The notes beneath the pieces are model-generated. The model was given only the letters and a program-made list of their open reading frames with translations, was not told where the DNA came from and made no database searches. DNA of 64,000 nt from a virus, in IMG/VR virus record IMGVR_UViG_3300044712_002681, positions 1 through 64,000 of that record, one strand, 5' to 3'. Of the stretch, positions 1 to 64,000 are shown piece after piece; the stretch's first letter is position 1, and each line of letters begins with the position of its first letter. The position numbers and the translations under genes are program-made.

Positions 1-306
1 ATGTTAGATTTAAGTATATTTTTATTGGCAACAATTGGTCTTACAATGATTATAACACAATCTTATATATTTAAACCAATAAGAGAAACCATAAAAAAAA
101 TAAACCCATTCTTAGGAAAATTACTACATTGCCCAATGTGTTTTGGTTTTTGGTCAGGAATATTAATTAAAACATTGTTATTAGTATTTTATCACCAACT
201 TGTTTTATTAAGTTTGGTTATAATTGTTTTATATGGTTTTATAGGAAGTTTTGTTTCTTATTTAACTTATTTGTTAATAAAACCACTGATGGATAAATAT
301 GATTAA
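1..306 (+). CDS. Small membrane protein with CPMCFGFWSG motif
   Basis: This 101-residue protein has an N-terminal hydrophobic segment (about residues 4-22) and a C-terminal hydrophobic region (about 55-95) that can form two helices. Between them lies a short amphipathic loop with the motif LLHCPMCFGFWSG. A CxxCxGFWxG motif next to membrane helices is what I recall for DUF1360-type small membrane proteins of phages and bacteria, whose role is not known to me. The first base of the window is the A of the ATG, so the true gene could begin further upstream. A weak hairpin follows the stop codon. Confidence 0.6.
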   Translation: MLDLSIFLLATIGLTMIITQSYIFKPIRETIKKINPFLGKLLHCPMCFGFWSGILIKTLLLVFYHQLVLLSLVIIVLYGFIGSFVSYLTYLLIKPLMDKYD

Positions 307-330
307 AGGGGCATCAAAGATACCCCTTAA
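306..330 (+). terminator. Possible hairpin after the first gene
   Basis: AAGGGG (306-311) pairs with CCCCTT (323-328) around an 11-base loop. No T run follows, so termination is uncertain. The stretch from 331 to 494 holds no gene that I can support; it contains a TTAATATATA-like box near 441. Confidence 0.35.
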
Positions 331-494
331 CTAACATCCATTAGAACAATGTGCAGTTGGACGTAAAAAATACTTTATCGTTACTATAGCTTTCATATCA
401 TATTTTTTATTTATATATAAAAATAAAATAATTCAAAAATTTAATATATACATTTATAAATTAAATTCAGTAGAATAAAAAAAAATAAATTAAA

Positions 495-1196
495 ATGAAA
501 TATTTAAAAAATTTTATACAAATTCAAACATTAAATGAAGATTTTTCAGAAAGCTTCGCATATCAATTTATAAAACCAACAGATAAATTATTAACAATAT
601 CTGAATCTTCTGAATTAGATAATGCTATAACAACAGGAAATAAAATAGCATTTGAAAATTATATAATTATTCCTGATTTAGAAAAAATAACTTGTTTGGT
701 TGTTAAGGATGCACCAAAAAGTAAATTCGGTTATAAAAAAATTCAACATTATAGATATAGATCAATCGAACGTATGATTATTGATATTAAAAAATTTATT
801 GATTCTATTAAAAGATATAGAAAAGAAAAAGAAGAATATAATCAAGAAAAAAAAATTAAACAACAAGAAGGAATAAAAAATATTGACAATTTAATAAAGG
901 TTGGTGATATTGTTTACGATTCTTGGGGATATGATCAAACTAATGTCGATTTCTATCAAATAGTCAAAGTTTTAAATGCTTCTGTTATAATAAGACCAAT
1001 TTCAAGTGAAATAGTCCCAGGAACAAGTGGAAATATGTGTGCTAATGTAAAACCTGTGCCAGATTCATTTGTTGGTGATGAAATTAGAAAGAATGTTAGA
1101 ATTTATGGTGATAAATATTATTTACCATCAAAATTCGGCTCAATTTCTAAATATGAAAATGGTGATAAAGGTGTTTATAGTTCGTGGTATGCTTAA
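495..1196 (+). CDS. N-tagged protein with WGYDQTNVDFY domain
   Basis: A 233-residue protein beginning MKYLKNFIQIQTLNED, a variant of the N-tag in which the glutamate comes later. Residues about 90-130 are rich in Lys and Glu and probably helical. The C-terminal part (about 135-233) starts VGDIVYDSWGYDQTNVDFYQ and ends with KFGSISKYENGDKGVYSSWYA-like aromatic residues. I recognise the WGYDQTNVDFY signature as a recurrent domain of phages and plasmids but know no function for it. A TATA-rich region precedes the start, consistent with the late-type box seen before other tagged genes. Confidence 0.75.
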   Translation: MKYLKNFIQIQTLNEDFSESFAYQFIKPTDKLLTISESSELDNAITTGNKIAFENYIIIPDLEKITCLVVKDAPKSKFGYKKIQHYRYRSIERMIIDIKKFIDSIKRYRKEKEEYNQEKKIKQQEGIKNIDNLIKVGDIVYDSWGYDQTNVDFYQIVKVLNASVIIRPISSEIVPGTSGNMCANVKPVPDSFVGDEIRKNVRIYGDKYYLPSKFGSISKYENGDKGVYSSWYA

Positions 1197-1241
1197 ATTA
1201 TAAAATTTTCAAAAAACTTTTATTTGGCACAACGGCTGATA

Positions 1242-1338
1242 TTAATCTTCACCATTTTCATAGAAATAACCAGATTTGGCATTACCCATTTTTAAATTTC
1301 TCATTATCATCCCATTGGATCTTTCATCACTATGCGGA
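1242..1338 (-). pseudogene. Coding-like extension in another frame, after the HNH gene
   Basis: Directly after the stop of the HNH gene, a shifted frame stays open for 37 codons. It reads N-S-P-N-N-P-H-S-D-E-R-S-N-G and continues with MRNLKMGNAKSGYFYENGED before a TAA at 1242-1244. Its composition is protein-like rather than the Asn/Lys/Ile-rich noise typical of AT-rich DNA. The two frames meet in an A-rich run near 1345-1352. It may be the original C-terminus lost by a one-base indel, a product of frameshifting, or a tiny separate gene starting at one of the internal Met codons. The rest of 1197-1338 holds nothing else that I can see. Confidence 0.35.
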
Positions 1339-2532
1339 TTATTTGGTGAATTTTTTATTTTTATTATAAAATTCTAATAGATTAATTTTTTCTTGTTCAA
1401 CAAAAATATTAGTTTCTGGTTCTAAACTAAATCCACCTTTTCTTGAAATTATACCACGGGTCACATACGCATCTATATATTTTATATTTTCTTGTTTGGC
1501 TTTTTTTGTTCTATTGTGACCTTCTATAATATATAAATTGTTAGTTCTAATATCTTGACCAACTAAAATCGGTGAATGTGTTTTTATCTCTTTACCACTA
1601 ACTTTTTCAGTATTTATTAATTTATCAACTTCAACCTGTGTTAATTTTGGATATCCATAATATATTATTTTCGTTTCAAAATCTTTAAATGAATCACATT
1701 CATTAACAATGTCGACTAATTGATCATATATTTCGGATTGTAGTTTATAATTTTCATTTTTCAATACACCTTTATAATCATATTCACCATATTCACCACC
1801 TTTTTCAGTATTACAAAAACAACACATTGGGTCTAAATTTTCAATATCATATGTTCCACCTAACCATTTTGGTTTGATATGATCAACCGTCATTAATTCA
1901 AAATCTTTGGTATATAAATCAATATGAATCGCACCACTTCTATCTTTTGCTGCGATTAAATATTTACCTTCCCTTGGACATTTTACACATTTTAAACCTT
2001 TAAAAGCAAAAACTTTTAATCTTTTATGTCTAGAATATTTTGTTTGTAATTCTTCAAGTGGTAAAATTTTAATTGGTATATAATTGTGTCCTATTTTATT
2101 GGGAACTTCTATCATTTCACCTTCAAATGGTAAAAGTAATTTATGACCTTTTTTATCGTTTTCGATATCAAATTCAGTTTTTCGATCTATTTTATATTTA
2201 TCTATTATATCTTTGTATTTATAATTAAAAAATTTAATTGCTGAATAATTCCTATTATATTTAAAATCACTATATTTTTGTTGATATATTTTTTTAATAA
2301 TTGGTAATACATATGATTGCTTTGGTTCATTTTTTATCATTTTTAATTCAAAATAAAGAGCATTTGCATCCGGATTAATATTATTTTCTTTAAATTTATT
2401 GAACAATTCTTGTTCTATTAAATCATAATCTTCTTCGGTTAAGATGTCTTTGCTATTTTGTTTTAAAAACGCTGAACGATTAGCAAAATTTAGTCGATCT
2501 ATATAATTTTCATATTTTCTTAAATATTTCAT
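1339..2532 (-). CDS. N-tagged HNH endonuclease with ParB-like C-terminal part
   Basis: This 397-residue protein starts MKYLRKYENY, an N-tag with Tyr in place of Phe. A zinc-binding HNH nuclease core spans about residues 180-245: a CVKC knuckle (about 182), VDHIKPKWLGGTYDIENLD with the catalytic D-H pair (about 214), then PMCCFCNTEKG (about 239). This arrangement is typical of HNH nucleases that cut DNA. The C-terminal part contains PILVGQDIRTNNLYIIEGHNR, which resembles the ParB/Srx-type fold. A tag on a nuclease would fit packaging and injection for host DNA attack, but a free-standing homing endonuclease is the usual alternative. The C-terminus may be frameshifted. Confidence 0.75.
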   Translation of the reverse strand: MKYLRKYENYIDRLNFANRSAFLKQNSKDILTEEDYDLIEQELFNKFKENNINPDANALYFELKMIKNEPKQSYVLPIIKKIYQQKYSDFKYNRNYSAIKFFNYKYKDIIDKYKIDRKTEFDIENDKKGHKLLLPFEGEMIEVPNKIGHNYIPIKILPLEELQTKYSRHKRLKVFAFKGLKCVKCPREGKYLIAAKDRSGAIHIDLYTKDFELMTVDHIKPKWLGGTYDIENLDPMCCFCNTEKGGEYGEYDYKGVLKNENYKLQSEIYDQLVDIVNECDSFKDFETKIIYYGYPKLTQVEVDKLINTEKVSGKEIKTHSPILVGQDIRTNNLYIIEGHNRTKKAKQENIKYIDAYVTRGIISRKGGFSLEPETNIFVEQEKINLLEFYNKNKKFTK

Positions 2533-2550
2533 GTATTTTTTTAATTTTAT

Positions 2551-2560
2551 TTATATATAA
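2551..2560. promoter_or_regulatory. Candidate late promoter box TTATATATAA (divergent)
   Basis: TTATATATAA lies between two divergently transcribed tagged genes, about 20 bases from each start. The core is near-palindromic, so one box could serve both directions. The same box recurs before many tagged or structural genes and resembles the T4 late promoter TATAAATA. Its function is inferred. Confidence 0.5.
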
Positions 2561-2580
2561 AAGAAAACAATTTAAAAAAT

Positions 2581-2940
2581 ATGATTTTAAAATTTAATCA
2601 ATACTTAAAAGAAAATGTTCTTGATAATGAAGAAGAAACTAGAAAGTGGGAAGTTAAAGTTAATGGTGAATCTTATTCATTTAATGAATATAAACATGAT
2701 GCAATTGATGATATTTTAGAAATATTAAATAATGAAGGGGAAACAAATTTAGATGATTATGAAGATAATGATGGAACTGAATATTATCACACATCTGAAA
2801 TATTAAATATGTTAGATGATTTAAATGAAACTGATTTTTATAAAAAACTTAATGATTTAAAAACATATGTTAGTTATCATAAAGATATTAAATTAATAAA
2901 TTTAGATGATGATAATGAATTGGAATTTTTAGAAAAATAA
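2581..2940 (+). CDS. N-tagged acidic protein
   Basis: A 119-residue, strongly acidic protein starting MILKFNQYLKEN. The first ten residues fit the T4 internal-protein propeptide pattern, with L-K-E as a candidate cleavage site. The rest (WEVKVNGESYSFNEYKHDAID, then many Asp, Glu and Asn) has no recognisable domain. The gene is short, has its own upstream box at 2551-2560, and is followed by a strong terminator, so it looks like a single-gene unit. Function is unknown; packaging in the head is an inference from the tag. Confidence 0.7.
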   Translation: MILKFNQYLKENVLDNEEETRKWEVKVNGESYSFNEYKHDAIDDILEILNNEGETNLDDYEDNDGTEYYHTSEILNMLDDLNETDFYKKLNDLKTYVSYHKDIKLINLDDDNELEFLEK

Positions 2941-2985
2941 AAAGTCTTCACTATCTATCTTATTTATTTGTGAAGACTTTTCTTT
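2941..2985 (+). terminator. Hairpin terminator
   Basis: AAAGTCTTCAC (2941-2951) pairs perfectly with GTGAAGACTTT (2970-2980), followed by a T-rich run. It directly follows the stop codon of the acidic tagged gene. Confidence 0.8.
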
Positions 2986-3080
2986 TCTAAATCTAATTAA
3001 TTTCGCTTTTATGGCTATTCTATATTGAACTATTCATTAATTATATAGTTCATATTATATATTTAATTTTAAAATAAAGT

Positions 3081-3090
3081 TTTATATATA
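3081..3090 (+). promoter_or_regulatory. Candidate late promoter box TTTATATATA
   Basis: TTTATATATATAA lies about 20-30 bases upstream of the tagged gene starting at 3112, the position expected if this is the phage's TATA-type late box. Confidence 0.5.
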
Positions 3091-3111
3091 TAACTAAAAA
3101 AAAATGTTAGA

Positions 3112-3771
3112 ATGATAAAAAATTTTAAAATATTCGAAGCAAATGTTGATAATTATGAATTTTTAGCATCTAATTATTCATATCATAGTTGGAATGATTC
3201 TTATGGGAGTGTTGAAGCTAAAATATATTTAGATAAATCAAATTATTCTTTATATCTTGATATAAATAAGACTAGTGGTAATTCAGGGATAAATAAATAT
3301 AATATGACATCAAACGTAGAAAAATATACACCTATTGGAAATACAACAAAACCAAATTTGGGATTAATAAAAAAATTATTATCAAAATATGCATATAAGG
3401 GATCACGAGCAGATTCTAATTTTTCAAAATTTTGGGTCGATGACGAAGGCAACAAAATGGTTTTATCAGATTTAATAGAATTACATAAACCGAAAAAAAT
3501 AGAAACTACCCAAATCGAACATAAAGAAAAACAAAAAAAAGAATTAATTCACATTAAATCTATTGATACATTTGATAATGAAATTGAATTAGTTAAATAT
3601 TCAGAATTTTCATATGCACTTTTCGGTAAAGGAACAATAAAAATAAAAGATCAATTAAATATATTAGGTTGTAAATATAATAAGTTTTTAACCGATCCAA
3701 AAACAGGTGAAAAACGACCAGGTTGGATATTTTCTAACAAAAAATTAGATGATATAAAAAAAATAATATAA
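3112..3771 (+). CDS. N-tagged protein, two-domain, unknown function
   Basis: A 219-residue protein starting MIKNFKIFEANVD, a clear N-tag ending in F-E. The N-terminal part (about 15-115) is rich in Ser, Tyr and Asn. A basic linker (about 125-145) follows. The C-terminal 60 residues contain FGKGTIKIKDQLNILGCKYN, then LTDPKTGEKRPGWIFSNKK, which looks like a compact conserved module. I have seen similar GWIFS-containing modules in large DNA viruses and phages but cannot name a function. The stop codon overlaps the next start, so the two genes are translationally coupled. Confidence 0.7.
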   Translation: MIKNFKIFEANVDNYEFLASNYSYHSWNDSYGSVEAKIYLDKSNYSLYLDINKTSGNSGINKYNMTSNVEKYTPIGNTTKPNLGLIKKLLSKYAYKGSRADSNFSKFWVDDEGNKMVLSDLIELHKPKKIETTQIEHKEKQKKELIHIKSIDTFDNEIELVKYSEFSYALFGKGTIKIKDQLNILGCKYNKFLTDPKTGEKRPGWIFSNKKLDDIKKII

Positions 3772-4025
3772 TGAAAATGAAAAAACTTAAAACATTTGAA
3801 AATTGGACTAACAATATTGATATTAAATCATATTTTAAAAATTTTTGGTCAAAAGATAAATTGTTAAGATTTAGTATTCAAAATAGTTCATTATTTGGAA
3901 AATATGAAAAATATTTAAATTCAAATTTTAATTGGGATTCGTTAAATGATGACGATTTAAAACAATTGTGGATTGATTGGGATAATGATGAAATTATAAT
4001 TTTCAATGAAATAACAAAAAAATAA
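3771..4025 (+). CDS. Small N-tagged protein
   Basis: An 84-residue protein starting MKMKKLKTFENWTNN; the tag suggests that the second or third Met could also be the start. The body is rich in Asn, Asp and Trp (FWSKDKLLRF, LKQLWIDWDNDE) and shows no known domain. The gene overlaps the stop of the preceding tagged gene by one base, and both probably share the promoter at 3081. Unknown function. Confidence 0.65.
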   Translation: MKMKKLKTFENWTNNIDIKSYFKNFWSKDKLLRFSIQNSSLFGKYEKYLNSNFNWDSLNDDDLKQLWIDWDNDEIIIFNEITKK

Positions 4026-4032
4026 TTAAATA

Positions 4033-4767
4033 GTGTCTACAATAAAATCAAATTGTTGGTTTTCGGAACATGAAGTTAAATTTAAATTAGAAACTGGTAT
4101 ATATCAAAACATTATTGAATTTCTAATTGTTAACAAAATTTCATTTTTAGCTGATATGAATCTCGACTTTACTATAATCCCATTTAATTTACACGGTAAA
4201 GGTAATAGTAAAAATTTATTAGATTACATATCAAAAAATTCAGAAAACGTAATCTTAATTAAATCTTTTTTTGAGTATTTTATAATTCAGATAGCTAAAA
4301 TTAAATATGATACTGGCAAATTAATAAAATTTAATTTTAATTTAACTGAAAGTTGGGAAAATATGCAAATTTCAATATATAGTCAATTAAGTTCACCAAT
4401 CGAACCAAATTGGAATTATGTTGGGATTTTACAAGTTGGTCATATAGAATCAGAAGGTACTAATATATATGGTTATTCCATGAATGAATTCATGAACTTC
4501 GGCAATTTAACACCACCAATACCAGGTGATTATGATTCTATTGGAATTGTGTGGGTTGATAGTGTAAGTCAAATAGGAATTAACACATATCAATTGGGAT
4601 CATTATATCCACCGTTTGATGATACTGCAAATATTGAATATATTGAAATAGATGAAACACGATTTAATATTTTATGGACAGGTAATGAATGGGCTGCCAA
4701 TTCAGAAACAAACCCATTCCCACCAATAGGATCATCATGTAATATAAAAATAAAATATGGCATTTGA
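4033..4767 (+). CDS. Possible virion structural protein (GTG start)
   Basis: A 244-residue protein whose longest reading begins with GTG (VSTIKSNCWF). It lies seven bases after the preceding gene and is followed by a terminator. The sequence is rich in Gly, Asn, Pro and aromatic residues in beta-like stretches (NWNYVGILQVGHIESEGTN, NLTPPIPGDYDSIGIVWVD). That composition is usual for tail or head decoration proteins, but no family is recognised. Unlike its neighbours it lacks the N-tag. Confidence 0.6.
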   Translation: MSTIKSNCWFSEHEVKFKLETGIYQNIIEFLIVNKISFLADMNLDFTIIPFNLHGKGNSKNLLDYISKNSENVILIKSFFEYFIIQIAKIKYDTGKLIKFNFNLTESWENMQISIYSQLSSPIEPNWNYVGILQVGHIESEGTNIYGYSMNEFMNFGNLTPPIPGDYDSIGIVWVDSVSQIGINTYQLGSLYPPFDDTANIEYIEIDETRFNILWTGNEWAANSETNPFPPIGSSCNIKIKYGI

Positions 4768-4781
4768 AATTAAAAAATAAA

Positions 4782-4820
4782 AAAGAAAGAACTGAAAAAT
4801 CAGTCCTTTCTTTTTTTAAT
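4782..4820 (+). terminator. Hairpin terminator
   Basis: AAAGAAAGAACTGA (4782-4795) pairs with TCAGTCCTTTCTTT (4800-4813) with one mismatch, followed by a T run. It separates the plus-strand block from the minus-strand genes that follow. Confidence 0.7.
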
Positions 4821-4826
4821 GAAATC

Positions 4827-4973
4827 TCAACAAGGTTCAGTTTTTATTTCAATAATTTCTGACAATTTATTGTCGTTTATCACTTTACTACAAGCCTTTA
4901 TCTTACTTGTAGCTTCAACTTCAAACTCTAAGATGACATCATCTTTCAAATACACAATAACTTTATATTTCAT
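4827..4973 (-). CDS. Small protein, 48 residues
   Basis: An open frame from ATG at 4971-4973 to TGA at 4827-4829. It encodes MKYKVIVYLKDDVILEFEVE followed by ATSKIKACSKVINDNKLSEI and IEIKTEPC. The alternating hydrophobic pattern suggests a small beta-beta-alpha fold. Its start overlaps the end of the S4-like gene by 11 bases, as in a translationally coupled operon (phosphoesterase, S4-like, this gene). No family is recognised. Confidence 0.6.
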   Translation of the reverse strand: MKYKVIVYLKDDVILEFEVEATSKIKACSKVINDNKLSEIIEIKTEPC

Positions 4974-5361
4974 ATGATTTAATTTTTTTAATTTTTTTTA
5001 ATATAAACATTTCTTTTTTAGATATTTTAATAATGATATGTTGATTTAAAATTTTTGTTAATTCGTTATCTATATTTGAATCAAATAAATTTTCTATTCC
5101 AAATATTTTTAATTGAATTGCAAATATTTCACCATAAGTAAGCTTTGAATTTGTATTTGGTTTCTGTTTTGATATTAATAATTTACTAACAAAATCACCA
5201 GCTTCAATTATTTTTACATTTGATTCATCAATCATTTCAACATCCAATTCGATGTTTTCCTTTATAACTTCACCATTAATAAATATTTGTCCATTATTGA
5301 TTCTTATTCTAAGATCATTGGAAAATATCCCTTGCTGTTTTAAAATATCAAATAATTTCAT
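4963..5361 (-). CDS. S4-like RNA-binding domain protein
   Basis: A 132-residue protein. Its first 50 residues, MKLFDILKQQGIFSNDLRI then NNGQIFINGEVIKENIELD, match the S4 pattern: a helix, then a loop with an N-G-x-I-x-I-N-G-E-V-I motif. That fold binds structured RNA in ribosomal protein S4 and in pseudouridine synthases. The C-terminal 80 residues show no catalytic domain that I know. Its stop overlaps the 48-residue gene, and its start overlaps the phosphoesterase stop by four bases. A role in translation or RNA handling is an inference. Confidence 0.55.
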   Translation of the reverse strand: MKLFDILKQQGIFSNDLRIRINNGQIFINGEVIKENIELDVEMIDESNVKIIEAGDFVSKLLISKQKPNTNSKLTYGEIFAIQLKIFGIENLFDSNIDNELTKILNQHIIIKISKKEMFILKKIKKIKSYEI

Positions 5362-6074
5362 AATATCATTTCTTTAAAATCATTAATACTTAAACATACA
5401 AATTGTGTATTATCATAAAACATTTCGTTATGTTTGTGGAAATGACCGTAGTACCATTTTTTAATGCTATTATTTTCGATCAAATTGTTATATAAACTTG
5501 CTATATCATTTCTTTCGGATTCGACATCATCTTTAAGATGTTCATCCTTTTCAGCCCATTCTTCAAAATCCGTTTTAATATAAGGATAAGCAAAATTTGG
5601 TGCTGAATGTGTAATAACAACATCAACATCTTTTAACGTATTTATTTTTTCTAAGTCCAATCTAAACACTTCATCAATCCACCAATCCCGACCCCGACCT
5701 TCAGTATATTTTTTTCTTGATGTTCGATCAATTGAAACAGCACCACCAACACACAAAATATTAATATCATTAATATTTAAAACTGTATAATCTTTTACAA
5801 ATTTAATATGTGATGTATTATATTTTCCAAAAAAATATGAAGGATCATCATGATTTCCACGAACTACAAATATTGTGGTGTTTGATTCTTCTAAACTATG
5901 ATTAAATTTTTTTAATTTACTTACTTCAGCTAATTGATGTTTCCAACCAATACCAAAATCACCGACAACAATTATTGCAGCATCTTTAATATCATACGTG
6001 TTAATGAAATTTAATATGGCATTATAGTCACCATGAATATCACCACATACTAATATCATTTCAAATTTTAACAT
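5358..6074 (-). CDS. Calcineurin-like metallophosphoesterase
   Basis: The protein has all motifs of the metallophosphoesterase fold in order: CGDIHGDYNAI (D-x-H), VVGDFGIGW (G-D), VVRGNHDDPSYF (G-N-H-D), VVITHSAPNFA (H) and YYGHFHKHNEM (G-H-x-H). These residues bind two metal ions and hydrolyse phosphoesters; the substrate could be a protein, nucleotide or nucleic acid. I place the start at MLKFEMILVCGD, because a TAnnTTTG promoter box lies at 6099-6106, which would put the transcript start downstream of the longer reading. It heads an operon with the S4-like and 48-residue genes. Confidence 0.85.
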   Translation of the reverse strand: MLKFEMILVCGDIHGDYNAILNFINTYDIKDAAIIVVGDFGIGWKHQLAEVSKLKKFNHSLEESNTTIFVVRGNHDDPSYFFGKYNTSHIKFVKDYTVLNINDINILCVGGAVSIDRTSRKKYTEGRGRDWWIDEVFRLDLEKINTLKDVDVVITHSAPNFAYPYIKTDFEEWAEKDEHLKDDVESERNDIASLYNNLIENNSIKKWYYGHFHKHNEMFYDNTQFVCLSINDFKEMIL

Positions 6075-6098
6075 ATTTTCTTTTTTTAAAATATGATA

Positions 6099-6106
6099 CA
6101 AAGATA
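6099..6106 (-). promoter_or_regulatory. Bacteroidetes-type promoter box TATCTTTG
   Basis: Read on the minus strand, TATCTTTG matches the Bacteroidetes -7 consensus TAnnTTTG, about 25 bases before the phosphoesterase start. No obvious -33 TTG is visible. Confidence 0.6.
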
Positions 6107-6192
6107 CTATTTTTTTTTAAAAAATTAGATATAATTGAAAATATTTTGAAAATTATTTTAACATTTTTTTTTGATATTGTTTATATTTATTT

Positions 6193-6200
6193 TATATTTG
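6193..6200 (+). promoter_or_regulatory. Bacteroidetes-type promoter box TATATTTG
   Basis: TATATTTG lies 13 bases before the ATG at 6214. A TTTG element sits about 19 bases further upstream, in the position of the Bacteroidetes -33 element. This is one of the best matches in the window to the full host consensus. Confidence 0.65.
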
Positions 6201-6213
6201 GAAAATTTTAAAA

Positions 6214-6450
6214 ATGGATGAATTTATAGAAAAATATCAAACCGAAATATGTGCTTATTGTAAAATTCATATTACAGATTTGATAGCATGGAGTAAAGGT
6301 GGTTTGTGTGAAGGTAGATTTTGTGGTGAAGCAGGAGAATCATATATTGAAACTGATGTTGGATCACTTAAATTTTTAAGATTTCAAAGAAACCAAAAAT
6401 TGAAAAATTTGAAAAATGTATTTGAAAATAATAGAAAAATAGAAAAATAG
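6214..6450 (+). CDS. Small Cys-rich protein
   Basis: A 78-residue protein with a CAYCKIHITD knuckle and a second pair of cysteines (GLCEGRFCGEAGESYIETD), which could bind one zinc ion. The C-terminal tail is basic (RFQRNQKLKNLKN). It lies behind a well-formed TAnnTTTG promoter, so I expect early expression by host RNA polymerase. No family is recognised; a small protein that binds a host factor is possible but unproven. Confidence 0.6.
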   Translation: MDEFIEKYQTEICAYCKIHITDLIAWSKGGLCEGRFCGEAGESYIETDVGSLKFLRFQRNQKLKNLKNVFENNRKIEK

Positions 6451-6502
6451 AAAAAACTTAACAAAAAAATATTTATATATATGTTTATTATGAAAATAAA
6501 AT

Positions 6503-6590
6503 GCTCATATATTAGTTTTAATGAAACAGTTCTAGCAGATGGAAAAATGCGAAAGAGGTGTTAATGACATTATTATTAATATGCATGAGC
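6503..6590 (+). ncRNA. Candidate structured RNA / attenuator leader before the YkuK-like gene
   Basis: GCTCAT (6503-6508) pairs with ATGAGC (6585-6590), and the adjoining ATATTA (6509-6514) pairs with TAATAT (6577-6582) across a two-base bulge. The result is a 12-bp closing stem around a 62-base core. Inside, TAATG (6519-6523) can pair with CATTA (6568-6572). The 3' strand of the closing stem overlaps the first bases of the following terminator hairpin, so the two structures would compete. This is the layout of a riboswitch or attenuator. No known class is recognised. Confidence 0.4.
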
Positions 6591-6622
6591 CACCTATAAA
6601 TATTTAGTGTGGCTTTTTTTTT
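6588..6622 (+). terminator. Intrinsic terminator upstream of the YkuK-like gene
   Basis: AGCCAC (6588-6593) pairs with GTGGCT (6609-6614), followed by eight T residues. It lies just upstream of the gene at 6644 and overlaps the closing stem of the candidate structured RNA. Confidence 0.65.
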
Positions 6623-6643
6623 AACAAAAATAAAAATACGACA

Positions 6644-7207
6644 ATGGAAATGCAAATTGAACAATTAGTTTGGAAAAAACGAAATGGTGAAAGAATTCCA
6701 AACATCAACAATTATGTTTTAAACTACGTGAAAAATGTAGACAGGGGTGCAAAAGTTATAGTTGGTTGTGACTCAGATAATCATTCCCGTAAAACAAACT
6801 ATGCAATAACTGTAGTATTTTATAACGATGAATTACGTAATGGTGCCCACGTTGTATCAGCAGTATATCGTATGCCAAAAATAAAAGATGTGATATCTAA
6901 ATTGTGGAATGAAGCAGTATTTGTTCACGATGTTGCAGAATCATTACATAATACATTATATGGACAATATTATCATAAATTTCCAAAGAATTATTATGAT
7001 GGTTCTATTCCAGATAAATTGGTTGAAATTCATGTTGACTTAAATGCAACTAAATCGACACGTAATGGGGCTAGGATGTCAAATAATACATCCAATAAAA
7101 TATATACTGATGTTATGGGTTGGTTATGTGGTGAAAGATATTCAGTATTTGGAAAACCATATAGCTATAGTGCATCAGTAGCAGCAGATGCAATATGTAG
7201 AAAGTAA
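6644..7207 (+). CDS. YkuK-like RNase H-fold protein (DUF458)
   Basis: This 187-residue protein contains VIVGCDSDNHSRKTNYAITV, in which a G-x-D-S motif is followed by a beta strand, as in the DUF458/YkuK family of predicted RNase H-fold nucleases. A second acidic position appears in EIHVDLNATKSTRNGARM, close to the end of the fold. Length agrees with the family (about 170-190). The biochemical role of the family is not established to my knowledge; nuclease activity is predicted from the fold. The gene is flanked by terminators on both sides and preceded by the candidate attenuator RNA. Confidence 0.7.
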   Translation: MEMQIEQLVWKKRNGERIPNINNYVLNYVKNVDRGAKVIVGCDSDNHSRKTNYAITVVFYNDELRNGAHVVSAVYRMPKIKDVISKLWNEAVFVHDVAESLHNTLYGQYYHKFPKNYYDGSIPDKLVEIHVDLNATKSTRNGARMSNNTSNKIYTDVMGWLCGERYSVFGKPYSYSASVAADAICRK

Positions 7208-7211
7208 AAAT

Positions 7212-7238
7212 AAACCGTTATATTATAACGGTTTTTTT
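7212..7238 (+). terminator. Hairpin terminator
   Basis: AAACCGTTAT (7212-7221) pairs with ATAACGGTTT (7225-7234), followed by a T run, directly after the YkuK-like gene. Confidence 0.8.
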
Positions 7239-7243
7239 ATTTT

Positions 7244-7252
7244 TTATATATA
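7244..7252 (+). promoter_or_regulatory. Candidate late promoter box TTATATATA
   Basis: TTATATATA lies 17 bases upstream of the 2H phosphoesterase gene at 7269 and directly after the preceding terminator. Confidence 0.45.
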
Positions 7253-7268
7253 CAAATAAAAAATAAAA

Positions 7269-8003
7269 ATGTATATAAAAATTGAACACTTTTTAGAATC
7301 GGAAAAAAATACATTAAAAAAACTTCTAAAAGATTATGATGTAAAAGATACTTATGGATATTATGAAATATCTGACAGCAAAGAAAACTTAAATAAATTA
7401 AAAAAAGATATTGAAGAAAATTACAAAAAAGAATATGATAAATTAAAATTAGAAAATAAAAAGCTTATCATATTTAAAAAAGATATTAAATATGACTGTG
7501 TTATGTTATCATCCGATATAGTTAAAAAAGATTGGAACGATTTCTTAAAAATTATAGATGAAAAAGATTTATATTTAGGTGAAACCCAAAAGGATATTGA
7601 TGACGATGAATATGGACTAGAATCAAAACCCCACATTACATTACTTTATGGTATTCATCCCAAAGAAAACGATAAAAAAGAAATTTTGGACTGGCTAAAA
7701 ACATTAAAGCCAATAAAATTAGAATTATCTAAAATTGGGATATTTGAAAATGAAAAATATGATGTTGTCAAAATTGAAATTAAACCAACAGAACAACTTT
7801 TAAAATATCGTAAACATATCGAAAATACGTTTGAAAATACCCAAACTTTTGATGGATACCACCCACATATGACTTTGGCATATGTTAAACCTGGCAAAGG
7901 AAAAAAATATATCCAAACACTAAAAGAAAAATTAAAATTAAATTTTAATGAAGCAATTTATTCTGATTCAAGTTATAAGAAGAAACATATCATATTAAAA
8001 TAG
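7269..8003 (+). CDS. 2H phosphoesterase (LigT / 2'-5' RNA ligase-like)
   Basis: A 244-residue protein. The C-terminal two thirds carry the two H-x-T motifs of the 2H superfamily: ESKPHITLLYGIH and FDGYHPHMTLAYV, about 75 residues apart. Members cleave or form 2',5' phosphodiester bonds or cyclic phosphates on RNA. The T4 relative of this superfamily degrades 2'-5' oligoadenylate-type signals, and phage 2H enzymes such as Acb1 destroy cyclic nucleotide alarms of CBASS defence. The N-terminal 80 residues are Lys-rich and begin MYIKIEHFLESEKN, loosely resembling the N-tag (F-L-E). Substrate is unknown. Confidence 0.75.
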   Translation: MYIKIEHFLESEKNTLKKLLKDYDVKDTYGYYEISDSKENLNKLKKDIEENYKKEYDKLKLENKKLIIFKKDIKYDCVMLSSDIVKKDWNDFLKIIDEKDLYLGETQKDIDDDEYGLESKPHITLLYGIHPKENDKKEILDWLKTLKPIKLELSKIGIFENEKYDVVKIEIKPTEQLLKYRKHIENTFENTQTFDGYHPHMTLAYVKPGKGKKYIQTLKEKLKLNFNEAIYSDSSYKKKHIILK

Positions 8004-8090
8004 TAATTTTATCAAAAAACTGAAAAAATATATTTATATATAATTTTAGTTTATGAATGAAAATATTCAACACATATACGATACTGAAAC

Positions 8091-8132
8091 AAAACCTAAT
8101 ATGACTTTTAAAAAAGTGATATTAGGTTTTTG
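8091..8132 (+). terminator. Long hairpin terminator
   Basis: AAAACCTAATAT (8091-8102) pairs with ATATTAGGTTTT (8119-8130), with an additional inner stem ACTTTT/AAAAGT. It lies in a gene-poor stretch of about 300 bases (8004-8310). A 33-codon frame, 8054-8155, overlaps the hairpin and is probably not a gene. Confidence 0.65.
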
Positions 8133-8220
8133 TATTTTAAAATACACAAAATAAATTGGAATATATTAATTTAATGAAATCGGGCGCACGAAAACAATCA
8201 TTAAAAAATATTAGATAATT

Positions 8221-8283
8221 TATTTTGCTAGATGGTGATATAAAGAGTGGGAGGTTCGGGTTAAAGTCCCGACAAAATAAACA
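8221..8283 (+). ncRNA. tRNA-like element lacking an anticodon arm
   Basis: TATTTTG (8221-8227) pairs perfectly with CAAAATA (8273-8279), like a 7-bp acceptor stem. Immediately inside the 3' strand is a T-arm-like hairpin: TCGGG (8256-8260), a 7-base loop TTAAAGT, and CCCGA (8268-8272). The 3' end continues A-ACA. Only 28 bases lie between the acceptor stem and the T-arm, too few for a D-arm plus anticodon arm, so this is not a normal tRNA. A GC-rich patch (CGGGCGCACG, 8181-8190) upstream may belong to the same RNA. It may be a truncated tRNA, a tRNA mimic or a tmRNA-like fragment. Confidence 0.4.
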
Positions 8284-8310
8284 AGGTTTATTTTTCATGG
8301 TGTGTGGACG

Positions 8311-8730
8311 CTATCTCCCTTCACCATCGTCATCTAAGATTAAAACTTTACTATGTTCATATACCCGAAATTCGACTATTTTTAATCCACATTTACCACC
8401 ATAATCTGCTAAAGTCAAATAAATACCTAAGTCATTTTTAATATAATCATCCAATTCTAAATCTCGATAAGCTTTATGTCCAATTAACGTGATTTCTTCT
8501 TCTGTTTTATAAGGTAAGTTAGATATATCTAAAATATAATGGTTTGGATAAACTTGTTGTTTGTGATGTTTTTCTACTTCGGATTTCCAAAAATTATATC
8601 GAAAATCATCAATATTATCATAAGGACAAAAGGATAATGCAGTAGCATCAAAACCACCCCAAGTCATTTTTTGTGGTACTAAATCTTTAGCTGATATAAT
8701 TTTTGTTGACCAACGAACTACTTTTATCAT
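8311..8730 (-). CDS. Hypothetical protein, 139 residues
   Basis: A 139-residue protein without recognisable domain. Noticeable segments are QKMTWGGFDATALSFCPYD near the N-terminus, YPNHYILDISNLPYKTEEE in the middle and an acidic end ILDDDGEGR. It is not tagged. A TAnnTTTG box lies 17 bases upstream of its start, so it is probably transcribed from its own host-type promoter. Confidence 0.6.
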   Translation of the reverse strand: MIKVVRWSTKIISAKDLVPQKMTWGGFDATALSFCPYDNIDDFRYNFWKSEVEKHHKQQVYPNHYILDISNLPYKTEEEITLIGHKAYRDLELDDYIKNDLGIYLTLADYGGKCGLKIVEFRVYEHSKVLILDDDGEGR

Positions 8731-8746
8731 AGAATTATATTTTCTG

Positions 8747-8754
8747 CAAATATA
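8747..8754 (-). promoter_or_regulatory. Bacteroidetes-type promoter box TATATTTG
   Basis: On the minus strand TATATTTG matches TAnnTTTG, 17 bases upstream of the ATG at 8730. Confidence 0.55.
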
Positions 8755-8762
8755 ATAATAAT

Positions 8763-9980
8763 TTATAAAATATTATACTTATTTGCAGAAAATAAATGTT
8801 TGAAGTCTTTTTCAATTTTTGGATGAATATTTCTTAATGTTTTACTATATAATGGATCAATTTCCAATAGTGTTTTTTGATATTCATATGAATGTTTAAT
8901 TTTTGGGTCTAGTTCTTTTAACTTATTAATTATACTAGGATTTTCTTTCATTTTTTTCAACCAAAAATCAACATTATCATTTGTAATATATTCAGTCGTA
9001 AAAGAATTTTCATGCCCATTATAATTTGATATAACCCAATATACTAATTCTAAATTTTTTGGATCAATTGTTTCATCATCTTTTTGGTTAAATTTTGATA
9101 TACCACTAAATGATTGTAAATATCCATATCCAAAATCTTTAAATCTACTTAAATATTTTTTTATTAAATTGTTGTCTATCTTATTTGATGATGTTAATGC
9201 TGTTACAACATTACTTTTATTTATTGGTTTTTTATCATAAGTTGACCAACCACTATATTCATAATCATCAGTAGTATTTTTTGCATTCATCAATATTTCT
9301 AAAGCTTCATCACCAACTTTGTCAATATTTCTAACAACTTCATAAATATGTTTAGGTGTTACTGCAACATTTAAATCATTCACTATATATTTTAAAAATT
9401 CAATAAACGTTTCCTTATTTAGATTGTGAATATTTGAAATCAATCGACCTAACGAATTTCTAGATATATGATAGGATTCAATTGTTTCTGATGCATCTAA
9501 CCCAATAGAAATTAAATATTTAAATAATTTTAAATTTTTATAAAATATTGCAGAATTTAATAATTTAACAGAAAATGTAATATTTGGGTCTAATGATCTT
9601 AATAATTTTATTTTTTCTATATCATTATCACCATTATTGTTAATATTAACTAATTTTGATATATCGAATCTTTTATATAAATCATTTTTCGTTAAAAGAC
9701 TTTTTAATTCATTTAAAGGTAAATCATATATATTATCATCATTTTTAATTATTTGTTCTGGTGATAATATATCCACCATTTTAACTGCCAATTTAGGAAT
9801 ATATTGACACGCCAATTTAAATAAATGTTCAAGACTATAATCATCATATTTAGTATTACTTATAATTTCCCACCAATAATCAGCATCTAGAAGATGTTTA
9901 TATACGATATCAGGTTTAAAATCATAATATTTTGGTCTAATTATTTTTGTTCTAGCTTCAAAAGATTTCAGATATTTCAT
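8763..9980 (-). CDS. Doubly tagged protein, ankyrin-like helical repeats
   Basis: A 405-residue protein with both tags: MKYLKSFEAR at the start and SANKYNIL at the end. The body consists of helical pairs (LKLFKYLISIGLDASET, FIEFLKYIVNDLNV) that resemble divergent ankyrin-type repeats, although the canonical G-x-T-P-L-H signature is not kept. Ankyrin-like proteins commonly bind other proteins, so a host-directed binding role is plausible. A TTATATATAA box lies directly upstream. Delivery with the phage DNA is an inference from the N-tag. Confidence 0.65.
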   Translation of the reverse strand: MKYLKSFEARTKIIRPKYYDFKPDIVYKHLLDADYWWEIISNTKYDDYSLEHLFKLACQYIPKLAVKMVDILSPEQIIKNDDNIYDLPLNELKSLLTKNDLYKRFDISKLVNINNNGDNDIEKIKLLRSLDPNITFSVKLLNSAIFYKNLKLFKYLISIGLDASETIESYHISRNSLGRLISNIHNLNKETFIEFLKYIVNDLNVAVTPKHIYEVVRNIDKVGDEALEILMNAKNTTDDYEYSGWSTYDKKPINKSNVVTALTSSNKIDNNLIKKYLSRFKDFGYGYLQSFSGISKFNQKDDETIDPKNLELVYWVISNYNGHENSFTTEYITNDNVDFWLKKMKENPSIINKLKELDPKIKHSYEYQKTLLEIDPLYSKTLRNIHPKIEKDFKHLFSANKYNIL

Positions 9981-9983
9981 ATT

Positions 9984-9993
9984 ATTATATATA
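9984..9993 (-). promoter_or_regulatory. Candidate late promoter box TTATATATAA
   Basis: The box sits only a few bases before the start of the doubly tagged gene at 9980. A second box, TTAATATATA at 10021-10030, faces the tagged gene at 10063. Confidence 0.4.
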
Positions 9994-10020
9994 AAAAAAA
10001 AAGAAAATTAATTTTTTTAA

Positions 10021-10030
10021 TTAATATATA
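10021..10030 (+). promoter_or_regulatory. Candidate late promoter box TTAATATATA
   Basis: TTAATATATAAATA lies about 33 bases before the tagged gene at 10063, the expected distance for a TATA-type late promoter. Confidence 0.5.
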
Positions 10031-10062
10031 AATATGCATAAAAAATAAAAATAAAAAAAGAT

Positions 10063-10293
10063 ATGAAAAACTTAAAACAATTTGAAAATTACACTGAAAA
10101 AAACTGTCAAGCAGAATTAGAAATTTTACATTGGGGGGAAGGTAAAGGTAATATATCAAATACTTGGAGACTCTTAGTAAAACTTAAATCTGCTTCTGGT
10201 GGGGTATTTCATACTGAAGGTACAAACCTTACAGAAGAACAGGCAAAGAAACTCATAAAGGATTTTGGTGCAATAGTTACAGAAAGATTTTAA
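10063..10293 (+). CDS. Small N-tagged protein
   Basis: A 76-residue protein starting MKNLKQFENYTEKN, a very good N-tag. The remainder, ILHWGEGKGNISNTWRLLV then EEQAKKLIKDFGAIVTERF, looks like a small beta sheet plus one helix and has no family that I know. It is a single-gene unit between a late-type box and a strong terminator. Confidence 0.7.
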   Translation: MKNLKQFENYTEKNCQAELEILHWGEGKGNISNTWRLLVKLKSASGGVFHTEGTNLTEEQAKKLIKDFGAIVTERF

Positions 10294-10295
10294 TA

Positions 10296-10325
10296 AAAAA
10301 AGAAGATAAAAAATCTTCTTTTTTG
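10296..10325 (+). terminator. Bidirectional hairpin terminator
   Basis: AGAAGAT (10301-10307) pairs with ATCTTCT (10313-10319) with flanking A and T runs. It lies between two convergent genes and could stop transcription from both. Confidence 0.75.
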
Positions 10326-10326
10326 C

Positions 10327-11514
10327 TTATAATAACTTTTTAAAATTTTCGATTTCTCGTTTCTTTATTTCTGCACCAAGTTCAGCTTTTTCAAATCCCA
10401 ATTTTTTTAATTCTTCAGCATTAATTGTTGTTTCATATTTTAAAAATGCTTTTAAATATTTATTATTGAAATTTATTAATTTTGCAAATTCTGATATTGT
10501 TTTATTATCAACATCATATCTGTTTTTTTCTTTATATAACAATTCCAATTTATCTAAATCTTCAACATATCTTTTTAACGATAATAAGAAACAAGCAGGT
10601 TTCCAATATTTACCAGGAACTTTAAATTCAGGTAATTTTATTTTTAGTGTTGATATGTCATTATTTCTGAATAATAATGCATATATTATCACTAAATTAA
10701 ATGTATTAATATTATTGATATTAATATTCAAATTTGGAAACATTTCATCAAATAATTCAAATTCATCCAATAAATGTAAATAATGATGTAATGAATTTAA
10801 ATCTTTATTAGATTTTGACCATTGGATAGCTTTTTCAAACTCTTCAATTATTCGTTCTTGTGACACATCATCAATTGAAGATATGTTTCTTAATCGTTTA
10901 TCATTTTGAATTGCTTCAATTGTCGTAGAGCTTATTTTAGACTGATTTCTAGCAGCAAACCTGATGGTACGCAAAATCCTAAGCCTATCTTCATTAAATC
11001 GTTCTGATGCGTTCCCAACAGCAGATATAATGTTATTATCAATATCATCAATACCACCAACCAAGTCTACAATTTCACCCTTATCTATATCATAATATAA
11101 GGCATTTTGTGTTAAATCTCTACGTTGTGAATCTGAATATATGTCCGCAGTATCAACATCCACTTTTTGATGATCACCTTTATTATCTCTACCACGAACT
11201 AAATCTTTTCTATATGATGCTATTTCAATACCTTCTGGTATATCTTTTGTAAAAACCCGAATTACACCAAACTGTTTACCCTGTAAATCAAAATTAGAAT
11301 AATTATTTTTTAAAATATCAATAATTTCATTTGGTTTGGCATTTGTAACCAAATCAATATCGTGTGGAATTTGATTCATTATAAAATCCCTAACAGCACC
11401 ACCACAAACAAATAATTCCTTATTATTTGATTTAAATATCGTATTTAAATCTAAAATATCTTTAGGTAGATTCATTTTCATTTTTTGAAAATCTTTAAAT
11501 CTTTTCATTTTCAT
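10327..11514 (-). CDS. cca: tRNA nucleotidyltransferase / poly(A) polymerase family
   Basis: Class II nucleotidyltransferase of the CCA-adding and poly(A) polymerase family, about 395 residues. Motifs: FVCGGAVRDFIMN (G-G-x-V-R-D), PHDIDLVTN (catalytic D-x-D), SQRRDLTQNAL (the R-R-D-L-T motif) and FNEDRLRILRTIRFAARN (E-D-x-x-R-I-L-R). The longest reading starts at 11541, but a TAnnTTTG box overlaps that ATG, so I place the start at MKMKRFKDFQ, which also looks like a degenerate N-tag. Such an enzyme would repair tRNA 3' ends after host or phage nuclease attack, or act on phage RNA. It is rare but known in large phages. Confidence 0.85.
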   Translation of the reverse strand: MKMKRFKDFQKMKMNLPKDILDLNTIFKSNNKELFVCGGAVRDFIMNQIPHDIDLVTNAKPNEIIDILKNNYSNFDLQGKQFGVIRVFTKDIPEGIEIASYRKDLVRGRDNKGDHQKVDVDTADIYSDSQRRDLTQNALYYDIDKGEIVDLVGGIDDIDNNIISAVGNASERFNEDRLRILRTIRFAARNQSKISSTTIEAIQNDKRLRNISSIDDVSQERIIEEFEKAIQWSKSNKDLNSLHHYLHLLDEFELFDEMFPNLNININNINTFNLVIIYALLFRNNDISTLKIKLPEFKVPGKYWKPACFLLSLKRYVEDLDKLELLYKEKNRYDVDNKTISEFAKLINFNNKYLKAFLKYETTINAEELKKLGFEKAELGAEIKKREIENFKKLL

Positions 11515-11538
11515 TTTCACACATTTTAAATAATTGCA

Positions 11539-11546
11539 CAAATATA
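11539..11546 (-). promoter_or_regulatory. Bacteroidetes-type promoter box TATATTTG
   Basis: TATATTTG on the minus strand, 25-32 bases upstream of the chosen start of the nucleotidyltransferase gene. It decides between the two possible starts. Confidence 0.6.
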
Positions 11547-11645
11547 CAAAAAAAAAATGATAAATGACGAAAAAATAATAAAAATTTTTAATATATAATT
11601 ATATATTGTTGATGGTGTAGTAAATCAAGAAAAAAGAAAAAATAT

Positions 11646-12620
11646 ATGAAAATAAAATTAGCAAATATATCTTATTGTGGAATAGAATTCAACAATAATA
11701 AGTGGCATAGTCATATACAAAATTGTAATATATGTAAAAATAAATACGAAGAACTTAAATGTGAAGAAATTATAAAAAGTAAAGAATGGAATAAAAAATG
11801 TGAATGTGGTTGTGGTGAAAAAACAAAATATAAGAATAATTATATTTGTGGTCATAGTATAAAAAATAAAAAGCAAACCAAAGAACATAAAGAAAAAAGA
11901 TTTAATTCTTGGTTTTTAAATGGGAATACAGAAAAATCAATAGAAAGAATGAAAAATAATAATCCATGTAAATCAAAAAATAGTATTGATAGGATGAAAA
12001 ATAACAATCCTGCAAAAAACGATAATGTTAAAAAAAAATTATCTGAAAATAATGCGATGAATAATAAAGAAAATATAACCAAAATTCACAATACAAAAAT
12101 TAAAAATTATGGTATAACTTATGGTAAAGTATTATTTGAATTATCAAAAAAAACTATGGTAAATAAATATGGTGAAGATAACCCATCAAAAATAAAATCA
12201 ATATTAGAAAGACGAATAGAAACATATTGTAATAGATTAGCAAATGGTGATTATAAATTGAAAAATAATTGGGTTTGTGGTGAATATATTAGAAAAAATG
12301 GTGAAAATGAATGGTATGATTCATCATTTGAACTTAAAAAAATGATTGAATATGATGAAATTGATATTAAATGGACAAAAAAACATAAAATACGAATACC
12401 ATACATAAATGAAAATAATTTAAATACGTTTTATGTTCCAGACTTTATCATTGAATTGGATGGACAATATTGTTTGGTTGAAACAAAAGGATATTTAAAA
12501 AGTAATGATATATTGAAAGCACAGGCAGGTAAAGAATATTGCCAAAAAAATAATATGAATTATTTATATTATTTAGGTTCACCAGATAATTTAAATATGG
12601 AATTATCATTTTTTAAATGA
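11646..12620 (+). CDS. Putative homing endonuclease, PD-(D/E)XK type
   Basis: A 324-residue protein. The N-terminus carries Cys pairs (CNICKNKYEELKC, CECGCGEKTKY) that may bind zinc. The middle has repeated R-M-K-N-N-N-P-x-K segments like the NUMOD3 DNA-binding repeats of intron-type endonucleases. The C-terminal domain has FYVPDFIIELDGQYCLVETKG, with the D...E-x-K pattern of PD-(D/E)XK nucleases. It lies next to the tRNA nucleotidyltransferase and points against its neighbours, as expected of a mobile free-standing endonuclease gene. It overlaps the next gene tail-to-tail by eight bases. Confidence 0.7.
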   Translation: MKIKLANISYCGIEFNNNKWHSHIQNCNICKNKYEELKCEEIIKSKEWNKKCECGCGEKTKYKNNYICGHSIKNKKQTKEHKEKRFNSWFLNGNTEKSIERMKNNNPCKSKNSIDRMKNNNPAKNDNVKKKLSENNAMNNKENITKIHNTKIKNYGITYGKVLFELSKKTMVNKYGEDNPSKIKSILERRIETYCNRLANGDYKLKNNWVCGEYIRKNGENEWYDSSFELKKMIEYDEIDIKWTKKHKIRIPYINENNLNTFYVPDFIIELDGQYCLVETKGYLKSNDILKAQAGKEYCQKNNMNYLYYLGSPDNLNMELSFFK

Positions 12621-12999
12621 TATTATATTTTTTTGATCTTAAATATATTTTAATATTTTCATCACTTAAATCTTCTTTATTTTTTGACCAATATTTAATT
12701 TCATTTCGACTAATTTGTTTGCAACTATTCATAAAAAATCCTTTAAGATGATCCGGTACATATTTATATTTTATAATATATTGATTGGTTGCACCCTTAT
12801 CAAAAAAATGAAATCTACCAATATGTGTATCAGTAAAATTAATTGCTTCTAAATAATTTTTTTGATACTCATTAATATTAGGATCATCAGGATCAATATC
12901 TTCAAATATAAGTTCATTAATTCTTACATAATCATTAATTTCTAGTTTACCGATATTGATATTATCAACACTTTCAAATAAATTAAAATTGGTTATCAT
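12613..12999 (-). CDS. Doubly tagged small beta-domain protein
   Basis: A 128-residue protein starting MITNFNLFESVDN and ending RSKKYNII, so it has both tags. The centre contains KLEINDYVRINELIFEDID and THIGRFHFFDKGATNQYIIK, a pattern of short beta strands like an SH3 or KOW-type barrel. It is clearly paralogous to the next gene upstream (G-D-Y-V then I-G-R-I and a closing C-tag), with which it shares a four-base start/stop overlap. Function is unknown. Confidence 0.7.
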   Translation of the reverse strand: MITNFNLFESVDNINIGKLEINDYVRINELIFEDIDPDDPNINEYQKNYLEAINFTDTHIGRFHFFDKGATNQYIIKYKYVPDHLKGFFMNSCKQISRNEIKYWSKNKEDLSDENIKIYLRSKKYNII

Positions 13000-13376
13000 A
13001 AAATGTTGTATTTTTTTGATTTAAGATACATATTAATTGTTTCGTTGTTTAATTCTTTTTTTCTATTTGCCCATATTATAATTGAATTTCTACCAACTCG
13101 TCTACATTTTAATTGATTTTTGGTATTTAGTACTAAAAAATCACCATATTTTATAAAAAAATCTTTCGAATTTTCTTTATATTCAACTATATATGAAAAC
13201 CGATCTATTTTTATAATGCGACCTATTTGATTTTTAATAATATTTATAAATTCTAAATAAGAATCATACCAAGTTTGATTTTTATATAAATTTGGGTCTT
13301 CTTGAACTATCACATAATCCCCAACTTTTGGTTCATTCACATTAACATGCTCAAATAATTTAAATTTAGTTATCAT
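12996..13376 (-). CDS. Doubly tagged small beta-domain protein
   Basis: A 126-residue protein starting MITKFKLFEHVNVNEP and ending KSKKYNIL. The segment VGDYVIVQEDPN followed by IGRIIKIDRFSYIVEYK looks like a small SH3/KOW-type beta barrel. Its paralogue lies directly downstream, and more distant relatives appear at 54742-55056 and in the decayed gene at 63214. It is preceded by a TTATATATAA box at 13382. Repeated copies of a tag-flanked beta domain suggest a family of small cargo proteins. Confidence 0.7.
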   Translation of the reverse strand: MITKFKLFEHVNVNEPKVGDYVIVQEDPNLYKNQTWYDSYLEFINIIKNQIGRIIKIDRFSYIVEYKENSKDFFIKYGDFLVLNTKNQLKCRRVGRNSIIIWANRKKELNNETINMYLKSKKYNIL

Positions 13377-13381
13377 TACTA

Positions 13382-13391
13382 TTATATATAA
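13382..13391 (-). promoter_or_regulatory. Candidate late promoter box TTATATATAA
   Basis: Lies a few bases upstream of the doubly tagged pair 12613-13376 and next to a bidirectional hairpin. Confidence 0.4.
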
Positions 13392-13394
13392 AAA

Positions 13395-13421
13395 AACTTG
13401 ATAAAAAATATCAAGTTTTTA
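13395..13421 (-). terminator. Hairpin terminator
   Basis: AACTTGATA (13395-13403) pairs perfectly with TATCAAGTT (13409-13417), flanked by A and T runs. It closes the operon cupin, thymidine kinase, histidine kinase, gp62. Confidence 0.75.
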
Positions 13422-13440
13422 TGTAGTATTATTTTAAATT

Positions 13441-13866
13441 TTATTTATTTTTCCCATCATCAAATTTTTTTAATCTTTTTATATCTTCTTTTAAAATATC
13501 ACTATGATATGTTATTAAAAAATTAATATCATTCTTTTTAAGATCATAGTATTCTTTAATTAGTTTAAGATCAGATGCAACAAAATCTGATTTTTGTTTA
13601 TTTTTTGTTTGTTTTGATTTCCACCACCAATCAGGAGTATCATTAGTGGTATTTCTAAATATTTTAAACCACACATCAATTGCTGAAGGTTTATCTATAT
13701 TTTTATTGTTGAAAAATTCTGCTTGTTTTAAATATTTAATTGCGAATTTTCGATTCAACATAAAAAAATTAGCTTCCTTTTCTTCATCAGTAACATATTG
13801 ATATTTTTCTTTTTCTTTATGTTTAAAGATGATATTTGATAGTGTAATAAAATCTATTTTTGCCAT
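13441..13866 (-). CDS. Clamp-loader small subunit, T4 gp62-like
   Basis: A 141-residue protein. The middle reads FFMLNRKFAIKYLKQAEFFN, then VWFKIFRN and PDWWWKSK. The end reads LIKEYYDLKKNDINFLITYHSDI. This order (F-x-x-N-R, helix, a short R/K-W-W-K segment, then a terminal helix pair) is what I remember for gp62 of T4-like phages and cyanophages. The family partners with gp44 to load the sliding clamp onto DNA. Recognition is from memory, not from an alignment. Its start overlaps the histidine kinase stop by 13 bases. gp44 is not in this window. Confidence 0.6.
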   Translation of the reverse strand: MAKIDFITLSNIIFKHKEKEKYQYVTDEEKEANFFMLNRKFAIKYLKQAEFFNNKNIDKPSAIDVWFKIFRNTTNDTPDWWWKSKQTKNKQKSDFVASDLKLIKEYYDLKKNDINFLITYHSDILKEDIKRLKKFDDGKNK

Positions 13867-15365
13867 ATTTTATTTAATATTTGTAACAATTTTTCTTTAT
13901 TTATTGGGTTTTGTATATGAAAATCAACATCATCCAATTTATGTTCAACTACACCATATTTATCGGATTTTGTAATAATTTTACAATCTTTTATTGTTTT
14001 TATATTTTCAATTATTTCTGATGTTTTCATATCAGGTAAATTTAAATCTAAGAATATTAGTCCAATTTTTTTATTTTGTTTTTTATATATTTGAATTCCA
14101 TCTTCACCTGTTGTTGCAGACAAAATATTAAAATTTAAAGAATTAATATACATACCTAATAACGAATAATTTACAGGCAATTCATCTATGATAAGTACAG
14201 TTTTTCCGACAAAATTTATTTTATTTTTATTTTCAATAATGTCGTGTTTTATTTCTTCAATTTTTAATTTAACGTAAAATGTTGTACCCATATTTAAAAC
14301 AGATTCAAACCATATTTCACCATCCAACATACCAATAATACTTTTTGATATAGATAATCCTAAACCTACACCTTTATATTTTTTTGTACTTGAACTATCA
14401 CATTGCCAAAATCTATCAAAAACTTTATTTTTTTTATCTAGTGGAATACCTATCCCAGTATCTTCAATTTTAAATGTTATAAAATTATCATCGGTAACAT
14501 ATGATATAGTAATGTGACCACTATCTGTAAATTTTATAGAATTGCTTATGATATTAAATAAAACTTGTTTTAATCTTAAATAATCTGATATAATTTTTTT
14601 ATCTGTCGTTTTAACAAATTCGATTTTTACAAAATCTAAATTTTTTTTATAATTTACATCAGTAAAAATATCAGATAATTCATCAAGAAGATCATTCACA
14701 TTAAATTTTTCATATAATAAATCAAATTCTTTACTTTCAATTCTAGAAAAATCTAAAATATTACTTAACAATTCATCTAAGTGTTTTGCGTTATAATTAA
14801 TTGATTTTACAAATCTTTCTGTTTGATCATTAAATTTTTCATTATTTAATAATAAATCGGAAAAACCAATAATCGCATTCATCGGTGTTCTTAATTCATG
14901 TGATATATTGGATAAAAAAATTGTTTTTATTGAATTACTTTCTTCTAATTTGGTTTTTAAATTGTCTATTTCATCTTCAATTTTGCGACTTCTTGTTACA
15001 TCACACAAATTCAATAATAAATATTTTACACTTGAATCAATATTAACAATTGGCGATATTATCAATTTATATATCCGATTTTTTATTTTTGTTTCGTTAA
15101 TAATTTGTTTGTTTGTAAATATTGATTCTAACATAATCATTCTAATGTTATCATATTCTTCTGATGTGACCACATCCGAAATTTTTTTATTGACCATATT
15201 AAGTTTGAAATGTTTAATATTATTTTCAGAACAATATAAAATTAAACCATCCTTTTCGACAACAAAAGAATACATTTCCGAATTATAAAAATTACAATTA
15301 ATCACATTAATAGTTTCATTATCATCTATAATAGTAATAATATTATTATTGTCCTTGATTATCAT
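13854..15365 (-). CDS. Hybrid sensor histidine kinase with receiver domain
   Basis: A 503-residue soluble protein with no membrane segment. Residues about 25-125 form a PAS-like sensor part, followed by a coiled coil (129-146). The dimerisation domain has FLSNISHELRTPMNAIIGFSD with phospho-acceptor His156. The ATPase domain keeps NIISNSIKFT (N box), FKIEDTGIGIP (G1), VFDRFWQCD (F box) and KGVGLGLSISK (G2). A receiver domain follows from about 385, with VLIIDE and LIFLDLNLPDM (phospho-acceptor Asp). All key residues are present, so it should be active. Its start overlaps the thymidine kinase end, and its stop overlaps the gp62 start. A phage-encoded hybrid kinase is very unusual. Confidence 0.9.
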   Translation of the reverse strand: MIIKDNNNIITIIDDNETINVINCNFYNSEMYSFVVEKDGLILYCSENNIKHFKLNMVNKKISDVVTSEEYDNIRMIMLESIFTNKQIINETKIKNRIYKLIISPIVNIDSSVKYLLLNLCDVTRSRKIEDEIDNLKTKLEESNSIKTIFLSNISHELRTPMNAIIGFSDLLLNNEKFNDQTERFVKSINYNAKHLDELLSNILDFSRIESKEFDLLYEKFNVNDLLDELSDIFTDVNYKKNLDFVKIEFVKTTDKKIISDYLRLKQVLFNIISNSIKFTDSGHITISYVTDDNFITFKIEDTGIGIPLDKKNKVFDRFWQCDSSSTKKYKGVGLGLSISKSIIGMLDGEIWFESVLNMGTTFYVKLKIEEIKHDIIENKNKINFVGKTVLIIDELPVNYSLLGMYINSLNFNILSATTGEDGIQIYKKQNKKIGLIFLDLNLPDMKTSEIIENIKTIKDCKIITKSDKYGVVEHKLDDVDFHIQNPINKEKLLQILNKIWQK

Positions 15366-15933
15366 TATTTAACTCTTTTTTATAACATTTTCGACATAGT
15401 GGTTTATATGTTTCATTACCACCAATTTGAATTTGCGATCCTTCTGTGACTATTTTATTGTCTATTATTTTAGCATTTATTATCGCCTTTTTACATTTAC
15501 AATGAACACAAATTGTTTTAATTTCTTCAATATTATCTGCTATTGCCATTAGATGTTTTGATCCTTCAAATACACCAAGTTTAAAATCCGATCTTAAACC
15601 ATAACAAATTACTGGAATATTCAACACATCAACAATATTTGCCAATTGATAAATGTGTTCTTTTTTTAAAAATTGAACTTCATCGACAAATACACATGAA
15701 ATATCATCCAATTTTTTAATAATTTCAAATATATCTGTCGTATTATAAATCGGAATAGCGTCAACAGATAAACCTATTCTAGATGCAATTTTCCCAATAC
15801 CATATCTATCATCTTTACCCGATGTAAAGCAAACTGTTTTTTTTTCATTTTCTAAATAATTAAAGTTGGTTCGTATTAAATCAATACTTTTCCCGGCGTT
15901 CATTGTTGAATATTTAAAAAACAGTTTTGCCAT
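15346..15933 (-). CDS. tdk: Thymidine kinase
   Basis: Type II (TK1-like) thymidine kinase of about 195 residues, which phosphorylates thymidine to dTMP. Motifs: FFKYSTMNAGKSIDLIRTNF (P-loop), CVFVDEVQFLKKEH (Walker B with catalytic Glu), a C-V-H-C and C-R-K-C zinc pair, and the T-E-G-S-Q-I-Q-I-G-G lasso loop that binds thymidine. The longest reading starts at 15990, but homology to the family begins at MAKLFFKY, so I use 15933. It belongs to the cupin to gp62 operon. It supplies dTTP precursors for phage replication. Confidence 0.92.
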   Translation of the reverse strand: MAKLFFKYSTMNAGKSIDLIRTNFNYLENEKKTVCFTSGKDDRYGIGKIASRIGLSVDAIPIYNTTDIFEIIKKLDDISCVFVDEVQFLKKEHIYQLANIVDVLNIPVICYGLRSDFKLGVFEGSKHLMAIADNIEEIKTICVHCKCKKAIINAKIIDNKIVTEGSQIQIGGNETYKPLCRKCYKKELNNDNQGQ

Positions 15934-15970
15934 AAGTTTATTTTTATATATTATAAATAATAAATAATGT

Positions 15971-16291
15971 TTACAATAAATATTTATCATTATTTATTCC
16001 AGGGATTTTTATCACTGCCGTAATAACATCAGATAAAGCTTTAAAGTCTGTTTCTTCACCTGGTTCTATTATTAAAATATCATTTTCTTTATATAATATT
16101 CCTAACATTTCAACTTGTCCAGTCATAATAATTGTATATTCTGTTCCAATTTTATGATAATGTTTTGGATCGTAGTCACCAGCTTTATATTTTTTTATAG
16201 CAACTTCAAAATCATTAGTTTTATATAATGATGGATCAAAATTTCCGATTACCCACCCATTTATCATATCATTTAAATTAAACTTTTTCAT
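15971..16291 (-). CDS. Cupin-fold protein
   Basis: A 106-residue single-domain cupin. KAGDYDPKHYHKIGTEYTII gives the H-x-H...E metal-binding triad, and NDILIIEPGEETDFKAL gives the second beta motif with P-G. The fold usually binds a small molecule or metal. It starts MKKFNLNDMINGW and is the first gene of an operon with thymidine kinase, the histidine kinase and gp62. It could act as a sensor or an enzyme; the substrate is not apparent. Confidence 0.7.
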   Translation of the reverse strand: MKKFNLNDMINGWVIGNFDPSLYKTNDFEVAIKKYKAGDYDPKHYHKIGTEYTIIMTGQVEMLGILYKENDILIIEPGEETDFKALSDVITAVIKIPGINNDKYLL

Positions 16292-16420
16292 ATTATTTAA
16301 AATTATTTTTTCATATTTATCTGTGTATTAGATATAATCTAAATTTGTAAATATATTTGATCCATATTAATTAATATATACATAGAATAAAAAGAATGAT
16401 ATTTTATATGTCATTTTTAA

Positions 16421-16450
16421 AAAAAGGTTGATCTTTTTAACCTTTTTAAA
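16421..16450. terminator. Hairpin with A and T flanks
   Basis: AAAAAGGTT (16421-16429) pairs with AACCTTTTT (16439-16447). It lies between divergent genes and just before the gene at 16470, so it may be a leader attenuator rather than a simple terminator. A TTAATATATACATA box lies upstream, near 16370. Confidence 0.5.
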
Positions 16451-16469
16451 AAATAAAAAACTTTAATTT

Positions 16470-16682
16470 ATGAAAAAAATTAAAAAAGTAAACAGTGCAT
16501 TACCATGGAAATTAGTGTGGGATGAAGAAACAAAGGATGTATTAATGTTTAAGCAAGTTAATGGTAAATTTGAAACGATCAATGAATTGTTTGAAGCAGA
16601 AAATGAATATGTTGCTTATGATAAAATTAGTGAATTGGGTTTAAAATATGATCCATCTCAATTAGAAGAAGAATGGGTATAA
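16470..16682 (+). CDS. Small acidic protein, 70 residues
   Basis: A 70-residue protein, MKKIKKVNSALPWKLVWDEE followed by KQVNGKFETINELFEAENEY and an acidic end. No family is recognised. It stands alone between a leader hairpin and a strong terminator and is not clearly tagged. Confidence 0.6.
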   Translation: MKKIKKVNSALPWKLVWDEETKDVLMFKQVNGKFETINELFEAENEYVAYDKISELGLKYDPSQLEEEWV

Positions 16683-16687
16683 AAAAC

Positions 16688-16715
16688 AAAAATCCTGAGA
16701 AATCAGGATTTTTTA
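16688..16715 (+). terminator. Hairpin terminator
   Basis: AAAATCCTGA (16689-16698) pairs with TCAGGATTTT (16703-16712) followed by further T residues. Confidence 0.8.
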
Positions 16716-16738
16716 TTTTAAAAAAATGTATTTTTTTT

Positions 16739-16748
16739 TTAATATATA
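16739..16748 (+). promoter_or_regulatory. Candidate late promoter box TTAATATATA
   Basis: TTAATATATAATAA lies about 20 bases before the tagged gene at 16767. Confidence 0.5.
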
Positions 16749-16766
16749 ATAAAAAAAATTATAATT

Positions 16767-17102
16767 ATGAAACGTATAAAAACATTTGAATTTTTCACAT
16801 ATCAAACACCAGAAGTTGAAAATATAACAATTGATGATTTAAGTGAAATAATTGAAGAAGGAGAAAAACCATATATAGTAATGATTGGTGAATATTCTAG
16901 AAATAAGAATGTAACATATATGGAAGCAGATGAATTAACGAGTTTGATATTCAATGGTGCTAAAGGTAGCAAAAAACCAATTATAATCTTAGTTGATGAT
17001 TTCGATTCTATACCAAACGAATTAAAACGTGAATGTGAACTAATTGTTACTGATGAATTAACTGATGTAGCAAAAATGAAAAGTATTGTATATTCATTGT
17101 AA
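16767..17102 (+). CDS. N-tagged protein, 111 residues
   Basis: Starts MKRIKTFEFFTY, a good N-tag. The rest shows alternating helices and strands, including EKPYIVMIGEYSRNKNVTYM and KKPIIILVDDFDSIPNELKR. The second resembles a Walker B-type strand (h-h-h-h-D-D), but no P-loop is present. It may be a small alpha/beta protein that mimics an ATPase or receiver fold. It is followed by another tagged gene 20 bases on, so the two form an operon ending at a strong terminator. Confidence 0.65.
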   Translation: MKRIKTFEFFTYQTPEVENITIDDLSEIIEEGEKPYIVMIGEYSRNKNVTYMEADELTSLIFNGAKGSKKPIIILVDDFDSIPNELKRECELIVTDELTDVAKMKSIVYSL

Positions 17103-17121
17103 ATACAAAAAAAAACACATT

Positions 17122-17376
17122 ATGAAAATAAAAAATTTTAAAGAATTTGAAAGTGTTAATATGTATGGTGAATACATACCAAAAAACCCAAACATGTCTA
17201 TGAAATACAATTATAACAATGGTGTATTTGCATTTTATGATAAAAATGGTAATTATAATGAAATTAAAATTGATTCTAGACGTGGTGTTGATTATAACAG
17301 TATCAAATCAGATTTAGTACATAAAGGTTATACTATTGATGATAGTATAGGTGTTTACGGATCAAATAGGACATAA
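17122..17376 (+). CDS. Small N-tagged protein
   Basis: Translated from the ATG at 17122 this is an 84-residue protein beginning MKIKNFKEFESVNMYGEY, which restores the N-tag. A longer reading from 17086 overlaps the preceding gene and would bury the tag. The body is rich in Asn, Tyr and Gly (MSMKYNYNNGVFAFYDKNGN) and has no known domain. It is the last gene of the two-gene tagged operon. Confidence 0.65.
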   Translation: MKIKNFKEFESVNMYGEYIPKNPNMSMKYNYNNGVFAFYDKNGNYNEIKIDSRRGVDYNSIKSDLVHKGYTIDDSIGVYGSNRT

Positions 17377-17378
17377 AA

Positions 17379-17408
17379 AAAAAACCCCCCGAAATTCGGG
17401 GGTTTTTA
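17379..17408 (+). terminator. Strong GC-rich hairpin terminator
   Basis: CCCCCGA (17386-17392) pairs with TCGGGGG (17396-17402) with A and T flanks. It lies between two convergent genes, and its T run overlaps the stop of the minus-strand gene. Confidence 0.85.
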
Positions 17409-18509
17409 TTTATAAATGGGGTAATTAATTTTAAAATAATTATCGAAATTCTGTTTTTCAATTGCTTGAAAAGGTTTAGATATTTTATATTTATTTAAAA
17501 TATTATTAAATTGATCTATTGATATATTTAAATATTCACAAATATCGTTGGTTTTATTTTTCAAATATCTACCCTGTTTAATTAATATTGTTATTTTATT
17601 CACAATATCTTTTTCATCGAACTTTTTAATTAAAACAATATTGTTTTCAGTTAAAAAATTATTAATAAAATCAAGTGTTATTGTTGTATCATATTTTTCA
17701 AATTCACCAATAATTAAAGAATAAATACTATCTGATGATATATAATTTGGTATGTTACTATATTTCAATAAAGACTTAATTTGTTTTATTTTTTCAGAAA
17801 TATTCAAAATCGAAAATTGTTTAAAATCATCTTTTGTGATCTTTTTGTTTGCTTGAAATATTTGTTTAAAGATACAAATCAATATTCTATTCTTTTTAAT
17901 ATTTGTTAATATTGGTGATAATACCAATTTAATATCATCTTTAATCTTATCGTTTTTTAACCACCTTTCATATTTGTGATGAATTCTATTTTTGTTTTCA
18001 TTATAAAAATCAAATTGGGTTTTATTATAAAATATATTATATTCACTATCTTCAATATAATTGAATGCTGTATCAATATTAAAATATTTTATAATCTTAT
18101 TATCATCAATATTATTTAAATATAATTGATCTATTATAGATGAATAATTAGAATAAAAATAACCTATCAATAATTTAATATCATTCTTATTATTCAAATT
18201 ATAATTTAAAAATCTTAACGTTATTATATTGTATGTTAATACAAATGGAATTTTCTTCATTTTGAGTGATTCCAATTCAATATCATCAAATACAATATTA
18301 TTTTTAAGTTCGATATAATAATTATTAAAAAACCCAATGGCATTATTTAATTCCCCATATGAATAAACTTCGGGGGATTTATTTAATTCTGTATTATTAT
18401 CAAATTGTTCAAATTGATCAAATGGTTTTTTTATTGCCTTTGTAACAATATTTGGTTTTGATTTATTGTATAAGCTAACACAACCGTTTATATAATCTTT
18501 AATTTCCAT
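17406..18509 (-). CDS. Hypothetical protein, 367 residues
   Basis: A large Asn/Ile/Lys-rich, probably all-helical protein. The C-terminal part contains KTNDICEYLNISIDQFNNILNKYKIS, which looks like a helix-turn-helix, so DNA binding is possible. No catalytic motif is visible. It follows the ribbon-helix-helix gene by two bases on the same strand, and the two are probably coexpressed. A plasmid-like replication or partition role is conceivable but not supported further. Confidence 0.55.
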   Translation of the reverse strand: MEIKDYINGCVSLYNKSKPNIVTKAIKKPFDQFEQFDNNTELNKSPEVYSYGELNNAIGFFNNYYIELKNNIVFDDIELESLKMKKIPFVLTYNIITLRFLNYNLNNKNDIKLLIGYFYSNYSSIIDQLYLNNIDDNKIIKYFNIDTAFNYIEDSEYNIFYNKTQFDFYNENKNRIHHKYERWLKNDKIKDDIKLVLSPILTNIKKNRILICIFKQIFQANKKITKDDFKQFSILNISEKIKQIKSLLKYSNIPNYISSDSIYSLIIGEFEKYDTTITLDFINNFLTENNIVLIKKFDEKDIVNKITILIKQGRYLKNKTNDICEYLNISIDQFNNILNKYKISKPFQAIEKQNFDNYFKINYPIYK

Positions 18510-18511
18510 AT

Positions 18512-18787
18512 CTATTTAAAATTCAATTTATCTTTATTACTGATTGCTTTTGTTAAAAGATATTTAATAAGATCATTAAATCTTATTTTTTTATCTTTAC
18601 ATAATGATGATGTTCCAATTAAAGTTTCTTTATCAATTTCAAATAATATTAAATTTTCACTTTTTGTATAAGTTTTAACAAATATGCGAATTGTTTCACT
18701 CATTGTTTTTCCTTTATTTTCACAAGACTTTTGAAAATTTATATATTCTTCTTCTGATAATCGTATCTTTAAAAAAGTGTCTTTCAT
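18512..18787 (-). CDS. Ribbon-helix-helix-like DNA-binding protein
   Basis: A 91-residue protein starting MKDTFLKIRLSEEEYINFQK, then SCENKGKTMSETIRIFVKTY. The order (beta strand with alternating residues, L-S-E-E-E-Y helix, G-K-T-M-S-E-T-I-R second helix) matches the MetJ/Arc/CopG ribbon-helix-helix family. Such proteins are dimeric repressors. It probably regulates itself and the following 367-residue gene. A further 40 residues after the fold have no known role. Confidence 0.65.
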   Translation of the reverse strand: MKDTFLKIRLSEEEYINFQKSCENKGKTMSETIRIFVKTYTKSENLILFEIDKETLIGTSSLCKDKKIRFNDLIKYLLTKAISNKDKLNFK

Positions 18788-18849
18788 TGATATGTTTTCA
18801 ATTTAGTTTTATAATATCCTATTAAAAATCTGTATAACCAAGTATCATT

Positions 18850-18978
18850 TTATTCTCTTTTTAAATTGTTTTTAATTTTATTTAATACAGCATTATTTTC
18901 AATTATCCTTTTATTAGTCTTTGATCTATTTTCACTATTTTTTCTTTTTGGTGGTTTAATTTTTATAAATTTATCCAT
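18850..18978 (-). CDS. Tiny basic protein, 42 residues
   Basis: ATG at 18976-18978 to TAA at 18850-18852 encodes MDKFIKIKPPKRKNSENRSK followed by TNKRIIENNAVLNKIKNNLKRE. It is strongly basic and helical at the C-terminus, as expected for a small nucleic-acid-binding or ribosome-associated peptide. It lies upstream of the ribbon-helix-helix gene on the same strand. No family is recognised. Confidence 0.45.
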   Translation of the reverse strand: MDKFIKIKPPKRKNSENRSKTNKRIIENNAVLNKIKNNLKRE

Positions 18979-19034
18979 AATTATATTTTTTATTTAATAT
19001 ATACTAAATCAACAAAAAAGTTTAATGATTAATT

Positions 19035-19171
19035 TTATAAAAAGTTTGTTGAAATTAAATCTTTCAACCTTATTTTTATCGGTACAATCACAGCACCACT
19101 TTCAGTTATCTTTTTTACAAAAGACTCACCTTTGCATTTATCAACTTTTCTTAAAATATTTATTGCACCAT
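19035..19171 (-). pseudogene. Gene remnant without start codon
   Basis: A minus-strand frame of about 45 codons, open from a stop near 19172 to TAA at 19035-19037, reads GAINILRKVDKCKGESFVKK then ITESGAVIVPIKIRLKDLIS. It looks like real protein, but no ATG, GTG or TTG start is available in frame. It may be the C-terminal remainder of a decayed gene. The plus-strand frame over the same bases is low-complexity and not convincing. Confidence 0.3.
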
Positions 19172-19233
19172 TTATTTATGTCATATTTTTCAATTTTCAA
19201 AAATTTAAATAAAAAAAAATAATATATACTAAT

Positions 19234-19674
19234 ATGGGAACTATTAAAAAATTTGAATCTTGGAAAAATAATATAATTGATCAAACACTATTTACTAGTG
19301 GTAAAGCAAAATATGATCCACAAGTATCAGCAGGTAAAATAAAATACGAAACTGGTAAATCAGAACCATATTATCATGCTGAAATTATTAGTAAAGGAAA
19401 TAAATTTATTTGCAAAATTTATAAAAGAAGAAAAGGTGAAGATGTTAGAATTAAAAATAAAGTTAAAGATAATTTAAAGGATGCACACAATTATGTTCGA
19501 GAATTTTTAAATCAAAGATTAAAAAAAGATAAAAAACGAACAAGTAAGGATATTTCAAAAGACATTAATATTGAAGATAAAGCAATATCATCATTATTAG
19601 ATAATCCAAGCCCCATTAATCCATATGATATCGCACCAATCCCAAAAAGAAAACCGATTATTAGACATTTTTAA
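19234..19674 (+). CDS. N-tagged basic protein
   Basis: A 146-residue protein starting MGTIKKFESWKNN, an N-tag variant. The centre has KYETGKSEPYYHAEIISKGN and KFICKIYKRRKGEDVRIKNK, a small beta sheet with many basic residues. The C-terminus is Lys/Ser/Pro-rich (KRTSKDISKDINIEDK, PIPKRKPIIRHF). Basic composition would suit DNA or RNA binding inside the head, like T4 internal proteins. An AATATATA box at 19221 lies very close to the start. Confidence 0.65.
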   Translation: MGTIKKFESWKNNIIDQTLFTSGKAKYDPQVSAGKIKYETGKSEPYYHAEIISKGNKFICKIYKRRKGEDVRIKNKVKDNLKDAHNYVREFLNQRLKKDKKRTSKDISKDINIEDKAISSLLDNPSPINPYDIAPIPKRKPIIRHF

Positions 19675-19698
19675 TGAAAAATAATATAATTTAATAAA

Positions 19699-19725
19699 AA
19701 AAGGAAGCCCTAGCTTCCTTTTTTT
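19699..19725 (+). terminator. Bidirectional hairpin terminator
   Basis: AAAGGAAGC (19700-19708) pairs with GCTTCCTTT (19713-19721) and is followed by T residues. It separates the tagged gene and the radical SAM gene, which are convergent. Confidence 0.8.
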
Positions 19726-19726
19726 A

Positions 19727-20659
19727 TTAAAACAACAAACTCGCCTTAGTATCCCAACGTGTATATAATCTACAATTTTCCCGCAAAACTAAATATTTAA
19801 ATGTATTTTTATGTACTTCTTCAGCCATACAGTCATTATCAACTACCACTGACATTTCATCAATGTCGTAAATTTTTGGACCGAATGGTAAATAACCTAA
19901 AAATTTACCATTTTCTTCTACACGTCTAACTAATCTTTCATAAAAATCTACACTTGCATTTTTTTCAATCCACTGATCAATTTCACTATTCGAATCAGAC
20001 TTATAAAGTTTACGAAATGTTACTTGATCAGCACCAAGGTCTTTACAACGATCAATTACCATTGAAACGGGAATAACATTATAATCATTAACAAGATTCA
20101 ATGATAATCTCAAATTAAAATCATATTTTTTAACTAATTTAATAGTTTCAAAAACATTAAATTTCAATTTTTCAGCACAACCAATAAGATTTAAATTTCT
20201 ATCATTATCAAAAATATGTGATATTGAAAATGATATTGTAGTAATTCCAATTCTTCTTAAATGTACAAGAACATCATCAGTCAACATAACACCAGTTGTT
20301 TGTAATTCAATACTTTTAAATGGTGTTTGTAGTGTACTATTTATTTTATGAAAAAAATCGAGAAATTCTGGATTTTGAATTGGTTCACCCGTTCCTGTTA
20401 ATACTACAGTATTACATCCATTATCACGGGCATATTGTAACCGATTAAAATAATCTTTATATTCAATATCTTCATCAATAAATTTTGAAATATCAACACC
20501 CGATATTTTTGGCATATCGTTTATGGTTTTTAAATTCTTGATGACTTTGGTTATTTTATCTTCATATGGATTTGTGTGTGTACGACTAACACAAAATTCA
20601 CAATTATTTACACATTTATTGTGTGTTGGCACACAAATTGATAAGCTTTGAACTTCCAT
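19727..20659 (-). CDS. Radical SAM enzyme
   Basis: A 310-residue protein with the radical SAM cluster motif HNKCVNNCEFCVSRTH (C-x3-C-x2-C) near residues 15-22. It also has the glycine-rich GTGEPIQNPEFLDFF motif that binds S-adenosylmethionine. Further strands (SIELQTTGVMLTDDVL, LRLSLNLVNDYNV) follow the TIM-barrel pattern. No extra iron-sulfur SPASM domain is visible. The substrate cannot be told from sequence; deazaguanine synthesis and peptide or RNA modification are options. It is the last gene of a minus-strand group that begins near 21585. Confidence 0.85.
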   Translation of the reverse strand: MEVQSLSICVPTHNKCVNNCEFCVSRTHTNPYEDKITKVIKNLKTINDMPKISGVDISKFIDEDIEYKDYFNRLQYARDNGCNTVVLTGTGEPIQNPEFLDFFHKINSTLQTPFKSIELQTTGVMLTDDVLVHLRRIGITTISFSISHIFDNDRNLNLIGCAEKLKFNVFETIKLVKKYDFNLRLSLNLVNDYNVIPVSMVIDRCKDLGADQVTFRKLYKSDSNSEIDQWIEKNASVDFYERLVRRVEENGKFLGYLPFGPKIYDIDEMSVVVDNDCMAEEVHKNTFKYLVLRENCRLYTRWDTKASLLF

Positions 20660-20678
20660 CTTTTGTTGTTTTTAATGA

Positions 20679-20864
20679 TTATTTATTTTTTGAAACCCAA
20701 GTAAACCCAAATACACCGACCATTATCAGTCTATCCATATTATCATTTTTTGAATGTGGATTATCCATTTTACGAACAACAAGTATCGGGAATTGATTTA
20801 TCATCAAACTAAAATAGTCATATATTCTCCAATGACCATCATATTCATTATACCATTTTTTCAT
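20679..20864 (-). CDS. Small hypothetical protein, 61 residues
   Basis: MKKWYNEYDGHWRIYDYFSL, a hydrophobic stretch (INQFPILVVRK) and a C-terminal segment LIMVGVFGFTWVSKNK. A TAnnTTTG box at 20891 lies about 27 bases upstream, which supports a real gene. It is 20 bases from the radical SAM start, so the two are probably cotranscribed. Function is unknown. Confidence 0.55.
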   Translation of the reverse strand: MKKWYNEYDGHWRIYDYFSLMINQFPILVVRKMDNPHSKNDNMDRLIMVGVFGFTWVSKNK

Positions 20865-20890
20865 TATTGTTGTTTTAATATTTAATGGTA

Positions 20891-20898
20891 CAAAGATA
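20891..20898 (-). promoter_or_regulatory. Bacteroidetes-type promoter box TATCTTTG
   Basis: TATCTTTG on the minus strand, about 27 bases upstream of the 61-residue gene that precedes the radical SAM gene. Confidence 0.55.
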
Positions 20899-20918
20899 CT
20901 AAAAAATTTTTAATAATA

Positions 20919-21278
20919 CTATATTTTTAATAAATTTTCATTATAATATTCTTTCATCTTTTCACACAACCCAGTTTCAGTATTCCAAACATAATCATTT
21001 TTAAATTCGGAATTATTTTCTTTATCGAATCTGCCATCCATTTCAGATAATACATAAAATATTACATTCATTTCTATTGCAATATTCTTCAATGAATTTT
21101 GATCTTCAGTTAAATCTAAATCACCATACCAAACTTTACCAACACCATCAACAAAAATATTAGCATTAAAGACTACTAGATTTTTTGGTTTACTTCTACG
21201 ATAAAGTGTTTTACTTCCACCAATCATTCTATTGATACAAAACCCATTATCTTCCAATTTACTTAAAATTTCTTCCAT
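20919..21278 (-). CDS. Hypothetical protein, 119 residues
   Basis: MEEILSKLEDNGFCINRMIG, then SKTLYRRSKPKNLVVFNANIF and VGKVWYGDLDLTEDQNSLKN. The pattern of strands and helices suggests one compact alpha/beta domain. I have the impression that proteins like this are common hypotheticals in large phages, but no function is known to me. It begins one base after the end of the next gene upstream. Confidence 0.6.
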   Translation of the reverse strand: MEEILSKLEDNGFCINRMIGGSKTLYRRSKPKNLVVFNANIFVDGVGKVWYGDLDLTEDQNSLKNIAIEMNVIFYVLSEMDGRFDKENNSEFKNDYVWNTETGLCEKMKEYYNENLLKI

Positions 21279-21279
21279 A

Positions 21280-21585
21280 TTATTTTTTCTTCATTCGTTC
21301 AAAATAAGATCGGGTTGGTTTAATTTTTTGTTGTTTTTTTAATTGGGGTGGTGATAATTTTACGTGTTCACGTGTATCAAGAATATTTTTTATATCATTC
21401 CAATATTTTTCCAATTTAGAATATTCTTCTTTATCTTGTTCATGTTCAACATAAATTTCCCAAAGAAATTCACCACAACAATCACAAACAAATTTTGATG
21501 ACCAATTACGACCATACTTTTTATAATATGTCAACAGTCGTTTTGTTGATAAATTATTAGCATCTTCTATTTTCAAATAATTCAT
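21280..21585 (-). CDS. Small CxxC protein, 101 residues
   Basis: Starts MNYLKIEDANNLSTKRLLTY and carries KFVCDCCGEFLWEIYVEHEQ, a C-x-C-C knuckle that could be half of a zinc site. The C-terminus is basic (QLKKQQKIKPTRSYFERMKKK). The start loosely resembles the N-tag but lacks the F-E end. It has a TAnnTTTG box directly upstream and heads a group of short genes that leads to the radical SAM gene. Confidence 0.55.
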   Translation of the reverse strand: MNYLKIEDANNLSTKRLLTYYKKYGRNWSSKFVCDCCGEFLWEIYVEHEQDKEEYSKLEKYWNDIKNILDTREHVKLSPPQLKKQQKIKPTRSYFERMKKK

Positions 21586-21600
21586 TTTGTTTTTTATTTA

Positions 21601-21608
21601 CAAATATA
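21601..21608 (-). promoter_or_regulatory. Bacteroidetes-type promoter box TATATTTG
   Basis: TATATTTG on the minus strand, 16 bases upstream of the gene start at 21585. Confidence 0.55.
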
Positions 21609-21679
21609 ATAAATAATTTAAAATAAATTACACTTTCTTAAAAAATTTATCTATATTTATAAAAATAAAAACAAAATAT

Positions 21680-22183
21680 ATGAATTGGTATGTAATAAGG
21701 GTAACTTCCGGAAAAGAAAAGAAGACTAAAGAATTGATAGAAAGTGAATTGATTAAGAACAACAATCAAAGTGTGATATCTACAATATTAATACCAACTG
21801 AAAAAGTTATTCAGATGCGAAAAGGTAAAAAAATTAATGTTGAAAAGAATTTTTTTCCAGGTTATTTATTTGTAGAATGTGATTCTATATCTGATGTTGA
21901 AGCCAATGTTAAACACGTTATTGGTGTATCTTCAATATTAAAAAAAGCATTAACACAACCTGAAATAGATAGAATATTACTTAGAGAAAGTAAAAAAGAT
22001 ATTGAAGATAAATTAATGGTAAATCAAAAAGTTAAAATTATTGATGGACCATTCACATCATGTGTTGGAACAATTAAAAATTTAGATATTAACAAATTAA
22101 AGGTTAAAGTGAGTGTTAATATTTTTGATAGAGAAACTTTATTGGATTTAAAGATTGAACAAATTACTAAAGTTGATGATTAA
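21680..22183 (+). CDS. nusG: NusG-family transcription factor
   Basis: A 167-residue protein with both domains of NusG. The NGN domain runs from MNWYVIRVTSGKEKKTKELI through FFPGYLFVECDSI and HVIGVSSILKKALTQPEIDR. The KOW domain includes KVKIIDGPFTSCVGTIKNLD. Length and order match bacterial NusG, which binds RNA polymerase and the ribosome or Rho. The phage copy could replace the host factor or act as an RfaH-like antiterminator on phage transcripts. It is a single plus-strand gene and overlaps the convergent gene at its stop. Confidence 0.9.
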   Translation: MNWYVIRVTSGKEKKTKELIESELIKNNNQSVISTILIPTEKVIQMRKGKKINVEKNFFPGYLFVECDSISDVEANVKHVIGVSSILKKALTQPEIDRILLRESKKDIEDKLMVNQKVKIIDGPFTSCVGTIKNLDINKLKVKVSVNIFDRETLLDLKIEQITKVDD

Positions 22184-22575
22184 ATAATATTATATTTGTT
22201 GGATTTTGATAATAATGAATACATATAGTGTGCATAATCTTCATTATATCCTTTCCAAACAATATTCATTTCATATTCGAAAAGATAATCGAGAAACACA
22301 TTTTTATTTACATCATATTTAAATTCTTCCCAATATGTGCTATTTTTATGATCTTTTATATGTATTTTATCTTTTGTAATATTATATACCCAAAATTTAT
22401 ATTGCATTTTTGAACTATGTAGACATAATTCATATGGTTCTGACATAACATTAATTAATATTAATGATTTATCTACAATATTTTTAAATATTACAAATTC
22501 ACCTTTTTTTGGTAATTCATCTGTTTTAAATTCTTCAAATATAGAAAATTTTGTTATGAATTTTTCAGCTACCAT
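22180..22575 (-). CDS. Tagged beta-domain protein, paralogue of the ART fusion tail
   Basis: From the ATG at 22575 this is a 131-residue protein beginning MVAEKFITKFSIFEEFKTDE and ending SNKYNII. The longer reading from 22602 is the shifted frame of the upstream gene's C-tag and is rejected. The tag-like stretch (ITKFSIFEE) begins seven residues in. The body, KKGEFVIFKNIVDKSLILIN then QYKFWVYNITKDKIHIKDH, is a small beta domain. The same module forms the C-terminal part of the next gene upstream, so the two arose by tandem duplication. Confidence 0.65.
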   Translation of the reverse strand: MVAEKFITKFSIFEEFKTDELPKKGEFVIFKNIVDKSLILINVMSEPYELCLHSSKMQYKFWVYNITKDKIHIKDHKNSTYWEEFKYDVNKNVFLDYLFEYEMNIVWKGYNEDYAHYMYSLLSKSNKYNII

Positions 22576-22576
22576 A

Positions 22577-23635
22577 TTAAATAATATTATATTTTTTGGC
22601 ATTATTTAACATATTATATTTTTCTATAGCATTATCACCATCATATGTTCTAAATAAAAGGTCAAATTCAAAAGCATTATCATAATAAACATTATCTTTT
22701 GCATCATATCCCATTTTATTATCTTTTGCATCATATCCCATTTTATTATCTTTTGCATCATATTTAAATAAATTAACAGTAAATATATAAATATAATCAG
22801 TATTAATTAATTCAGCACTTTTAATAACTTTAGTAAAACATATAATATTATTATATTTGTTTTTAAAAATAATAAATTCACCATTTTTTGGTAATTCTTT
22901 TGTTGTTTTAATTTGTTCAAATATAGAAAATTTTGTTATGAATTTTTCAGATATTGGTTGTTTTATAAAAACATCAATATTATCCAAATTTGATAATATA
23001 TCTAAATTTTTTTCAATTTCTTCACCAGGCATTCCAACATAATTTTTTGCAAAATTATATAATTTTCTTTTTGTATCATATTTTTCTTTTATATCATTAA
23101 CTAATTCTTTAATTTTATTAAGTAATTCTGATTCATCTATTTTTATATTAAAATACCAATTGTGAATCGTGTTAATTAATAACCACGCAAATTTTTTATT
23201 TATTTGTAAATCTTCAGATATTTCTAAACCATTTTTAAATTCTAATTGTAATTCTGTTCTTGATTTTTCTTTTCTATTCCTCCAAATACCATCTTGCCAT
23301 AAGTATAAATCACCATCCGATTCAATTTCTGCTGTACCAGTATTTATATGAAAGCTATTTACATCAACTTTCATAGTTAATACCATACCATTACCAGTTT
23401 CATTTTTTTGTTTTGCCCTATTTTTTGCATACCAATAGACAGTATCGCCATATTCGGATTTACCTACACTAGAAAAGAAAAAACCATCTTGAAAAAAACC
23501 ACTTTTTTTTATTTCATCACCAGCTTTTTTAGATGTACCATGATACAAAGTAACATAATCTTTATTAATAGAAAAATCTAATCTTTTTCCAATAGATTTT
23601 GCATCATCCATCAATTCTCTAACAACATAATTCAT
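22577..23635 (-). CDS. Putative ADP-ribosyltransferase fused to a tagged domain
   Basis: A 352-residue protein. The N-terminal part has the shape of an ART: VTLYHGTSKKAGDEIKKSGF (H32 in Y-H-G-T), DGFFFSSVGKSEYGDTVYWY (aromatic and Ser core), GMVLTMKVDVNSFHI, and acidic residues about 103-105 (TAEIES) that could supply the catalytic Glu. A helical linker follows. Then ISEKFITKFSIFEQIK, an internal copy of the N-tag, starts a beta domain ending NAKKYNII. The internal tag could be a cleavage point that separates the ART from the tail domain, or a relic of fusion. Three tandem copies of Y-D-A-K-D-N lie in the tail domain. Confidence 0.6.
   Translation of the reverse strand: MNYVVRELMDDAKSIGKRLDFSINKDYVTLYHGTSKKAGDEIKKSGFFQDGFFFSSVGKSEYGDTVYWYAKNRAKQKNETGNGMVLTMKVDVNSFHINTGTAEIESDGDLYLWQDGIWRNRKEKSRTELQLEFKNGLEISEDLQINKKFAWLLINTIHNWYFNIKIDESELLNKIKELVNDIKEKYDTKRKLYNFAKNYVGMPGEEIEKNLDILSNLDNIDVFIKQPISEKFITKFSIFEQIKTTKELPKNGEFIIFKNKYNNIICFTKVIKSAELINTDYIYIFTVNLFKYDAKDNKMGYDAKDNKMGYDAKDNVYYDNAFEFDLLFRTYDGDNAIEKYNMLNNAKKYNII
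22685..22765. repeat. 27-bp in-frame tandem repeat, about three copies
   Basis: A unit containing TTATCTTTTGCATCATATCC occurs twice in full and a third time in part. It encodes Y-D-A-K-D-N-K-M-G repeats in the ART fusion protein. The copies are identical at DNA level, so the expansion is recent or maintained by slippage. Confidence 0.8.
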
Positions 23636-23637
23636 AT

Positions 23638-23648
23638 ACTATATATAA
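23638..23648 (-). promoter_or_regulatory. Candidate late promoter box TATATATA
   Basis: ACTATATATAAAA lies just upstream of the ART fusion gene start at 23635. Confidence 0.35.
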
Positions 23649-23663
23649 AAATGTTAAATAAAA

Positions 23664-23687
23664 AAAAGAGGCTTTCGCCTCCTTTTT
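23664..23687 (-). terminator. Hairpin terminator
   Basis: GAGGC (23668-23672) pairs with GCCTC (23677-23681), flanked by A and T runs. It follows the 52-residue gene on the minus strand. Confidence 0.7.
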
Positions 23688-23844
23688 ACCAATCTGTCAT
23701 TTCTTGAATTAAATCATCTAATTCTTCAATGGTATATTCTTCTTGTTCATCAGTTATTATATCACGTAAACATGCAAATTGAAACCCACCATCATAACCA
23801 TCATATTTTTCACAAATATACTTTAATGCTTCTAATTTTATCAT
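23686..23844 (-). CDS. Small acidic protein, 52 residues
   Basis: ATG at 23842-23844 to TAA at 23686-23688 encodes MIKLEALKYICEKYDGYDGG, then FQFACLRDIITDEQEEYTIE and ELDDLIQEMTDW. It is acidic and helical, and two cysteines are present. Its start lies two bases after the stop of the S1 protein gene, and a terminator follows, so it closes that operon. No family is recognised. Confidence 0.6.
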   Translation of the reverse strand: MIKLEALKYICEKYDGYDGGFQFACLRDIITDEQEEYTIEELDDLIQEMTDW

Positions 23845-23846
23845 AC

Positions 23847-25007
23847 TTATTCAATTTTTTCTTTTGCATCAGCAAAGTTCAAATATATTTTTCTATCATC
23901 ACGAATTAAAGAAATAACTTTCACTTTAATTTCATCACCAATATTTAATTTCTTATTATATTTGTTGATATAACTAGTTTGAATTAACCCTGTTGTTTCT
24001 TCATCAAGTGAAATTAGAGCCCCAAAATTTTTAATATCCCTAATTTTACCACTTAAAATTTTATTGACTTTTATCGTATCCCACAATGATTCTTTAAGTA
24101 TTTGTGTGAGAATAATTTTAAAATTTGGGAACTTACCTATTACTTCTTTAACATAAAAATCTATTGCCATACCCGGAACAATTTGATCCCATTTGTTTTG
24201 CCACCCTTCACTAATATTAGCTTTATGAACCATACCTGTCAAACATTTTGGACCATCTTCTGTTGAACCAAATTGTACAAATACACCAAATGGTGTTTTT
24301 CCCGTAACTTCACCAGTATAAACCGTTTCATATTTTAATTTTTTGATTTCTTCTGGTATCAATGTTAATAGATATTTTCTTCTACTAACAACATAAACCC
24401 CTTTTTCTTGTTGTAATGTTTCTAACATCACTTGAAATGTTAGACCAATAATAGATTCTGAATCTGATAATTTATTTACATCCGCTAATGTATTTGGCAT
24501 AAAAGCTTCAATGGTGATATTATCCATATGAATATCCATCATATAACCCGCAGGTATTAAACTTTTCACTGTTGATGTTAATGCTAAATTATTTTCAAAA
24601 TAATTTTTCATTTTAGAATGAACCTTCAATTTGATCAATTCTGTAACAGAACCTCTTATAATATAAGGATTGTTTGATACACATGTAATTAATACATCAA
24701 TTTCATCCCCAATTTTTAATTCAGCTTCGAAAGTACCCTTTTTTGGTTTGTCCACATAGACATAATCTTTATAACCAATATTTATAGATATTTCTTTATT
24801 ATTTATTTCAGCTATAGTACCAGTCACAACGTCATTCACTTTTAACTTTTTTAACTTAGTTAAAGAACTTTCCATCTTTTGATACATGTCTAAGTACTCA
24901 CTAGTGATATCTTTATCACTTTTAATCTTTAAGATTTTGTTGTTGTTTAAAAATGGAAATGGATCAGGTAAACTACCAATGTTTTTTCCTTCAACGAACT
25001 CTACCAT
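23847..25007 (-). CDS. S1-domain RNA-binding protein (ribosomal protein S1-like)
   Basis: A 386-residue protein with at least three S1 (OB-fold) domains. Domain one is VTGTIAEINNKEISINIGYK. Another is YTGEVTGKTPFGVFVQFGST through LTGMVHKANIS and GMAIDFYVKEV. The last is LSGKIRDIKNFGALISLDEE through LNIGDEIKVKVISLIRDDRK. A divergent OB-fold may lie between. Ribosomal protein S1 recruits mRNA to the ribosome, and Bacteroidetes mRNAs often lack strong Shine-Dalgarno sites, so a phage S1-like protein could favour phage mRNA. It is shorter than cellular S1. Confidence 0.8.
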   Translation of the reverse strand: MVEFVEGKNIGSLPDPFPFLNNNKILKIKSDKDITSEYLDMYQKMESSLTKLKKLKVNDVVTGTIAEINNKEISINIGYKDYVYVDKPKKGTFEAELKIGDEIDVLITCVSNNPYIIRGSVTELIKLKVHSKMKNYFENNLALTSTVKSLIPAGYMMDIHMDNITIEAFMPNTLADVNKLSDSESIIGLTFQVMLETLQQEKGVYVVSRRKYLLTLIPEEIKKLKYETVYTGEVTGKTPFGVFVQFGSTEDGPKCLTGMVHKANISEGWQNKWDQIVPGMAIDFYVKEVIGKFPNFKIILTQILKESLWDTIKVNKILSGKIRDIKNFGALISLDEETTGLIQTSYINKYNKKLNIGDEIKVKVISLIRDDRKIYLNFADAKEKIE

Positions 25008-25093
25008 AATAATAATTTTTAGTTTAACATTATTTATATTTACAAAGAAAATATTTTCTTATGTTGAATTATATGTTAAATAAAAATTAAAGT

Positions 25094-25822
25094 TTAAATT
25101 AAATTATATTTTTCTGATTTTTTTAAAAATTGATATTCTTTATAAATTTTTGGGAAATTATCAATTATGTTTTTTTGATTTTCATCATTTAAATAATCAA
25201 AAAAATAATAGTTTGAAATATCAATTTTGTTTTTATTTTTTAGTAAAAGATTAATAATTTCCAAATTATTTTGAAATGCGGCAAAAACCAATGCTGTATC
25301 ACCATCATAATTTTTAATATTTAAATCTGCACCAGCATTTATTAATTCTTCAACAAATTCTAATTCACCTTCATTTGCACTATAAATTAATTTAGTATTT
25401 CCATCATCATCTTGCACATTCACATTTATTCCTCCCTTTATTAATACTTTTAATATATCTATATTATTACACCAATGTAATGCAGTATAATCATGATTAT
25501 CTTGAATATTTAAATCTGCACCAGCATTTATTAATTCAATGATAGTTTTCAATTCACCGTTTAATGTTGCTAACATTAATGCAGTTTTTCCCATTTTATC
25601 TTGAATGTTTAAATCTACTCCAGCATTTATTAATTCTTTTATAATATCTAATCTACCATAATATGCTGAAATTGATAATATAGATTTTCCTTCAGAATCT
25701 TGATAATTCAAATCCGATTTTGAAGATATTTTTATTAATTTTGTGATATAATTAATATTAATATCTTTATTTTTAATTATAGCATTAAATGCTTTATTTT
25801 CAAATAATTTCAAATATTTCAT
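25094..25822 (-). CDS. Doubly tagged ankyrin repeat protein
   Basis: A 242-residue protein starting MKYLKLFENKAFN and ending KKSEKYNLI. Between the tags lie about five ankyrin repeats: EGKSILSISAYYGRLDIIKE, MGKTALMLATLNGELKTIIE, HDYTALHWCNNIDILKVLIK, DGNTKLIYSANEGELEFVEE and DGDTALVFAAFQNNLEIINL. Each is followed by L-I-x-A/G-G-x-x-x-N-x-Q. Ankyrin repeats are protein-binding scaffolds and common in injected bacterial effectors. Here the protein overlaps the start of a tail gene by four bases and sits inside the tail module. A host-targeting cargo protein is the likeliest idea. Confidence 0.85.
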   Translation of the reverse strand: MKYLKLFENKAFNAIIKNKDININYITKLIKISSKSDLNYQDSEGKSILSISAYYGRLDIIKELINAGVDLNIQDKMGKTALMLATLNGELKTIIELINAGADLNIQDNHDYTALHWCNNIDILKVLIKGGINVNVQDDDGNTKLIYSANEGELEFVEELINAGADLNIKNYDGDTALVFAAFQNNLEIINLLLKNKNKIDISNYYFFDYLNDENQKNIIDNFPKIYKEYQFLKKSEKYNLI

Positions 25823-26466
25823 AATTCATAATCGTTTTGTGGTCTTTTCATTGGTAGTATATCATTCGAATGATCCCAAGTTTGTGAATAAAAGATATTA
25901 TCTTTTTTGAATGCTTCACTTTGACTTAATTCCCAAAAGATATCCATAAAATTATATTTAAATGTTACAGAAAATGTTTGTTCTGAAACATCCATAGATT
26001 GATACATCATTCTAACTTCTGATAATGATTTAAGTAATGGTGCTCTAAAATTTACAGCATATAAAAAATCACCGTCTTTATCTAACATGTATAATTGTAT
26101 CCACGGTAAATAATATTTTCTAGTATTGTTCCAATATTCAGCAAAAATTTGTTGCATCATAAAATAATTTGAATGACTATCAACACTTCTTAATGTTATA
26201 TCCAATGTATTTGTATATGTATCATAAATATTTGTTGCTGCTTTAAATTCAAGTTTTTTGCCAAATTTACCTATTTGTTCTGATCCTTCATAGGTAATAC
26301 TTGGAAAAACAATTTCTTTAATTGTAGAATTTATATATGCCATTGGATCAGTATATGGTATCCAATTTTTATCCATATATAATTTTAATCTTTCATTAAT
26401 TTCTGGTGCTACAAAATCACTTGGAAATTGAAATAAAAATTGACAACTTTGTGAACTTATTCTCAT
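25819..26466 (-). CDS. Putative tail tube or baseplate protein
   Basis: A 215-residue protein, MRISSQSCQFLFQFPSDFVA through IGKFGKKLEFKAATNIYDTY, NTLDITLRSVDSHSNYFMMQ, and YAVNFRAPLLKSLSEVRMMY up to QTFSVTFKYNFMDIFWELSQ. The closing pattern (alternating strands, a surface segment, then S-V-T-F-K-Y-N-F) resembles the tube-like fold of gp19/gp54-type tail proteins. No strict signature exists, so the assignment leans on context: it lies in a cluster of probable tail genes transcribed in the same direction. Confidence 0.45.
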   Translation of the reverse strand: MRISSQSCQFLFQFPSDFVAPEINERLKLYMDKNWIPYTDPMAYINSTIKEIVFPSITYEGSEQIGKFGKKLEFKAATNIYDTYTNTLDITLRSVDSHSNYFMMQQIFAEYWNNTRKYYLPWIQLYMLDKDGDFLYAVNFRAPLLKSLSEVRMMYQSMDVSEQTFSVTFKYNFMDIFWELSQSEAFKKDNIFYSQTWDHSNDILPMKRPQNDYEL

Positions 26467-26468
26467 TA

Positions 26469-26861
26469 TTAATTATTATTTTTTATTTTATAAAAATTCT
26501 TACTAATATTTAGTTCATCGGGTTCTTCAAAACCAAGAACATTTTTAATATAATTAGCAAACCTATCAGTCAATACAGATTCAATATAAATATTTTTATC
26601 TGGGTATGTTTCTTCAAACTTTTTAAGTATTTGTGAAAATAATCCAGTTCCGGTTTCAGTAGCATCAATGCTTGCAAAATCAAAAAAATCATACATTTGC
26701 CCTTTAAATGATCGTTTAGATTTTCTAATATATATTGATATTGCGTCATTACCTATCCATTTTCTATTATTATTAGATTTTAAAAATGTTGCAATTTGAT
26801 ATAATATATCATCAACGTCAGATTCATTAAATTTAGTTTCAAATGTTTTTAAATGTCTCAC
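26469..26861 (-). CDS. N-tagged GNAT-like acetyltransferase
   Basis: A 130-residue protein starting MRHLKTFETKFNESD. The body has GNAT-fold hallmarks: SIYIRKSKRSFKGQMYDFFD (strand pair), ASIDATETGTGLFSQILKKF (the acetyl-CoA-binding G-x-G-x turn and helix), then KNIYIESVLTDRFANYIKNV and LGFEEPDELNISKNFYKI (the conserved Y...L-G-F end). It is compact, and the pyrophosphate-binding loop is not the classical Q/R-x-x-G-x-G/A. As an N-tagged protein it would be a candidate injected enzyme that modifies host proteins. It lies between tail genes in the same operon. Confidence 0.55.
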   Translation of the reverse strand: MRHLKTFETKFNESDVDDILYQIATFLKSNNNRKWIGNDAISIYIRKSKRSFKGQMYDFFDFASIDATETGTGLFSQILKKFEETYPDKNIYIESVLTDRFANYIKNVLGFEEPDELNISKNFYKIKNNN

Positions 26862-26876
26862 TAATTAATTTTATTT

Positions 26877-27137
26877 TTAATATGACCAAAGATTTTCATT
26901 AATCATATTTCTATATGTTGTACTATCATAACCATATCTTTTTAATGGTAATACATCCAATTTATCAATATTTGGATTATTTAACAATTCTCTATATTCA
27001 GCTTCAGATATTTCTGACGCTACTATAATATTATCTTTTATGAAAATAATTGTACCCCCACTCAAAATTATTTCTTCTTTTATTTCGTTGGTATATGTTG
27101 TATTTGTAAAAATTGAACTTTGTGTTGATGTTGCCAT
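26877..27137 (-). CDS. Small protein sharing a domain with the Ig-repeat tail protein
   Basis: An 86-residue protein whose central part, IILSGGTIIFIKDNIIVASE then ISEAEYRELLNNPNIDKLDV and LPLKRYG, closely matches the N-terminal part of the 384-residue gene just upstream (GGTVLYSYNNIIIASEISES). The shared module of about 60 residues looks like two strands and a helix. It may be an interaction domain of the tail. Both genes are in the same operon. Confidence 0.6.
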   Translation of the reverse strand: MATSTQSSIFTNTTYTNEIKEEIILSGGTIIFIKDNIIVASEISEAEYRELLNNPNIDKLDVLPLKRYGYDSTTYRNMINENLWSY

Positions 27138-27152
27138 TTTTTATTATTTATT

Positions 27153-28307
27153 TTATATTTGATAAATTGTTATTTTTAAATCTTTTAACGATACACCAAA
27201 TGGATTTGTTGCCTTTATTTTCAGATTAGTTACACCAGCATAAATTGGAATACCCGATATCGTATCAATATTAAATATCAAACCTTCGGGTAATATACCT
27301 AATATATTATAAGTTGTGCCACTAGGGGTAACAATATAAGTAAACCCTGAATATTGTTCACAATAAACTTCACCCAAACTAGTAATTATTGGTGGGACAC
27401 CAACATTAACTGTTAATTGTTTTGAATCAGATGTTGTTATACCCGAAACAATCAATGTCATATTATATGTGCCACTCGATGTAAACACACCAGTTATAAT
27501 ATTATCTGTTAAAATTAATTCGCTAGGTAAATTTAATACTGAATATGTTTTTGGTGAATCACCCGTCGAATCAATTTGATATGTAAATGGTGTTCCTATT
27601 TTATTATAAACATTAAATTCATTATTTATAATTTCAACTTTTTCATAAACATTCAACACCAATTTCTTCTGATCATATCCATAATTATTTGTAACTTTAA
27701 TTATAATATCATATACACCCGATTTATTAGTATTCCCACTTAATATATTGTTATATAATAAAATATCGTTATTATTAGTATTAAATTCATATTTAAATGG
27801 TAATGTTCCATTTGCTAATATTGGATAAGTAAACCATTCATTTATTAACACATTCATTGTTAATCCAGTGTTTGTAATTATTGGTGATATTCCTGATGCA
27901 CTAGAACTAATTGTATTATTTGCAACATTTTGTAAAATATCCTTTTTTGATTTTCCTGATACACCATCTGTTTTTTTATTATCATCAGTGTTTGTTGATA
28001 TTGTAGAATTTATTATTTCGGTATTAGATGTCATTTTAGATACATCAGATTGATCAATAAGTGCATAATTAATTTCACCATATTTTTTTAATGGCAAATC
28101 TTCAATATATTCAATATATGAATTTTTTTGTAATTCTATAAAATATGATTCACTTATTTCTGATGCTATAATGATATTATTATATGAATATAAAACTGTA
28201 CCACCATTTTGTAAAATATTATTCTCTATTTGTGAATTATATCTTAAAACGGATTCGGTTGTGTTTAATATTGTAAGTAGTTCATCTACATTCGTTATTC
28301 CTGTCAT
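27153..28307 (-). CDS. Putative tail protein with Ig-like (He_PIG) domains
   Basis: A 384-residue protein. Residues about 15-75 form the module shared with the 86-residue gene downstream. A linker rich in Ser, Asn and Lys follows. Then come about three Ig-like repeats, for example SGVYDIIIKVTNNYGYDQKK, FTYQIDSTGDSPKTYSVLNL then LPSELILTDNIITGVF, and PSGTTYNILGILPEGLIFNI, in the style of He_PIG putative Ig domains. Such domains are common on phage tails and host surface proteins and mediate binding. The protein is probably exposed on the virion. It follows the 599-residue tail gene by one base. Confidence 0.65.
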   Translation of the reverse strand: MTGITNVDELLTILNTTESVLRYNSQIENNILQNGGTVLYSYNNIIIASEISESYFIELQKNSYIEYIEDLPLKKYGEINYALIDQSDVSKMTSNTEIINSTISTNTDDNKKTDGVSGKSKKDILQNVANNTISSSASGISPIITNTGLTMNVLINEWFTYPILANGTLPFKYEFNTNNNDILLYNNILSGNTNKSGVYDIIIKVTNNYGYDQKKLVLNVYEKVEIINNEFNVYNKIGTPFTYQIDSTGDSPKTYSVLNLPSELILTDNIITGVFTSSGTYNMTLIVSGITTSDSKQLTVNVGVPPIITSLGEVYCEQYSGFTYIVTPSGTTYNILGILPEGLIFNIDTISGIPIYAGVTNLKIKATNPFGVSLKDLKITIYQI

Positions 28308-28308
28308 A

Positions 28309-30108
28309 TCAATTTGCTGTGTTTTTATATTTAGTATAAATTATCACCGTTCTACCAGCTTTAGGCCATTCTGATTCGGTCGATTGTGTTACAGTAGTCG
28401 ATTGTGATGTTGGTGATTCAACTGTTGCAGTTTCAGTAACGGATGTTGTTGAATTGTTCACAAAAGTAATATCTTCATAAAATGAAAATGTACCAGAATA
28501 TAATAATGTTTTTACTTTATTTGACACAATAGTTAAATAAAAATTAGTGTATCCTTTTGAATATATTTTTTTTAACGTGGCTAAATCATTTTCTACAATT
28601 TTAAAATTTATAATACCATTTTTATAATCATTATCAGTTTCTTTGTATATTGATTTATCTATTGATTCTGTATCAGATTTAAATGTTAAAATTATTTCAG
28701 CATTATTTAATATTGTTGATAAATCGTATTTTTCAAATGCATTTGCTGAACCCGAACTAGTTGATGGTATTTGTGCTAACCTAAATTGTATAATATTATC
28801 AAATGGTGTAATTATGATATTCAATAATCCCATACCTTTATAATCAGTTGTAGATGTTGGACTATTGACAATTATTTTACCAACTTCGATTAATTGTGGT
28901 GAATTAACTTTAATTATTTCAGATGTCAAATTACCTGAAAAATAATCTTTACCTAGAACAATTTCATCAGGTTTAGCATTATAAATTTTAAGTTTATTCA
29001 AATTTTGAACATTTAAACTTATTAATTTTTTCCCATATTTTTGAACATTACCATCCAATCCAATTGTTGAAAATCTTGATATTGTACTCATATCAACTAA
29101 ATCAATAACACGCATTTCAACTTTAATTGCTGCTGTTGTATTTGTAAATGTTAAAATTGGTCGATATAATATTTTTTTTGTAAAATCATCTGTGACAGTA
29201 ACAGTTTGCATGTTTGTTTGAATATTTTCTTCATATAAATAAATATCATATTCTATTCTTATACTACGACCTTTATTTTCCATTTCCCTAATAAAATTGT
29301 CTAAATTTTCATTATAACCACCATATGTACCAACAATTTCAAAAAAATCACCTTCTGTTGATTCTTGAATATTGACCGCTAATGTATTAAATTCTGGTGC
29401 TTTTGGGAAGGATGTCCTATATGATTCAGATGCATAATAATAAGTCGTACCCAATGTTGTTTCTTTGGAATTTAAATATTGAAAATCAATAAATATCGGT
29501 GCGGTTTGACTCAACCCTTCACCTAAAGTCAAATTATCATTTATACTATTATCAATTACCGTATTTCCAGTATAAGAAATTATCCTTTGATTGGATAAAT
29601 AATCCACAGATGGAATTTGAAATTCATAATATTTACCCCAATTTTGTTCATCATATATAAAAGGTATTGCTAAATTTGTTAATCCCGAATTTGATGATGA
29701 TGTTGCATCAAAGAAAATGTTTGATAATTCATAAATAACTTTATTATAATAACCATATGCAAATATTTTTAAATATATTCCAATATATCCATCATAAACA
29801 AAATTATAAGATGTAGGTAAATATAATCTTACTGTATCATATTGTACTGGTGCTGAACTATAATCTTGTTCTTGTAAAAAATTATATTGTGCAGGATTTA
29901 TTACTGTATATTTTTTTAATACAGAATCTAATTGAAATAAATTATTATTTTTACTATTTAAATTTGTTGTTGATAAGAAATTTCGTTTTTTATTCTCATT
30001 TAAATTTGTTATAACTTTATAATTTTCAGTTACATATTCTTCGTTATCAAATATCCATTCCATTAGGACATTTGGATTCAATTTAATAAACTTTGATTGT
30101 TTTGCCAT
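28309..30108 (-). CDS. Putative virion structural (tail/baseplate) protein
   Basis: A 599-residue protein starting MAKQSKFIKLNPNVLMEWIF. It is rich in Thr, Asn, Ser and Tyr and in beta strands (YDTVRLYLPTSYNFVYDGYI, FEIVGTYGGYNENLDNFIRE), as is usual for large tail components. A Thr/Ser-rich segment (TATVESPTSQSTTVTQSTES) lies near the end. A GTATATATAAAAA box precedes the start. It is the first gene of an operon running down to the ankyrin gene. No family match is recognised; the structural role is inferred from composition and context. Confidence 0.6.
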   Translation of the reverse strand: MAKQSKFIKLNPNVLMEWIFDNEEYVTENYKVITNLNENKKRNFLSTTNLNSKNNNLFQLDSVLKKYTVINPAQYNFLQEQDYSSAPVQYDTVRLYLPTSYNFVYDGYIGIYLKIFAYGYYNKVIYELSNIFFDATSSSNSGLTNLAIPFIYDEQNWGKYYEFQIPSVDYLSNQRIISYTGNTVIDNSINDNLTLGEGLSQTAPIFIDFQYLNSKETTLGTTYYYASESYRTSFPKAPEFNTLAVNIQESTEGDFFEIVGTYGGYNENLDNFIREMENKGRSIRIEYDIYLYEENIQTNMQTVTVTDDFTKKILYRPILTFTNTTAAIKVEMRVIDLVDMSTISRFSTIGLDGNVQKYGKKLISLNVQNLNKLKIYNAKPDEIVLGKDYFSGNLTSEIIKVNSPQLIEVGKIIVNSPTSTTDYKGMGLLNIIITPFDNIIQFRLAQIPSTSSGSANAFEKYDLSTILNNAEIILTFKSDTESIDKSIYKETDNDYKNGIINFKIVENDLATLKKIYSKGYTNFYLTIVSNKVKTLLYSGTFSFYEDITFVNNSTTSVTETATVESPTSQSTTVTQSTESEWPKAGRTVIIYTKYKNTAN

Positions 30109-30128
30109 GAAAAATATTTGTTTTTTCG

Positions 30129-30141
30129 TATATATAAAAAT
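30129..30141 (-). promoter_or_regulatory. Candidate late promoter box TATATATAA
   Basis: GTATATATAAAAA lies about 20 bases upstream of the first gene of the tail operon. Confidence 0.45.
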
Positions 30142-30191
30142 AAACTTTATCTATTTACTTTTATAAATATTAAAAATAAAAGTAAATCCCT

Positions 30192-30296
30192 ATGAATAAT
30201 GAAAACACGACTTATTCTGGTAATATTCCTGAATTTAATTCAATTGATACTACTGCTGTAAATAAAAAAATAATAATATGTTATGAAATTAATTAA
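30192..30296 (+). CDS. Possible tiny gene, 34 residues
   Basis: ATG at 30192 to TAA at 30294 encodes MNNENTTYSGNIPEFNSIDT then TAVNKKIIICYEIN. It overlaps the start of the DUF1599-like gene by 14 bases, which would allow translational coupling. It may be only an upstream leader frame. Confidence 0.3.
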   Translation: MNNENTTYSGNIPEFNSIDTTAVNKKIIICYEIN

Positions 30297-30864
30297 ACCA
30301 AATGATGATGTTATTGAAAACAAAACATCATATCAATATGATAGCGTAATTAAAATTTGTCAAGAAATTTTTGAAAAGAAAATGAAAGATTATGGTATCG
30401 CCTGGAGAATACTTAGACCAACTTCGATGACAGATCAAATATACATTAAAGCTAGACGAATTAGAAGCATTGAAGAGGTGGGGGTTCAACTAGTAAACGA
30501 TGTAAATGATGATATCAAATCAGAATTCGTTGGCATTATAAACTATTGTGTAATGGCGTTAATTAATCTTGAATTGGGTACTTCTGAAAAAGAAGATTTG
30601 ACATATGAAGAAACATTATCAAATTATTTAGATAAATTAAAAATTTCTAAAGATTTAATGATCAAAAAAAATCATGATTATGGTGAAGCTTGGCGAAATA
30701 TGCGAATTAGTTCATATACAGATTTAATTTTAATGAAAATAAATAGAACAAAACAAATTGAAGATAACTCCGGAAAAACTTTAATATCAGAAGGTGTCGA
30801 TGCGAATTATTTAGATATGATTAATTATTCAATATTTGCACTAATCAAATTTAATTTTGAATAA
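30283..30864 (+). CDS. DUF1599-like protein, duplicated domain
   Basis: A 193-residue protein with two copies of one helical module: KKMKDYGIAWRILRPTSMTD through INYCVMALINLELG, and IKKNHDYGEAWRNMRISSYT through INYSIFALIKFNF. Each has D-Y-G-x-A-W-R followed by L-M/I-K-x-x-R-x-x-Q/I-E. This matches what I recall of DUF1599, also called nucleotide modification associated domain 1, common in Bacteroidetes. It is thought to be linked to nucleotide or DNA base modification, but the activity is unproven. It stands alone before a terminator. Confidence 0.65.
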   Translation: MKLIKPNDDVIENKTSYQYDSVIKICQEIFEKKMKDYGIAWRILRPTSMTDQIYIKARRIRSIEEVGVQLVNDVNDDIKSEFVGIINYCVMALINLELGTSEKEDLTYEETLSNYLDKLKISKDLMIKKNHDYGEAWRNMRISSYTDLILMKINRTKQIEDNSGKTLISEGVDANYLDMINYSIFALIKFNFE

Positions 30865-30867
30865 TAA

Positions 30868-30896
30868 AAAAAGTCCAGAAATCTGGACTTTTTTTA
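30868..30896 (+). terminator. Bidirectional hairpin terminator
   Basis: AAAGTCCAG (30870-30878) pairs with CTGGACTTT (30883-30891) with A and T flanks, between convergent genes. Confidence 0.8.
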
Positions 30897-30935
30897 TTTG
30901 CTTTTTTGGCTTTGCAGCAATATATTCTGAATAAT

Positions 30936-33449
30936 TTAATTCAATTCTAAAGCTTCTTTTTTATCTTTCTTAACGATTTTAATTTCTGATTTTTTATCAT
31001 CATATTTTAAAGTTATTTTATCACCAACTTTAATTTCATCATTAATAATAGCATCAGTTATACGATTTTCAATATGTTTTTGAATTGCCCGTTTAAGTGG
31101 TCTTGCGCCATATACTTCATCATAACTTGTTTCAAAAATATAATCTTTAAGTGTTTTATCAATTTTAACAAAATATCCAACATTCTGCAATCTTTCTATT
31201 GTTGTTTTTAATTCAACATCAACAATTGTTCCGATATTTTCTTTAGTTAAAGAATTAAACATTATTATATCATCAATACGATTTAAAAATTCTGGTGAAA
31301 ATATTTTCTTCAATTCTTTATTTATAATACTATTTTTGTCATTTTGGGCATTTTCGAGCTGTTGTTTAGTGTTGAATCCTATACCAACACCAAACTCACT
31401 TACCTTCTTTGATCCTGCGTTAGATGTCATAATAATAATGGTATTTTTAAAATCAACTCTACGTCCATAACTATCGGTTAATACACCATCATCTAATAAC
31501 TGTAATAAAATATTTTGAACATCTTTGTGGGCTTTTTCAATTTCATCAAGAAGAATAATTGAATATGGTTTACGTCTTATGGCTTCAGTTAATTCACCAC
31601 CATCTTCATAACCAACATATCCCGGAGGCGCACCAACCAAACGTGAAATAGTATGTTTTTCCATATATTCACTCATATCAATTCTAATCATTGCTGATTC
31701 CGAACCAAATAATTCTTTTGCCATCATTTTAGCAAGATACGTTTTGCCAACACCTGTTGGACCAAGAAAAATATATGAACCAATAGGTTTAGATGGATCC
31801 TTAATTCCTATTCTAGCACGTTTGATTGCTGTAACCAAATTATCCACTGCATCATCTTGACCAATAACAATATTTTTGATTTTATTTGACATTGATTTAA
31901 GTTTATCATTTTCATCAACAGATATATTATCAATTGGAATTCCTGTCATCAATGCCACAACTTTAGCAATATCATTTTTAGTTACACTATCACGATTTGT
32001 ATTTTCTTTTTTAGAAGTTTCCCATGTTTGATTTTCTTTTTTCAATTCGAGTTCTAATGCTTTTTCAACGTCTCGTTTTTCTGCTGCTAATTCAAAATTT
32101 TGTTTAGCAACATGTTGTAACTTTTCTAATGTAATTTTCCTAATTTTATCTTCTAATTCTAAGATAATTTTCGGTGTTTCAATTGAACTATTATTATGTA
32201 CTGTTGCTCCAGCTTCATCTAATGCATCAATAGCTTTATCTGGAAGACATTTTTCAGATATATATTTATCGGTTAAATTAACACATGCTTCAATGGCATC
32301 TTGGGTATATCTAACATTAAAAAAATCTTCATATCGCTCTTTTAGATTATTCAAAATTTCTAATGTTTCAATTTTATTTGTTGGTTCAATTACAACCTTT
32401 TGAAACCGTCTTTCTAGTGCAGCATCCTTTTCAATATATTTACGATATTCTTCTAATGTTGTAGCACCAATACAACGGAAAGCACCACGTGCTAATGCGG
32501 GTTTTAACATATTTGCAGCATCAAGTGACCCTGATGCCGAACCAGCACCAATAATAGTATGCATCTCATCTATAAATAAAATGATACTTCTATCTTCTTC
32601 CATTTCTTTTATGATGCCCTTTAATCGTTGTTCAAATTCACCCCGGTATTTAGTTCCAGCAACTAATGAACCCACATCAAGAGTAATAACTTTTTTGTGT
32701 TTCAAATTTTCGGGAACTTTTCCTTCAACAATAAGTTGAGCAATTCCTTCAACAATGGCAGATTTACCAACACCAGGTTCACCAATTAGAACAGGATTAT
32801 TTTTCTTTCTTCGAGATAAAATCGTACATATTCGTTTTATTTCGTTTTTTCTACCAACAACTGGGTCTAATTCACCCTTTTTTGCAGCTTGTGTTAAATC
32901 TACTCCAAATTGAGCTATTAAACTTCTACTTTGATTTTTGTTTCCACTTTTTGGTTCTTGATTTTCCATATAAATATCTTCATTTTCATCATCTGCATCT
33001 ATATCATCTTCTTTATCTCTTAACCTTGATTTTAAATTTACCAAAATATTTGGTGTTTTTGCAAACAATTTTGTCACTTGATTATTTGTATTTTCTAGTA
33101 TGCAAAGAAAAACGTGTTCTTCCAACACTTCATCCAACCCATCCTTTTTTGCGAGAACTTCAGCATTTTTTAGTATTTTTTCAGTTTCAATATCAAGTGG
33201 TATAACAGTCTTTTCATCATTTTCGTGAAATCCTAAACTACGTTGTAAATCTACTGAAAAATCACGAAGTGTTTGTTTTACTGCTTTGATATGTAATTTT
33301 TCTTCATATAAAATTTTATATGATTCTGAATTTTTATCATCAATCATAGCCAAAAATAAATGTTCTGGTCTAATTGTATTAGAAAAAACTTCTAATGCGA
33401 AAATCCTACTGTTTTTTATTGCAATTTCTACTTCTTTAGAATAATTCAT
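30936..33449 (-). CDS. clpC: ClpC/ClpA-type AAA+ unfoldase
   Basis: An 837-residue, full-length Clp ATPase. The N domain (about 1-145) is MNYSKEVEIAIKNSRIFALE. The first AAA+ module has VLIGEPGVGKSAIVEG (Walker A, about residue 223) and SIILFIDEMHTIIGAG (Walker B). A UVR-like linker (NFELAAEKRDVEKALELEL) places it closer to ClpC than to ClpA. The second module has FLGPTGVGKTYLAKM (about 560) and IILLDEIEKAHKDVQ. GVGIGFNT near residue 690 contains an I-G-F loop that could dock on ClpP. ClpP is not in the window, so host ClpP may be used. ClpS lies two genes upstream in the same operon. Confidence 0.93.
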   Translation of the reverse strand: MNYSKEVEIAIKNSRIFALEVFSNTIRPEHLFLAMIDDKNSESYKILYEEKLHIKAVKQTLRDFSVDLQRSLGFHENDEKTVIPLDIETEKILKNAEVLAKKDGLDEVLEEHVFLCILENTNNQVTKLFAKTPNILVNLKSRLRDKEDDIDADDENEDIYMENQEPKSGNKNQSRSLIAQFGVDLTQAAKKGELDPVVGRKNEIKRICTILSRRKKNNPVLIGEPGVGKSAIVEGIAQLIVEGKVPENLKHKKVITLDVGSLVAGTKYRGEFEQRLKGIIKEMEEDRSIILFIDEMHTIIGAGSASGSLDAANMLKPALARGAFRCIGATTLEEYRKYIEKDAALERRFQKVVIEPTNKIETLEILNNLKERYEDFFNVRYTQDAIEACVNLTDKYISEKCLPDKAIDALDEAGATVHNNSSIETPKIILELEDKIRKITLEKLQHVAKQNFELAAEKRDVEKALELELKKENQTWETSKKENTNRDSVTKNDIAKVVALMTGIPIDNISVDENDKLKSMSNKIKNIVIGQDDAVDNLVTAIKRARIGIKDPSKPIGSYIFLGPTGVGKTYLAKMMAKELFGSESAMIRIDMSEYMEKHTISRLVGAPPGYVGYEDGGELTEAIRRKPYSIILLDEIEKAHKDVQNILLQLLDDGVLTDSYGRRVDFKNTIIIMTSNAGSKKVSEFGVGIGFNTKQQLENAQNDKNSIINKELKKIFSPEFLNRIDDIIMFNSLTKENIGTIVDVELKTTIERLQNVGYFVKIDKTLKDYIFETSYDEVYGARPLKRAIQKHIENRITDAIINDEIKVGDKITLKYDDKKSEIKIVKKDKKEALELN

Positions 33450-33712
33450 TTGATTTTATTTAAATTTATTGAATATATATTTATTAATCTTAATAAGTTT
33501 TTCCCATTTTCATCAATGATCATACCAATTATTAAAAATGGTAAAAAAATTATAGCATAAGTCCACATACATAAATTTAAATAAATAATTAATACTTTCA
33601 TTATTGGAATGTATCGTTCTTTACATATGTTAATATTGCTATTATTGTCGATTATATATTTAGTGTAAATATATAATAAATACTTTGCTATAAATCTTTT
33701 CATACTATTCAA
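33446..33712 (-). CDS. Small membrane protein in the Clp operon
   Basis: An 88-residue protein starting MNSMKRFIAKYLLYIYTKYI. It has one long hydrophobic segment (MKVLIIYLNLCMWTYAIIFLPFLIIGMII, about residues 38-66) that may form one long or two short helices. It overlaps ClpS upstream by eight bases and ClpC downstream by four, so all three are translationally coupled. No family is recognised; it may tether or regulate the protease complex. Confidence 0.6.
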   Translation of the reverse strand: MNSMKRFIAKYLLYIYTKYIIDNNSNINICKERYIPIMKVLIIYLNLCMWTYAIIFLPFLIIGMIIDENGKNLLRLINIYSINLNKIK

Positions 33713-33992
33713 TTGTCACCGACAACCCCCTCTTTTCTAATATTTTTTTGTATGGATTTAGTTCTTCAATTGATCCTGTTTTTATTATTTCTTTTCCTTT
33801 AATATGTACAGTATATGCTGTACTTTCAGCTTTTTCAGGTGTAAATCCCAAATAAACAATTAAACAATAAATAACTAATTGAAATGAATTAATATCATCA
33901 TTCCATAAAATCAATTTTGAACTTTCCATATTGAAAGAAATATTAGATTCATCTAATATTTCTTTCAATGTCTTTCCTTCTTTTATATCCAT
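33705..33992 (-). CDS. clpS: ClpS adaptor
   Basis: A 95-residue protein with the ClpS core: KLILWNDDINSFQLVIYCLI (the N-D-D-x-N-S/T-F motif), GFTPEKAESTAYTVHIKGKE (helix with the H-x-x-G-x pattern) and ELNPYKKILEKRGLSVTIE (final strand). ClpS brings N-degron substrates to ClpA or ClpC. It is the first gene of the ClpS, membrane protein, ClpC operon. Residues that bind the N-terminal residue appear conserved (N-D-D and H). Confidence 0.85.
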   Translation of the reverse strand: MDIKEGKTLKEILDESNISFNMESSKLILWNDDINSFQLVIYCLIVYLGFTPEKAESTAYTVHIKGKEIIKTGSIEELNPYKKILEKRGLSVTIE

Positions 33993-34028
33993 AAATGACT
34001 ATCAAGTTTTAAAAAATTTAAACCATTT

Positions 34029-34484
34029 TTAATTTATTACAAATGATAAATTTCCATTTAATGGTGCATATATTAATACTGTCATTTTTGTATAAGTCAT
34101 ATTAATATATCGTAATTCCCAATAATATCCTAATGATGAATGTGTATTATATTTATCTATTATCAATTCAGTTGATTTTCCCGAATTATTTAAAAAAATA
34201 TCTAACCAAGATTGATTGGATATATTTCCAATATATCCAGAATCATATATAATACTATCATCAATACACAATTGAAATTTAACTGGGTAACCAACATCTG
34301 ATATATGAAATCCAACCGTGAAATCAGAAGTTGTTATTGGAATATTTACTATTTCAGGATAATTTAAAATTGATTTATTATCAAATTCAAATTCAAATTT
34401 ATTTAAATTAAATTCATTTTTTTCACATCCAAAAAAAAATATTGAACATAATATAAATATGCCTATTTTCATTTTCATTTTCAC
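34029..34484 (-). CDS. Lipoprotein sharing a domain with the adhesin
   Basis: A 151-residue protein with a lipoprotein signal: MKIGIFILCSIFFFGCEKNE, with the lipobox before the Cys. The C-terminal 95 residues (SDFTVGFHISDVGYPVKFQL, DSIIYDSGYIGNISNQSWLD, then TVLIYAPLNGNLSFVIN) match the domain that ends the adjacent lipoprotein and the 549-residue protein upstream. The protein should sit on the periplasmic face or surface of the infected cell. It may block further infection by binding the receptor or the incoming tail. Confidence 0.7.
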   Translation of the reverse strand: MKMKMKIGIFILCSIFFFGCEKNEFNLNKFEFEFDNKSILNYPEIVNIPITTSDFTVGFHISDVGYPVKFQLCIDDSIIYDSGYIGNISNQSWLDIFLNNSGKSTELIIDKYNTHSSLGYYWELRYINMTYTKMTVLIYAPLNGNLSFVIN

Positions 34485-34492
34485 TAAGATTT

Positions 34493-34954
34493 TTATAACT
34501 TATTACTTTGCCACATAAATGACCACTTACCACCCAATGGTGCATAAATGTATATTTTTACAGAAGAATATTTACCACCAATATTAAAAATTTGTTCGAA
34601 ATTAAATGGTGCATAATTTTTTATTTTTTCAGTTGGTAAATTATGTTCAATTAATATTGAATCTAATTCTAATTGATATGTTTTATACCCATTATAACCA
34701 GTATTAAATATTAGAGTATTACTTGAATAAACTTCAAATTTAATTGGTTCATTTTCAACATTAAAAAAACATTTAAAATCATATTGTCGTAAATCAAAAA
34801 TATTCAATTGTATTACAGTAGTATCACTATTGTTATTGAAATATATTTCATTTTCATCAACAATTGGACATTGTTCATTTACGATATCATTTTTTTCATT
34901 AGTACACGATAATGATATTAATAACACCAATAAAATAATTGTAATTTTTTTCAT
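34493..34954 (-). CDS. Lipoprotein sharing a domain with the adhesin
   Basis: A 153-residue protein with signal MKKITIILLVLLISLSCTNE, the lipobox Cys at about residue 17. From about residue 50 it reads VIQLNIFDLRQYDFKCFFNV, EPIKFEVYSSNTLIFNTGYN and YIYAPLGGKWSFMW. The match to the C-terminal domain of the 549-residue adhesin is close (IQLNIFDLRYFDFKCFFNIK and GGEWSFKWDC). A TAnnTTTG box lies 26 bases upstream. This is a candidate superinfection-exclusion lipoprotein. Confidence 0.7.
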   Translation of the reverse strand: MKKITIILLVLLISLSCTNEKNDIVNEQCPIVDENEIYFNNNSDTTVIQLNIFDLRQYDFKCFFNVENEPIKFEVYSSNTLIFNTGYNGYKTYQLELDSILIEHNLPTEKIKNYAPFNFEQIFNIGGKYSSVKIYIYAPLGGKWSFMWQSNKL

Positions 34955-34979
34955 ATTTATTTATATTTAAATTATTCAA

Positions 34980-34987
34980 CAAATATA
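34980..34987 (-). promoter_or_regulatory. Bacteroidetes-type promoter box TATATTTG
   Basis: TATATTTG on the minus strand, 26 bases upstream of the lipoprotein at 34954. It separates the two lipoproteins from the adhesin, which has a late-type box. Confidence 0.55.
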
Positions 34988-35019
34988 GTAATTTTTTTTT
35001 AAATATACAAGTTTTATTT

Positions 35020-36669
35020 TTAAAATAAACAATCCCACTTAAATGACCATTCACCACCTAATGGATCATAAACATATACACTAATAGAAGAATATGTTCC
35101 ACCAATATTAAATATTGTTTCCCAATAATAAGAATCCATAGGTGATGGTTGATATGTATCATCATTTATATTTTCTGTAGGATAACCATGATCACTTAAA
35201 AATGAATCCAATTGTGTTTGATATGTTTTTGAACCATTATAACCCGAATCAAATTGTAATGTACTACTAGAATAAACTTTAAATTTAACAGGTTTGTTTT
35301 TTATATTAAAAAAACATTTAAAATCAAAATATCGTAAATCAAAAATATTCAATTGTATTATCGTCGGAAATGTAATATTATTATCACTATATGTTATACC
35401 ACTATTAACATTCACAGTAGGTGTATTTAATGTTGTAGTTGTAGTTGTAGTTGGTGCTATTGTGGTCGTAGTTGTAGCTGCAAGTGTATTGAATGTTTCT
35501 TGATCACCATATGTTGTACCAATACTATTTGTTGCATAAGCTCTAACGTAATATAATGTATTATTGGTTAATCCTGTCATGGAACTAGTAAATGTACCTG
35601 TACCCGAACCATCAATAGTGTGTGAATCAGCCAATGTTGGATTTGATGATGTACTCCAACATATACCCCTAACTGTGACGGTTGTACTACCTTGTGATGT
35701 TACATTACCACCACCACTAGCAGTAGTATATGAAATATTTCCAACTGTATTTGTTGTTACTGTTGGTGCTAATGATTGACCAATTCCTTGAATATTTATA
35801 TATGTTGATACTAATTGATTATTTATATAATGGGTTGATGATGTGTCTACACCATTAATCCAAATTGTAGAATCATAACATGTTCCACCGGAAAGATATG
35901 CTTCAACTTTATCACCAGAGTTTGCCCAATATGTTCCACCATATGAACCAGAAAATTGTGCAATAAATATATTATTGACATATAGACCAATAGCACTAAT
36001 ACAATTTGTGTCTATTGATTCCAAATCAATCTGAAGTGGATCACTACCCCTACCTTGAATTGTGATATTTTGTGTTGCTGATGCATTAACATAATCAGAT
36101 AGTCCAGTATCGACACCATCTATCCAAATAGAAAAATTATCACAAGTACCACCAGATAAATGTGCTTCTATTCTATCACCCGTGTGTGCAGTATAACTAC
36201 CACCATAGTTTGTGTAACGGTATGGTGTTCCACCGTTTATAACCAAATCAATAGTAGCAACACAACTATAACTTGTAGCACCAATATTTACAGTAATCAA
36301 TTCATAAGATGTTCCATTGATTACCATTGGTGTAATTGGATATTCATCACGAGTTACTGTATTTCCAATACCAATTGCAGAATAATAATTTGCACCATTA
36401 ATTGTAATCATTGCTTGATCACAATTACCACAATTCATCGTTGTTGTAACTTTATCACCATAAGTGACATTAAAACTACCACTATCAGAAACGTCAGTAT
36501 TTATAATTGTTATATCATTAACTAATATCGTAAAACTACCCATCGAACAATTAAATTCGTCACAAGACCAATTTATTGGTATTGTAGTATTATATAAAAA
36601 TACATAATGTGGAGATAAATCTAATTCTAATTCACCAGCATTTGATAAAACAACATTAAGAATACTCAT
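35020..36669 (-). CDS. Putative tail fibre / adhesin with FN3-like domain
   Basis: A 549-residue protein starting MSILNVVLSNAGELELDLSP. Residues about 1-300 contain three or four related units with C-D-N/Y-S-x-I-W-I-N/D-G-V-D-T segments. A fibronectin type III-like domain follows (ITYTTASGGGNV-like, then VRGICWSTSSNPTLADSHTI and YYVRAYATNSIGTTYGDQET), a type frequent in Bacteroidetes proteins. A Thr-rich linker leads to the C-terminal domain shared with the two lipoproteins. It has no signal peptide and a TTATATATAA box upstream, so a virion fibre is more likely than a secreted protein. Confidence 0.65.
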   Translation of the reverse strand: MSILNVVLSNAGELELDLSPHYVFLYNTTIPINWSCDEFNCSMGSFTILVNDITIINTDVSDSGSFNVTYGDKVTTTMNCGNCDQAMITINGANYYSAIGIGNTVTRDEYPITPMVINGTSYELITVNIGATSYSCVATIDLVINGGTPYRYTNYGGSYTAHTGDRIEAHLSGGTCDNFSIWIDGVDTGLSDYVNASATQNITIQGRGSDPLQIDLESIDTNCISAIGLYVNNIFIAQFSGSYGGTYWANSGDKVEAYLSGGTCYDSTIWINGVDTSSTHYINNQLVSTYINIQGIGQSLAPTVTTNTVGNISYTTASGGGNVTSQGSTTVTVRGICWSTSSNPTLADSHTIDGSGTGTFTSSMTGLTNNTLYYVRAYATNSIGTTYGDQETFNTLAATTTTTIAPTTTTTTTLNTPTVNVNSGITYSDNNITFPTIIQLNIFDLRYFDFKCFFNIKNKPVKFKVYSSSTLQFDSGYNGSKTYQTQLDSFLSDHGYPTENINDDTYQPSPMDSYYWETIFNIGGTYSSISVYVYDPLGGEWSFKWDCLF

Positions 36670-36673
36670 GTTG

Positions 36674-36683
36674 TTATATATAA
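36674..36683 (-). promoter_or_regulatory. Candidate late promoter box TTATATATAA
   Basis: Lies a few bases upstream of the adhesin gene start at 36669. Confidence 0.45.
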
Positions 36684-36693
36684 TTTTTTCGAA

Positions 36694-37905
36694 TTACAAA
36701 TGAATGTATTTCATAATTTCCACCATTTTAGGATCACCTATTGCTTTCCCTGGACTATCTGATAGTTTAACAACAGCAATACCGTTAATCATAGTAAGTT
36801 TAATTACCATATTCATTGGTTTATTTTTTCCACCATCACTGAGATTTTTAAAATCTGATGAAAAAAATGTACCAATACCAAAAGAACACCGAATTTTACC
36901 TTTACAATATTCAGCGATTTTTAATGCAGTTTCGACATTTAATCCATCACTAAAAATAATTGTTTTTGTTGTTGGATCAATACCTAATTTTTTATAATGT
37001 GCAATAATTTTATCAGTAAACAAATAAGGATCACCAGAATCATGCCGAACACCATCCCAAAGTTTGGCTTTTTCTAATGAAAAATCCTTTAAAAATGAAT
37101 CTAAACCATATGTGTCAGGTAACATTGTGCCTAATGCACCACGATATGTTTCTGCCCACCGTTCCATAAATATTTTGTTTGGATGATTAAGACTTTCTAA
37201 GGCTGCAACAGCACCAATAGCTTCGTGTGCGCAAGTACCTAAAACTTTAACATCATATTTCATCCCAAGATATGGATTACTTGTTCCAACAAAACCTTTA
37301 AAATTCTTCATTTCACGAACAACAATATCTTGTGTTTCAAAGTTGCGTCTACGTCTAGTTGAAAAATCAGCAAATAAACACCCAGCATCACTTAATGTCT
37401 TTGCTTTACTTATTGCTAATTCGGCTTGACCATCCATTGACCAATCCTTATTCATAAATTTAAAATATACTTCAGAAATAATTGCCATTAATGGTACTTC
37501 CCAAAGTATAGTGTCACGATATTTTCCTTTAATTTTAACACACAATTCACCATTATCAAGTAATGTTATATTAACTTGATTAGGATTAAAACGATATGAC
37601 GCTAGATATTGTAAATATGATATCGGTAGAAATGTCAAATTAGTTTTCATCCAATCATATTCTTTGTCAGTTAATCTTAATTTTGACATTAATTTTATTT
37701 GATGTAAAATTTCATCAACTGCATCTTGATTAAACACCATTGATTTATCCCGATTTGAAAATGTATATTCGGCATCAGCATCAGGATAATGTTGAATTGC
37801 CCAGTTTTGCATTGTATACTTATAAAGATCAGAATCTAAAACACTTCTAATAATACAATCAGTGTGTCCTAAAATTTGATTAACGGATTCTCTTGAATAA
37901 TTCAT
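36694..37905 (-). CDS. pncB: Nicotinate phosphoribosyltransferase
   Basis: A 403-residue, full-length enzyme that converts nicotinate and PRPP to nicotinate mononucleotide in NAD+ salvage. Diagnostic segments: LGTCAHEAIGAVAALESLNH (phospho-acceptor His), DFSTRRRRNFETQDIVVREM, RHDSGDPYLFTDKIIAHYKK and KTIIFSDGLNVETALKI (phosphate site). G+C is a little higher than in the surrounding tagged genes. It has its own TAnnTTTG promoter. With the nicotinamidase two genes away it would form a two-step route from nicotinamide to NaMN. Confidence 0.93.
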   Translation of the reverse strand: MNYSRESVNQILGHTDCIIRSVLDSDLYKYTMQNWAIQHYPDADAEYTFSNRDKSMVFNQDAVDEILHQIKLMSKLRLTDKEYDWMKTNLTFLPISYLQYLASYRFNPNQVNITLLDNGELCVKIKGKYRDTILWEVPLMAIISEVYFKFMNKDWSMDGQAELAISKAKTLSDAGCLFADFSTRRRRNFETQDIVVREMKNFKGFVGTSNPYLGMKYDVKVLGTCAHEAIGAVAALESLNHPNKIFMERWAETYRGALGTMLPDTYGLDSFLKDFSLEKAKLWDGVRHDSGDPYLFTDKIIAHYKKLGIDPTTKTIIFSDGLNVETALKIAEYCKGKIRCSFGIGTFFSSDFKNLSDGGKNKPMNMVIKLTMINGIAVVKLSDSPGKAIGDPKMVEIMKYIHL

Positions 37906-37929
37906 AGATATATTTTATTTATTATGATA

Positions 37930-37937
37930 CAAAGATA
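37930..37937 (-). promoter_or_regulatory. Bacteroidetes-type promoter box TATCTTTG
   Basis: TATCTTTG on the minus strand, 25 bases before pncB, with a TTG-containing -33-like element about 19 bases upstream. It is one of the best host-type matches in the window. Confidence 0.65.
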
Positions 37938-37959
37938 GTTATAATTAATGATATTACAA

Positions 37960-37988
37960 AAAAAAAGATGCAAAAAATGCATCTTTTT
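37960..37988 (-). terminator. Hairpin terminator
   Basis: GATGCA (37967-37972) pairs with TGCATC (37978-37983) with T and A flanks, after the ParB-like gene on the minus strand. Confidence 0.7.
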
Positions 37989-38007
37989 CAATGAATAAAT
38001 TATTTAT

Positions 38008-38853
38008 TTATGATTGAACTTCTACCTTTGGCACACTTATAACCAACTTGGTTGTTGCCACGGCATAACGAATGTCTTCATCTTCAACCCGGTTTGCACA
38101 AGCTTCAATTTGTTTTAATAATAGTTTTTTAACTTCGGTTAAAGTGTATGTTTTTTCAGTGGATTCGACTGGTGTTTCAATATTTTTTTCGATATCAAAA
38201 TTTAATTCTTCAATATCCTTTTTTGTAACTTTCTTTTTTCCACTAATTTCATTCTTTTCAGAAGCTCTTTTGATGATTGTTGTGACTTTATCAACATCCT
38301 TAACCTTTGAAATAACATCGGCTACCAAAGTTGCTGAAACTTCACCATCTTGAATCATCGTTTTTACATCTTTGCTACTTTCAGCTACGTTAACCATATC
38401 AGCAACATGCTTGTAAGTCTTACCAATTTTTTTGGCGATTTCGGCAATAGTGTAGTTGAAATTTAACAATTTTTTGTAAGTTTCACCTAATTCCAATGCG
38501 GTAAGTAATTTACCGTCATTCGAAAGAACAATATCGAATATTCTTTCTTCAAGGGTTTTTTTACGACCTGAAATAAAAGGAACACGTGCGATTTCATAAC
38601 CCAAACTAATTGCCAATTGAATTGCTTTTAAACGCCTATGACCGTTGGTGATGTAATAAAAATCACCTTCCTTATAACCGAGCAATGGGATCATTACACC
38701 GTTTTCGATGATACTATTCATAAGTTCATCAATATCACCATAATCTACACGGGTATTGAATCCTTCTTCAACTTTTAAAAGTCTTGGGTCTACTAAAAAA
38801 AGGTCTTTTTTCTTAGTTTCATTAATTGTTGTTGTGTTTGTTTCAGTTGTCAT
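38008..38853 (-). CDS. ParB-like DNA-binding protein
   Basis: A 281-residue ParB/KorB-type protein. The N-terminal ParB domain has EEGFNTRVDYGDIDELMNSI, NGVMIPLLGYKEGDFYYITN and GHRRLKAIQLA (the G-H-R-R box, where ParB proteins bind CTP). A helix-turn-helix follows (YTIAEIAKKIGKTYKHVADM). No ParA lies nearby, so plasmid-style partition is not supported. A transcription regulator or DNA organiser is equally possible. It sits between the two NAD salvage genes and could regulate them. Confidence 0.8.
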   Translation of the reverse strand: MTTETNTTTINETKKKDLFLVDPRLLKVEEGFNTRVDYGDIDELMNSIIENGVMIPLLGYKEGDFYYITNGHRRLKAIQLAISLGYEIARVPFISGRKKTLEERIFDIVLSNDGKLLTALELGETYKKLLNFNYTIAEIAKKIGKTYKHVADMVNVAESSKDVKTMIQDGEVSATLVADVISKVKDVDKVTTIIKRASEKNEISGKKKVTKKDIEELNFDIEKNIETPVESTEKTYTLTEVKKLLLKQIEACANRVEDEDIRYAVATTKLVISVPKVEVQS

Positions 38854-38891
38854 TTTGTTGTTGTGTTTAATGATTAATTAATTTAACGATA

Positions 38892-38899
38892 CAAAGGTA
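38892..38899 (-). promoter_or_regulatory. Bacteroidetes-type promoter box TACCTTTG
   Basis: TACCTTTG on the minus strand, about 39 bases before the ParB-like gene, with a TTG element about 18 bases upstream. Confidence 0.6.
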
Positions 38900-38937
38900 A
38901 CAATATTTTTTTAATTTCAAAAATGTTTTTCAACATA

Positions 38938-39615
38938 TTATTCAACTTCAATTTCAGTGTAAGAATTAACAACAATAATATTGTATTCATCAATAAGCAT
39001 GTTTACGTATGTTGTAAGTTCTTCTGCTGTTCCAATACCTTTACAACCACCTAGATTTAGAATCACTTGAAATCCAGCATTTGATAAATCAATAGCAGTT
39101 TCTCCCACACAATAGTTCGTAGCTAAACCTGCAACAATCACAGTTGAAATTCCTTTGGCTTGATACCATTCAATAAGACCTGTTGATATTTTCTTTTTTA
39201 AATCGTGATAACATGATGAATATGGATGTAAATCAGGTTCAAATCCTTTTGCAACAAAGAAATCATATTCAATCATTTTTGGTAACCCTTCAATAAGTTC
39301 CATTCCGAAAGTACCTGACATACAATGTGCATTCCATGCAATATCTGCATTTTCACCATTCACCGGTGTGAATTGTGGAACTTTTTTAGATGACAACCAA
39401 ATTGCATTTCCGGGGTGTACATCTTTTGAAACTGTCTTATATTTAGCTAATAAATTTTGACCATTTAATTCGTCAACAATTGTATCACCACCAATAACAG
39501 GAAGTTCTTTTGGACATTTGGGTGTAAATCCATTCTGTGGGTCAACATTATGACTAGCAGTACTTGATTTAACTACTACGATTTTTCCAGGATTTTCAAT
39601 TAATTCTAAATTCAT
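38938..39615 (-). CDS. pncA: Nicotinamidase / isochorismatase-family hydrolase
   Basis: A 225-residue protein of the cysteine hydrolase fold. VDPQNGFTPKCPKELPVIGG carries the N-terminal catalytic Asp, DVHPGNAIWLSSKKVPQF lies where the catalytic Lys and metal-binding residues are found, and VAGLATNYCVGETAIDLSNA carries the nucleophilic Cys with the cis-peptide pattern. Nicotinamidase converts nicotinamide to nicotinate. Together with pncB it would recycle nicotinamide released by NAD+-consuming enzymes. Its own TAnnTTTG box lies upstream. An isochorismatase-like substrate cannot be excluded. Confidence 0.82.
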   Translation of the reverse strand: MNLELIENPGKIVVVKSSTASHNVDPQNGFTPKCPKELPVIGGDTIVDELNGQNLLAKYKTVSKDVHPGNAIWLSSKKVPQFTPVNGENADIAWNAHCMSGTFGMELIEGLPKMIEYDFFVAKGFEPDLHPYSSCYHDLKKKISTGLIEWYQAKGISTVIVAGLATNYCVGETAIDLSNAGFQVILNLGGCKGIGTAEELTTYVNMLIDEYNIIVVNSYTEIEVE

Positions 39616-39636
39616 ATTTTATGTTTTTTTTTGTTG

Positions 39637-39644
39637 CAAATATA
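39637..39644 (-). promoter_or_regulatory. Bacteroidetes-type promoter box TATATTTG
   Basis: TATATTTG on the minus strand, 22 bases upstream of the nicotinamidase start. Confidence 0.55.
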
Positions 39645-39666
39645 ATACTTTTTTTCGAATAAAATA

Positions 39667-39885
39667 CTATTTTTCGAAAATTTCACCATCATCATCGTTT
39701 CGGCATAAAAATTTTTCATAATATTGATTTTCCATATCTATTAGTGTTTTTAATATGGTATCAATAAATCCGTTATCTAAAATACTATTATTAATTTTTT
39801 TTAAACTATTTAATTCCCCGATCATATCTTCTATTGATATATAAGGTTTACCATCTTCACCCCTTAAAGTTCTCACCACACCCAT
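39667..39885 (-). CDS. Small hypothetical protein, 72 residues
   Basis: MGVVRTLRGEDGKPYISIED, then helices MIGELNSLKKINNSILDNGF and an acidic end. No domain is recognised. It starts 18 bases after the stop of the zinc-ribbon gene upstream, and both are probably in one unit. Confidence 0.55.
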   Translation of the reverse strand: MGVVRTLRGEDGKPYISIEDMIGELNSLKKINNSILDNGFIDTILKTLIDMENQYYEKFLCRNDDDGEIFEK

Positions 39886-39903
39886 AATTATTAATTTTAT
39901 TTA

Positions 39904-40266
39904 TTATCCACTATATGCTGTAAATTCATAACCACAATTATTACATTTCAGAACTAATTCATATCCAGGAACGTATGCTGAAAATTGATTTGATGCACCA
40001 CATCTACATATGATATCACAATCATCATTAGCAAACGTTAAATTGAATTTTTGTTCTATTTTATTAAGTAATTCTAGTTTATTATTAAGAAAAAGATCAT
40101 AATATGATCCATAAGATTTAATTTTATTTTTATTTTCTTGATCATATTCAGCCCTATAAAGTAAACCATCTTGTTCAAAAAATTTATAATCTTTTTTGTA
40201 ATAATATTTATCATTATCTTGTAATGATATTAGATAATCGTGAATGTCTTTTCTATATTTCATCAT
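39904..40266 (-). CDS. Zinc-ribbon protein, 120 residues
   Basis: Starts MMKYRKDIHDYLISLQDNDK, and its last 35 residues hold two Cys pairs, IICRCGASNQFSAYVPGYEL then VLKCNNCGYEFTAYSG, a clear zinc ribbon. Zinc ribbons of this size bind nucleic acids or proteins. The N-terminal part has no signature. It forms a short operon with the 72-residue gene downstream. Confidence 0.6.
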   Translation of the reverse strand: MMKYRKDIHDYLISLQDNDKYYYKKDYKFFEQDGLLYRAEYDQENKNKIKSYGSYYDLFLNNKLELLNKIEQKFNLTFANDDCDIICRCGASNQFSAYVPGYELVLKCNNCGYEFTAYSG

Positions 40267-40317
40267 TTTAAGCTTTATGTATTTTTATATCTAAGTTTAT
40301 TAAAATAGTTTAAAATA

Positions 40318-40350
40318 AAAAAAGCCTAAGATATAATCCTAGACTTTTTT
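40318..40350 (-). terminator. Imperfect hairpin terminator
   Basis: AAGCCTAAGAT and ATCCTAGACTT can pair with two mismatches around ATA, flanked by A and T runs, just after the 272-residue gene on the minus strand. Confidence 0.5.
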
Positions 40351-40371
40351 CAAAAATAAATACTTAAAAAA

Positions 40372-41190
40372 TTATTCACCTAAAAATTTTAATCCCCCAG
40401 TTGAAATAAGCATATCCATTTTATTATCATCAATATTCTTTAAAAAATTATCAAGTTCATTATTCACAGCGATAAAAGTATTTTGAATTTTTTCACAAAA
40501 TTTTTCTCGTTCTTCTGTCCAATCAATAATGGAATATTCACTTTCAAATGAATCATTAGATTGATTTAAATTTGGTAATTTCAAAAACAATTCACGATCT
40601 TCTGTAAATCCAGTATCACGTTTTCTTATTGAAGAATTTGGACTTGCATATAAAATCTTGGTAATATATTGTTTTTGAATTTTTTCTCGTGACATTAGAT
40701 TAGAAAATTTAGATGTCATCACTTCATACCCTGTAAAATATCTGAATTCTTGCCTGATAAGTTTACCTGTATAACCGCCATTCAAATTATTGGTTGTGTG
40801 ACTTTCACTATGTTTAAAAGAAATAAATAACTTCTTTTTCATTGTTTCGGTTTCAATACTATATCTATCATTTAAAATTTGAGTAAGTGATAAAATATAT
40901 TCTTGTAAAGAACTAATTAATATTGATGTTTGTGTTTTTTTGAATTTTCTAGTAAGTGATCTATCCGAAAATAAACCACTCACCTTAATATTATTTACAT
41001 CATATTCTGTTTTAAATTGTGGTTCACTATTAGCCAATTCATTGAACATATAATCAGGAATAATAACGCTATATTCAATATTACCATTAACTGCCATAGA
41101 TTCTGGAATATTCATTTCAACTGGTAATTCTTTCAATTCTGATCCTTTAAAATCGGATGTTGGTAAGGTAAATGAAACTTTTATTTTCAT
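40372..41190 (-). CDS. Hypothetical protein, 272 residues
   Basis: Begins MKIKVSFTLPTSDFKGSELK; the longer reading from 41220 is rejected because a TAnnTTTG box lies inside it at 41210-41217. The sequence has a beta-rich N-terminal half (NGNIEYSVIIPDYMFNELAN) and a helical C-terminal half (EEREKFCEKIQNTFIAVNNE). No family is recognised. It is not tagged and is probably expressed from its own host-type promoter. Confidence 0.6.
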   Translation of the reverse strand: MKIKVSFTLPTSDFKGSELKELPVEMNIPESMAVNGNIEYSVIIPDYMFNELANSEPQFKTEYDVNNIKVSGLFSDRSLTRKFKKTQTSILISSLQEYILSLTQILNDRYSIETETMKKKLFISFKHSESHTTNNLNGGYTGKLIRQEFRYFTGYEVMTSKFSNLMSREKIQKQYITKILYASPNSSIRKRDTGFTEDRELFLKLPNLNQSNDSFESEYSIIDWTEEREKFCEKIQNTFIAVNNELDNFLKNIDDNKMDMLISTGGLKFLGE

Positions 41191-41209
41191 AATATCTTTA
41201 AATTTTCGA

Positions 41210-41217
41210 CAAAGATA
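41210..41217 (-). promoter_or_regulatory. Bacteroidetes-type promoter box TATCTTTG
   Basis: TATCTTTG on the minus strand, about 20 bases before the chosen start at 41190. It decides that start. Confidence 0.6.
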
Positions 41218-41228
41218 CAAAATATTTT

Positions 41229-43850
41229 TTAATTTTTAATAAATTTATTTATTGATATTTCATTATTTTTCCCTATAATTTTTGTAATATATGTTCCGTA
41301 TACTAAACCCGAAACATCTACTTGATTGGTATTCGAAATTAAAACTTTAAGACCTGAAATATTAAATATTTCTATTTGGTTAACGTCAATACCGATAATA
41401 TTGATAATATTTGATGTTGGATTAGGATAAATTTTAATTTTAGTTTGTGTTATATTTGTTATAGATTTAATGGGTGACAAAATAATAACTTTCGCAGTCG
41501 ATTTCCCACACTGATCTTTAATTTCGTAGGTAAACCACGCATTACACCATTCAATAGAATCAGATGTGATGGTAATTGTGCTGTCTGTGGTATTGAACTC
41601 AACATGCAATTCGTTGTAACCTACATCCATTATAAACTGTGTAAGTAGCAAGTTATCACCGTCCACATCGTAGTCATTACACAAGATATCGTTGAACGGA
41701 ATAACCAATGTATCGGGTGCATTGAACCAGTGTAGGGTATCAGCAATTGCAACTGGAAAATCATTTACTGGAGTGATTGTAATGAAGATTTTCAGGTAAG
41801 CTGTCCCTTCCGCATGATTGGCTGACCAAACTTGCATGAAGATGGTGTCCTTACCAATCAAATCATGTGATGAATATATTATTTGATTATGTTTTGTTGA
41901 AGTATATTGACCTAGTTTAGGTTTTTTCTGATCCAATATATCAGTAATGGTAAAATTCAAATTGTATTCAGACATCTTCCTGGCAATGTCGATGGTAACC
42001 GGTGTATCCTCAGGGGTAGTTGTATAAATATAGAGTGTGGTTTCCAGTTCAATGGTGATATATACCGTGGCTTGAGTAGGAGCACCGTCATTATCGCTAA
42101 TCTCGTAGGTAAACGAATCAAATCCCATATTGATAGATGGTTTATATAATATTGATCCTGTTAATTTATCAATCTGAACCATCCCATGTGTTGGATTACC
42201 AATAATTTTAAGCGTTGACCATTTGAGTGTACCATCGGTATCATAGTCGTTTTCAAGAATGAAAATCCGATGATATGAATTTTTCGTGACGATAGCGGTG
42301 TCGTTTAAGGCAATAGGCGGGTCATTCACCTCGTTTACCCAGATGTTGATTTCAGCCATGTCCCAGTTTCCTTCCTGATCGGAAACAATATATTGCATCC
42401 AGTCGGGACCAAAATAATCGGGTTCAGGGGTATAGATCACTGTATTTTCAAAACTGCTTTGACTACCATGATTGGGTCCACTTATGATGTTGAAGCTTTC
42501 AGGATCGACAGGAATACCATTTATATTCTCATCGTTTATCAGTGGTGAAGGAATCAACTCGATCGGGATATTTTCATGGGTTGAAAAAATATCGGTTTGG
42601 GTAAAAAACATCTTTTCTTCAGGGGTAACAACTATAATTACCTTAGCACTATCACATGAAAACGTTTCAGAATGGGTATCACAAACACCATAAACTAACG
42701 TATCAACACCAGTGAACCCAACTATAGGAATATACATCAACCCATTTGGTTCAACATATACTGAACCATGTCTCGGTTGTGCAATAACCGTTATTTTATC
42801 AATCCGATTATCAGGATCATTGGTCGAAATATCAATCGAAACTGGCACATCGACCTTTGTTTCAGCATAGTCGTCGTTAGCGGCAAACGGATCGCTCACT
42901 GGGGTAACTGTGATAAGTACGCTGGCAAAACTCCAGTTTCCGGGACCTGTTGATACAATATAGGTAAGGCTGTCGGTTCCATTGAAATCCTGATCAGGCG
43001 TGTAAACGATCATCTCCTTCTCAGGATCGAAAATGGTCACCCCGTTTTCAGGGAAGACTTTCAACTGAACAGTTCTCGGATCAGGAGATTCACTGCCAAG
43101 GGTATCGTTGGCAAGCACATCAATGTAAACCGGCGTATCTTCGGGTGTGACTATACTATCATTTTGTGCCTGAAAATCGGATAACGTGTCGCCAACAATA
43201 ACCGTTACGATCACATAAGCCCTTGCTTCAAGCGAATCTTTCATCGCATACTTGAATTCGTCGATCCCGGAATAATCCCTTTCAGGAGTATATATAATTT
43301 GATTTCCAGTTTTTGAAACCTTACCGTTTCCTGAAGGTAGTTCAACCCAAACAGGATTTAGATTATTGTCGACATCGGCAACCTGAGCCAAATAGTCAAA
43401 ACCAACGGGGTTCATCGGTGTCTTCAATACCAGATGGGTGGCCACCGGAGGATCGTTCACCGGGGTTACGGTAATGTAGAGCCATGCTTCATCACACGAG
43501 ACTTCCATGCCGGTATCACAAATCCTGTATTTAAGACTGTCTTTCCCATAAAAATCCTTATCGGGGAAGTAATAGACTTCTCCGTTCGCACTATTACGAT
43601 AGGCTTTACCATGCTTTGGAAATTCAGTAATAGCCAGCGATGAATAGTCGAAATTACCTTTCCCGTCATTATCTATATCAGAATCATTGGCAACGACATT
43701 GTACCGTAAATAGGTGTCTTCATCAATGATAATGAAATCGTTGTTTGCAAAAACTGTATTATTATCAAATAACAATGAATTATTTGCTGAAATTACTATA
43801 ATATCTACACAAATCAGTAAAACTAAGAATAATATTAATTTTTTCATCAT
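41229..43850 (-). CDS. T9SS-sorted surface protein with tandem Ig/cadherin-like repeats
   Basis: An 873-residue protein with a signal peptide (KKLILFLVLLICVDIIVISA) and about seven tandem repeats of the VCBS/Tandem-95 type, visible as recurring N-D-P-P-V/I-A and P-E-D-T-P-V-x-I-D segments followed by Y-x-P-D-x-D-F-x-G-x-D-S-L. It ends with a type A T9SS sorting domain: KIKIYPNPTSNIINIIGIDV through SGLKVLISN and GTYITKIIGKNN. The middle (roughly 41.7-43.7 kb) is far richer in G+C than the two ends and the rest of the window, a sign of recent transfer from a host. It should be exported and anchored on the infected cell. It is translationally coupled to a ribbon-helix-helix gene. Confidence 0.85.
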   Translation of the reverse strand: MMKKLILFLVLLICVDIIVISANNSLLFDNNTVFANNDFIIIDEDTYLRYNVVANDSDIDNDGKGNFDYSSLAITEFPKHGKAYRNSANGEVYYFPDKDFYGKDSLKYRICDTGMEVSCDEAWLYITVTPVNDPPVATHLVLKTPMNPVGFDYLAQVADVDNNLNPVWVELPSGNGKVSKTGNQIIYTPERDYSGIDEFKYAMKDSLEARAYVIVTVIVGDTLSDFQAQNDSIVTPEDTPVYIDVLANDTLGSESPDPRTVQLKVFPENGVTIFDPEKEMIVYTPDQDFNGTDSLTYIVSTGPGNWSFASVLITVTPVSDPFAANDDYAETKVDVPVSIDISTNDPDNRIDKITVIAQPRHGSVYVEPNGLMYIPIVGFTGVDTLVYGVCDTHSETFSCDSAKVIIVVTPEEKMFFTQTDIFSTHENIPIELIPSPLINDENINGIPVDPESFNIISGPNHGSQSSFENTVIYTPEPDYFGPDWMQYIVSDQEGNWDMAEINIWVNEVNDPPIALNDTAIVTKNSYHRIFILENDYDTDGTLKWSTLKIIGNPTHGMVQIDKLTGSILYKPSINMGFDSFTYEISDNDGAPTQATVYITIELETTLYIYTTTPEDTPVTIDIARKMSEYNLNFTITDILDQKKPKLGQYTSTKHNQIIYSSHDLIGKDTIFMQVWSANHAEGTAYLKIFITITPVNDFPVAIADTLHWFNAPDTLVIPFNDILCNDYDVDGDNLLLTQFIMDVGYNELHVEFNTTDSTITITSDSIEWCNAWFTYEIKDQCGKSTAKVIILSPIKSITNITQTKIKIYPNPTSNIINIIGIDVNQIEIFNISGLKVLISNTNQVDVSGLVYGTYITKIIGKNNEISINKFIKN

Positions 43851-44014
43851 TTAATTTTTTGATTTATATCTTTTTTGATTAAAAATTCAATATATTGTGA
43901 TTTGTTAATGTTTTTTTCTTCACACAACTTATCTAATTCTTTATCTAAATCAATATTAATTGATACCGATAAATTCTTTCGCTGATCATCTTTTTTTATT
44001 TTAGGTCTTCCCAT
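43847..44014 (-). CDS. Ribbon-helix-helix regulator, 55 residues
   Basis: ATG at 44012-44014 to TGA at 43847-43849, encoding MGRPKIKKDDQRKNLSVSIN followed by IDLDKELDKLCEEKNINKSQ and YIEFLIKKDINQKIK. The strand N-L-S-V-S-I-N, helix and second helix starting N-K-S-Q-Y-I-E match the Arc/CopG fold, with a basic N-terminal arm. Its stop codon overlaps the start of the T9SS gene, so it is coupled to that gene and probably regulates it. A TAnnTTTG box lies 14 bases upstream. Confidence 0.75.
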   Translation of the reverse strand: MGRPKIKKDDQRKNLSVSINIDLDKELDKLCEEKNINKSQYIEFLIKKDINQKIK

Positions 44015-44027
44015 AATTATTTTTCTA

Positions 44028-44035
44028 CAAAGATA
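44028..44035 (-). promoter_or_regulatory. Bacteroidetes-type promoter box TATCTTTG
   Basis: TATCTTTG on the minus strand, 14 bases before the ribbon-helix-helix gene, with a TTTG element about 22 bases further upstream. Confidence 0.6.
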
Positions 44036-44104
44036 TAAAAAAATTTTTATAAAATAACAAAATGACTTTATTTTATTTATATATACTGTAAAAATACTGT
44101 AATT

Positions 44105-44260
44105 ATGAAAAAACCAATCACTAAAAAGAAAGTATCACTAACATTAGATAAAACGACATATGATTATTTATATGAAAAATATTCAAATAAATCCAAATAT
44201 TTGGAATGTTTAATTTATAACGATTTGAAAAATCGTTTAAAAAAAGAAATTATAATATGA
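44105..44260 (+). CDS. Second ribbon-helix-helix protein, 51 residues
   Basis: ATG at 44105 to TGA at 44258-44260, encoding MKKPITKKKVSLTLDKTTYD followed by YLYEKYSNKSKYLECLIYND and LKNRLKKEIII. The strand KKVSLTLD, helix and second helix starting S-N-K-S-K-Y-L-E match the Arc/CopG fold and resemble the divergent 55-residue gene (K-S-x-Y-I/L-E-x-L-I). Its stop overlaps the start of the endonuclease gene in an ATGA, so the two are coupled. It may restrain the endonuclease. Confidence 0.7.
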   Translation: MKKPITKKKVSLTLDKTTYDYLYEKYSNKSKYLECLIYNDLKNRLKKEIII

Positions 44261-45180
44261 AAAGAAAAACCACAGAACAATTTATAGAAGATGCTAAAAA
44301 AGTTCACGGTGATAAATATGATTATTCATTAGTTGATTATATAAATGATAGAACAAAAATTAAAATTATATGTCCAGAACATGGTATTTTTGAACAATTG
44401 CCTAATAGTCATTTACAAGGAATAAATTGTTATTTTTGTGGTCGAAGAAATAGTATTAAAAAAAGATCGAAAACAACAGAACAATTTATAGAAGATGCTA
44501 AAAAAGTTCACGGTGATAAATATGATTATTCATCAACAATCTATATAAATAAAAGATCAAAATTAAATATTATATGTAAAAAACATGGAATTTTTGAACA
44601 AACTCCACCTACACATTTATCTGGTAATGGTTGTTCAAAATGTTCCCAATGTAAAAAATTAACAACATCTGATTTTATTGAAAAAGCTAAACAAATTCAC
44701 GATAAATATGATTATTCATCAACAACATATATAAATAAAAGAACAAAATTAAAAGTTATTTGTCCTATTCATGGTATATTTGAAATATTACCCAATAATT
44801 TTTTATACGGTAAGCAAACAGGATGTCCAAAATGTACAGAAAGTAAAGGAGAAAAACAAGTTAGAGAATTATTAGAAAAAAATAATATATTATACGTTAA
44901 ACAAAAATCATTTAAAGATTGTAAAAATAAAAATCCGTTACATTTTGATTTTTATCTACCCAAATATAATTGTTGTATAGAATATGATGGTATACAGCAT
45001 TTTAAACCTGTAAAATATTGGAACGGAATAACATATTTTGATATTCTTAAAAAACGGGATAACATAAAAAATGAATATTGTAAAATCAACAATATTCATT
45101 TAATTCGAATTAAATATGATGAAAATATCAATGATATTCTCAATCAATTTTTAAATGTGATATCAAATTTTCATCTTTAA
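44257..45180 (+). CDS. Putative endonuclease with three zinc-ribbon repeats
   Basis: A 307-residue protein. Three units of about 65 residues follow the pattern T-T-x-x-F-I-E-x-A-K-x-x-H-x-x-K-Y-D-Y-S, then I-C-x-x-H-G-I-F-E, and a CxxC pair, a zinc-ribbon module found in large-virus endonucleases (DUF723-like). The C-terminal nuclease domain reads GEKQVRELLEKNNILYVKQK, HFDFYLPKYNCCIEYDGIQH, a Vsr/PD-(D/E)XK arrangement. The DNA of the first two units contains an exact 58-base repeat. It ends convergent with and overlapping the SbcD-SbcC gene, and is a likely homing endonuclease. Confidence 0.7.
   Translation: MKRKTTEQFIEDAKKVHGDKYDYSLVDYINDRTKIKIICPEHGIFEQLPNSHLQGINCYFCGRRNSIKKRSKTTEQFIEDAKKVHGDKYDYSSTIYINKRSKLNIICKKHGIFEQTPPTHLSGNGCSKCSQCKKLTTSDFIEKAKQIHDKYDYSSTTYINKRTKLKVICPIHGIFEILPNNFLYGKQTGCPKCTESKGEKQVRELLEKNNILYVKQKSFKDCKNKNPLHFDFYLPKYNCCIEYDGIQHFKPVKYWNGITYFDILKKRDNIKNEYCKINNIHLIRIKYDENINDILNQFLNVISNFHL
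44272..44533 (+). repeat. 58-base exact direct repeat inside the endonuclease gene
   Basis: The 58 bases at 44272-44329 recur without change at 44476-44533. Both code for T-E-Q-F-I-E-D-A-K-K-V-H-G-D-K-Y-D-Y-S in the first two zinc-ribbon modules, a sign of recent duplication or gene conversion of the module. Confidence 0.85.
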
Positions 45181-48100
45181 CAATGTCGATAAGAATATCA
45201 AAATTTATTGGATGATTATGTTCTATTATAACTATTTTATTTACTTTGGTTTTTAAATTATCAAGAAAATCGGTAAATTGTTGAATTGAATCAGAAATTA
45301 ATTTTCCCATACATTCATCAAGCACAATGAAATTTGATTTACATTTCACATTAATTTGTCTCAAAGCCATTTTTAGTGCAATTGCACAAAAAGTACGTTC
45401 CATTCCACTCGATTCAATGGCGTTCTGACTTACATCCAATCTATCATCCATACTCATTCTTAAAACTAATTCTTCATCAAAAAACAATGTAAAATCAACA
45501 TTAGATAATAAATCACTTAATTCTTTATTGATTAAATGGATTGATTTTTTTAATAAAAATCGAGGAATCCCATCACGTCCTATGCACCTTGCATATTCTT
45601 TCAGCAATTCTTCACGTTTTTTCTGTTTAAGAAATCTTCTAATTCTAGTTGAAATATTATCAATTTCATTTTCTTTGAGAAGAATACTTTTTTCAATATC
45701 AATATTTTCTTGATTTAAATCTTTAATATTTTCTTTAACAATTAGAATTTTTTCATTAATTCTATCTATCGAAAATTGTGTATTTTTATTATCTTCTATT
45801 TTAGATTTAAATTCTTGATATTTATCTATTTCTAATTGAAGTTCTTTTATTTTTAATTTAAAATTTTCAATTGATAATAATATATTATCTTTTTGGGTTA
45901 TCTTTTTATTTCGTAATTCAACTTTTTCTTTTCTTTGTTCTTCCAATTGAATATCATTTTCGATACTATCAATATTAAAATTCTTTAATTCTGATTCGAT
46001 ATTTTTAATGATCTGTAAATTATTATCTTTTGTTTTTTCAACATTAGATATTAACTGATTACCTTTTGCGACATTTTCTTTTAAGGTTATAACATTTTCA
46101 AAATTGTTATTTCTTATTTCTTCAATTATTATTTTAAGAATATTATTTTCATCTTTTAGAAATTTGGTATTACCGATTTCTATTAATTTATTTTTAATAT
46201 CATCACTATAAATCCCTTGAATTAAATTATTTTTTTGTGAATTTAATTCGGTTTCTTTAATATCGAATCCCGGAAGAAGATTTTTTAATTTTTTATATTC
46301 TGCTAAATAATTTTGAATTTTATTTTCATTATCTTTCTTCTTAATTAAAATCTGATTGATATTTTCTTCTAAATGTGCAATATGTTCTGAATATTTTGGG
46401 TCAGTTTTATCATATTCCCTACCACAACTTGGACACGCTTTTGAATTTCTAAGTTTTTCTATATCTTTATCATATTCATCATTTACCGATTTAATATTTG
46501 AACCATCCTTTTGAATCAATTTAATTTTATTACTTATATCATTCTTCTCTAATTCGATTTTTTGAAGGTCAGATTTTATTTTAGATATTTCATCGTTTAT
46601 AATACTTTCTTTTTTATTTTTTATTTTTTCAATGTTTAAATCATTTTCACTGATTTTCAATTGATGTTTCTTGATTTCACCATCTTTTAATTCTTTTATT
46701 TTTGATAAGACTTTATCAATTTTATTATCAGATTCTGTTAAAAGATTTCTAATTTTTGATATTTCATCCTTTCTTTCAGAAATTTTATCATTAGTTTCTT
46801 TCAATCTTATTTTTAAACCATTTAATATTTCTGAATTAAATATACTTGGTAAATTATTTATATCATTAGTTAATGTTGTTAAAGTAAAATTTGAATCGTT
46901 AATTTTGATTTGATAATTTTCAATTGATTTTAAATTTATACTTTCATCAAAACTATTCATTGTATCATCAATGATATTTAATTTTTTATTTAAATCATCT
47001 CTGTTTGAATTATGTGTCGATAATTCAATTTCAATTTCATTGATTTGATTTTTATTAGATTGAATATTTTCATTTAATATATCTATGTCGGTTTTTAGAT
47101 TTTTTATTTGATCTTCAGATTCTTGAATATCAACTATTAGTTTTTCTTCTGCTAATTCTTTTTTAAATTCTTTAAATTCTTCTAATTTATATTCAAATAC
47201 ATCATAACCAGCATCCCTAATTATATTATCCATAAACACACTTCGTGTTTCAGATAATGAATCATTCAAGTTATCTGCGTTAGTAAATGATAATCTGATA
47301 AAATCTTTTAAATCACCTAATATTAAATCTAATTCTTTTTGTGTTTTATTCTTTACTTCACCTGTCAATTTATTATCATCAGAAATATTTTCATCTTTAT
47401 ATAAATCTAATGTTGTTGGACATGCTGTAATTGCGGTTTTGTTTCTATTCCATTGTCTTTCTGTTCGTCGTTGAATAATATACTTATTTCCATTTGCATT
47501 GATTATTGCACCACCTTCACAAAAATCTAAATTTCGTTTATTATTTATGTATCTATTATCACCAAATTTTTCTGGACTTAATGTTGTTGTTGTTTTTCCA
47601 TATAATATGTAGGTAATAACATCCAATATAGTAGTTTTACCTTCTTTATTTAAACCGTGAATTTGAATAATACCATCTATATCAGACCAATCAACTTCAT
47701 TATCATCACCATATGATTTAAAATTTGTGAACCAAAATTTTTCAATATTCCATTCAATATTTGTTTTTGTATCACTTAAATGTAATCTTCCATTAATAAT
47801 TTCATCAATTTTAAGAATTTCATCAATGTCTTCTTTTTTATATTTTTGTTCAGCTAAATATTCTTTAAATATATTAGTTTGAACCTTTAAATCTGTTAAA
47901 TCTAATGATTCAGAAAGCATCGTTGATGATATAACATCAGTATAAATGTATGTTTTCTCAAATGTAATTTTAGTTATATTAAACTTTGATTTAACATAAT
48001 CTCTTATTTTTCGTTCATTAACAGTATTGATATTTGAACTTAAATCTTTCCAATGTATTTTAATTTCAACATCTAAACTAATATTATTAATAGCCAATGA

Positions 48101-48880
48101 TAAATTATCATAATCTGTTAATTCATCTAAATATAGATTAATAAATGTATGATCATTTTCAATATTTATAAAATTCCATGATACTTTTTTCTTTGATTCA
48201 ATATTCCATATGACACAACCATGGATCAAATCTTCACCAAAATGTTGTTGAATTAACGATGATGAATAAACAATATTTTTTTTAGAACCCAATGCCTGGT
48301 GTTTATGAATATCACCTAAAAGGCTTACATCACCTTTAAAATCATCAATATTTCTATATTTTTTATCTTGAAATATTTTGCCAACATCAGTTAAACAACC
48401 ATTCACTGGATCGTGAAATAAATCAATATATGTTTTTGAATTGTCTATATTATGTGGAATATTAACCCATGGATTAATATTTTTTTCTTGATGTGAATGA
48501 TTTACCCACACTATATCATAAATATTATCATTAAAAAATCCAGATTTATTAAAATATGTGACCTTTGGATTATCAATCAACTTAATTACGGTTTCAATCG
48601 AATTAATTCTATTTAAGTTTTTCTTTCTTAAGTCATGATTGCCAAAAACTATAACAACTTCATCTACTAATTTAGATAAATTATTTAAGAATTCACCCGC
48701 AAGTATTTTTGCTTCGTTACTAATTTCTATATAATTATCAAATAAATCACCAACAATAGCAACAATATTTACATTATTATCTATAATTATTTTATATAAT
48801 TTTTCAAATTGTATTTTATATTCTCCGTGTCTGTCTATATTTTTTATGTGAATATCAGCGATGTGACAAATTTTTATCAT
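45140..48880 (-). CDS. SbcD-SbcC fusion (T4 gp47-gp46-like) nuclease-ATPase
   Basis: A single 1246-residue protein. The first 350 residues are an Mre11/SbcD nuclease: MIKICHIADIHIKN, AIVGDLFDNY, VVIVFGNHDLRKK and VSLLGDIHKHQ. The rest is an SbcC/Rad50 ATPase: IIQIHGLNKEGKTTILDVIT (Walker A near 413), long coiled coils, a zinc hook ACPSCGREY (about 812), the signature ESSGMERTF (about 1155) and NFIVLDECMG (Walker B). In T4 and bacteria these are two genes that form a complex for DNA end resection and recombination. Here they are one continuous frame. It overlaps the convergent endonuclease gene by 41 bases. Confidence 0.92.
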   Translation of the reverse strand: MIKICHIADIHIKNIDRHGEYKIQFEKLYKIIIDNNVNIVAIVGDLFDNYIEISNEAKILAGEFLNNLSKLVDEVVIVFGNHDLRKKNLNRINSIETVIKLIDNPKVTYFNKSGFFNDNIYDIVWVNHSHQEKNINPWVNIPHNIDNSKTYIDLFHDPVNGCLTDVGKIFQDKKYRNIDDFKGDVSLLGDIHKHQALGSKKNIVYSSSLIQQHFGEDLIHGCVIWNIESKKKVSWNFINIENDHTFINLYLDELTDYDNLSLAINNISLDVEIKIHWKDLSSNINTVNERKIRDYVKSKFNITKITFEKTYIYTDVISSTMLSESLDLTDLKVQTNIFKEYLAEQKYKKEDIDEILKIDEIINGRLHLSDTKTNIEWNIEKFWFTNFKSYGDDNEVDWSDIDGIIQIHGLNKEGKTTILDVITYILYGKTTTTLSPEKFGDNRYINNKRNLDFCEGGAIINANGNKYIIQRRTERQWNRNKTAITACPTTLDLYKDENISDDNKLTGEVKNKTQKELDLILGDLKDFIRLSFTNADNLNDSLSETRSVFMDNIIRDAGYDVFEYKLEEFKEFKKELAEEKLIVDIQESEDQIKNLKTDIDILNENIQSNKNQINEIEIELSTHNSNRDDLNKKLNIIDDTMNSFDESINLKSIENYQIKINDSNFTLTTLTNDINNLPSIFNSEILNGLKIRLKETNDKISERKDEISKIRNLLTESDNKIDKVLSKIKELKDGEIKKHQLKISENDLNIEKIKNKKESIINDEISKIKSDLQKIELEKNDISNKIKLIQKDGSNIKSVNDEYDKDIEKLRNSKACPSCGREYDKTDPKYSEHIAHLEENINQILIKKKDNENKIQNYLAEYKKLKNLLPGFDIKETELNSQKNNLIQGIYSDDIKNKLIEIGNTKFLKDENNILKIIIEEIRNNNFENVITLKENVAKGNQLISNVEKTKDNNLQIIKNIESELKNFNIDSIENDIQLEEQRKEKVELRNKKITQKDNILLSIENFKLKIKELQLEIDKYQEFKSKIEDNKNTQFSIDRINEKILIVKENIKDLNQENIDIEKSILLKENEIDNISTRIRRFLKQKKREELLKEYARCIGRDGIPRFLLKKSIHLINKELSDLLSNVDFTLFFDEELVLRMSMDDRLDVSQNAIESSGMERTFCAIALKMALRQINVKCKSNFIVLDECMGKLISDSIQQFTDFLDNLKTKVNKIVIIEHNHPINFDILIDIVKDENLISHLKID

Positions 48881-48945
48881 TCAATATTAATTTTTTTGTT
48901 ATTTATAACAAAATTCAACAATTGTTTAAAAAATTATGTTAATAA

Positions 48946-48957
48946 TTTAATATATAA
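48946..48957 (+). promoter_or_regulatory. Candidate late promoter box TTTAATATATAA
   Basis: Lies about 16 bases before the tagged gene at 48972. Confidence 0.45.
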
Positions 48958-48971
48958 GAAAAAAATTAATT

Positions 48972-49295
48972 ATGAAAATTTCTAAATTTGAAAATTTTAC
49001 AATGTCAGATATCATCAATATTGCAAATAATTTTGAAAAAGAAATAAATAAACAAAAAAAATATAATTCTAAAATAAAATTAGGTGATTTTGTAGCTATT
49101 GGTAAATATGATGGAAAGTGGACATATTATAAATGTATTGATATAAATCCAAGTGTAATATTAGAAGAAAAAAATTCAAACAAAACTAGAATATTGACAG
49201 ATGAAGAATATGAAAAAGCTACAAATAATAATCTAGATACTATATCATCCGAATATATTGGTAATAATTCACAGTATTGGACAATTGAAGAATAA
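48972..49295 (+). CDS. N-tagged small protein, 107 residues
   Basis: Starts MKISKFENFTMSDIINIANN, an N-tag variant (S-K-F-E). The body, KIKLGDFVAIGKYDGKWTYY followed by KCIDINPSVILEEKNSNKTR, suggests a small SH3-like beta barrel, similar in style to the other tagged beta domains. It is followed two bases later by another, very short tagged gene. Function is unknown. Confidence 0.65.
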   Translation: MKISKFENFTMSDIINIANNFEKEINKQKKYNSKIKLGDFVAIGKYDGKWTYYKCIDINPSVILEEKNSNKTRILTDEEYEKATNNNLDTISSEYIGNNSQYWTIEE

Positions 49296-49297
49296 TT

Positions 49298-49420
49298 ATG
49301 AAAACAAAATTTAAACAATTTATAAATGAAAATAGATTTACTTGGTTGTGTGGTGAACTCTTAATTGCTGGTAAATCAATATATCCTATTGGTACTAAAA
49401 TAAAAATTTTGATTATTTGA
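49298..49420 (+). CDS. Very short N-tagged protein, 40 residues
   Basis: ATG at 49298 to TGA at 49418, encoding MKTKFKQFINENRFTWLCGE then LLIAGKSIYPIGTKIKILII. The start is almost identical in style to T4 internal proteins (K-x-F-I-N-E). It appears truncated: nothing folds after the tag except one strand pair. It may be a remnant of a longer tagged gene. The 3' end overlaps a minus-strand small gene. Confidence 0.5.
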   Translation: MKTKFKQFINENRFTWLCGELLIAGKSIYPIGTKIKILII

Positions 49421-49507
49421 ATTTTTACAATATTTAAGTTCATCTAAATTTTCACCTAAATAACTTAAATACAATGGACAATATTCATCATGTTTACATT
49501 CTTCCAT
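49376..49507 (-). CDS. Small Cys-rich protein, 43 residues
   Basis: ATG at 49505-49507 to TGA at 49376-49378, encoding MEECKHDEYCPLYLSYLGEN, then LDELKYCKNSNNQNFYFSTN and RIY. Cys and His in C-K-H-x-x-x-C-P and a later Cys suggest zinc binding. The N-terminal half looks coding, but the last 15 residues overlap the 40-residue tagged gene on the other strand, so the true extent is unsure. Confidence 0.45.
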   Translation of the reverse strand: MEECKHDEYCPLYLSYLGENLDELKYCKNSNNQNFYFSTNRIY

Positions 49508-49512
49508 ATTTA

Positions 49513-50424
49513 TTATAATTTTCGATTAAATACATACAAATCAAATACACTTTGATTATCTATTATTTTATTATTATTTAAATCACTACCTAAAAATGAT
49601 TTAATACATTTATAGTTTCCCAACAATGTTTTACCATCAAATACTTTAACTTGTCTGTTGATAGTACCAACAGCCCCTACAATCGCTAAATATTTATTTC
49701 CGAACATACTTCTCATTATAGAAAATTTCATTGCCTTAGTGCTTGGATCATTCATAAATCTAACAGTATCTAAATTATTTTTATTAATGACCAAATTTTT
49801 AAATGGCATTTTTAAATCAATTTTACTACCCGAATTAGATAATTCAATACTTATTACACCACCAGTTGGTTGTGCTATTGTTGTTTCTTCTTCTGCTTGG
49901 ATTTGACCACCTTTTAATAAAGTATTTTGATTTCTTCTAATTTCATTAAAATTAGCACTTGCTATAATTTTTTCTGTCATATGCCGGTCGTTCATCTTAT
50001 ACCCTTCTGGTGGAAGCCTAAAAAAATTACCAGTAAATGTCATTGAAACTATATTTTCAGTTTTAAATAATCTCCAAACCTTTTTTGTTTCTGCCCTTTG
50101 TGATACTGACCAACCTTCCAAATGCCAACCACGAACTAACATATTTTTTGTATTCCTATTCACACCCAATACCATTGGTTGTATTGTTCTTTCTCGACCA
50201 CCCCTCCATTTATCCTCGTTTCCACGATAAGAAATCAATATTACCAAACCATATTTAATTGCTTTTTTCATCAAATCTTCATTAAACTTTACAGGTTTAT
50301 TGATAGGAAAATTTGGTATTATATTCGGATCAATTTGTTGTGCTTCATTTATAATAGGCCCAAATATTTTAATTTTTTTTGGATCAAATTTATATTCTTT
50401 ACCTTCTTCAAACATCATTTTCAA
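49513..50424 (-). CDS. WYL-like domain protein, 303 residues
   Basis: Residues about 55-170 resemble a WYL domain: LVILISYRGNEDKWRGGRER, IQPMVLGVNRNTKNMLVRGW and VWRLFKTENIVSMTFTG, in the order strand, basic loop, strand and a final R-x-F/L segment. WYL domains sense nucleotides or single-stranded nucleic acid and often regulate defence or repair genes. Here it lacks the usual helix-turn-helix. The second half contains LSNSGSKIDLKMPFKNLVIN and MRSMFGNKYLAIVGAVGTIN, beta-rich and of unknown role. Its start overlaps the stop of the gene upstream by 17 bases. Confidence 0.5.
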   Translation of the reverse strand: MKMMFEEGKEYKFDPKKIKIFGPIINEAQQIDPNIIPNFPINKPVKFNEDLMKKAIKYGLVILISYRGNEDKWRGGRERTIQPMVLGVNRNTKNMLVRGWHLEGWSVSQRAETKKVWRLFKTENIVSMTFTGNFFRLPPEGYKMNDRHMTEKIIASANFNEIRRNQNTLLKGGQIQAEEETTIAQPTGGVISIELSNSGSKIDLKMPFKNLVINKNNLDTVRFMNDPSTKAMKFSIMRSMFGNKYLAIVGAVGTINRQVKVFDGKTLLGNYKCIKSFLGSDLNNNKIIDNQSVFDLYVFNRKL

Positions 50425-51478
50425 TTATTTTAGTAAATTCAAAATAATTTTTATTTATTATAAAAATAAAATTGAATCCATTTTGTATACAATATTGTTG
50501 TTTAATTAAATTTTTTTCTTTTTGTATTTGAAAAGTATAATCTGATTTAATTTCTATTAACAAATTTGTTTTTTTATAATAAAAATCGGGAAAATATTTA
50601 TATTCTTTATCATTAAATATATATTTGATATACTTTGGTTTTAATATTTCAATATTATTATTAAAACAAAAATTTAAAAAATCTTTTTCATATGTTCCTT
50701 GATAAAATAAATTAAATCTATCATCATATTTTTTTATATATCTTTTGTTTGGTAATGTAGTCAAATAATTTATTCCATATTTATCAATCATAGTATTTTT
50801 TGATTTTTCTTTAACCCAATCTAATTGAAAAACATTATCAACATTATATTTATTTTTTACTGTTACATTCTTTTTATTTTGTATATTTTCTAGTGAAAAT
50901 ATGGAATATACATCATAGTTTGATTTTAATGTATTTTTCTTTTTCTTTTTTATTTCATTATCTTTAGATATATTATCAACATTATATTTTTCTAATATTG
51001 TATTTTTATATTTTTCTTTAAAAGTATTAGTACTTGAAAAATATTCACAACCATATTTATTTATTGATGTCTTTTTACTTTGTTCACGATTATTGTATGT
51101 TTTATCGTTATATTTATCCAATTTTGTTTTTTGAATTTTAATTTTATATTTATCTAATTCCATAATGTTTTTAACCCCATATTTTTGTGAAATAGTTTTT
51201 TCAAATGTGTTACATTTTTTACAAATATAATTATTACCTTTTTTCATTATATTAACATAATTGTTATAAGTAATATTAATTAATTCACCACAATTAGTAC
51301 ATTTAACTAAAATTTTTTGATTACTACCTAAAGATAAATGTTCTATTGGAATAGTTATAATATCGTTTAACTTGACATTATATTTTAAATCATTATAATA
51401 TTTCAAAGTTCTTTTAGAAACCGTTACAGTTAAATTTTTATTCGCAATATTTTCAAAAAAGTTATCAATTTCTACCAT
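50408..51478 (-). CDS. Putative homing endonuclease with repeated K-Y-G/N-V-D-N motifs
   Basis: A 356-residue protein. A zinc-ribbon (VKCTNCGELINITYNNYVN and YICKKCNTFEKTISQ) is followed by about five copies of a short unit, (K/N)-K-Y-(G/N)-V-x-N-(I/V)-(F/M/S), which look like NUMOD-type DNA-binding repeats. The C-terminal nuclease domain has YKYFPDFYYKKTNLLIEIKS, the PD-x(n)-E-x-K pattern. It lies between the WYL-like gene and the RuvC-like gene and probably cuts a related phage's DNA at this locus. Confidence 0.65.
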   Translation of the reverse strand: MVEIDNFFENIANKNLTVTVSKRTLKYYNDLKYNVKLNDIITIPIEHLSLGSNQKILVKCTNCGELINITYNNYVNIMKKGNNYICKKCNTFEKTISQKYGVKNIMELDKYKIKIQKTKLDKYNDKTYNNREQSKKTSINKYGCEYFSSTNTFKEKYKNTILEKYNVDNISKDNEIKKKKKNTLKSNYDVYSIFSLENIQNKKNVTVKNKYNVDNVFQLDWVKEKSKNTMIDKYGINYLTTLPNKRYIKKYDDRFNLFYQGTYEKDFLNFCFNNNIEILKPKYIKYIFNDKEYKYFPDFYYKKTNLLIEIKSDYTFQIQKEKNLIKQQYCIQNGFNFIFIINKNYFEFTKIIENDV

Positions 51479-51567
51479 TTAAATATTAATTAAGTTTTCG
51501 ATATATATTAAAATTTTATTCAATAAATAATATTATAAAAAAAGATGCAAGATTATGATATAACATA

Positions 51568-52302
51568 TTATAATTTTATTTTATTTTCTTCATTTTTGAA
51601 AAATGTTTTTACAACTTCCATCAACCAACAAGCATCAATGATATCATCTAATGGTTTAGGTACATCTTTATTTTTTCTTATTTTTTCTTCATATTCTTTA
51701 CACCAAGTCTTTAAATCACATTTGATATTATTACAATCTAAAAATGCATAAAACATATCCCATTTGTCAAATTTAGTTGCTTGCTTACCATTATTATTTT
51801 CTAAATGAATAACTTCTTTTATTATTCTTTTTCCTTGAAGTTCTTTTCTTGGTTCATATGTCATTCGACAACATTCAGTTTTAACTGTAAGTGGTGATAA
51901 TATTTGAACATTTGAATATTTATTCAATTTATGTAATAATTTATGTTTTAATAACGTAGTAAATTCAACAATATCAATAAGTGGTCCAACATTAGAACTA
52001 TAACTATATCCTTCTATTCCAATTCTAATACTATCTAATAAACCAACATTATCAATAATATCATTAATTATTAAATTTGTTGTGTCATCGAATTCTAATA
52101 ATTTTAAAATTTGTGATTTACTGTAATCTTTTTCTTCAGTATATTTATATATAATATTTCGATAATTTATAAAGTCTTCAGTATTTTTTACCCATATATT
52201 ATTATCTTTTTTAGTTGAATAACTAAAAAGTTTAATATTGTCATTTTTTTCTATACACATCGCTGTTGAAATTTTACTCACATCTAATCCAATAAAAATC
52301 AT
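51568..52302 (-). CDS. RuvC-like Holliday junction resolvase / RNase H fold nuclease
   Basis: A 244-residue protein with a RuvC-type active site: MIFIGLDVSKISTAMCIEKN (first Asp), IRIGIEGYSYSSNVGPLIDI (Glu) and PKPLDDIIDACWLMEVVKTF (final D-x-x-D). In phages such proteins resolve branched DNA before packaging, the role played by endonuclease VII in T4. A TATA-rich box lies upstream. The Cys-rich middle (CCRMTYEP) is unusual. Specificity is not proven. Confidence 0.75.
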   Translation of the reverse strand: MIFIGLDVSKISTAMCIEKNDNIKLFSYSTKKDNNIWVKNTEDFINYRNIIYKYTEEKDYSKSQILKLLEFDDTTNLIINDIIDNVGLLDSIRIGIEGYSYSSNVGPLIDIVEFTTLLKHKLLHKLNKYSNVQILSPLTVKTECCRMTYEPRKELQGKRIIKEVIHLENNNGKQATKFDKWDMFYAFLDCNNIKCDLKTWCKEYEEKIRKNKDVPKPLDDIIDACWLMEVVKTFFKNEENKIKL

Positions 52303-52314
52303 AAACTGTTATTA

Positions 52315-52332
52315 TTTTTTTATATATATAAA
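52315..52332. promoter_or_regulatory. Candidate late promoter box TATATATATAAAG (divergent)
   Basis: A TTATATATATATAAAG stretch lies between the divergent RuvC-like gene and the tagged gene at 52354 and could serve both. Confidence 0.4.
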
Positions 52333-52353
52333 GAAAAACTAGTTCAATAAGAA

Positions 52354-52734
52354 ATGAAAACATTTAATGAATTTATAAATGAAAATTTTGATGAAGATAT
52401 TGAAGATGATGAAGAATTCTTTGATGATTATTCAAAAATAAAAAATGAACTTAATACTATTTTTGGTAAAGGATTTGGAAATGATGCTAATTGGGCTGGT
52501 GTAGTTTGGCCTATATTAACAAAAAATGATTATGAAGGTATATTTATATATTTGGGTGATGATGATGAACTTTTTTTATTAAAAAGAACTTTTGATAAAA
52601 TTAAAGAAGAAAATAATGATGAAATATTATTTAGTGTAACTAATAGGGAAGAATTTGATAAATTAATAAAGTTAGCTAAAGATAAAGAACAAATAAAAAT
52701 GTTACAAAATGCAAAAAAATATAATGTTATTTAA
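52354..52734 (+). CDS. Doubly tagged acidic protein
   Basis: A 126-residue protein starting MKTFNEFINENFDED and ending QNAKKYNVI. The start is the closest match in the window to the T4 internal-protein propeptide (M-K-T-Y/F-x-E-F-I-x-E), with I-N-E as a candidate cleavage site. The body contains NANWAGVVWPILTKNDYEGI and LGDDDELFLLKRTFDKIKE, a small alpha/beta domain. It heads a run of six small plus-strand genes with overlapping ends. Confidence 0.72.
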   Translation: MKTFNEFINENFDEDIEDDEEFFDDYSKIKNELNTIFGKGFGNDANWAGVVWPILTKNDYEGIFIYLGDDDELFLLKRTFDKIKEENNDEILFSVTNREEFDKLIKLAKDKEQIKMLQNAKKYNVI

Positions 52735-52912
52735 TCTAACATATGCTAAGAGGAATGGTGTTCCAAAGTATACTGAATTTGAAACAAAAAAAGAAGTTAT
52801 TGAATTTTTGCTTGAAAATTTAGATAATATGGATTTGTTAACAATTAATAATATGATTATTGATATAAATTTATTGATTAAAAAAATAAAAGAAATTGAA
52901 AATGAAATATGA
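52724..52912 (+). CDS. Small helical protein, 62 residues
   Basis: Begins MLFNLTYAKRNGVPKYTEFE from the ATG at 52724; the longer reading starts inside the C-tag of the preceding gene in another frame and is rejected. The rest is helical (KKEVIEFLLENLDNMDLLTI then INLLIKKIKEIENEI). Overlap with the preceding gene is 11 bases. Unknown function. Confidence 0.5.
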   Translation: MLFNLTYAKRNGVPKYTEFETKKEVIEFLLENLDNMDLLTINNMIIDINLLIKKIKEIENEI

Positions 52913-53309
52913 TGGTATTGTAAGTAGATTGGATGAAAATTTATATTTATTTATTTTAAATCCTGATGATAATATGATAATGGATGGTATGAATATATCA
53001 GAACATGAATGTTATAAAGATTTGAAAAATGATCAAATCCAGGTTGTTGAAGTTATATTCAAGGATGGTACAGAAGAATTGGATGATATTGATTTAGAAG
53101 ATTTTATATATAGTGATGTATATGATAGAAATAGTATTTTTTTATATATTCATGATATTTTGTTATATTCTATTAGCAACAATAAAAAAAATATATCATT
53201 AAAGAAATTGATAGATAATGGGGATTTGAATAAAATAGCGATAGAATGTATCGAAAATTCTAAATCCGATGAAATTAAAGAAGAAAAAATAATAGAATTT
53301 AATGAATAA
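52902..53309 (+). CDS. Hypothetical acidic protein, 135 residues
   Basis: Translated from the ATG at 52902: MKYDGIVSRLDENLYLFILN, DNMIMDGMNISEHECYKDLK, then EVIFKDGTEELDDIDLEDFI. It is acidic, with a small beta sheet in the first half and helices in the second. It overlaps the preceding stop by 11 bases. Function is unknown. Confidence 0.6.
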   Translation: MKYDGIVSRLDENLYLFILNPDDNMIMDGMNISEHECYKDLKNDQIQVVEVIFKDGTEELDDIDLEDFIYSDVYDRNSIFLYIHDILLYSISNNKKNISLKKLIDNGDLNKIAIECIENSKSDEIKEEKIIEFNE

Positions 53310-53616
53310 TTATTTTTCAGTAAAAGATAGTTTAATAAAATTAAAAGATAAAAAGTACGGAGAAAATATTAATAAAACAATTGATATTTTAGTCAATAGA
53401 TTTGATGAAAGTCAAATCAGAATTTTATCTAATCAAGGATTAAAAATTGATAATAATATTATTAGATTATACTTTATTGATAATGTTGGTTTTAGATGTA
53501 TGAATGAAAAAGATAATATTTATGGTAAATTACCAATATGTAAAAATATAGAAAGATTTATGAATAATTTATATGTTGAAGCTGTTAATGATGCCATAGA
53601 TTTAATCTATTCTTAA
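53302..53616 (+). CDS. Hypothetical protein, 104 residues
   Basis: MNNYFSVKDSLIKLKDKKYG, then INKTIDILVNRFDESQIRIL and VGFRCMNEKDNIYGKLPICK. Mixed helix and strand with no signature. It overlaps the preceding gene by eight bases in the same operon. Confidence 0.55.
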   Translation: MNNYFSVKDSLIKLKDKKYGENINKTIDILVNRFDESQIRILSNQGLKIDNNIIRLYFIDNVGFRCMNEKDNIYGKLPICKNIERFMNNLYVEAVNDAIDLIYS

Positions 53617-53633
53617 AAAAAAAATTATTAAAT

Positions 53634-53852
53634 ATGAAAATTGATAAAATATCAAAAAAATTTGAAAATGTTACTCCTAAAAATGATAGTCGAATTTTAA
53701 TAGAAGATGGTGATGGTATATTAGCGTTTGGTTATATTAAGGATAATATGTATGTTTATGATGGATCAACTACAGGTTGGAATCCTGTTTCAGATATTAA
53801 AAATTGGATTTCAATAAGTGAACTTAAAGATAAATTAGGTTGGAATGAATGA
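53634..53852 (+). CDS. Small protein, 72 residues
   Basis: MKIDKISKKFENVTPKNDSR, then GDGILAFGYIKDNMYVYDGS and TTGWNPVSDIKNWISISELK. It looks like a compact beta sheet with one helix. The start (KISKKFEN) loosely resembles the N-tag. It overlaps the next gene by eight bases. Confidence 0.6.
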   Translation: MKIDKISKKFENVTPKNDSRILIEDGDGILAFGYIKDNMYVYDGSTTGWNPVSDIKNWISISELKDKLGWNE

Positions 53853-54051
53853 TTTTGATTTATTTAGTTTATTTGATGATAATAATTTCATTGAAGATAA
53901 TATTATCATTGAAAATAAAAAAGATGGTAGTTGTATAATATGTGATACAATTCTCGAAGTTTGTAGAAATAATATAACTGGGTATTATGAACCTATTTTA
54001 TGTCCATCGTGTCTGTTGGATATGTCTAATTTTATGAATAGAAAGTCATAA
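53845..54051 (+). CDS. Small zinc-finger-like protein, 68 residues
   Basis: MNDFDLFSLFDDNNFIEDNI is followed by CIICDTILEVCRNNITGYYE and PILCPSCLLDMSNFMNRKS. The two C-x-x-C pairs, with one Cys between, can form a zinc-binding ribbon. The N-terminus is acidic and aromatic. It is the last gene of the plus-strand run and overlaps the convergent gene's end by six bases. Confidence 0.6.
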   Translation: MNDFDLFSLFDDNNFIEDNIIIENKKDGSCIICDTILEVCRNNITGYYEPILCPSCLLDMSNFMNRKS

Positions 54052-54411
54052 AATATTATATTTTTTAGCTGATTTATATATATCTTGTAATTTTTTATAT
54101 TTTTTAATTTCTTTTGGTGTTAATTTTCGAATAATTTCACTATCATCAATAGCAATGTTTGAATCATCATTATCATATGTTTTTATTGAATATGGTAATT
54201 TACAATCTAATACAGAATAGATTCTTGCCATATTAACTAATGGTGGTGAAACTTTAAAATTACCATCTATTAATGCTTTCTTTATTTTATCTAAATCTAA
54301 TAAAATATAATCACCAAATTTATATGTAAAACCTGATTCTTTATCAGTGAATTTGAATTTATTATTCCAATCATCAATTTCAATTTCTTCAAATGTTTTT
54401 AAATATTTCAT
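54046..54411 (-). CDS. Doubly tagged protein, 121 residues
   Basis: Starts MKYLKTFEEIEIDDWNNKF at 54411 (an upstream ATG at 54420 overlaps the preceding stop and would shift the tag by three residues) and ends KSAKKYNIL. The middle has YKFGDYILLDLDKIKKALID and ARIYSVLDCKLPYSIKTYDN, again a small beta domain with the G-D-Y-I/V segment shared by other doubly tagged proteins. Function is unknown. Confidence 0.7.
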   Translation of the reverse strand: MKYLKTFEEIEIDDWNNKFKFTDKESGFTYKFGDYILLDLDKIKKALIDGNFKVSPPLVNMARIYSVLDCKLPYSIKTYDNDDSNIAIDDSEIIRKLTPKEIKKYKKLQDIYKSAKKYNIL

Positions 54412-54412
54412 A

Positions 54413-54742
54413 TTATTCATAATTCACATATCCTAAAGTATCATCACCTAAACCTAAACCAATTCCAATTGTACAATTACCATTTAATGGGTTATTAATT
54501 CCGATTACACAAGGTTGAACAATATCGTTTTGTGGAATGTTTGGTGTAATATAATATTTAAGTCGTTCTTTTTCTTTTTTTTCTATTTGTGTTACATTAC
54601 CATTATCATCAATAAAATTATATACATTTAAATTTGTAATACCTGATGTATTACCCGTATTAACGATATTTGAAGTGGATATATTTGTAAATCCACTATT
54701 AATTGTTGTATTTAATGCTGTTGAAAATGATAATCTTCCCAT
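54413..54742 (-). CDS. Possible small virion protein
   Basis: A 109-residue protein rich in Asn, Thr, Ser and Gly: MGRLSFSTALNTTINSGFTN, TGNTSGITNLNVYNFIDDNG, then IGINNPLNGNCTIGIGLGLG. The composition is that of tail or fibre components. It lies between two tagged genes and touches both (one-base and two-base junctions), so the three are one operon. Confidence 0.5.
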   Translation of the reverse strand: MGRLSFSTALNTTINSGFTNISTSNIVNTGNTSGITNLNVYNFIDDNGNVTQIEKKEKERLKYYITPNIPQNDIVQPCVIGINNPLNGNCTIGIGLGLGDDTLGYVNYE

Positions 54743-55056
54743 TATAATATATTATATTTTTTTGCTTTAATTTTTATTTTTAAATTTTCTAAATTTTTTG
54801 CATATGTTGTATAATCAACATGAACACTTTTTGTCGGAATATTATTAATTTTTCCGAAATATTTTATTAATTCTTCTGGAATATTTTCATATGTTATAGC
54901 AATTATATCATTTTGAATGTGATATATGTTACCAATATTATCTCTTAAAAAATTATTTATTTTAGTTTCTTGAAATATAGGCAATTTATCAGCAATAATA
55001 AAATCCCCAATTTCTGGTTTATTTAAATCTTCAAATATTTTAAAAGCCGTTATCAT
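54742..55056 (-). CDS. Doubly tagged small beta-domain protein
   Basis: A 104-residue protein starting MITAFKIFEDLNKPEIGDF and ending IKAKKYNIL. The segment IGDFIIADKLPIFQETKINN, then IGNIYHIQNDIIAITYE parallels the tagged beta proteins at 12613-13376. The end LENLKIKIKAKKYNIL resembles the decayed gene at 63214, so these form a dispersed gene family. Confidence 0.7.
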   Translation of the reverse strand: MITAFKIFEDLNKPEIGDFIIADKLPIFQETKINNFLRDNIGNIYHIQNDIIAITYENIPEELIKYFGKINNIPTKSVHVDYTTYAKNLENLKIKIKAKKYNIL

Positions 55057-55162
55057 AAAATATTATTTTTTTACTTAATGAATTATATATAAAAAATTTT
55101 TTAGTAAAAAACCATATTTTTTAAATTATATATACTTATACTAAAAAACAATATTGGTATAA

Positions 55163-56377
55163 ATGAAAATAATTAAATATACATATAAGTTTAGATTAGT
55201 ACCAAATAATGATCAAATAAATCTATTAAGTAAACATTTTGGTTCTGTTAGATGGACTTATAATTATTTTTTGAATCAAAGAAAAAAAGAATATTTAAAT
55301 AATAAAAAAACATTAACATATAATAAACAATCTAGTTTTCTAACACAATTAAAGAAAGATAAAGAAACCGAATGGTTGAAAGAAATAAATTCACAGACAT
55401 TACAATATTCTTTAAAATGTCTAGATACTGCTTATCAATGTTTTTTTTCAGGAAAATCAAAATTTCCAAAATATAAATCGAAAAAAAATAAAAATTGTTT
55501 TACAATACCCCAATTTGTATCAGTAAAGAATAATAAACTTCATATACCAAAATTTAAAGATGGAATTGAAATGATAATGGAACGAAAAATAAGTGGTGTG
55601 GTTAAACGATCAACAATAAGTAAAACACCAACAGGCAAATATTTTGTAACAATTTTAACAGAACAAGAATATCAACCTGTTAGTAAAACAAACCAATCTG
55701 TAGGAATAGATTTAGGAATAAAAGATTTTTTAGTGTTATCTAATGATTCGAAAATCAAGAATCATAGATTTCTAAAACATTATGAAAAAAAATTAATTTT
55801 AAATCAAAAATATTTATCAAGAAAAACTAAAGGGTCAAATCGTTATGAAAAGCAAAAGATTAAAGTTGCTAGGATTTATGAAAAAATTACAAATTCACGG
55901 ATGGATTTAATTCATAAAACTACTACATCTTTGATAAAACAATTTGATACTATATATTTAGAAGACTTGAATGTGAAAGGAATGATGAAAAATCATAAAT
56001 TAGCAAAAGCTATTAGTGATGTTAGTTGGGGTAAATTCATAGATATTCTTGAATATAAAGCCAATTGGAATGATAAACAAGTCATTCGTATAGATAGATT
56101 TTTTCCTTCAAGTAAAACCTGTTCTAAATGTGGTTGGATTAATAATAATTTAACACTTAAAGATCGAAATTGGATTTGTCCAAAATGTGGTGAAAAACAT
56201 GATAGAGATTTTAATGCAGCAACAAATATCCTTAATGAAGGATATCGTAAAAATATATCAGATGGAACGTCTGATTACGAACGTGGAGCAAAAATAAGAC
56301 CATCCGATGGCATAAGCAATGAAACGTTTAAAGTGAAGGAACATTGTGTTCCCGAAACCACTACATTATTAGTGTAG
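55163..56377 (+). CDS. tnpB: TnpB, RNA-guided nuclease of an IS200/IS605 element
   Basis: A 404-residue TnpB (OrfB). YTYKFRLVPNNDQINLLSKH is the typical N-terminus. The RuvC-like active site is complete: VGIDLGIKDFLVLSND (Asp, about 182), IYLEDLNVKGM (Glu, about 267) and HDRDFNAATNIL (Asp, about 350). A CSKCGW...CPKCG zinc finger lies before the last Asp. TnpB uses an RNA from the element's right end to cut DNA and help keep the element. No TnpA gene is present, so movement would need a transposase in trans. It lies tail-to-tail with the tail protein gene. Confidence 0.92.
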   Translation: MKIIKYTYKFRLVPNNDQINLLSKHFGSVRWTYNYFLNQRKKEYLNNKKTLTYNKQSSFLTQLKKDKETEWLKEINSQTLQYSLKCLDTAYQCFFSGKSKFPKYKSKKNKNCFTIPQFVSVKNNKLHIPKFKDGIEMIMERKISGVVKRSTISKTPTGKYFVTILTEQEYQPVSKTNQSVGIDLGIKDFLVLSNDSKIKNHRFLKHYEKKLILNQKYLSRKTKGSNRYEKQKIKVARIYEKITNSRMDLIHKTTTSLIKQFDTIYLEDLNVKGMMKNHKLAKAISDVSWGKFIDILEYKANWNDKQVIRIDRFFPSSKTCSKCGWINNNLTLKDRNWICPKCGEKHDRDFNAATNILNEGYRKNISDGTSDYERGAKIRPSDGISNETFKVKEHCVPETTTLLV

Positions 56378-56381
56378 TGGT
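56357..56381. mobile_element. Right-end hairpin of the IS605-type element
   Basis: ACCACTACA (56357-56365) pairs perfectly with TGTAGTGGT (56373-56381) around a 7-base loop. The tnpB stop codon lies within the hairpin, as expected for the right end and the 3' part of the guide (omega) RNA. The last codons of the 1401-residue tail gene on the other strand also lie inside it. Confidence 0.6.
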
Positions 56382-59300
56382 AGTTCATTTGTAGAAATTT
56401 GTGAAATATATGTATTATTTAATGTATTAACTTTAACAATAGTTTCTACCGAAGTATTTAATGCTGTACTATCTACAACAATATTACTATGTATTCTATC
56501 ACTAGATACATAATCTGTTGTTTGATAATATTTCATATTGGTTAAATCAAAATTATGATTGACTAACCAATGATTTCTTGGTTCATCATAATAAAATAAT
56601 TTATTATTAACATATCCTAAACCATTACCATCATTATCATATGTTGTAGTTTCTATGTATATATATGGATCAATATATTTATCAATATTAAAACTGAATG
56701 GTTTCAAATCATTTTTATTAATTTTAAAATATTGAACAGGAACTAATATATCTGTTGGATTATAGATTGTACTACCTGATAGATAATATGTCTTTATTTT
56801 GGCTGAAAAGCTAATTGGTGTGGCATTATTATCAATTGTTGTTCCAGTTATTCCTGATAAAGTATAAAAATTAATTGTTATAAGATAATCTGATCCAAAA
56901 TTTAATGTTGCGGTATAATCAAAATTAACCACTGTTGAATTTCTTTCAACAACTGACATTTTAGTTTGATTACTTTCATCATAATCTTGATATAATGTTT
57001 GATTTGTATCGGAAACACCTGTAATATCTAATAAGTTAGCTGAAATTGGAATAATATTTTTTCTTAACCATTTTTTTAATTTGGTTAATTTATATTGAAC
57101 ATCATCTAATGAATAAATTAAAACATTATTACCATCTTCATCAGTTATTCTATATGATAAATTAAATAAATTTGTTTTTTTCCAAGTATTTTGTTGTTGA
57201 TATTTACCAGCAATAAAATCCATTTCATTCCAACCTTCTACACTATTATCGAAAATGTCAGGAATTAATACTTTATGTAATTTTCCATATAAATAAGATG
57301 ATTTATCAATATTTTTGTAATATTCATATAATTGTAAATCATTGTATCCAAAATAATTAATTGCATTAATTAATGATTTATATGAACCAATATAATCATA
57401 TATATCTCTACATATTAATAACATTTCTTTTCTTTTTTGATTAAATATTGTATAATCTATTGCATTATCATTTATATCTGATTCATATAAAATTTCATAA
57501 ACATCTTCTTCTGATTGAACACCTAAATTATTGAGATTAACTTTATAACGAATATCTTCAATTTCAGTTTGACCATAAACAGGACAAGATAATATTTCTT
57601 TTGGTTGAACTTCTATTTTAAATTTAAATGTAGTACCTGTTGATGTGAAATATGTAAATCCTGATGAATTGTAAGTTGTTCCACTATCATATAAATTAAA
57701 TTCGTTATTATTAACATATTCAGAATCAATTATAATTTTATTTCTCGAAACATCTTTTATTTTATATGTATAAACATTTTCAAATATTCGTTGTTTCATT
57801 TTACTTTGGTCAGTAAAATAAAACTTCACCAATTGATCTTTTTCAAATCCATATGATATAAAACTAAAATCAATGGGTGCTTTATATTCTAATATTGAAT
57901 CATTAAATATAAAGTTTGATGTAGCATATGATGAACCCGAATTTGTAAATCCACTATAAGAAAAATAATCGCTATTATTTTCGTGTTTTTCAATTTTTTC
58001 AATTTTTAAAATTCTACTATTTACACCTTCTTCTGTTGCATTATAACCCATAAATATTTCTAATGGTTCTGGTATCCAATTATAACTTGTTGATGAATCC
58101 AATTGTTCTAATTTAAATGTTAATCCTGTAAAAATTGTTTGTTGATATTTTGGATTTGATATTCTTGTTAAATCTTTATTTGGTAAATCATTAAGAAATA
58201 CAACATTTTCGGTTGAATCAATTAATGGTTTTTGTCCAATATATTTATATGCATCATTATTGTTATAAGGTACTAATTGATCACCTGTAATATCATATAA
58301 AAATATAGAATTATCTATAATATTATCATACGATACTTTCCAATATGCATGAAAATAAATATCACGATTATATTTTCCTCTAGGTTTTCTAATAAATTCA
58401 CGAGTTTTACAATGAATATTAACATTATCTTCTGATAAGAATATCCCTTGATATGATAAAGAAATTGTATCTTCTGTTAAACCAATAATATTATATTCTT
58501 TATTATTTTCATTATAAGTCGAGCCTGATACCTTTAAAATCATACCTGTAGCTAATCCAATATCAAATAAGTTTACTATTGTTTTAATTTCATTACCTGA
58601 AAATAATAATGCCCTATTTCTATTATTTTGAAGAATATTATAAGATGATAAAATATTAACCAATACTTCTAATTCCCAAATATCTATATCGGTATTTATT
58701 GTTAATGTGTAGCCAGAATATGCTATATTATAACCACTATTTACAATAAACCCATTACTATATAATATTGTTCCATATTTATTTATAAATGAATTTATGG
58801 TTGTTTGTGTATTACCTGAAAAATTTGTAAAATATTCTATACCATTTAAAGTTAATCTAAATCCAAATCTATCTGTATCATTATTTAGTTCGAATAATAT
58901 TTCAGATTCAATTTGATTTTTATATAGACCACTATCTGATTTATTAGTTTTTTCATCATATATTTTTTCATTAGTTATAATATCGTATTTATTTGATGAT
59001 AATGATAAATCATTAGATATTTGTATTCCATTTGTATAACCAGAAACATTAAAATATGGATGTTTAGCACCATATAAACTTTCAATTGTTAAATAGTGAT
59101 CATTATTTTTTAATGAATAATAAATATCTATTCCATATTCAGATAATATTGATTTATATTTAGTAATAAAATTATTTATTGTATTTTGAATAACGTCAGT
59201 TGTGCTACCACTAGAATAAATTTGAGAAAAATTTAAAAAATTTGTGGTCAAAAAACAATATGAATTATTATATGATGTATTATTAAATTCTGTAATATTA

Positions 59301-60574
59301 CCACTAGGTGTAGAATATGCACTTCTTATTTGGTGTGGTTGTAATTTTTGATATATATTATATGTTAATCCTGTTTCATCAAAAATAAATCCTGGTGTAA
59401 ATATTATAGTTGTATTTGTACTACTATTGTATGATACATTACTAATACTCAATTCCCTGTTATTCATTAAATATGTGTAACCCGTAGAAGTTCCACTTAA
59501 TAATATTACATCACCTGTATTAAGATTAGTATATCCAGTAAATTGAATAGTGTTCCATTGATTTGTTTGATTTAATGTATTTGTATAATTATTTGTTTGT
59601 TGATAATATTGCTTAAATAACAATTTTTTAGTTGTTATAAATTTTTCATCTATTAATTCATCAACAATAAAAGTATAACCACTAAATAATTTATTACCAT
59701 TACCATCTTCAAATTGTATTTCTTTTTTTGATAAATCTGAACCTGTTGATGTATAAATAATATCTGGTGCTAAATTACTAATATTTTTGTTAAATGTTAA
59801 AATATTTCCATTTAAAGTAATTTCACCTTGATAAATTTTAGGTCTTTCTGTAAAAAGTTCAATCTTTAAATTAAAAATATTATCCTTTACACCATTTAAT
59901 TTTAATTCATTAATATATGATAATGTTAATCCGCTTTGCTTCACACTAACAATTGCATCATTATAATCCGAATTTAATATTGAAAATTTTTTATTTTCAT
60001 AAAGATTACTAAAAAAAGTATCACTCGATAAATTTCTATTATAATCGTTTATTGATATTACGTTTAATGAACTTGTATAACCAGATGGAATATATGAAAA
60101 ATTAAAAATATCATTTGCTGTATTAGTAACAATTAAGAATGCATGTTTTTTTACAGATAATACTGTAAAATATTGGTCATCACTAAAATCACTTGATCCT
60201 GTCACACCTGACAAAGATACTATTGTTCCAACTGGAAATTTTTTATGAAAGTCTGTACCATATATCCATTTGGAATAAAAATTATTTGATTCATTTACTT
60301 TTTGAATATTTGTAATCAATTCATTTTGAAAATTAGTTTCACCTTTAATAGTTAATCCACTATTATTATTATAATTTATATTAATTAAGTCAGCAGTACT
60401 TATAAAATCAATAGGTTCTACAGTTTCAAATATATGTAAACTTTGTGTTTTAAATGTTTGATCCGAATTTTCATCAAATAAAATTTTTCCTTCCCAACTT
60501 TCAGTATCTTCATTATATTGAAAATTATGTGGAAATCCTTCTTTAGTAAAGAATATAATGTTTTTATTATTCAC
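56369..60574 (-). CDS. Large tail/baseplate protein, 1401 residues
   Basis: A 1401-residue protein, MNNKNIIFFTKEGFPHNFQY and onwards, rich in Asn, Thr, Tyr and Gly with many beta-strand repeats of the type S-G-x-T/S-G-Y-T. The C-terminal third contains ICRDIYDYIGSYKSLINAIN followed by YFGYNDLQLYEYYKNIDKSS, a helix pattern reminiscent of baseplate and tail-end proteins (gpI-like I-x-x-A-I-x-x-F-G). The end, ISTNELPLH, lies within the TnpB element's right-end hairpin, so its original C-terminus may have been replaced. A TATATATA box precedes the start. Structural role is inferred from size and composition. Confidence 0.65.
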   Translation of the reverse strand: MNNKNIIFFTKEGFPHNFQYNEDTESWEGKILFDENSDQTFKTQSLHIFETVEPIDFISTADLININYNNNSGLTIKGETNFQNELITNIQKVNESNNFYSKWIYGTDFHKKFPVGTIVSLSGVTGSSDFSDDQYFTVLSVKKHAFLIVTNTANDIFNFSYIPSGYTSSLNVISINDYNRNLSSDTFFSNLYENKKFSILNSDYNDAIVSVKQSGLTLSYINELKLNGVKDNIFNLKIELFTERPKIYQGEITLNGNILTFNKNISNLAPDIIYTSTGSDLSKKEIQFEDGNGNKLFSGYTFIVDELIDEKFITTKKLLFKQYYQQTNNYTNTLNQTNQWNTIQFTGYTNLNTGDVILLSGTSTGYTYLMNNRELSISNVSYNSSTNTTIIFTPGFIFDETGLTYNIYQKLQPHQIRSAYSTPSGNITEFNNTSYNNSYCFLTTNFLNFSQIYSSGSTTDVIQNTINNFITKYKSILSEYGIDIYYSLKNNDHYLTIESLYGAKHPYFNVSGYTNGIQISNDLSLSSNKYDIITNEKIYDEKTNKSDSGLYKNQIESEILFELNNDTDRFGFRLTLNGIEYFTNFSGNTQTTINSFINKYGTILYSNGFIVNSGYNIAYSGYTLTINTDIDIWELEVLVNILSSYNILQNNRNRALLFSGNEIKTIVNLFDIGLATGMILKVSGSTYNENNKEYNIIGLTEDTISLSYQGIFLSEDNVNIHCKTREFIRKPRGKYNRDIYFHAYWKVSYDNIIDNSIFLYDITGDQLVPYNNNDAYKYIGQKPLIDSTENVVFLNDLPNKDLTRISNPKYQQTIFTGLTFKLEQLDSSTSYNWIPEPLEIFMGYNATEEGVNSRILKIEKIEKHENNSDYFSYSGFTNSGSSYATSNFIFNDSILEYKAPIDFSFISYGFEKDQLVKFYFTDQSKMKQRIFENVYTYKIKDVSRNKIIIDSEYVNNNEFNLYDSGTTYNSSGFTYFTSTGTTFKFKIEVQPKEILSCPVYGQTEIEDIRYKVNLNNLGVQSEEDVYEILYESDINDNAIDYTIFNQKRKEMLLICRDIYDYIGSYKSLINAINYFGYNDLQLYEYYKNIDKSSYLYGKLHKVLIPDIFDNSVEGWNEMDFIAGKYQQQNTWKKTNLFNLSYRITDEDGNNVLIYSLDDVQYKLTKLKKWLRKNIIPISANLLDITGVSDTNQTLYQDYDESNQTKMSVVERNSTVVNFDYTATLNFGSDYLITINFYTLSGITGTTIDNNATPISFSAKIKTYYLSGSTIYNPTDILVPVQYFKINKNDLKPFSFNIDKYIDPYIYIETTTYDNDGNGLGYVNNKLFYYDEPRNHWLVNHNFDLTNMKYYQTTDYVSSDRIHSNIVVDSTALNTSVETIVKVNTLNNTYISQISTNELPLH

Positions 60575-60590
60575 AGATAATAATTTTTCT

Positions 60591-60602
60591 TCTATATATA
60601 AA
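60591..60602 (-). promoter_or_regulatory. Candidate late promoter box CTATATATAA
   Basis: TCTATATATAAAAA lies about 20 bases upstream of the 1401-residue tail gene start at 60574. Confidence 0.45.
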
Positions 60603-60638
60603 AAATCAAATTCTTATATAAAAAATAATTTTAAATGT

Positions 60639-60648
60639 TAATATATAC
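60639..60648 (+). promoter_or_regulatory. Candidate late promoter box TTAATATATA
   Basis: TTAATATATACAA lies just before the start at 60652, with a second TTATATAAAA at about 60613. It leads a block of plus-strand genes that includes the tagged enzymes. Confidence 0.4.
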
Positions 60649-60651
60649 AAT

Positions 60652-60948
60652 ATGTCAAAAATAAAAAAAGTTGAATATATTGAAGATGGTAAACTATATA
60701 AAACCCAATTTTTATATTGGTGTTTAGGTTGTGGATATGAACATGCATTTTCATTAAAAGAAAATGGTGGTTATCATATATTTAATATGGATTTAGAAAA
60801 TCCTACAGTTTCACCGTCATTATTACAAAATTTTGTGCCAGGTAAATTATGTCATTCATTTATTATAGATGGAAAAATTCAATATTTAAATGATTGTGAT
60901 CATAAATTAGCAGGTCAAATTATTGATATTCCAGAATATCCAATATAA
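60652..60948 (+). CDS. DUF6527-like zinc protein
   Basis: A 98-residue protein with FLYWCLGCGYEHAFSLKENG (C-x-x-C near a His), NPTVSPSLLQNFVPGKLCHS and DCDHKLAGQIIDIPEY. The pattern C-P/L-G-C...N-P-T-x-x-P-S...C-H-S...D-C-x-H-x-L-A-G-Q is what I recall of DUF6527, a small zinc protein frequent in phages of unknown function. It is not tagged. It is the first gene of the plus-strand block that continues with the tagged ART and kinase. Confidence 0.6.
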   Translation: MSKIKKVEYIEDGKLYKTQFLYWCLGCGYEHAFSLKENGGYHIFNMDLENPTVSPSLLQNFVPGKLCHSFIIDGKIQYLNDCDHKLAGQIIDIPEYPI

Positions 60949-60957
60949 AATGATTAT

Positions 60958-61782
60958 ATGATTACACAATTTAAAATTTTTGAATCTGAAAATGAAATAA
61001 CTGTGCCAGATGTTGCTTGGTTATATTTTTTACATTATTGTTATAAAGGTAAAATGAAAGTGGATGTATGGAAAACTGACACAAGAATGGATGGAATTTC
61101 TTGTCAAGAAGCTTTAAGTAAATTTGATTGTGTTAAAATAATAGATGGTAATTTTATATCAACAAAAGACTGCGAAAAAATAATTGACAAGTATTTTGGA
61201 TCTAAAACCTTTGATGAAGCAGTAAAATCACAAAAAAAATTAGAAAAATATGATACACCAACCACTACTTATGTTAACGTATTTGATCGTAAATATCCAA
61301 TAAGTAAAATTGCATATGAATTATTTATTAAATTTAAAAATCCAAATATTGACAAGGCTTTTGATAAAATACGAGAAATGATAATAATTCATTTTAATTC
61401 ACAGCGTTCGTTGAAAAATATTTTAGAAAAAATGTCAAAAATGAGACATATTGATAAATGGAATTATAAAACTGCATATAAAATGTTTGATGGAAATATT
61501 CCAGAAAAAATTATAATTTATAGGGGATTAAAAAATGATTATAATCCAAATTATAATTTAGAATATTCGTGTTGGACTACATCAATAAAGGAAGGTGAAA
61601 GATTTGCAAAATATTTATTTTCTGGTGGACGACAATTTAAGCCAAAATATTCAGATGATCCTACAATGTTAGTTGCGGAAGTAAATCTTGATGATATTGC
61701 AATATTTATTGGTGGGGATGAATCTGAAGTTATAATGAAAGGTGATGTTGAAATTAAAGAAATTATAAAAATAACAATATGA
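60958..61782 (+). CDS. N-tagged Alt-like ADP-ribosyltransferase
   Basis: A 274-residue protein starting MITQFKIFESENE, a clear N-tag. The C-terminal part has the R-S-E active-site triad of arginine-type ARTs: IIIYRGLKNDYN (R189), YSCWTTSIKEGERFAKYLFS (S-T-S-like, 206-209) and IAIFIGGDESEVIMKGDVEI (E-x-E at 255-257). The catalytic pair E-x-E indicates transfer to arginine. T4 Alt is likewise head-packaged, tagged with a short propeptide and injected to modify RNA polymerase. The N-terminal 110 residues are unassigned. It couples to the kinase gene by a four-base overlap. Confidence 0.7.
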   Translation: MITQFKIFESENEITVPDVAWLYFLHYCYKGKMKVDVWKTDTRMDGISCQEALSKFDCVKIIDGNFISTKDCEKIIDKYFGSKTFDEAVKSQKKLEKYDTPTTTYVNVFDRKYPISKIAYELFIKFKNPNIDKAFDKIREMIIIHFNSQRSLKNILEKMSKMRHIDKWNYKTAYKMFDGNIPEKIIIYRGLKNDYNPNYNLEYSCWTTSIKEGERFAKYLFSGGRQFKPKYSDDPTMLVAEVNLDDIAIFIGGDESEVIMKGDVEIKEIIKITI

Positions 61783-62291
61783 AATATTTAAAATATTTTG
61801 AAAATGAATTAATTTATAAAACCCATCGTGGTGAAATATATAAACACGATGATAAAATATTGAAAATTACAAAGGATGTTATTGAATATAATAATGCATT
61901 AATTTTGATTAATAATCCTTCTAAATATTTTATTAAATATTATTCAGCTAAAAAAATATCAGATGATAAATTCGAATTAATAATGGAAAAAATAATACCA
62001 TTAAATGATGATGAATCTGATATGGTTGATTTAATTCAAAATACATTAGGTATTGAAGAATATATGTTAGATGATAATAAAAGATATAATTTTATTAAAG
62101 AATTAAAAAATAATCCCGAATATTATGAAGATTTTTGTTCATTTAATGAAATAATAAATATGATTAATTTATTAAAAAAAATGTATATAGAAGCTAAATA
62201 TAGAAATATTAAATTGTATGATTTAAGAAGTTCAAATATAGGTAAAACTATTGATAATAATATAGTACATTTTGATTTGGGTGCAGGTTAA
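61779..62291 (+). CDS. N-tagged minimal protein-kinase-like protein
   Basis: A 170-residue protein starting MKYLKYFENELIYK. It shows a shortened kinase fold: THRGEIYKHDDKILKITK (N-lobe strands with Lys26/Lys29 as VAIK-like candidates), FELIMEKIIPL (hinge), and NIKLYDLRSSNIGK with D148 and N153 in the HRD-loop spacing, followed by IVHFDLGAG with D166-L167-G168 as the DFG equivalent. The protein ends directly after that motif, so the C-lobe is very short. It may be active as a small kinase or only bind ATP. It overlaps the ART gene by four bases and is followed by another tagged gene. Confidence 0.6.
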   Translation: MKYLKYFENELIYKTHRGEIYKHDDKILKITKDVIEYNNALILINNPSKYFIKYYSAKKISDDKFELIMEKIIPLNDDESDMVDLIQNTLGIEEYMLDDNKRYNFIKELKNNPEYYEDFCSFNEIINMINLLKKMYIEAKYRNIKLYDLRSSNIGKTIDNNIVHFDLGAG

Positions 62292-62305
62292 AAAAAATAA
62301 TAAAA

Positions 62306-63214
62306 ATGAAATATTTAAAATATTTTGAAAGTAAACAACGTGGTAATCTTTATCATATATTCGATTTAAAAAAATGTCATCACATTTTAAAAACAAATAC
62401 AATTGAATCATATAAGTTTACAAATATATCAACAACTAGAAATAAAATGATGAATGGTTATCTTGGTGATTCCCCTATATCAATATTTAAATTAGAATTA
62501 GATGGTGATAAATTAAGCAATAAATATAAAATAAAGCCAATTACGTATCCATCAACAGAAATTGGTATTGGTGGTGAAAGAAGACCTATTCGTTTAGAAG
62601 AATTTGAAGAAGTTATTTTAACTGATCAGATAAAAAATATAAATCAATATGTTAAAAAATTTATAATAATTAAATCACGGGTTGAAAGAATGATAGATTC
62701 CGGGTGGTTTGATAGTGATGGTGGATATTTTGATGATGAAGATTCAAAAAGAATTACATTACCTGAATTTTTAAAGAAAAATATAGCAAAAATAAAAGAA
62801 TTATTTGGTGATATTTATATTCAGGATGACACAAGAATAATTAAAGATGATCAATGGTTAGAAAATATTATAAATCATCCAATTAAGCAAATAAATCATG
62901 GGTATTGTTTATATTGGAGAGGATATAAAAAATCACCAAATTTCAATCGTGGTGTTATTGATGATGTTCAACCATTCGATAAAAGAAATAAAAAAATTGA
63001 TAAATTGGTCATTGGATGGGATTATAATAATCTATATTTAAGTAAAAATAATAAATTTGATAATTTGCCAAAAGCTCGAGATAATTATAATTTGTATTCA
63101 TTTGATTTTGAATACGAACCAGTTGATATTATTAGTGAAACAGTTGATAGTGTTCATATAAAAAAAGGGTATTTGGGTAATATTGATTTGATTATAAAAA
63201 AGAAAATATTTTAA
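62306..63214 (+). CDS. N-tagged ART-like protein, 302 residues
   Basis: Starts MKYLKYFESKQRGNLYHIFD. The first 110 residues after the tag resemble an H-Y-E-type ADP-ribosyltransferase: NLYHIFDLKKCHHILKTNTI (His17), FTNISTTRNKMMNGYLGDSP (S-T-T-R), SIFKLELDGDKLSNKYKIKP and IRLEEFEEVILTDQIKNI (Glu 101-102). The rest (about 120-302) is unassigned, with many aromatic and Asp residues. Together with the two preceding genes it forms a cluster of tagged, enzyme-like proteins. The stop overlaps the decayed gene's start by one base. Confidence 0.5.
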   Translation: MKYLKYFESKQRGNLYHIFDLKKCHHILKTNTIESYKFTNISTTRNKMMNGYLGDSPISIFKLELDGDKLSNKYKIKPITYPSTEIGIGGERRPIRLEEFEEVILTDQIKNINQYVKKFIIIKSRVERMIDSGWFDSDGGYFDDEDSKRITLPEFLKKNIAKIKELFGDIYIQDDTRIIKDDQWLENIINHPIKQINHGYCLYWRGYKKSPNFNRGVIDDVQPFDKRNKKIDKLVIGWDYNNLYLSKNNKFDNLPKARDNYNLYSFDFEYEPVDIISETVDSVHIKKGYLGNIDLIIKKKIF

Positions 63215-63378
63215 TGAACATATGAAATTTTTGATGAATTTATGGTATTACCTACAAAAACAGATTCAACTATAAAAATTAACGTTGGTGATTATGTATT
63301 TGTTAAAAAAAAATTGAAGATTTAAAATTGAAAATAAAAGCATATAAATATTATAATCAATTAAAACTTTTTCAATAA
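63214..63378 (+). pseudogene. Decayed tagged beta-domain gene
   Basis: Reading across frames gives M-N, then TYEIFDEFMVLPTKTDSTIK, INVGDYVFVKKK, then KIEDLKLKIKAYKYYNQLKL. These parts match in order the tag, the G-D-Y-V domain and the C-terminal end (L-x-I-K-I-K-A-K-K-Y-N) of the gene at 54742-55056. At least two frameshifts are needed, one right after the start and one in a run of nine A residues near 63307. This explains the gap between 63214 and 63411. Confidence 0.55.
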
Positions 63379-63410
63379 ATCGGAATATATTAAATAAAAA
63401 ATATATTACG

Positions 63411-63677
63411 GTGGAAATTAATCTTAAAGATAATATTTATTTTAAAACATATGAAAATAAACTTAAATTAAGTGAAGAAATTGTTGAATTTATATTGTCG
63501 GATAAAATAGATAAAGTTTTATTTAAAGGTGATCCTAATATCATAAATTATAAATTAATAAAAAAAATACTTCCACTTACAGAATTAAACAACACTCCTG
63601 AATTAGTTAGAAAAAAATATCAAAATATTTTAGAATTGTGTGATAATTCACAATATTGTATAATTTATAGAAAATAA
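63411..63677 (+). CDS. Small hypothetical protein, 88 residues (GTG start)
   Basis: Begins with GTG and reads (V/M)EINLKDNIYFKTYENKLKL, then SEEIVEFILSDKIDKVLFKG and KKILPLTELNNTPELVRKKY. It is helical with no signature. It lies before another helical gene with which it shares close spacing. Function is unknown. Confidence 0.55.
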   Translation: MEINLKDNIYFKTYENKLKLSEEIVEFILSDKIDKVLFKGDPNIINYKLIKKILPLTELNNTPELVRKKYQNILELCDNSQYCIIYRK

Positions 63678-63678
63678 C

Positions 63679-64000
63679 ATGATAAATATTAGAAATAATC
63701 AAACATTTGAAAAAACAATTGATATTGATATCAATGAAAATGTTACTATAACATTGAGAGATGACGAATATAATGATCTTATTGAAAAACTTGAATTATC
63801 AATGTTAGAAAAAATAAAATATTTAGATTTATATTTTAATAAAATAGAAAAAAAAGAAATAGAATGTCATAATTTTATAAAAGATATTTTTAATATTTTT
63901 TATGATTCATATGATAGAGATAGTGAAATTGTTTTTAAAAAAACATTATCTGAAATTAATGAAGATGAATTATTTAATGTATTAAAAAAGTATAAAAAAT
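63679..64000 (+). CDS. Partial gene at the window edge
   Basis: ATG at 63679, open to the last base (107 codons): MINIRNNQTFEKTIDIDINE, NVTITLRDDEYNDLIEKLEL, then helices with many Lys, Glu and Phe. It begins one base after the preceding stop and is cut by the window end. No domain is recognised from the visible part. Confidence 0.6.
   Translation, partial: MINIRNNQTFEKTIDIDINENVTITLRDDEYNDLIEKLELSMLEKIKYLDLYFNKIEKKEIECHNFIKDIFNIFYDSYDRDSEIVFKKTLSEINEDELFNVLKKYKK

What the first reader, a model, noticed from the sequence alone, without database searches (positions are those of the whole stretch)
60958..63214. Cluster of tagged enzyme-like proteins: ART, minimal kinase, ART-like
Three adjacent, tightly coupled genes all carry the N-tag and show features of protein-modifying enzymes: R-S-E type ART with E-x-E, a kinase with D-x4-N and D-L-G at correct spacing but ending right after it, and an H-Y-E ART-like protein. 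T4 Alt gives the precedent for an injected ART; an injected kinase with the same tag would be new to me.
Basis: partly seen in the sequence, partly recalled or inferred. Interest (0 to 1): 0.85.

Follow-up and report, generated by a model that had tools for sequence, protein, structure and literature searches.

The report
Phage operon of tagged injected-effector candidates
A large bacterial virus carries three neighbouring genes whose products share a short 'packing label' and look like enzymes it could carry in its particle and inject to modify host molecules: two ADP-ribosyltransferases and an unusually short protein kinase of a divergent family that in related viruses is fused to an ADP-ribosyltransferase.

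Summary
The three genes are exactly where stated. The N-tag is real: 18 of 81 gene calls in the window carry it, against about 1.3% of random starts. The third protein has an ADP-ribosyltransferase (ART) fold nearest DarT and Tpt1/KptA. The middle protein has a kinase fold: confident N-lobe, all 50 listed Foldseek matches kinase-like. It belongs to a family found in about 17 other viral loci; four of these fuse the kinase to an ART. The first protein rests on motif order only (R-S-E, as in T4 ModA/ModB). Virion packaging is inferred. Relatives of the third protein in phages Lu11, HRDY3 and Slickus01 each carry a different, phage-specific N-tag shared with neighbouring genes, which is how a delivery label should behave. 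Several tagged jumbo phages encode a T4-type prohead protease. C-lobe-less kinases in injected 'polyvalent' phage proteins were predicted in 2017, so the idea is not new in kind. This family differs: Pfam Kinase-PolyVal does not match it, and the conserved His is absent. There is no activity or virion evidence.

The parts
60652..60948 (+). DUF6527-family small protein, untagged, first gene of the same-strand run
   Evidence: Pfam PF20137 E=2.3e-8 over cut-off; PHROG 3362 E=5e-23; ends 10 bases before ART1
60958..61782 (+). ART1: candidate R-S-E ADP-ribosyltransferase, tag MITQFKIFE; R189, S204-S209, E255/E257
   Evidence: motif order found only in ART1 and T4 Mod-family proteins among 2,065 ORFs, 0 in 10,325 shuffles, pattern chosen after the fact; no family or PDB match
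61779..62291 (+). KIN: C-lobe-less kinase-fold protein, tag MKYLKYFE; K29, E36, D148, N153, D166; degenerate glycine loop
   Evidence: family alignment, PDB profile hits nearly all protein kinases, AlphaFold2 model and fold searches
62306..63214 (+). ART2: DarT/Tpt1-like ART-fold domain (residues about 11-180) with tag MKYLKYFE; H17, S42-R45, E102; C-terminal 194-302 unmodelled
   Evidence: AlphaFold2 core pLDDT mostly 75-94, Foldseek and VIA matches; family members in other phages
60958..60984 (+). N-tag of ART1
61779..61802 (+). N-tag of KIN
62306..62329 (+). N-tag of ART2

Best explanation
The operon encodes three early-acting effectors that the phage packs into its head by a short N-terminal targeting sequence, one that works like the capsid-targeting sequence of T4 internal proteins and Alt, and ejects into the host with its DNA. 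There the two NAD+-dependent ART-fold enzymes attach ADP-ribose to host macromolecules, and the compact kinase-fold enzyme phosphorylates a host target. Together they redirect or disarm the host before phage genes are expressed. Likely targets: protein for ART1; nucleic acid or protein for ART2. Shown here: the tag and its enrichment, the operon, the kinase and ART2 folds, the kinase-ART fusions in relatives, and the swapping of tags between phages that share the ART2 payload. Inferred: that the tag means packaging, that ejection follows, that the enzymes are active, and what they act on.
For: Tag enrichment at the protein level, and 272 distinct tagged proteins across tagged phages. ART2 homologues in Slickus01, HRDY3 and Lu11 carry a different N-tag that is shared with clustered neighbours and exclusive to each phage or phage pair by pattern (5, 4 and 5 copies; zero in the unrelated phages and in reversed-pattern controls). 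Other ART2 homologues begin MKILFEEFILES and MKRIKRFESYISES, like T4 internal-protein starts. Peptidase_S77 (T4 gp21 type) exceeds its cut-off in 10 of 37 phages searched, including tagged G078, G073, G085 and G030. In G073 and G078 it lies beside a capsid protein with a T4-gp23-like N-terminal region, and in G073 it is fused to a repeat rich in [LI]-A-E sites. Kinase domains are fused to ARTs in L001 and, with ART-PolyVal over cut-off, in L163, L173 and L175. Fold evidence. Literature: T4 capsid-targeting sequences (PMC5694885), packaged ARTs (PMC9503650), injected kinase and ART domains (PMC5512222).
Against: No virion proteome or activity data. The window's own 71-kb fragment shows no prohead protease. 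T4-type sites are [LI]-x-E, but only some window tags fit (KIFE and KLFE do; KYFE and KTFE do not). The KIN glycine loop is degenerate (only G18 kept), so it could be a pseudokinase. The C-terminal part of its model has pLDDT below 50. ART1 has no statistical homology support.
Confidence: 0.6

Rival explanations
1. The three proteins are effectors made inside the cell early in infection, not packaged. The tag sends them to a place in the infected cell (phage replication compartment, membrane or a phage complex) or stabilises them.
For: The tag is short, not always at a T4-type cleavage site, and the fragment shows no prohead protease. Tagged proteins are very many and diverse: 272 distinct ones, median 142 aa, including an HNH endonuclease and an ankyrin-repeat protein in the window.
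Against: ART2 homologues in unrelated jumbo phages carry different tags shared with local clusters. Some tags resemble T4 internal-protein starts. T4-type protease and capsid genes occur in tagged phages. Kinase and ART domains are typical of predicted injected proteins (PMC5512222).
Confidence: 0.25
2. KIN is a pseudokinase: an ATP-binding or purely structural partner that regulates or holds the neighbouring ARTs, as the fused kinase-ART proteins would allow.
For: The glycine loop is lost in KIN (YKTHRGEIY against GKGDFGTAY). Many tandem copies elsewhere have D-x5-N instead of D-x4-N. Kinase and ART are fused or adjacent.
Against: K29, E36, D148, N153 and D166 are all kept in KIN and in its closest relatives. 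In relatives such as L001, L122, L163 and L166 the glycine loop is also intact.
Confidence: 0.35
3. ART2 acts on nucleic acid (RNA end processing or DNA/RNA ADP-ribosylation) and is a repair or counter-defence enzyme rather than a protein modifier.
For: Nearest folds are Tpt1/KptA and DarT. One homologue carries a second, KptA-like domain with hits to phage 'RNA 2'-phosphotransferase'. The same phage encodes a CCA-adding-type polymerase and an RNA-ligase-like protein, and polyvalent relatives of KIN contain poly(A)-polymerase domains.
Against: A shared fold does not show the substrate. Tpt1-type H-H-h residues are not conserved in the family. VIA also lists protein-modifying ARTs at lower Z.
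Confidence: 0.4
4. ART1 is not an ART: its R-S-E motifs are coincidental.
For: No Pfam, PHROG, PDB or profile-profile match.
Against: Motifs are collinear and spaced as in the T4 Mod family. The combined pattern is found in no other of 2,065 ORFs and in no shuffle, though the pattern was defined with these sequences in view.
Confidence: 0.15

Closest known systems
Polyvalent-protein kinases of phages (Pfam PF18762 Kinase-PolyVal; Iyer et al. 2017, PMC5512222)
   Same: Kinase core without the C-terminal lobe, in phage proteins predicted to be injected, alongside ART domains; stand-alone versions known in Bacteroidetes
   Different: PF18762 finds none of 15 records holding our family. The His before the catalytic Asp is not conserved here. 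KIN is a short single-domain protein with an N-tag. Other members come as up to three tandem copies.
T4 Alt and T4 internal proteins (capsid-targeting sequence)
   Same: Short N-terminal sequence, hydrophobic residues and a Glu, on packaged and injected proteins including an ART; T4-type protease occurs in tagged relatives
   Different: Consensus M-K-Y-L-K-x-F-E rather than T4's (T4 Alt is cut at ITE-6, PMC5694885); dozens of tagged proteins; packaging not shown
T4 ModA/ModB-type R-S-E ARTs
   Same: Order YRG, S-x-x-TTS, FA, E-x-E in ART1
   Different: No detectable overall similarity; N-terminal half of ART1 unrelated
DarT and Tpt1/KptA (ART superfamily)
   Same: Fold of ART2: VIA Z 8.6, rmsd 3.6, 133 residues with DarT; Z 9.5, rmsd 3.0, 112 residues with yeast Tpt1
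   Different: About 10% identity; own motif set H..S-x-T-R..E-x-E-E; N-tag; substrate unknown; no DarG-like partner seen
ART-PolyVal (PF18760)
   Same: ART family fused to the KIN-type kinase domain in L163, L173 and L175
   Different: Neither window ART matches it

Membership tests
Protein-kinase-like fold (KIN) | N-lobe b1-b2-b3-aC-b4-b5 with b3 Lys and aC Glu | tested here: met
   Model strands/helix in this order, pLDDT about 65-85; all 50 listed Foldseek rows are kinase-like; K29 and E36 conserved
Protein-kinase-like fold (KIN) | Catalytic loop D-x4-N and DFG-type Asp | tested here: met
   D148, N153 and D166 invariant; D, N and D invariant columns
Protein-kinase-like fold (KIN) | Glycine-rich loop | tested here: inconclusive
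   Intact in relatives, only G18 left in KIN
Protein-kinase-like fold (KIN) | Phosphotransfer activity | not testable with these tools
   needs protein
Kinase-PolyVal (PF18762) | Match to the family HMM | tested here: not met
   0 of 15 records at E<=10
Kinase-PolyVal (PF18762) | Loss of the C-terminal lobe | tested here: met
   KIN and L122 stop right after the DFG-type motif; others lead into another domain
Kinase-PolyVal (PF18762) | Conserved His before the catalytic Asp, with insert | tested here: not met
   No conserved His
ART superfamily (ART2) | ART fold | tested here: met
   Rows 1-27 are ART-superfamily or CC0527; top Foldseek rows Tpt1 and DarT
H-Y-[EDQ] ART clade (ART2) | His in strand 1, Tyr in strand 2, acidic/Gln in strand 5 | tested here: not met
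   His in 5 of 6 and Glu invariant; no conserved strand-2 Tyr
R-S-E ART clade (ART1) | Arg, S-T-S and E-x-E in order | tested here: met
   R189, S204-S209, E255-S-E257
R-S-E ART clade (ART1) | Match to ADPrib_exo_Tox (PF03496) or profile similarity to the T4 Mod family | tested here: inconclusive
   No match; single divergent sequence
R-S-E ART clade (ART1) | ART fold | not tested
T4-type capsid-targeted proteins | Conserved N-terminal sequence on several proteins of the phage | tested here: met
   18 of 81 genes
T4-type capsid-targeted proteins | Cleavage site [LI]-x-E at the end of the tag | tested here: inconclusive
   KIFE and KLFE tags fit, KYFE and KTFE do not
T4-type capsid-targeted proteins | gp21-type prohead protease in the genome | tested here: inconclusive
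   Not found in the 71-kb fragment; present in several tagged phages
T4-type capsid-targeted proteins | Presence in the virion | not testable with these tools
   needs mass spectrometry

The most novel reading that the evidence does not exclude
Many large phages use phage-specific N-terminal address labels to load whole sets of small effectors into the head. The same payload families (DarT/Tpt1-like ART, C-lobe-less kinase) move between phages and acquire the local label. The window phage carries, as separate labelled genes, the kinase, ART and CCA-polymerase modules that other phages carry fused in giant polyvalent proteins, so labels let one read off a phage's injected arsenal from sequence.
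Probability: 0.45. Interest if true: 0.8.

Novelty: new variant of a known kind. Interest (0 to 1): 0.58.

Why it matters
If the tag is a packing label, a simple sequence rule lists the proteins a jumbo phage injects. That makes the question of what enters the cell before any phage gene is expressed directly testable by virion mass spectrometry. It would add an injected kinase-fold enzyme and a DarT/Tpt1-like ART family to the arsenal, and a portable tag for loading proteins into phage heads.

Tried and rejected
One search used a poorly chosen DNA pattern and is uninformative beyond naming the record. Single-sequence searches of viral contigs for ART1, ART2 and the fusion protein found no new relatives; alignments and the tag pattern did. 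The first weak Alishewanella hit to ART2 (locus L139) proved unrelated; a different Slickus01 gene is the true relative. Weak Pfam hits for the window proteins (HEPN, L19e, MsrA_helical) are below cut-off and rejected as chance. Kinase-PolyVal, ADPrib_exo_Tox and a T4 Mod-family profile comparison gave no match. A scan of bacterial genomes with the kinase alignment found none, but only one peptide pattern was used. No paper in the library prints the tag sequences. A DNA-level or translation-leader explanation of the tag was considered and set aside because codon usage inside the tag broadly follows background.

Full report
WHAT IS THERE. The window is part of a 71,156-base IMG/VR virus record, 24% G+C. 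At its right end, between a 1,401-aa gene on the minus strand and collagen-like/fibre genes on the plus strand, lies a same-strand run: a DUF6527 gene (60652-60948), ART1 (60958-61782), KIN (61779-62291) and ART2 (62306-63214). ART1 and KIN overlap by 4 bases and KIN and ART2 are 14 bases apart. None of the three matches Pfam or PHROGs with a credible score.

THE TAG. A strict tag pattern occurs in 18 of 81 gene calls, against 1 of 262 internal methionines and 1.3% of random start positions. Tag codons broadly follow background usage, with some A-rich preference at I, T and L, while hydrophobic residues interchange (L/I/F), so the sequence is conserved as protein. The loci were fetched with this pattern, so the consensus is partly built in; the window count is not.

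WHY THE TAG MAY MEAN PACKAGING. T4 internal proteins and Alt carry short N-terminal capsid-targeting sequences removed by the gp21 protease (PMC5694885). Three observations point the same way here. First, ART2 homologues elsewhere start with sequences much like T4's: MKILFEEFILES in G027, MKRIKRFESYISES in G078; that MKTYQEFIAE is the T4 internal-protein start is my own knowledge. Second, in Slickus01, HRDY3 and Lu11 the ART2 homologues start with other tags (LYESLLEE, MEMMLALAG, MKIQLAVAG). Each tag is shared with neighbouring genes and clustered: 5, 4 and 5 copies, with none in the unrelated phages and none in reversed-pattern controls (HRDY3 and Lu11 share one loose pattern but use MEM and MKI starts respectively). 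The payload is shared and the label is local. Third, Peptidase_S77 exceeds its cut-off in 10 of 37 phages searched. In G073 and G078 it lies beside a capsid protein that resembles T4 gp23 by eye and has a YHS[IL]NE motif. In G073 it is fused to a repeat full of [LI]-A-E. Against: the window's fragment shows no such protease, and only some of its tags end in [LI]-x-E.

THE KINASE. The profile of three relatives finds PDB chains that are almost all protein kinases, aligned in register with the catalytic loop, though with E-values of 0.014 and worse. The AlphaFold2 model, built on only three sequences, has a kinase N-lobe in the right order (pLDDT about 65-85) and a poor C-terminal part. All 50 listed Foldseek rows are protein kinases or aminoglycoside kinases; the best E-value is 0.0015. 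VIA gives Z up to 7.6, which alone would be only suggestive. A later scan found 20 loci. Domain parsing gives 34 domain copies in 18 proteins, many as two or three tandem copies in proteins of 700-1,900 aa. KIN and L122 stop straight after the DFG-type motif; L166 and L181 end shortly after. L001 continues into an ART-like domain related to an annotated phage ART. L163, L173 and L175 carry ART-PolyVal over its cut-off, and others carry poly(A)-polymerase domains. KIN keeps K29, E36, D148, N153 and D166 but has lost most of the glycine loop.

ART2. With six family members in the alignment the model's core (about 11-180) is confident. Foldseek's leading rows are Tpt1/KptA and DarT, and VIA lists Tpt1 (Z 9.5, 112 residues), DarT (Z 8.7 and 8.6, 133-137 residues) and then other ARTs. 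A shared fold does not give the substrate. The nearest neighbours modify RNA or DNA, so 'protein-modifying' is open. BFVD finds similar models in Bacillus phage SP-15 and Agrobacterium phage Atu_ph07. G078 carries one homologue with a second, KptA-like domain. Slickus01 has at least three ART2-like paralogues side by side.

ART1. YR189G, S204-x-x-TTS, FA and E255-S-E257 follow the R-S-E order. The combined pattern is found in ART1 and in six T4 Mod-family proteins and nowhere else in 2,065 ORFs, nor in shuffles. The pattern was drawn up after seeing both, so this is support, not proof. Profile and family tests are negative.

MECHANISM. Most likely the tag loads these enzymes into the head, they are ejected with the DNA, and they modify host macromolecules with ADP-ribose and phosphate at the start of infection. 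Shown: operon, tag, two folds, kinase-ART linkage, tag swapping. Inferred: packaging, ejection, activity, targets. The phage also encodes a nicotinate/nicotinamide phosphoribosyltransferase, which could help maintain NAD+; that link is inference.

KNOWN OR NEW. Packaged ARTs are well established in concept (PMC9503650). Iyer et al. 2017 (PMC5512222) described C-lobe-less kinases in polyvalent phage proteins predicted to be injected. So this is a new variant: a divergent family that the Kinase-PolyVal model does not recognise, without its conserved His, and present here as a small labelled stand-alone gene beside two ARTs. The most interesting reading is that phage-specific labels mark whole injected arsenals.

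Noticed in passing
window 36694-37905 (-): Nicotinate/nicotinamide phosphoribosyltransferase (Pfam NAPRTase E=4.8e-61, PHROG 448): NAD+ salvage gene in the same phage as the ARTs.
   Followed up: partly
window 10327-11541 (-): CCA-adding/poly(A)-polymerase-type protein whose likely in-frame start is MKMKRFKDFQ, a tag-like variant. The same domain is fused to KIN-type kinases in L169, L176, L178 and L179.
   Followed up: partly
window 25094-25822 (-) and 1339-2532 (-): Tagged ankyrin-repeat protein and tagged HNH endonuclease.
   Followed up: no
window 55163-56377 (+): IS605 OrfB/TnpB-type protein with Cas12f1-like TNB domain.
   Followed up: no
window 13854-15365 (-): Hybrid histidine kinase (HisKA, HATPase, receiver) in a phage.
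   Followed up: no
L182 (Alishewanella phage Slickus01, record 87.3-91.1 kb): At least three neighbouring ART2-like genes, starting with LYESLLEE or LYDSLLEE tags.
   Followed up: partly
L199 and L200 (G073, G078): S77 prohead protease in one ~700-aa ORF beside the capsid gene; in G073 the protease is followed by a scaffold-like repeat with many [LI]-A-E sites.
   Followed up: partly
L167-L179: Giant phage proteins with two or three tandem kinase-like domains plus GNAT, ART or poly(A)-polymerase domains; many copies have D-x5-N and may be pseudokinases.
   Followed up: partly
L131, L133 (G005, G073): Families of tagged leucine-rich-like repeat proteins repeated side by side.
   Followed up: no
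window 60652-60948 (+): Untagged DUF6527 gene directly upstream of the tagged trio.
   Followed up: no
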